Below, piece by piece: positions 1 to 13,859 of a stretch of DNA of 13,859 nt. The position numbers and the translations under genes are program-made. This DNA is from Dactylosporangium sp. AC04546 (GTDB lineage: Bacteria > Actinomycetota > Actinomycetes > Mycobacteriales > Micromonosporaceae): the NCBI RefSeq assembly GCF_022095675.1, contig NZ_JAHYSG010000187.1, positions 1 through 13,859 on the forward strand, given 5' to 3'. Every line of letters starts with the position of its first letter. Position 1 is the stretch's first letter. The notes under the pieces were generated by a model. The model searched no databases. It worked only from the letters and a program-made list of their open reading frames with translations, and had not been told where the DNA came from.

Positions 1-1
1 G

Positions 2-1276
2 GAGATCGCCGCGGCCGCCGGCGGGCGCCGCCCGGCGTCCGGCGCGCACCCGCCCGCCAACTACCCGCCCCTGGCCGCGCCGCCCGGCCCGCCGCCACCC
101 GTCGACAACTCGGTCGACCGCCGCTTCGAGAAGAAGCTGTGGTGGCTGCTCGTCCTGCTGCTGCTGTTCGCGCTGTTCCTCACTGGCAGCAACCTGTTCT
201 CCGCCCCGGTGTGGGCGGAGATGCCGACCGACCGCGCCCTGCTCAGCGTCACGCGCGGCACCGCGCAGGTGGAGATCGGCGGACATCCGCGCACATTGAC
301 GCGCAATTCCAAGTTGTACCTGGAGCAGGGCGACTCGATCGCGATCGCCGACCGGTCGACGGCGACCCTGACGTTCCGTGGTGGCAGCGTCACGGTCCTC
401 TGTGCGGGCTCCCGCCTGGACGTGGGCGAGCTGCTGAGCGACCCGACGACCCCGATCCAGCCCAACGGCGCGCTCATACTGCGCTCGGGCCGGCTCCTGG
501 TCGACACGACCTCGACCACGACGGCCTTCAAGCCGCTGCGGCTGACCCTCGGTGACATCGCCAACGACGGCGCGGCCCGGTTCGCCCTGAGCGCCGGCAA
601 CGACGAGGCCGAGGTCGGCAAGGGTGTCGTGCGCGCCGGCGGCTCGACCCTGGACGTCGGCCCGCAGGCGGACCTGACCTGCGGCGACGGCGTGGTGCTG
701 CCGAAGCCGGGCGGCACGCCGTCGGTGGTCCCGTCGGCCACGGACACCCCGTCGGCCTCGCCGTCGCCGTCGGACTCGCTGTCCCCGTCCCCGTCCACGT
801 CGGCCTCCCCGAGCCGGACCCGGTCCCCGTCGCCCTCGCCGTCGGCGACCCGCTCGCCGTCGCCCTCGACGTCCACGTCGCCGCCCCCGCCGCCGGACAC
901 CACGCCGCCGCGGGCCACCATCGCCGCGTCGCCGGCCAGCATCTTCCGAACCTACGGCAACGAGATCTGCTGGAACGTCTCGCCGCCCGCCAACCCGCGC
1001 AGCTCGTCGACGATCTCGATCGGCGGGGCAGATCCGAACGGGACGATGGCCGGCTCCACGATCCGGTCGCTGACCTACAAGATCGGCGACGGGACGACGC
1101 AGACGCTGCGCTACTCGGGCGGCAACGGCAAGTGGACCGCCACCCTCGGCCCGTTCGAGGGCCAGGGTCCGGACGTCTCTATATCGGTGACCGTCGTTGT
1201 CGTGGATGCGGCGGGTAACGCGTCGCTACCGACTGCGACATCGGTTTTCTTGAATTCGTGTTACATCATCGGCTAG
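2..1276 (+). CDS. Membrane-anchored FecR-domain protein with Ser/Pro linker and Ig-like C-terminus (5' end outside window)
   Basis: The frame is open from base 2, so the first in-frame ATG (209) is not the start. It lies just after a membrane helix (bases 137-187, KKLWWLLVLLLLFALFLTG) that itself follows a Pro-rich, probably cytosolic stretch. At least 424 residues are visible. After the helix comes a FecR-like domain: ALLSVTRGTAQVEIGG, then YLEQGDSIAI, then TLTFRGGSVTVL. Next is a long Ser/Pro/Thr linker (about bases 716-905) and a C-terminal Ig-like domain with a YKIGDG strand, a VVVVDAAGNAS strand and two cysteines (EICW and NSCY) that could form a disulfide. FecR domains usually act outside the membrane in signalling or surface sensing. 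Here there is no FecI-type sigma gene beside it, and the N-terminal module is not visible. It heads a tight cluster; the next gene starts 9 bases later. A surface sensor or scaffold role is inference. Confidence 0.72.
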   Translation, partial: EIAAAAGGRRPASGAHPPANYPPLAAPPGPPPPVDNSVDRRFEKKLWWLLVLLLLFALFLTGSNLFSAPVWAEMPTDRALLSVTRGTAQVEIGGHPRTLTRNSKLYLEQGDSIAIADRSTATLTFRGGSVTVLCAGSRLDVGELLSDPTTPIQPNGALILRSGRLLVDTTSTTTAFKPLRLTLGDIANDGAARFALSAGNDEAEVGKGVVRAGGSTLDVGPQADLTCGDGVVLPKPGGTPSVVPSATDTPSASPSPSDSLSPSPSTSASPSRTRSPSPSPSATRSPSPSTSTSPPPPPDTTPPRATIAASPASIFRTYGNEICWNVSPPANPRSSSTISIGGADPNGTMAGSTIRSLTYKIGDGTTQTLRYSGGNGKWTATLGPFEGQGPDVSISVTVVVVDAAGNASLPTATSVFLNSCYIIG

Positions 1277-1285
1277 GGAGAGACT

Positions 1286-1501
1286 GTGCTCTGTTGGTTC
1301 TGCGCCAAGGCGGCGCGGGGGTCGTGCCGGTTCTGCGGCCGCGGGCTGTGTGAGGACCACGCACGGTTCGGCCCCTACCTGCTGGAGGTGCACCGCTCGC
1401 AGCGTCGCGGCCGGGCCGAGGGGCTCGTCGTGGAGGACGCGGTGCAGTGCGGGACCTGTCGGCCGCGGCCCCAACCGGTGCCGATGCCCGAGCTCGACTG
1501 A
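1286..1501 (+). CDS. Small Cys-rich zinc-finger-like protein (71 aa)
   Basis: Starts at GTG 1286 behind the purine-rich AGGGAGAG (1275-1282). Metal-ligand pairs are CxxC (Cys3/Cys6), CxxC (Cys14/Cys17), CxxH (Cys22/His25, in GLCEDH) and CxxC (Cys55/Cys58). This is enough for two zinc sites in a B-box/AN1-like cross-brace. The Cys22-x-x-His25 pair after a CGRGLC turn is typical of such small treble-clef proteins, including DUF2180-like actinobacterial ones, but I cannot assign a family. There is no signal peptide or membrane helix, so it should be cytosolic. It sits between the FecR-like gene (9-base gap) and the repeat protein (19-base gap), so all three are probably co-transcribed. It could be an adaptor or chaperone for the repeat protein; this is speculation. 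The ligand pattern and ribosome binding site make it a real gene despite its size. Confidence 0.68.
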   Translation: MLCWFCAKAARGSCRFCGRGLCEDHARFGPYLLEVHRSQRRGRAEGLVVEDAVQCGTCRPRPQPVPMPELD

Positions 1502-1520
1502 TTCATCCGGGGGTAATGCC

Positions 1521-3149
1521 ATGTCCGACTTCGACGACGTGCTGGAGCGACTGCTGAGCGATCCGGGCTTCAAGGCCTGGCTGGCGGCGGACCCGGCGTC
1601 GGCGCTGGCGGGATACCGTCTGAGCGCCGAAGAACTGGAGGTGCTGCGCGTCCAGGTCGGCGCCGACCCGGGCGGCGAGTCGCGGGTGGAGCAGCGCACC
1701 AACAAGGCCGGCATGTTCGGCCTGTTCTCGGAGCTCGGGTCGGGCATCGGCGACGCGGTCTCCGGCGGCCACGGCGGCGGTCACGGCCATGGCCTCGGTG
1801 ACGCGATGGGCGCGGCCGGCGGTCGTCACGCGGCGCCGTCGTTCGACGACGGCGGGTCCTCAGCCGGGCTCGGCCGGCACCTCGGCGCACTCGGCGACCC
1901 GGCGGGCGGCCGCCACTCGGTCGACGACTTCGACGTCCGCGCCCATGCCGGCCCGGGCGGCGCCTTCGTCGACGACGGCCCCGGCGGCGGATATGCCCAG
2001 GCGGGCCCGGGGGGCGCTTACGTTCAGGACGGGTCTGGTGGATACGCCCAGGCGGGTCCGGGCGGCGCCTATGTCGACGGCGGCCCCGGCGGCGGATACG
2101 CCCAGGCGGGTCCGGGCGGCGCCTACGTCGAGGGCGGCCCCGGCGGCGGGTATGCCCAGGCGGGTCCGGGTGGCGCCTACGCCTCTTCGGGCGACGGCTA
2201 TGCGGCGGGGGGCGGTGGCTACGCGGCGGCGGGGAGCGGCTCCGGTGGCGATCCCGGGTACGGTTCGGCGGGCCTTGCCGAGGCCGGCTATGGGCAGTCG
2301 GGCGGGCAGTACGACCAGCCGGCGTACGGGTCGGCCGGGCTCGCTGAGGCGTCCGGATCCGAGCGCGGACCGTCCTATTACGGCGGCGGCGCGGGCGACT
2401 ACGGCAACGCCGGGCTCGCCGAGGCCGGGCACGGGCAGTCCGACGCCTCCTACGGCTCCTCCGGTCTCGCTGAGGCGTCCGGGGTCGAGCGTGGGCCGTC
2501 CTACTACGGCGGCCGTGCCGGTGACTACGGGAATGCCGGGCTCGCCGAGGCGTCCGGGTCCGAGCGCGGGCCGTCCTATTACGGCGGCGGCGCGGGCGAC
2601 TACGGGAATGCCGGGCTCGCCGAGGCCGGGCACGGACAGAGCGGCGACCCCTACGGCTCGGCCGGGCTGGCCGAGGCGGACGCTCCCTACGGCTCGGCCG
2701 ACGGCGTGCCGACCGAGGTCGAGCGGGACGGGTCCGGGACGGTGTACCGGGCGAGCACGTACGGCGCCGGCGGCACCCCGGCCGCCCCGCCCCCGCCCGC
2801 GCACGGCGGCGGGCTCGGTGGGCTGGTCGGCGGCCAGAGTTGGTCGGAGCAGCCGGCGTCGTTCGGCGAGCGGCACGGGCTGGGGGCGCCGACCGACGGG
2901 TATCACACGCGGGTCGACTGGGACGGCGACGGGCGGTGGGACCAGCACACGTATGTCAACCGGTCCGACGGCGGCGTCAACATCATCGTCGACGCGGACG
3001 GCGACGGCCGCCCCGAGTTCGTCGGTCATGACACCAACCGGGACGGGCTGATCGACTCCTCCGAGGTGGACACGAACCACGATGGGCGGATGGACGCGCG
3101 GTACGAGGACGTCAACGGCGACGGCTGGCTGGATCGGCGTACGCGCTGA
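1521..3149 (+). CDS. Gly/Ala/Tyr-rich repeat protein with Nif11/LigA-like N-terminus and EF-hand-like C-terminal loops (542 aa)
   Basis: Starts at ATG 1521 after CCGGGGG (1508-1513); a longer in-frame extension would run through the upstream gene and is rejected. Residues 1-55 (SDFDDVLERLLSDPGF, then LAADPASALAGY, then LSAEELEVLR) resemble the short helical DPxF...LxxDPxxAL domain of Nif11/LigA-like leader proteins, followed by VEQRTNKAGMFGLF. The middle is low complexity: His/Gly-rich, then about five 18-residue AGPGGAYV units (residues 143-220), then seven YGxxGLAEA units (247-386), some carrying SERGPSYYGGGAGD. The C-terminus (about 463-542) holds five DxDxDG-type loops, one of them a full EF-hand loop (DTNRDGLIDSSE). 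No signal peptide or membrane segment is visible. It could be a structural, calcium-responsive or condensate-forming protein, or a giant relative of RiPP precursors. Function is unknown; the family resemblance is by eye. Confidence 0.72.
   Translation: MSDFDDVLERLLSDPGFKAWLAADPASALAGYRLSAEELEVLRVQVGADPGGESRVEQRTNKAGMFGLFSELGSGIGDAVSGGHGGGHGHGLGDAMGAAGGRHAAPSFDDGGSSAGLGRHLGALGDPAGGRHSVDDFDVRAHAGPGGAFVDDGPGGGYAQAGPGGAYVQDGSGGYAQAGPGGAYVDGGPGGGYAQAGPGGAYVEGGPGGGYAQAGPGGAYASSGDGYAAGGGGYAAAGSGSGGDPGYGSAGLAEAGYGQSGGQYDQPAYGSAGLAEASGSERGPSYYGGGAGDYGNAGLAEAGHGQSDASYGSSGLAEASGVERGPSYYGGRAGDYGNAGLAEASGSERGPSYYGGGAGDYGNAGLAEAGHGQSGDPYGSAGLAEADAPYGSADGVPTEVERDGSGTVYRASTYGAGGTPAAPPPPAHGGGLGGLVGGQSWSEQPASFGERHGLGAPTDGYHTRVDWDGDGRWDQHTYVNRSDGGVNIIVDADGDGRPEFVGHDTNRDGLIDSSEVDTNHDGRMDARYEDVNGDGWLDRRTR
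1947..2180 (+). repeat. 54-bp in-frame tandem repeats (AGPGGAYV units)
   Basis: Four full units and one partial unit encode AGPGGA[FY]V[DEQ][DG]GPGGGYAQ. Units 1, 3 and 4 are 54 bp; unit 2 is 51 bp because it loses one codon; unit 5 stops after AGPGGAY. Units 3 and 4 are close to identical at the DNA level, which suggests recent slippage or unequal exchange. The repeat lies inside the 542-residue repeat protein, and copy number could vary between strains. Confidence 0.85.
2259..2678 (+). repeat. In-frame YGxxGLAEA repeats
   Basis: Seven copies of Y-G-[SN]-[AS]-G-L-A-E-A occur, spaced by two alternating linkers: a short GHGQS-type linker and a longer SGSERGPSYYGGGAGD-type linker (three copies, one with GVERG and GGRAGD). 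The alternation gives a higher-order repeat. Each AGLAEA could be a short helix between flexible Gly/Tyr segments. Confidence 0.85.
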
Positions 3150-3168
3150 GAGTGTTCGCCCGGCGGAC

Positions 3169-3192
3169 ATGAATATGTTTCTATATATTGAC
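3169..3192 (+). promoter_or_regulatory. AT-rich stretch, possible -10 region for the PHP hydrolase gene
   Basis: A run of about 24 bases with unusually low GC lies in the 66-base gap before the PHP gene. TATATT at 3184-3189 would serve as a -10 hexamer with a start near 3196, leaving a leader of about 20 bases. I see no convincing -35 and no Shine-Dalgarno before the ATG at 3216, so this is a weak call. Confidence 0.3.
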
Positions 3193-3215
3193 GGTCATCG
3201 CGTTGGCTTGTCGTC

Positions 3216-4511
3216 ATGAGTGACCACAGCCACGACCACTCTCACCCCCACCCGCACTCCCACCAGCAGGCCGAGGCCGACGGGATCGGGCGGCGCGGGC
3301 TGCTCGCCGGGGCCGCCGGCGCGGGCGGCCTGCTCCTGCTGGCCGCCGCCCCGGGCCGCGCGGCCGCCGCGCCGGCCCGGCTCGCCGACAACGCCACCGT
3401 CGCCACGGCGGGCGCGGCCACCCTCACCGGGGCGTCGCGGGCGTCGGCGATCACGCAGGGCACCACGCTTGTGCACGCCGACATGCACAACCACACCGTG
3501 ATGTCCGACGGCGACGGCGACCCGAACCTCGCCTTCGCCTCGATGCGCTCGGCCGGCCTCGACGTCGCCGCCCTGACCGACCACGCGACGCTGTTCTCGA
3601 TCAGCGGGCTGTCGAAGTCGGAGTGGGACCGCACCGGCACGCTGGCCAACGCCGCCGACGACCCCGGCGACTACACCGCGATCCGCGGCTTCGAGTGGTC
3701 GCACCCGCTGCTCGGCCACGTCAACGTCTGGGGTACCGCCGGCTTCACCGACCTGGGCGGCTCGAGCAACATGGGCGGCCTGTACAACTGGATCGTCAAC
3801 AGTGGCGGCGTCGCGAGCTTCAACCACCCGGGCCGCGAGATCGCCCGCTTCGGCAACTTCTCCTACACCGCGGCCGCCCGCGACGCGATGGTCAGCCTGG
3901 AGATGTTCAACCGCGGCGACGACTACCTGTTCGACGGCTGGTCGGACGGCCGCACGTCGGCGCTCAACGCCTGCCTCAACGCCGGCTGGCGGACGGGCCT
4001 GAGCGGCGTGTCGGACGAGCACGGTACCAACTGGGGCTTCCCCGAGGGCAAGGGCCGGATGGGCCTGTGGGTGACCCAGAACACCCGCGCGGGCGTCTTC
4101 GAGGCCATGCGCGCCCGCCGCTTCTTCGCCACCCGCGTCTCGGGCCTGCGCCTGGACGCCACGGCGACCACCCCGGCGGGCGTGGTGGCCCGCATGGGCG
4201 GCGTCCTCCCGCTGTCGCGCGGCGACGTGCGCTTCGCGGTCGACCTCAACCGTGGCCCGGAGTGGGACGGCAAGCCCCTGCGCATCCAGGTCCTCCGCCC
4301 CGGCTCGACGGCCCCGACGGTCCCGCTGGTCGTCGACACGGTCGCGAACACGGTGGCCACGTTCACGCTCCCGCTGGACGTGGCGGCCGGCAACTGGGTG
4401 GTCCTGCGCATCTCCGACCCGACCCAGGCGAACCCGAGCCCGGGCCCGAACGCCCATCCCTGCAACGACTTCGGCGTGGCCTACTCCAGCCCCTGGTGGC
4501 TCCAGCCGTAG
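3216..4511 (+). CDS. Tat-exported PHP-type metallohydrolase, CehA/McbA-like (431 aa)
   Basis: The N-terminus has seven His in residues 4-16 (HSHDHSHPHPHSH), then a twin-arginine signal: GIGRRGLLAG (Arg26-Arg27), a hydrophobic Ala/Leu/Gly core and an AAAAPA cleavage region. The mature part opens with the PHP signature ADMHNHTVMSDGDGD (His91, His93, Asp98), followed by ALTDHATLF (Asp122, His123), GFEWSH, SFNHPG and GVSDEHGTNWG (Asp267, His269). This is the metal-ligand set expected of PHP phosphoesterase-like hydrolases. CehA/McbA relatives hydrolyse esters or carbamates, but the substrate here is unknown. A C-terminal beta-rich stretch (about 330-431) resembles a small sandwich domain. Tat export suggests the metal is loaded before secretion. 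The ATG at 3216 keeps the full His-rich and Tat region but has no clear ribosome binding site. A strong hairpin follows the stop. Confidence 0.87.
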   Translation: MSDHSHDHSHPHPHSHQQAEADGIGRRGLLAGAAGAGGLLLLAAAPGRAAAAPARLADNATVATAGAATLTGASRASAITQGTTLVHADMHNHTVMSDGDGDPNLAFASMRSAGLDVAALTDHATLFSISGLSKSEWDRTGTLANAADDPGDYTAIRGFEWSHPLLGHVNVWGTAGFTDLGGSSNMGGLYNWIVNSGGVASFNHPGREIARFGNFSYTAAARDAMVSLEMFNRGDDYLFDGWSDGRTSALNACLNAGWRTGLSGVSDEHGTNWGFPEGKGRMGLWVTQNTRAGVFEAMRARRFFATRVSGLRLDATATTPAGVVARMGGVLPLSRGDVRFAVDLNRGPEWDGKPLRIQVLRPGSTAPTVPLVVDTVANTVATFTLPLDVAAGNWVVLRISDPTQANPSPGPNAHPCNDFGVAYSSPWWLQP

Positions 4512-4530
4512 CGGACAGAACTGGTACAAA

Positions 4531-4566
4531 GCGACCGGCCGGGGCGCAACCGCCCCGGCCGGTCGC
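4531..4566 (+). terminator. Intrinsic terminator-like hairpin after the PHP gene
   Basis: A perfect 16-bp GC-rich stem (GCGACCGGCCGGGGCG, 4531-4546, with its complement at 4551-4566) closes on a CAAC loop, 19 bases after the stop codon. No T-run follows, as is common in high-GC actinomycetes. A small CCCC-GAA-GGGG hairpin lies directly downstream. Confidence 0.85.
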
Positions 4567-4663
4567 CGTCCCCGAAGGGGCACGTGGCACGTTTCGGGGA
4601 GCAGGGGGCAACCGGGCGGCCCTACCGTTGCATGGGTAGACGGACCGACGCCTGGAGCAGGAC

Positions 4664-5029
4664 ATGAGCGACTATGAGCTCGACTGGGGCAGCGAGGACG
4701 GCCTCCACGTCGACCACGGCGGTGGAGTCGACCATGTCTTCGGCGACCACCAGTTCGATCAGCAGCACGACCAGCACGACCAGTTTGATCACGCGATGGA
4801 GACCGACGGGCCCGACGACATCACCGGAGTGTTCGCGATCGACGGGGACGTCGAGGACGAGCCGCTTGACGGGGGCGACGACGACGTCGACCTGCCCGAC
4901 TGGCAGCTCGACCCCGACTTCACCACCGGACACTACGACATGATCGGGGCGGACCCGCACGAAGATGACATGTGGTCGCAGTTCATGACCGACATGCACG
5001 AAGAGGTGAACCCTTACGCCGCCAACTAG
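4664..5029 (+). CDS. Acidic Asp/His-rich protein without Lys, Arg or Cys (121 aa)
   Basis: Starts at ATG 4664 behind GGAGCAGG (4654-4661). It has 29 Asp, 8 Glu and 10 His, and no Lys, Arg or Cys at all, so it is strongly negative. The first half has a DH/QH pattern (VDHGGGVDHVFGDHQFDQQH, then DQHDQFDH) suited to binding divalent metals. The second half is Asp-rich with scattered Trp, Phe and Tyr (LPDWQLDPDFTTGHYD, then DDMWSQFMTDMHEEV). There is no signal peptide or membrane segment. Codon use is normal for the window (G/C-ending codons dominate), which supports a real gene. I recognise no family. It stands alone between a terminator upstream and a convergent gene 6 bases downstream. Possible roles are metal buffering or nucleic-acid mimicry; both are speculative. 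Confidence 0.75.
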   Translation: MSDYELDWGSEDGLHVDHGGGVDHVFGDHQFDQQHDQHDQFDHAMETDGPDDITGVFAIDGDVEDEPLDGGDDDVDLPDWQLDPDFTTGHYDMIGADPHEDDMWSQFMTDMHEEVNPYAAN

Positions 5030-5039
5030 CTATAGCTAG
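5026..5039. other. 14-bp palindrome supplying both convergent stop codons
   Basis: CTAGCTATAGCTAG is a perfect palindrome. Its left half contains the TAG stop of the acidic-protein gene (5027-5029), and its right half, read on the other strand, contains the TAG stop of the PAS-GGDEF-EAL gene (5036-5038). The two genes are separated by only 6 bases. No larger terminator hairpin separates them. Confidence 0.9.
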
Positions 5040-7159
5040 GCGAGCTTGATCGCCGAGGCGGGGCCGGGGCTCGCGTAGTACCAGCCCTGAGCGGTGTCGC
5101 AGCCGAGGGCCTGGAGACGGCTGGCCTGTTCGGCGGTCTCCACGCCCTCGGCCGTAACGCTCAGCTTCAGCGTGTGGGCCAGGCCGATCACGGCCGCCAC
5201 GATCTGCTCGTCCACGGGGTCCGGGCGCTCTGGCGGGCGCAGCCCGGCCACGAACGAGCCGGCCAGCTTCAGGCTGTGCACCGGCAGGTGGCGCAGGTAG
5301 GCGAAGTTCGAGTAGCCCGTGCCGAAGTCGTCGATGGCGATGCGCGGGCCGAGGTCGGCGAGTGCCTTGAGAGCCTCCGTGGGCTCGCCACCGGTACCCA
5401 TGACCGCACTTTCGGTCAGCTCCAGCTGGAGCCGCTCAGGGGCCAGCCCGGTCTGCTCCAGGATCGCCTTGACGTCGCGGACGATCGTGCGGTCGCGCAT
5501 CTGGCGCACCGCCAGGTTCACGCTCATGAGCGGGGCCCGGTCCGCCGCGGTGCGGTGCCACTCCGCCGCCTGTCTGCAGGCCTCATGCAGCACCCAGCGG
5601 CCCAGCGGGACGATCAGGCCCGTCTCCTCCGCCATGCCGATGAACGCGTCGGGGCCGAGCACCCCGAAGCGCGGGTGCCGCCAGCGGACCAGCGCCTCGA
5701 CGCCCATGATCCGGGCGTCGGAGAGGCGGACGAGCGGCTGGTACTCGACGAAGAACTCGCGGCGCTCCAGCGCGGCCGGCATGCTCGCCGACAGCTCGTA
5801 CCGCTTGACCTCCCGCGCGTGCCGCTCCGCGTCGAACAGCGCGAGGCGGTTGCGGCCGTCGGCCTTCGCCCAGTACAGCGTGGTGTCGGCCGCCTTCATC
5901 AGCTCGCCCGTGCTCGTGCCGAGCAGCGGCTGCTCGACCACGCCGATACTGGCCGAGATGCTGATCTCGTGCCCGCCGACGTGGACCGGCGCCCGGACGG
6001 TGTCGAGGGCCTTCTCGGCGACGGACACGACCTGCTCGATGTCGGCCGAGTTCTCGATCAGCACCACGAACTCGTCGCCGCCCATCCGCGCGACCAGCTG
6101 GCCCTCGCCGTTGATCGACCGGGCGAGCCGGCGCGCGACGGTCTGGAGCAGCTGGTCGCCGACGTCGTGGCCGAGCGTGTCGTTGATGACCTTGAACCCG
6201 TCGACGTCGAGGTAGCAGACGCCGACGCGGGCGTCGCCCGAGGCGTCGGTGAGCAGCTCGGCGAGCCGGTCGAAGAACAGCGTGCGGTTCGGCAGCTGGG
6301 TCAGCGGGTCGTGCAGCGCCTGGTGGCGGAGCCGGACCTGGAGCAGGTGGCGCTCGGTGATGTCCTCGAACATGGCGACGAGCCAGCGCGGCCGGTCCTC
6401 GTCGTCGCGGATCACCGAGGCGACCAGGTCGGTCCAGACCCGGTGCCCGTCCTTGTGGATGTAGGGCTTCTCGATCCGCACCTGCTCGCGCTGGCCGGCG
6501 AAGAGGTCCGCGAAGAGCTCGGCCGCCGATGGCGGGTCGTCCGGCAGTACGAAATCCTCGAAGGACATCGCGAGCAGCTCGTCGGCCGTGTAGCCGAGCA
6601 TGTCGCACAGCGCCTGGTTGACCTCGACGATGTGCCCGTCGACGGTGCTGACGCTCATGCCGATGGCCGCGCCGGCGAAGATCGCGCGGAACCGCGCGTC
6701 GCTGACCCGCCGGCCCTCCTCGGCCCGGGCCTGCGACCACAGGGCCGCGGTGCGGATCTCCTCCTGCTCCTCCAGGACGCGGTCGCGCAGGGCCAGGGCG
6801 TAGCCGGCCGCGAGCGCGCCCTGGATCTGCGCGATGCGGCGGGCGGGCGCGTTGCCGAACTGCTCGCTGAGCACGGCCATCGTGCGCTCGACCGTCGTGG
6901 GCTCGGTGAAGTGGGCCGCGACCAGCGTGGAGCCGACCTCGCGCACGTCGGCGGGGTCGAAGACCTCGGCCGTCAGGGCGTGGATGATGCGCGTCGACAG
7001 GCTGGTGAGGAAGTCCTGTACTTCCATGCCGCTCATCGACACGTAACTCGTGCCGGCTACGGCCAGTGACCAGGCGCGCGCCATCCGTTCGGCGGCACGA
7101 TGCGGACGGTCCCACGACGTCGGCGTGGAGCTGAGAGCGGTCATGATCGGGGGCGCCAC
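5036..7159 (-). CDS. PAS-GGDEF-EAL cyclic-di-GMP signalling protein (707 aa)
   Basis: Domains in order are an N-terminal helical region of unknown type (1-150), PAS (about 152-265, ending FEDITER), GGDEF (about 281-440) and EAL (about 456-700). The diguanylate cyclase motif is intact (RMGGDEF, 360-364), but the inhibitory RxxD site five residues upstream is replaced by GEGQ. The phosphodiesterase half keeps E-A-L (488-490), SVNLA, LELTES, IDDFGTGYS, Lys631, AEGVE and QG. In the usual LKID motif, Asp is replaced by Ala (LKLAGSFV, Ala633). It should make and/or degrade c-di-GMP under control of the PAS sensor. No membrane helix is visible, so it is probably cytosolic. Translation starts at a GTG that shares its G with the TAG stop of the upstream methyltransferase gene, with AAGGA just before it. 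This is the second gene of a two-gene operon. Confidence 0.95.
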   Translation of the reverse strand: MAPPIMTALSSTPTSWDRPHRAAERMARAWSLAVAGTSYVSMSGMEVQDFLTSLSTRIIHALTAEVFDPADVREVGSTLVAAHFTEPTTVERTMAVLSEQFGNAPARRIAQIQGALAAGYALALRDRVLEEQEEIRTAALWSQARAEEGRRVSDARFRAIFAGAAIGMSVSTVDGHIVEVNQALCDMLGYTADELLAMSFEDFVLPDDPPSAAELFADLFAGQREQVRIEKPYIHKDGHRVWTDLVASVIRDDEDRPRWLVAMFEDITERHLLQVRLRHQALHDPLTQLPNRTLFFDRLAELLTDASGDARVGVCYLDVDGFKVINDTLGHDVGDQLLQTVARRLARSINGEGQLVARMGGDEFVVLIENSADIEQVVSVAEKALDTVRAPVHVGGHEISISASIGVVEQPLLGTSTGELMKAADTTLYWAKADGRNRLALFDAERHAREVKRYELSASMPAALERREFFVEYQPLVRLSDARIMGVEALVRWRHPRFGVLGPDAFIGMAEETGLIVPLGRWVLHEACRQAAEWHRTAADRAPLMSVNLAVRQMRDRTIVRDVKAILEQTGLAPERLQLELTESAVMGTGGEPTEALKALADLGPRIAIDDFGTGYSNFAYLRHLPVHSLKLAGSFVAGLRPPERPDPVDEQIVAAVIGLAHTLKLSVTAEGVETAEQASRLQALGCDTAQGWYYASPGPASAIKLA

Positions 7160-7968
7160 TAGTCCTTGCGAGCGACGACGGCGAATCCGAGCGCGTCACC
7201 TTCGGGGACGGTCGCGCCGTCCCGCTCCGGCCGCCAGTCCCATGGCGAGACGATGCCCGGCTCGAGCGGGGTGAGGTCGCCGAGGAGCCGCTCGATCTCC
7301 TGGCGGGTGCGCAGGATCAGCGGGTTGGGCGACTTGCGGTACATCTCCCAGGCCTCGGCCTCGGCGGGCGTGAGCTCGCGGTCGAGCCCGGCGTGGGAGA
7401 GCACGAGGTGGCTGCCCGGGACCCCGGCGGCGGCGTAGCCCGCGACGATCTCGGCCGGGTGGTCCTCGTCGGGCACGAAGTGCAGCACGGCGACGAGCAG
7501 GAAGGCGACCGGCCGGCTGAAGTCGAGCAGCCCGCGCACCTGCGGCTGGGCCAGCACGTCGGCCGGGTTGCGCAGGTCGCCGGCGACGACCGCGGTGCCC
7601 GGCACGTCGGCGAGGATCAACCGGCTGTGTGCGACCGCGACCGGGTCGTGGTCGACGTAGACGACCTTGGCGTCGGTGATGCCGGCGTCGGCGAGCACCT
7701 CGTGGACGTTGCCGACGGTCGGGATGCCCGAGCCGAGGTCGAGGAACTGGCGGATGCCGAGGTCGGCCAGTGTCGCCACGGCGCGGCGCAGGAACGCCCG
7801 GTTGCTGCGGACCAGCGGGACGACCGAGGGCATGGCCTTGAGGACCTGCTCGGCGAAGGCGCGGTCGGCGGCGAAGTTGTGCGAGCCGCCGAGGTAGTAG
7901 TCATAGACGCGGGCCACGCTCGGTCGCTCGGAGTCGACGTCTGCGGGGGCCCAGCTCGGTCGCTCCAC
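7159..7968 (-). CDS. SAM-dependent methyltransferase, DUF574 family (269 aa)
   Basis: This family is abundant in actinomycetes and marked by ARVYDYYLGGSHNFAADR near the N-terminus, seen here at about residues 19-36. The SAM-binding Rossmann motif is FLDLGSGIPTVGNVHEV, followed by VVYVDHDPVAVAHS (acidic residue for the ribose) and AVVAGDLRNP. Length is normal for the family. Substrates are mostly unknown, so I infer only a SAM-dependent transfer. The start is GTG 7966-7968 with GAGGAG (minus strand, 7978-7983) nine bases upstream, a good ribosome binding site. Its stop TAG overlaps the GTG of the c-di-GMP gene by one base (TAGTG), so the two are co-translated. The 92 bases upstream hold the nucleotidase terminator and a short T-tailed hairpin. 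Confidence 0.92.
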   Translation of the reverse strand: MERPSWAPADVDSERPSVARVYDYYLGGSHNFAADRAFAEQVLKAMPSVVPLVRSNRAFLRRAVATLADLGIRQFLDLGSGIPTVGNVHEVLADAGITDAKVVYVDHDPVAVAHSRLILADVPGTAVVAGDLRNPADVLAQPQVRGLLDFSRPVAFLLVAVLHFVPDEDHPAEIVAGYAAAGVPGSHLVLSHAGLDRELTPAEAEAWEMYRKSPNPLILRTRQEIERLLGDLTPLEPGIVSPWDWRPERDGATVPEGDALGFAVVARKD

Positions 7969-7984
7969 AGATCAACACTCCTCG

Positions 7985-8005
7985 AAAAAACGTCGGCGTC
8001 GCCGA
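7985..8005 (-). terminator. Short hairpin with six-T tail in the methyltransferase leader
   Basis: On the minus strand TCGGCGACGCCGA is followed by CG and six T residues (A-run at 7985-7990 on the plus strand). The T-run lies one base upstream of the GAGGAG ribosome binding site. The stem is only about 5 bp with a 3-base loop. It may be a second weak terminator for the nucleotidase transcript or a leader element of the methyltransferase gene. Confidence 0.4.
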
Positions 8006-8035
8006 GCATACGTGTGGGCGAGCGGGAGCAAAACC
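8005..8035 (-). promoter_or_regulatory. Possible promoter of the methyltransferase/c-di-GMP operon
   Basis: On the minus strand TATGCT (8005-8010) could be a -10, with TTTGCT (8030-8035) as a poor -35 about 19 bases upstream of it. This overlaps the nucleotidase terminator stem. It is listed because the operon must start somewhere in this 92-base gap; the match to consensus is weak. Confidence 0.22.
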
Positions 8036-8052
8036 CGCCGCTCGCCCACACG
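8011..8052 (-). terminator. Intrinsic terminator-like hairpin of the 5'-nucleotidase gene
   Basis: A perfect 15-bp stem (CGTGTGGGCGAGCGG at 8011-8025, complement at 8038-8052) with a 12-base loop starts 8 bases past the nucleotidase stop codon on the minus strand. There is no T-run directly after it, but a short T-tailed hairpin follows within 6 bases. Confidence 0.82.
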
Positions 8053-8060
8053 GGTACTGA

Positions 8061-9905
8061 TCAGGCGATACGCGTGATGCGGTTCTGCGGGCCGGGCGAG
8101 ACCGGCCCCGCGCCGAGGTACGACACGAGCGCGTCGATGTCGAAGCCCGGAGCGGTGACGCGACCGGTGCCCTTCGCCAGGTTGGTGAACCCGTCACCAC
8201 CGTTGGCGAGGAAGTCGTTCGTCGTCACCAGGTACGTGGCCGCGGGGTCGATCGGCGTGCCGTTGAGCCGGACGTCGCTGACCTTGGAGCCGGGCGCCGC
8301 GGAGGCGCTGTAGGTGTAGGTCAGGCCGGCCGACACCTGCAGGATGCGCTGGACGGTCTGCCCGCCGAAGCCGACGAACTGCTGCTCCAGCACGTCCTTG
8401 ATCTGGGCGCCGGTGAACGACTGCGTCACGACCAGGTTGTTGAACGGCTGGACCGTGAAGCACTCGCCGTAGGTCACCTGGCCCGGCGCCTCGCCACCGG
8501 GCGAGTTCGCGTACGTGATAGCCGCGCGGATGCCGCCCGGGTTCATGAACGCGATCTGTGCGCCGGCCGACTGGGTGTAGGCCAGCTGCGCGTCGGCGAT
8601 CACGTCGCCCGCCGAGGACTCGCCGGCGGCGGTCGTCGACGTGGTGATGTCGGCGGTGATGCTGCCGACGACCTTGTTCGCGATCGGCGCGACGGCGGTG
8701 CGGTACTTGTCGGCGATCTTCTTGACCTTCGGGTCGACCAGGTCCGGGTTGCGGACCGGGACGCCGTTCTCGATCTTCCAGGTGCCGTCCGGGTTCTTCA
8801 CGCCGTTCTCGACGATCACGTTCGTGGCCGTCGCGTCGACGAACTTGCGGGTCTTCTTGTCGAACGTGACGCGGACGTCGGTGACGAGCGTGCCGGCCGT
8901 GCCCGCGCTGGTGACGAGCGTGCTCTCGCCGGACGAGTTCGGCAGCTCACACGTGTAGAAGCGGTGGGTGTGGCCGGAGATCACGACGCCGTACGCCGGG
9001 TCGAGACCCTTGACGATGTCGGTGATCGGGCCGGCGAAGTTGGCGCAGCCGGACGGGTCCAGCGGCGCGGGCGGGCTGGACTGGGCGCCACCCTCGTGGA
9101 TCAGGAGCACCATGGAGCGGATGCCGAGCCACTTGAGGATGGTGGCGTACTGGTTGGCCGTCTCGACCTCGTCCTTGAAGTCGACGGTCTTGATGCCGGC
9201 CGGGTTCACGATGCCCGGCGTGGCCTCGAGGGTCATGCCGACGTACGCGACCGGGACGTTCTCGTAGAAGCGGATCGTGAACGGCAGCAGGATCGGCAGG
9301 CCGTTCGACTTGTTGGTGACGTTGGCGGCGAGGTACGGGAAGTTCGCGCCCGAGAAGCCGTCGCCGTCCTGGCAACCGTCGGTCGGGTGGCACCCGCCGA
9401 ACTGGATGCGCTTGAGCTCGGTGACGCCCTCGTCGAACTCGTGGTTGCCGACCGAGGAGATGTCGACACCCATCTTGTTCAGGACCTCGATCGCCGGCTC
9501 GTCGTGGAACGCGGCGCTGACCAGGGGCGTGGCGCCGATGCTGTCACCGGCGACGACCGTGTCGCTGTAGCGGACGCCGTCCTGCGTGGCGGCGTTGCGC
9601 AGCTTGGTCAGGTACGTGCTGAGGTACTCGGCGCCGCCCGCGGGCGTGCCGTTGATGAGCCCGCCACTGCCGGTGGGCGGGTCGATGTTGCCGTGGAAGT
9701 CGTTGAACCCGAGGATCTGTGCCTTGGCCGTCGGACCCGTCTTCTGGGTGAACGAGACCTTGGCCGGAGTGAGCGGCGTCCACCGGTCGGTGCCTTCGGC
9801 GGTGCCAGTCTTTGCCAGGGGTAACAGGGCGACGACCGCGACGGCGAGAGCCGGCACCGCGAGGTGCTGAGCAAATCGCCAGCCGCGAGCGCGGGGCTGG
9901 GCCAT
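8061..9905 (-). CDS. Secreted 5'-nucleotidase/UshA-like metallophosphoesterase (614 aa)
   Basis: The start is ATG 9903-9905, right after AAAAGGAGAGATC; a longer in-frame start at 9944 would place the signal peptide internally. The signal sequence is RARGWRFAQHLAVPALAVAV followed by VALLPLA, with cleavage probably near TGTAEG. The metallophosphoesterase domain carries ILGFNDFHGNID (Asp and His ligands), VVAGDSIGATPL, SSVGNHEFDEG and VISGHTHRFYTCE. The C-terminal 5'-nucleotidase domain carries SSAGDVIADAQL, FMNPGGIRAAI, NNLVV and TNDFLANGGDGF. This is the normal two-domain layout and length. It should dephosphorylate nucleotides outside the cell and release nucleosides and phosphate. There is no LPXTG or C-terminal helix, so it is probably released. 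It is a single-gene unit, divergent from the GH16-like gene and ended by its own hairpin. I saw no clear Pho box in the 209-base upstream gap. Confidence 0.93.
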   Translation of the reverse strand: MAQPRARGWRFAQHLAVPALAVAVVALLPLAKTGTAEGTDRWTPLTPAKVSFTQKTGPTAKAQILGFNDFHGNIDPPTGSGGLINGTPAGGAEYLSTYLTKLRNAATQDGVRYSDTVVAGDSIGATPLVSAAFHDEPAIEVLNKMGVDISSVGNHEFDEGVTELKRIQFGGCHPTDGCQDGDGFSGANFPYLAANVTNKSNGLPILLPFTIRFYENVPVAYVGMTLEATPGIVNPAGIKTVDFKDEVETANQYATILKWLGIRSMVLLIHEGGAQSSPPAPLDPSGCANFAGPITDIVKGLDPAYGVVISGHTHRFYTCELPNSSGESTLVTSAGTAGTLVTDVRVTFDKKTRKFVDATATNVIVENGVKNPDGTWKIENGVPVRNPDLVDPKVKKIADKYRTAVAPIANKVVGSITADITTSTTAAGESSAGDVIADAQLAYTQSAGAQIAFMNPGGIRAAITYANSPGGEAPGQVTYGECFTVQPFNNLVVTQSFTGAQIKDVLEQQFVGFGGQTVQRILQVSAGLTYTYSASAAPGSKVSDVRLNGTPIDPAATYLVTTNDFLANGGDGFTNLAKGTGRVTAPGFDIDALVSYLGAGPVSPGPQNRITRIA

Positions 9906-9918
9906 GATCTCTCCTTTT

Positions 9919-9950
9919 GGAAGGACGCATGCGTCGATCGCCATCCTTCC
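9919..9950 (-). promoter_or_regulatory. Inverted repeat abutting the nucleotidase ribosome binding site
   Basis: GGAAGGA (9919-9925) and TCCTTCC (9944-9950) form a 7-bp inverted repeat. Nested beside it is a perfect 12-bp palindrome, GACGCATGCGTC (9924-9935). The structure touches the AAAAGGAG ribosome binding site (9911-9918). It could be an operator or an mRNA leader hairpin; no regulator is identifiable. Confidence 0.4.
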
Positions 9951-10080
9951 GTGATCGTCGATCCTGCGCGAGCGTCCGCGGTCGACAGCTCAGTGTCCTC
10001 AGGGTTACAGCGAGGGTCGCGCGTCCGATCGTCGTCCGCTTTGTACCGGTCGAGCGGTCGATATTCACGATCCGCAACCC

Positions 10081-10108
10081 TGCGCATCCGCAAGGTATCC
10101 GGTAGGTT
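10081..10108 (+). promoter_or_regulatory. Probable leaderless promoter of the GH16-like gene
   Basis: TAGGTT (10103-10108) fits the actinobacterial TAnnnT -10 and ends exactly six bases before the GTG at 10115, so transcription would start at the start codon. TGCGCA (10081-10086) is a poor -35 with 16-base spacing. The absence of a Shine-Dalgarno sequence before the GTG agrees with a leaderless mRNA. Confidence 0.5.
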
Positions 10109-10114
10109 GCGAGC

Positions 10115-11014
10115 GTGTACCCCTCGGTGCCCGCCCGGTTGACGACCCTGCTCGTCGTCGCCGTGACCACCGTGTTCGCCGCTCCCGTGCCGGCGCGGGC
10201 CGGCGATCCGGTCGGCTGGACGCCGGTCTTCTCCGATTCGTTCGACGACGCCGGCGCGCTGCCGGCGGGGTGCTCGGCCTACGAGGACGGCGCGTCGTTC
10301 CGGCGTGAGGCGGTCACGGTCTCGGACGGGCGGTTGCGGCTGGCCCTGCGCCGCGCCAGCGGCGGATACGTCACCGGGGAGCTGCGGTGCCCGGGGGTGG
10401 CCCAGCAGTACGGCCGCTACGAGTTCCGCGCCCGGGTCCCGGTCGGCGCCGGGATCGAGTCGACGGTGCTGCTGCGGCCGGTGGACGGCGCCGCCGCAGA
10501 CCACGCGTCGGAGCTGTCGCTGGTCGCGGCGGACGGGCAGGACCAGGCCTTCGTCAGCAACGGGGATGGCCGTGGTACCTCCACGAAGACGCTGACCGGG
10601 AAGTTCCGCGACTGGCACGTGTACGTGATCGAGTGGGCGCCGTCAGGCTTCCGGGTGACCGTCGACGGCACCGAGCGGCTGGCCGACCCCGCCGTCTCCA
10701 CCGCGCAGCGCTGGTTCGGCTTCGCGGTCACGACCGGCGCGCGGGCCGGCACCCCGGGCCCGTCGACGCCGCTGCCGGCCGAGTTCCAGGTCGACTACCT
10801 GCGCATCTGGGCCTTCACCCCGGTCTCCTCGGCCCCGCCGCCGACCGCCTCACCGTCCATTGTGGATGGCTCGCTGCGCCCGCCCGGCGGCCCCACGCAC
10901 CGTTGGTCGATGTGGCTGGCCGTCGCCGCGGCGGCGATGGTCGGGGTCGCGCTGGTCGCCCTGGTGATCCACAAGACCCGCCCGCACCGCCCGCCGTCCT
11001 CCCACCGTCGCTGA
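10115..11014 (+). CDS. Membrane-anchored GH16-like (concanavalin-fold) protein with degenerate active site (299 aa)
   Basis: An N-terminal signal peptide (LTTLLVVAVTTVFAAPVPARA) leads into a GH16-like beta-sandwich: FSDSFDD, VSDGRLRLALRR, GELRCP, YGRYEFRARVPVGAGIES, DWHVYVIEWAPSGFRVTVDG and FQVDYLRIW are the usual family landmarks. The catalytic motif, normally E-x-D-x-x-E, reads E-L-S-L-V-A (Glu133, Ser135, Ala138). The nucleophile position is kept, but the Asp and the acid/base Glu are lost. A C-terminal helix (about 264-286, WLAVAAAAMVGVALVALVIH) with a basic tail anchors it in the membrane, giving a type I topology. It is probably a carbohydrate-binding surface protein, not an active glycanase; this is inference. 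The GTG start is supported by the signal peptide and by a -10 box placed for a leaderless transcript. Its stop codon lies inside the first unit of a 14-bp repeat array. Confidence 0.8.
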   Translation: MYPSVPARLTTLLVVAVTTVFAAPVPARAGDPVGWTPVFSDSFDDAGALPAGCSAYEDGASFRREAVTVSDGRLRLALRRASGGYVTGELRCPGVAQQYGRYEFRARVPVGAGIESTVLLRPVDGAAADHASELSLVAADGQDQAFVSNGDGRGTSTKTLTGKFRDWHVYVIEWAPSGFRVTVDGTERLADPAVSTAQRWFGFAVTTGARAGTPGPSTPLPAEFQVDYLRIWAFTPVSSAPPPTASPSIVDGSLRPPGGPTHRWSMWLAVAAAAMVGVALVALVIHKTRPHRPPSSHRR

Positions 11015-11133
11015 TGCACCGACCTTGATGCATCAGTCTTGATGCATCGCTTCGGATGCATCGGCCTTGATGCGTCGTTTTTGATCCATCAGGCCTGATT
11101 CATCAGATTTGATGCATCAACGCTGATGTGCCA
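11011..11133. repeat. Array of nine 14-bp units with palindromic YTGATGCATCR core
   Basis: Each unit is an 11-base core plus a 3-base variable spacer in strict 14-base register. Cores start at 11011, 11025, 11039, 11053, 11067, 11081, 11095, 11109 and 11123. The best copies read TTGATGCATCA (units 2 and 8); others differ at one to four positions. The central TGATGCATCA is a perfect 10-bp palindrome. Spacers (acc, gtc, ctt, gcc, ttt, ggc, gat, acg) are not conserved. The array starts on the stop codon of the GH16-like gene and ends 97 bases before the epimerase gene. Confidence 0.93.
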
Positions 11134-11230
11134 CGGTCGCGCCGCGCCAACCGCCTTTGTTCGCGGCGGGCGAATCCGCCGCGCGCGAACGGACCCACCG
11201 ATCGCTGCGGCGAGCGACGAGGATCGGGCG

Positions 11231-12220
11231 ATGAAGATGCTTGTTCTCGGGGGAACCGTGTTCCTCGGGCGGGCCGTCGCCCGCCAGGCCCGCGACGCCG
11301 GGCACGACGTTGTGTGCGCCGCCCGCGGGGAGTCCGGCGAGCCCGTCGAGGGGGTCGCGTTCGTTCGCGTCGACCGGGACCGGCCCGACGGGCTCGACGC
11401 GCTCGACGGCACCTTCGACGCGGTCGTCGACGTCGGGCGCAGGCCGAGCCACGTGCGGCACGCGGCCGAGTCGCTGCGCGGCCGGGCGGGGCACTACACG
11501 TTCGTGTCGAGCTGCTCGGTCTACGCCGACGCGGCCACTCCGGATCAGACGGTGGCGACCGCGCCGGTCATGGCGCCGGCCGAGCCGGGCTTCGACGACC
11601 CGTCGGCGGACGCGGAGACGTACGGCCGCTGCAAGGTCACCTGTGAAGATGTCGTTACCGGCACATTTGGTACCGAATCCGCCTTCATCTGCCGGGCGGG
11701 GCTCATCGTCGGCCCGGAAGACCCGACCGGGCGTTTCGACTACTGGGTGCGACGGCACGCGCGCGGTGGCGAGATCCTGGCCCCCGGTGCGCCCGAGGAG
11801 CGCGTCCAGCTGATCGACGTGCGCGACCTCGCCGACTGGATCATCCAGGCGGCCGAACGCGGGCTGGCCGGCACGTTCGACGCGATCGGCGCTCCGGTCA
11901 CCCGCCAGGAGTTCCACGCGGGGCTGGCCGAGGGCGCACCCTCGGCGCACGAGCTGACCTGGATCCCACAGGAGTTCCTGGTGGAGCGCGAGGTGGCGCC
12001 CTGGTCCGGGCCGCGGTCGCTGCCCCTGTGGCTGCCGCTGCCGGAGTACGGCGGGTTCCTGACCCGGGACGCCGGCCCGTCACTCGAGGCGGGGCTGCGG
12101 ACCCGCCCGCTGGCCGAGACGGTGGCCGATACACGCGCCACGCTGCGTGACGAACCGCACAGAATCGGCCTGACCGAGGAGGAGGAAGCCGGGCTGTTGC
12201 GGGAATGGCACGCCCAGTAG
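11231..12220 (+). CDS. NAD(P)-dependent epimerase/reductase, extended SDR family (329 aa)
   Basis: The start is ATG 11231 with GAGGA (11219-11223) seven bases upstream. An upstream in-frame ATG at 11126 would read through the repeat array and is rejected. The Rossmann dinucleotide motif is at the very N-terminus (MKMLVLGGTVFLGRAVARQA, GGTxFLG form). The active-site Ser strand YTFVSSCSVY and the catalytic YxxxK pair (TYGRCKVTCE) are present. A later VQLIDVRDLADWI segment is typical of atypical/extended SDRs that act on nucleotide sugars or similar substrates. The C-terminal part (WIPQEFLVER, then LPLWLPLPEYGGFL) resembles actinobacterial epimerases of unknown substrate. It is cytosolic and appears monocistronic: a repeat array lies upstream and a 395-base gap downstream. 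Family assignment is firm; the substrate is not known. Confidence 0.88.
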   Translation: MKMLVLGGTVFLGRAVARQARDAGHDVVCAARGESGEPVEGVAFVRVDRDRPDGLDALDGTFDAVVDVGRRPSHVRHAAESLRGRAGHYTFVSSCSVYADAATPDQTVATAPVMAPAEPGFDDPSADAETYGRCKVTCEDVVTGTFGTESAFICRAGLIVGPEDPTGRFDYWVRRHARGGEILAPGAPEERVQLIDVRDLADWIIQAAERGLAGTFDAIGAPVTRQEFHAGLAEGAPSAHELTWIPQEFLVEREVAPWSGPRSLPLWLPLPEYGGFLTRDAGPSLEAGLRTRPLAETVADTRATLRDEPHRIGLTEEEEAGLLREWHAQ

Positions 12221-12364
12221 GCGGTGGGCGGCGTCATCCGGTCGGCATATCGACAGGTCACGAGGCGCGTCGATTTCTCATCCTTCAGCGCGTTTTGCCT
12301 GTCGCCGGGCCGACTGTTGCCGATGAACCCCGGTGATCCCGGGCCCAACTGCCGCCGTTCCCAG

Positions 12365-12391
12365 GGAACTCACAGCGAGTTTAGGCGTCTG
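12365..12391 (+). promoter_or_regulatory. ECF-sigma-type promoter-like site 1 for the sigma-factor gene
   Basis: GGAAC (12365-12369) is followed after 16 bases by CGTCT (12386-12390, context GGCGTCTGA). The AAC -35 and CGTC -10 pair with 16-17 base spacing is characteristic of extracytoplasmic-function sigma promoters. The transcript would have a leader of about 215 bases. Confidence 0.5.
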
Positions 12392-12430
12392 ACGGGCAGG
12401 AATACCACGTATCACTTGTTGCAACCGAAG

Positions 12431-12458
12431 CGAACCGGAGCAGCCTCCAGAGCGTCTA
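12431..12458 (+). promoter_or_regulatory. ECF-sigma-type promoter-like site 2 for the sigma-factor gene
   Basis: CGAACC (12431-12436) is followed after 16 bases by CGTCTA (12453-12458). It has the same AAC/CGTCT architecture as the site 66 bases upstream. In Streptomyces coelicolor the comparable gene hrdD is known to be transcribed by the ECF factors SigE and SigR, which makes the pair plausible here. Confidence 0.5.
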
Positions 12459-12556
12459 GGTAAGTGGTGCAGCTCTCAGGGGTCGTCACCGAATCGCCCC
12501 TGCGGGCGGAATTCGGAACGCCATCTGACGGTTGTGTAGGGGGCATACCCGGGGGG

Positions 12557-12582
12557 CACCCGTTTTAGCAGGGTGAAACGGG
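12557..12582 (+). promoter_or_regulatory. Leader hairpin with two exclusive pairings before the sigma-factor gene
   Basis: CCCGTTT (12559-12565) can pair with AAACGGG (12576-12582). The overlapping CACCC (12557-12561) can pair with GGGTG (12571-12575) instead. The element ends about 17 bases before the GGGGAGGGG ribosome binding site. A regulatory role is untested and may be chance in GC-rich sequence. Confidence 0.3.
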
Positions 12583-12615
12583 GAAGGCGAAGGATGGACG
12601 GGGAGGGGCCCGAAG

Positions 12616-13560
12616 GTGGAGAACGTGAAAGTGGAGATGCGACCCGACACCGGTGCCGAGGAGCGGGACCTTGTCGGCGTGTACCTGCATGAGATCTCCC
12701 GCACGCCGCTGCTCGACGCCGCTTCTGAGGTCGAGCTGTCCAAGGCGGTCGAGGCCGGGCTCTACGCGGAGCACCTGCTCGAATCCGAGCAGCTGCCCGA
12801 CGGAGTGACCGCCGCCGAGCTGCAGCGGCTGGTCGCCGAGGGTGAGCGCGCGAAGGACCGGTTCATCCGGGCCAACCTGCGGCTGGTGGTCTCGATCGCC
12901 CGTCGTTACGTGCGGTCCGGCATGCCGATGCTCGACCTCATCCAGGAGGGCAACACCGGCCTCGTGCGGGCGGTCGAGAAGTTCGACTACGTGCGTGGAT
13001 ACAAGTTCTCGACATATGCGACGTGGTGGATCCGCCAGGCGATCAGCCGGGCGATCGCGCAGCAGGAGCGCACGGTCCGGCTGCCCGTCCACCTCGTGGA
13101 GGACGTCAACCGGATGCGCAACGTAGCGCGTCAGCTCACCCGCGAGCTGGGCAACGAGCCGGAGCCGGAGCAGCTGGCCACCGCGCTCGGCGTGCCGGTC
13201 GAGCGGGTGCATGAGCTCATGCGGTGGTCGCAGGACACCGTTTCGCTGGACACCCCGGTGGGTGACGACGGCGACACCAACCTGGGCGACCTGGTGGCCG
13301 ACTCCGACGCCCCGTCGCCGGAGGACGTCGTCCTGGCCGCACTGGAGCGCCAGCGGATCGAGGGCCTGCTCAACCACCTGGACGACCGCTCGGCGGGCAT
13401 CATGCGGGCCCGCTACGGCTTGGAGGACGGCCGCGAGCACTCGCTGACCGAAGTGGCGACCCGCTTCTCCCTGTCGCGCGAGCGCATCCGCCAGCTGGAG
13501 ATCCAGGCCCTGGGCCGGCTCCGCGAGCTGGCCCGCGCCGAGGGCCTCCAGGCCGCGTAA
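12616..13560 (+). CDS. Group 2 RNA polymerase sigma-70 factor, HrdD/SigB type (314 aa)
   Basis: Region 1.2 ([16 protein letters not shown]) opens the protein, and region 1.1 is absent. Region 2 is nearly canonical: [56 protein letters not shown] (the -10-binding 2.3-2.4 helix). Region 3 follows ([15 protein letters not shown]), and region 4.2 has the -35 helix-turn-helix ([20 protein letters not shown]). Length and order fit non-essential group 2 factors related to actinobacterial HrdD/SigB rather than the primary sigma. It directs core polymerase to housekeeping-like promoters under particular conditions. The GTG at 12616 is chosen because GGGGAGGGG (12599-12607) sits eight bases upstream; GTG 12631 or ATG 12637 are possible and would only remove a few residues. 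No anti-sigma gene is adjacent. ECF-type promoter-like sites upstream suggest control by envelope or redox stress. Confidence 0.93.
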
Positions 13561-13581
13561 CCCCCAACACCTACGACTCGA

Positions 13582-13615
13582 AACGCCCCGGCCCAGCCTC
13601 GCTGGCCGGGGCGTT
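13582..13615 (+). terminator. Intrinsic terminator-like hairpin after the sigma-factor gene
   Basis: A perfect 12-bp stem (AACGCCCCGGCC at 13582-13593, complement at 13604-13615) with a 10-base loop lies 21 bases after the stop codon. The loop can pair further through AGC/GCT. A short T-containing stretch (CCTGTTTG) follows. Confidence 0.85.
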
Positions 13616-13654
13616 CGCCTGTTTGCCACCTCCGCAGGCAGGCGCGCTGCGTGA

Positions 13655-13714
13655 TCCCATGATCATGGGAAGGATCCGGCTGTCATGGCAGCCAGATGTT
13701 TCCCTTGATCATGG
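13655..13714. repeat. Two CCWTGATCATGG palindromes
   Basis: TCCCATGATCATGGGA (13655-13670) is a perfect 16-bp palindrome. CCTTGATCATGG (13703-13714) repeats its core with one mismatch, 46 bases further on. They differ from the TGATGCATCA family nearby. The role is unknown; intergenic protein-binding sites or dispersed repeats are possible. Confidence 0.7.
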
Positions 13715-13793
13715 ACGGCCCGCGGGGGTGCCCGCCTCGCGGCGTCGAACGGTCAGGCCCCGCCGCCCCGCGGTGGTGCCGCCACTCCTGCCC

Positions 13794-13859
13794 TCGCTTG
13801 CCCCGCATCACCCTTGATGCATCAGATCTGATGCATCAAGGGTGATGCGGGGCAAGCGA
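13794..13859. repeat. Perfect palindrome of at least 66 bp carrying the 14-bp lattice
   Basis: The arms 13794-13826 and 13827-13859 are exact reverse complements, with the centre at AGA|TCT and no spacer. The right arm is cut by the window end, so the palindrome may be longer. Inside it, four cores in 14-base register start at 13800, 13814, 13828 and 13842. The two central ones read TTGATGCATCA and CTGATGCATCA, separated by the spacer gat. No gene is visible from 13561 to the window end. Confidence 0.92.

Follow-up and report, generated by a model that had tools for sequence, protein, structure and literature searches.

A 14-bp lattice of palindromes matching a probable MarR-family operator recurs across the genome of one Dactylosporangium species

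A row of short palindromes, set at exact 14-bp steps, follows a GH16-like gene in a 13,859-nucleotide stretch of DNA from Dactylosporangium sp. AC04546 (hereafter the window). We propose that this array is likely to represent abutting 14-bp sites for dimers of a MarR-family regulator and that the same lattice of sites recurs at about 27 other intergenic places. Judging from sequence comparisons, we conclude that the most economical account would be one in which the operator lattice of a local MarR repressor was multiplied genome-wide in one species. The lattice, its spread, its association with the regulator, the conservation of cores over spacers, and the absence of arrays from most sister sites are direct results of computation.

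In the window, a sequence-only reading had described nine 11-base cores, separated by 3-base spacers and running to position 11133. The exact 14-bp register of that description stands, but the array comprises eight 10-bp cores, TGATGCATCA (0 to 2 mismatches; starts at 11012, 11026, and so on to 11110), with 4-base spacers; the ninth position, at 11124, carries the half-core TGATG alone, and 11128 is where the final complete unit stops. TRF also detects the array, with periods of 14 and 28. As the same reading held, the array begins on the stop codon of the GH16-like gene (TGA, 11012-11014), a gene whose protein has only Dactylosporangium entries among the named members of its 42 listed relatives. 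The same codon terminates the gene, one residue after a conserved His-Arg, in the five congeners with a readable gene end (G001, G002, G003, G005, and G006; not G004). The CACCG preceding it (11003-11007) is conserved coding sequence in congeners, and hence only the TGATG of the apparent first unit belongs to the array. No match in the window reached the Rfam gathering score. A second array lies at the very end of the contig within a perfect 66-bp palindrome, which takes in non-array flank and may be a fold-back artefact of assembly formed around a genuine array end (Table 1).

Table 1. Coordinates of the arrays, neighboring genes, regulator, and other repeats
Feature	Location	Strand	Remark
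Window array	11012..11128		Half-site TGATG on the stop codon plus CATCA-N4-TGATG units, some mismatched
Window array units, 14 bp each	starts 11017, 11031, 11045, 11059, 11073, 11087, 11101, 11115		
Apparent first unit, CACCG-TCGC-TGATG	11003..11016		Left half coding, conserved in congeners
Last full unit, CATCA-ACGC-TGATG	11115..11128		Right array end
GH16-like gene (PF00722)	10115..11014	+	Upstream of array; TGA stop is the array's first TGA
NAD-dependent epimerase-family gene (PF01370)	11258..12220	+	Downstream; called start ~130 bp past array end
Second window array	13806..13847		Three units as assembled; contig end, within perfect palindrome 13794-13859
MarR-family winged-helix regulator (L109), own genome	G000:C162:20834-21244	minus	
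ATGATC/GATCAT hairpin family	window 13659-13712; L008 303-356; L070 1784-1837; L020 4043-4096; L065 4702-4755		
ACGTTGGTCGAT-arm hairpin repeat	L016 4172-4229; L069 9506-9563; L144 3377-3434; L149 3312-3369		

The core had been taken as the center of the unit; the array ends favor instead a palindrome centered on the spacer, CATCA-N4-TGATG. Most arrays open with CATCA and close with TGATG, and of 72 array ends, 49 have the whole CATCA-N4-TGATG unit, 5 are core type, and 18 are unclear. The N4 bases are near random (51% G+C), with a mild purine-purine-pyrimidine-pyrimidine bias. The least variable half-site positions, ATC (positions 2-4) and GAT (positions 11-13), are the same in 172 array units and in 41 marR operator units from other genomes, and the motif agrees position by position between the two sets (units scoring under 7 of 10 are excluded from the array-unit count). 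Winged-helix dimers usually recognize half-sites spaced near 9 bp. The CATCA-N4-TGATG unit would place the half-sites of a dimer 9 bp apart, as against only 5 bp for the halves of a core-centered unit, and by simple arithmetic, neighboring dimers on 14-bp steps would sit 1.33 helix turns round. A nucleic acid structure, which had been entertained as the alternative to a DNA-binding protein, receives little encouragement from the units: although the window array would fold strongly as RNA (-57 kcal/mol; z, -5.7), compensatory changes were found neither across the spacer nor across the core, and no pair of positions covaries above shuffles; hence, recognition of the DNA by a protein appears to be the constraint. 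An RNA-hairpin unit with a 5-bp stem and a 4-nucleotide loop was rejected as the main constraint, with covariation no better than in shuffles.

Across the 13.02 Mb of the genome, the exact core is found 71 times and its reversed control not once, which is not a chance result. All but two lone copies (L014 and L017, without a lattice and left out of the array counts) lie in arrays, of which there are at least 38 at 29 places (36 arrays supplied 172 scored units, and the remainder are at L105 and L109). Going by the sister's contig, L008 and L109 are two sides of a single marR/hydrolase region, and the about 27 other places lie between unrelated genes. The loci examined cover 71/71 exact cores, 126/128 two-core approximate matches, and 98/99 two-unit approximate matches. 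The spacing is anything but random: in the loci compared, pairs of cores (at most 1 mismatch, within 60 bp) are offset by 14, 28, 42, and 56 bp only (71, 36, 17, and 11 pairs). In an 800-kb sample of 40 regions, chosen blind to the motif, there were no chains for the real core or for five control cores; thus, the arrays are rare as well as nonrandom. The 11 largest contigs contain no exact core, and in six contigs (C34, C35, C145, C162, C172, and C187) an array comes within about 450 bp of the contig end; the assembly may therefore lack some arrays.

The link to a MarR-family regulator was first noticed in a motif scan of a species-genome collection, which may omit this genome or near ones and in which four further records contained the exact core pair. 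In two of them, from Nocardia jejuensis (L022) and Catellatospora tritici (L021), the pair sits, by eye, in a divergent promoter between a MarR-like and an alpha/beta-hydrolase-like gene; the hydrolase is Pfam supported in the Dactylosporangium genome itself (L008). The other two, from Streptomyces (L023 and L024), have core pairs without any linked MarR gene. The regulators at L109 and L022 match PF12802 and PF01047 above the cutoff, and a profile search with the regulator matched eight PDB sequences named as MarR-family or transcriptional regulators. The association was then examined across the family by protein search. Five of seven genomes of the genus, including that of AC04546 (50% identity), have a close homologue (E ≤ 2e-30), and in all five the lattice precedes its start. 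Among 200 genomes of the family, the regulator was found at E ≤ 1e-20 in 21 genomes (22 loci), and in 19/22 the lattice lies just upstream of the start (best unit pair at least 15/20); L140 and L141 are without it, and L142 is weak (14/20). None of 15 loci of unrelated MarR proteins has a lattice (at most 12/20), even though these controls were scanned over 400 bases and the homologues over 250. As judged by eye, many of these marR promoters have a -10-like TAnnnT after their last unit. Relatives of the regulator number 759 at E ≤ 1e-10, and those named among the 120 listed are from actinomycetes.

The converse survey agrees. The two-unit lattice (at most 2 mismatches) is present in 18 of 200 family genomes, with 99 matches in the AC04546 genome, 5 in its sister G002, and 1 to 3 in each of the rest. 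It occurs in 17/21 genomes with the regulator versus 1/179 without (Fisher p, 6e-20, assuming that the regulator and lattice surveys drew the same 200 genomes). In the other 15 genomes with both regulator and lattice, beyond AC04546 and G002, all matches are at the marR promoter; a single match in G070 comes without such a regulator, and four of the 21 (G016, G027, G091, and G138) have the regulator without a two-unit match at this threshold. At 1 mismatch or fewer, the lattice was confined to the AC04546 genome in a phylum sample (1/396).

MarR-family autoregulatory operators typically lie in divergent promoters shared by the regulator and its target. The present system resembles them in its winged-helix MarR protein, in the palindromic sites just upstream of its start, and, where looked at, in the divergent hydrolase gene. 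Since the regulator's own promoter carries a row of these sites, the protein very probably represses its own gene as well as the hydrolase gene opposite. The arrays differ from usual MarR operators in that the sites abut one another at 14-bp steps and in that arrays recur at about 27 further intergenic places in this species. Taking these findings together, we suggest that dimers of the regulator would bind CATCA-N4-TGATG units side by side at 14-bp steps in every array, that the same row at its own promoter would bring about autorepression along with repression of the opposite hydrolase gene, and that the operator lattice would have multiplied in one Dactylosporangium lineage to places without a visible common gene function. 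The earlier suggestion of selection by a DNA-binding protein on both core and spacing thus gains support, with this regulator as the likely protein.

Comparison with the sister genome G002, which differs by about 20% at 4-fold sites, bears on both the conservation and the spread of the arrays. It covered 25 places, namely, those of the 20/22 array flanks that could be placed in G002 (L010 and L016 were unplaced), together with L002, L007, L008, and the window, with L068 counting as two places. Contig ends truncate L009, L069, and the first pair at L068, and the comparison did not take in the second array of the window. Of the 22 places judged, 18 have no array in the sister, several of them cleanly; L002, L007, and L008 are shared, and L105 is unclear (an 8/10 trace). 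Single-unit remnants rise above background at 2/19 sister sites (L018, 9/10, and L105, 8/10), and at L001, where the sister has no array, the next gene also differs. The operator at the marR promoter is common to both genomes. Over ten aligned units in four shared arrays, cores agree at 96/100 positions and spacers at 20/40 (p, 9e-10), as the claim that cores are conserved without their spacers would have it; these figures omit the third unit of the L007/G002 alignment, which is partly degraded; its inclusion gives 102/110 and 24/44 (p, 2e-7). Cores evolve more slowly than 4-fold sites and spacers, in this small sample, apparently faster, although turnover of units could mimic rapid spacer change. 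At L007 there are 14 listed units, and its G002 counterpart has about three. At the orthologous place, the window array is absent from all six congeners, as is that of L011 (best two-unit score in the retrieved loci of 14/20 or less, versus 19 in AC04546).

The 18 sister places without an array are also what one would see with a REP- or MITE-like dispersed repeat, whether selfish or neutral, that resembles the operator by accident and spreads into intergenic DNA. Its position bias would recall that of REPs, which according to PMC3733652 are short, species-specific intergenic palindromes, often 3' of genes or between convergent ones, and other hairpin repeats do occupy the same gaps. We nevertheless regard this reading as unlikely. 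The Y1/RAYT-type transposase domain (PF01797) was not found in the genome, in a search whose control recovered it in 5/14 genomes; the same source does describe CGTC REPs without a dedicated transposase. Consecutive spacers match between arrays as often as in shuffles (40 matches versus a mean of 40.8), leaving no copy-and-paste trace; single spacers show a small excess of 4/4 identity between arrays (1.25% versus 0.66%). Cores are conserved and spacers are not. The match of consecutive spacers to shuffles leads us to reject a common origin of the arrays by copying, and such flank similarities between loci as were inspected come from overlapping DNA within a single locus, from low-complexity sequence, or from other hairpin repeats. 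An IS or MITE can be dismissed, as the sequence-only reading had already surmised for IS, given the lack of consistent target-site duplications or shared ends at nine junction pairs (L011, a direct 7-mer; L105, 10 bases of array sequence; L068, 9 low-complexity bases; the other six, 0 to 6 bases). The arrays further differ from REPs in the failure to find a RAYT-type transposase, the strict 14-bp lattice, the random spacers, and the match to a regulator's operator. By eye, the 14-base array flanks share no GTAG or CGTC tag.

The positions of the arrays bear on two further readings. The 24 places with both neighbors comprise 8 convergent, 13 tandem, and 3 divergent gaps (gene calls come from our own script, and single distances are therefore rough). 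One possibility is a genuine expanded regulon, with the regulator controlling the promoters next to the arrays: a 5' end falls within 20 bp at five of the 24 places, and arrays precede two thiolase genes (L004 and L009). It seems quite unlikely, as divergent places are few (against 8.3 expected under length weighting, p 0.016, and 5.6 under gap weighting, p 0.15), eight places separate convergent genes, and the Pfam domains of 36 scanned proteins, a part of the neighbors, have no common theme. That most arrays are not at promoters also weighs against the MarR-operator account itself, as do the strong predicted folding of the window-array RNA and the finding that the arrays are not copies of each other. 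Alternatively, the arrays might be transcription terminators or RNA hairpins, any two cores pairing in the transcript to halt polymerase or shield mRNA ends whichever way transcription runs. The predicted folding of the window-array RNA fits this, as do a terminator-like site with a T-tailed stem at 11055-11076, the excess of convergent gaps (3.5 to 4.2 expected; length-weighted p 0.016, gap-weighted p 0.043), and the 12/24 places that overlap or lie within 20 bp of a 3' end. We consider it very unlikely all the same: palindromic arrays fold by construction, the compensatory changes are missing, the arrays themselves supply TGA stops, and RNA pairing would require neither one core everywhere nor the same lattice at the marR promoters of other genera. 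At 3' ends, the excess over the 1.8 expected by length does not reach significance under gap weighting (8.5 expected, p 0.10).

Returning to the MarR-operator account, our best, if tentative, guess is that much of the regulator may be sequestered on the dispersed arrays as on a DNA sponge and that these arrays might also serve as local roadblocks at gene ends. The many extra sites could titrate a repressor as do the decoy sites of PMC7686491, where synthetic sponges are repeated operators with random spacers; those are engineered, plasmid borne, and have 10- to 30-bp spacers, and titration in the present case is hypothetical. More speculative, and in our estimation doubtful, is a natural genome-wide sponge or architectural network in which the chromosome was seeded with about 27 oligomeric arrays that bind a local autorepressor, by a process other than copy-and-paste that keeps the 14-bp lattice and randomizes every spacer, so as to turn a two-gene switch into a dispersed nucleoprotein system. 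If the MarR-operator account is true, it would furnish a natural case in which a single bacterial lineage has multiplied a transcription factor operator into many nonpromoter sites, and one for which the regulator, its ancestral operator, and near-empty sites in the sister are all available. Such a system would allow tests of how arrays of binding sites originate and spread and of whether natural decoy arrays, dispersed over a genome, tune a repressor, and it would offer a ready operator motif for a MarR regulator recurring in many actinomycetes. Among the titles listed in literature searches, none concerns this motif or dispersed MarR operator arrays; the matches listed for TGATGCATCA include a paper on a Treponema DtxR-like repressor (PMC2628430).

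Several other repeats were encountered. A second family of dispersed intergenic hairpins, with ATGATC/GATCAT ends and GGGAA..CTGGCTG arms, lies near several arrays, and a further hairpin repeat with ACGTTGGTCGAT arms is present in both AC04546 and the sister (Table 1). In G002, the site orthologous to that of the window array (L086) carries a different inverted repeat with CGATCTTGCAGT arms. Elsewhere in the window, at 1940-2181, a gene for a Gly/Ala-rich protein contains 27/54-bp tandem repeats encoding AGPGGAYV motifs.
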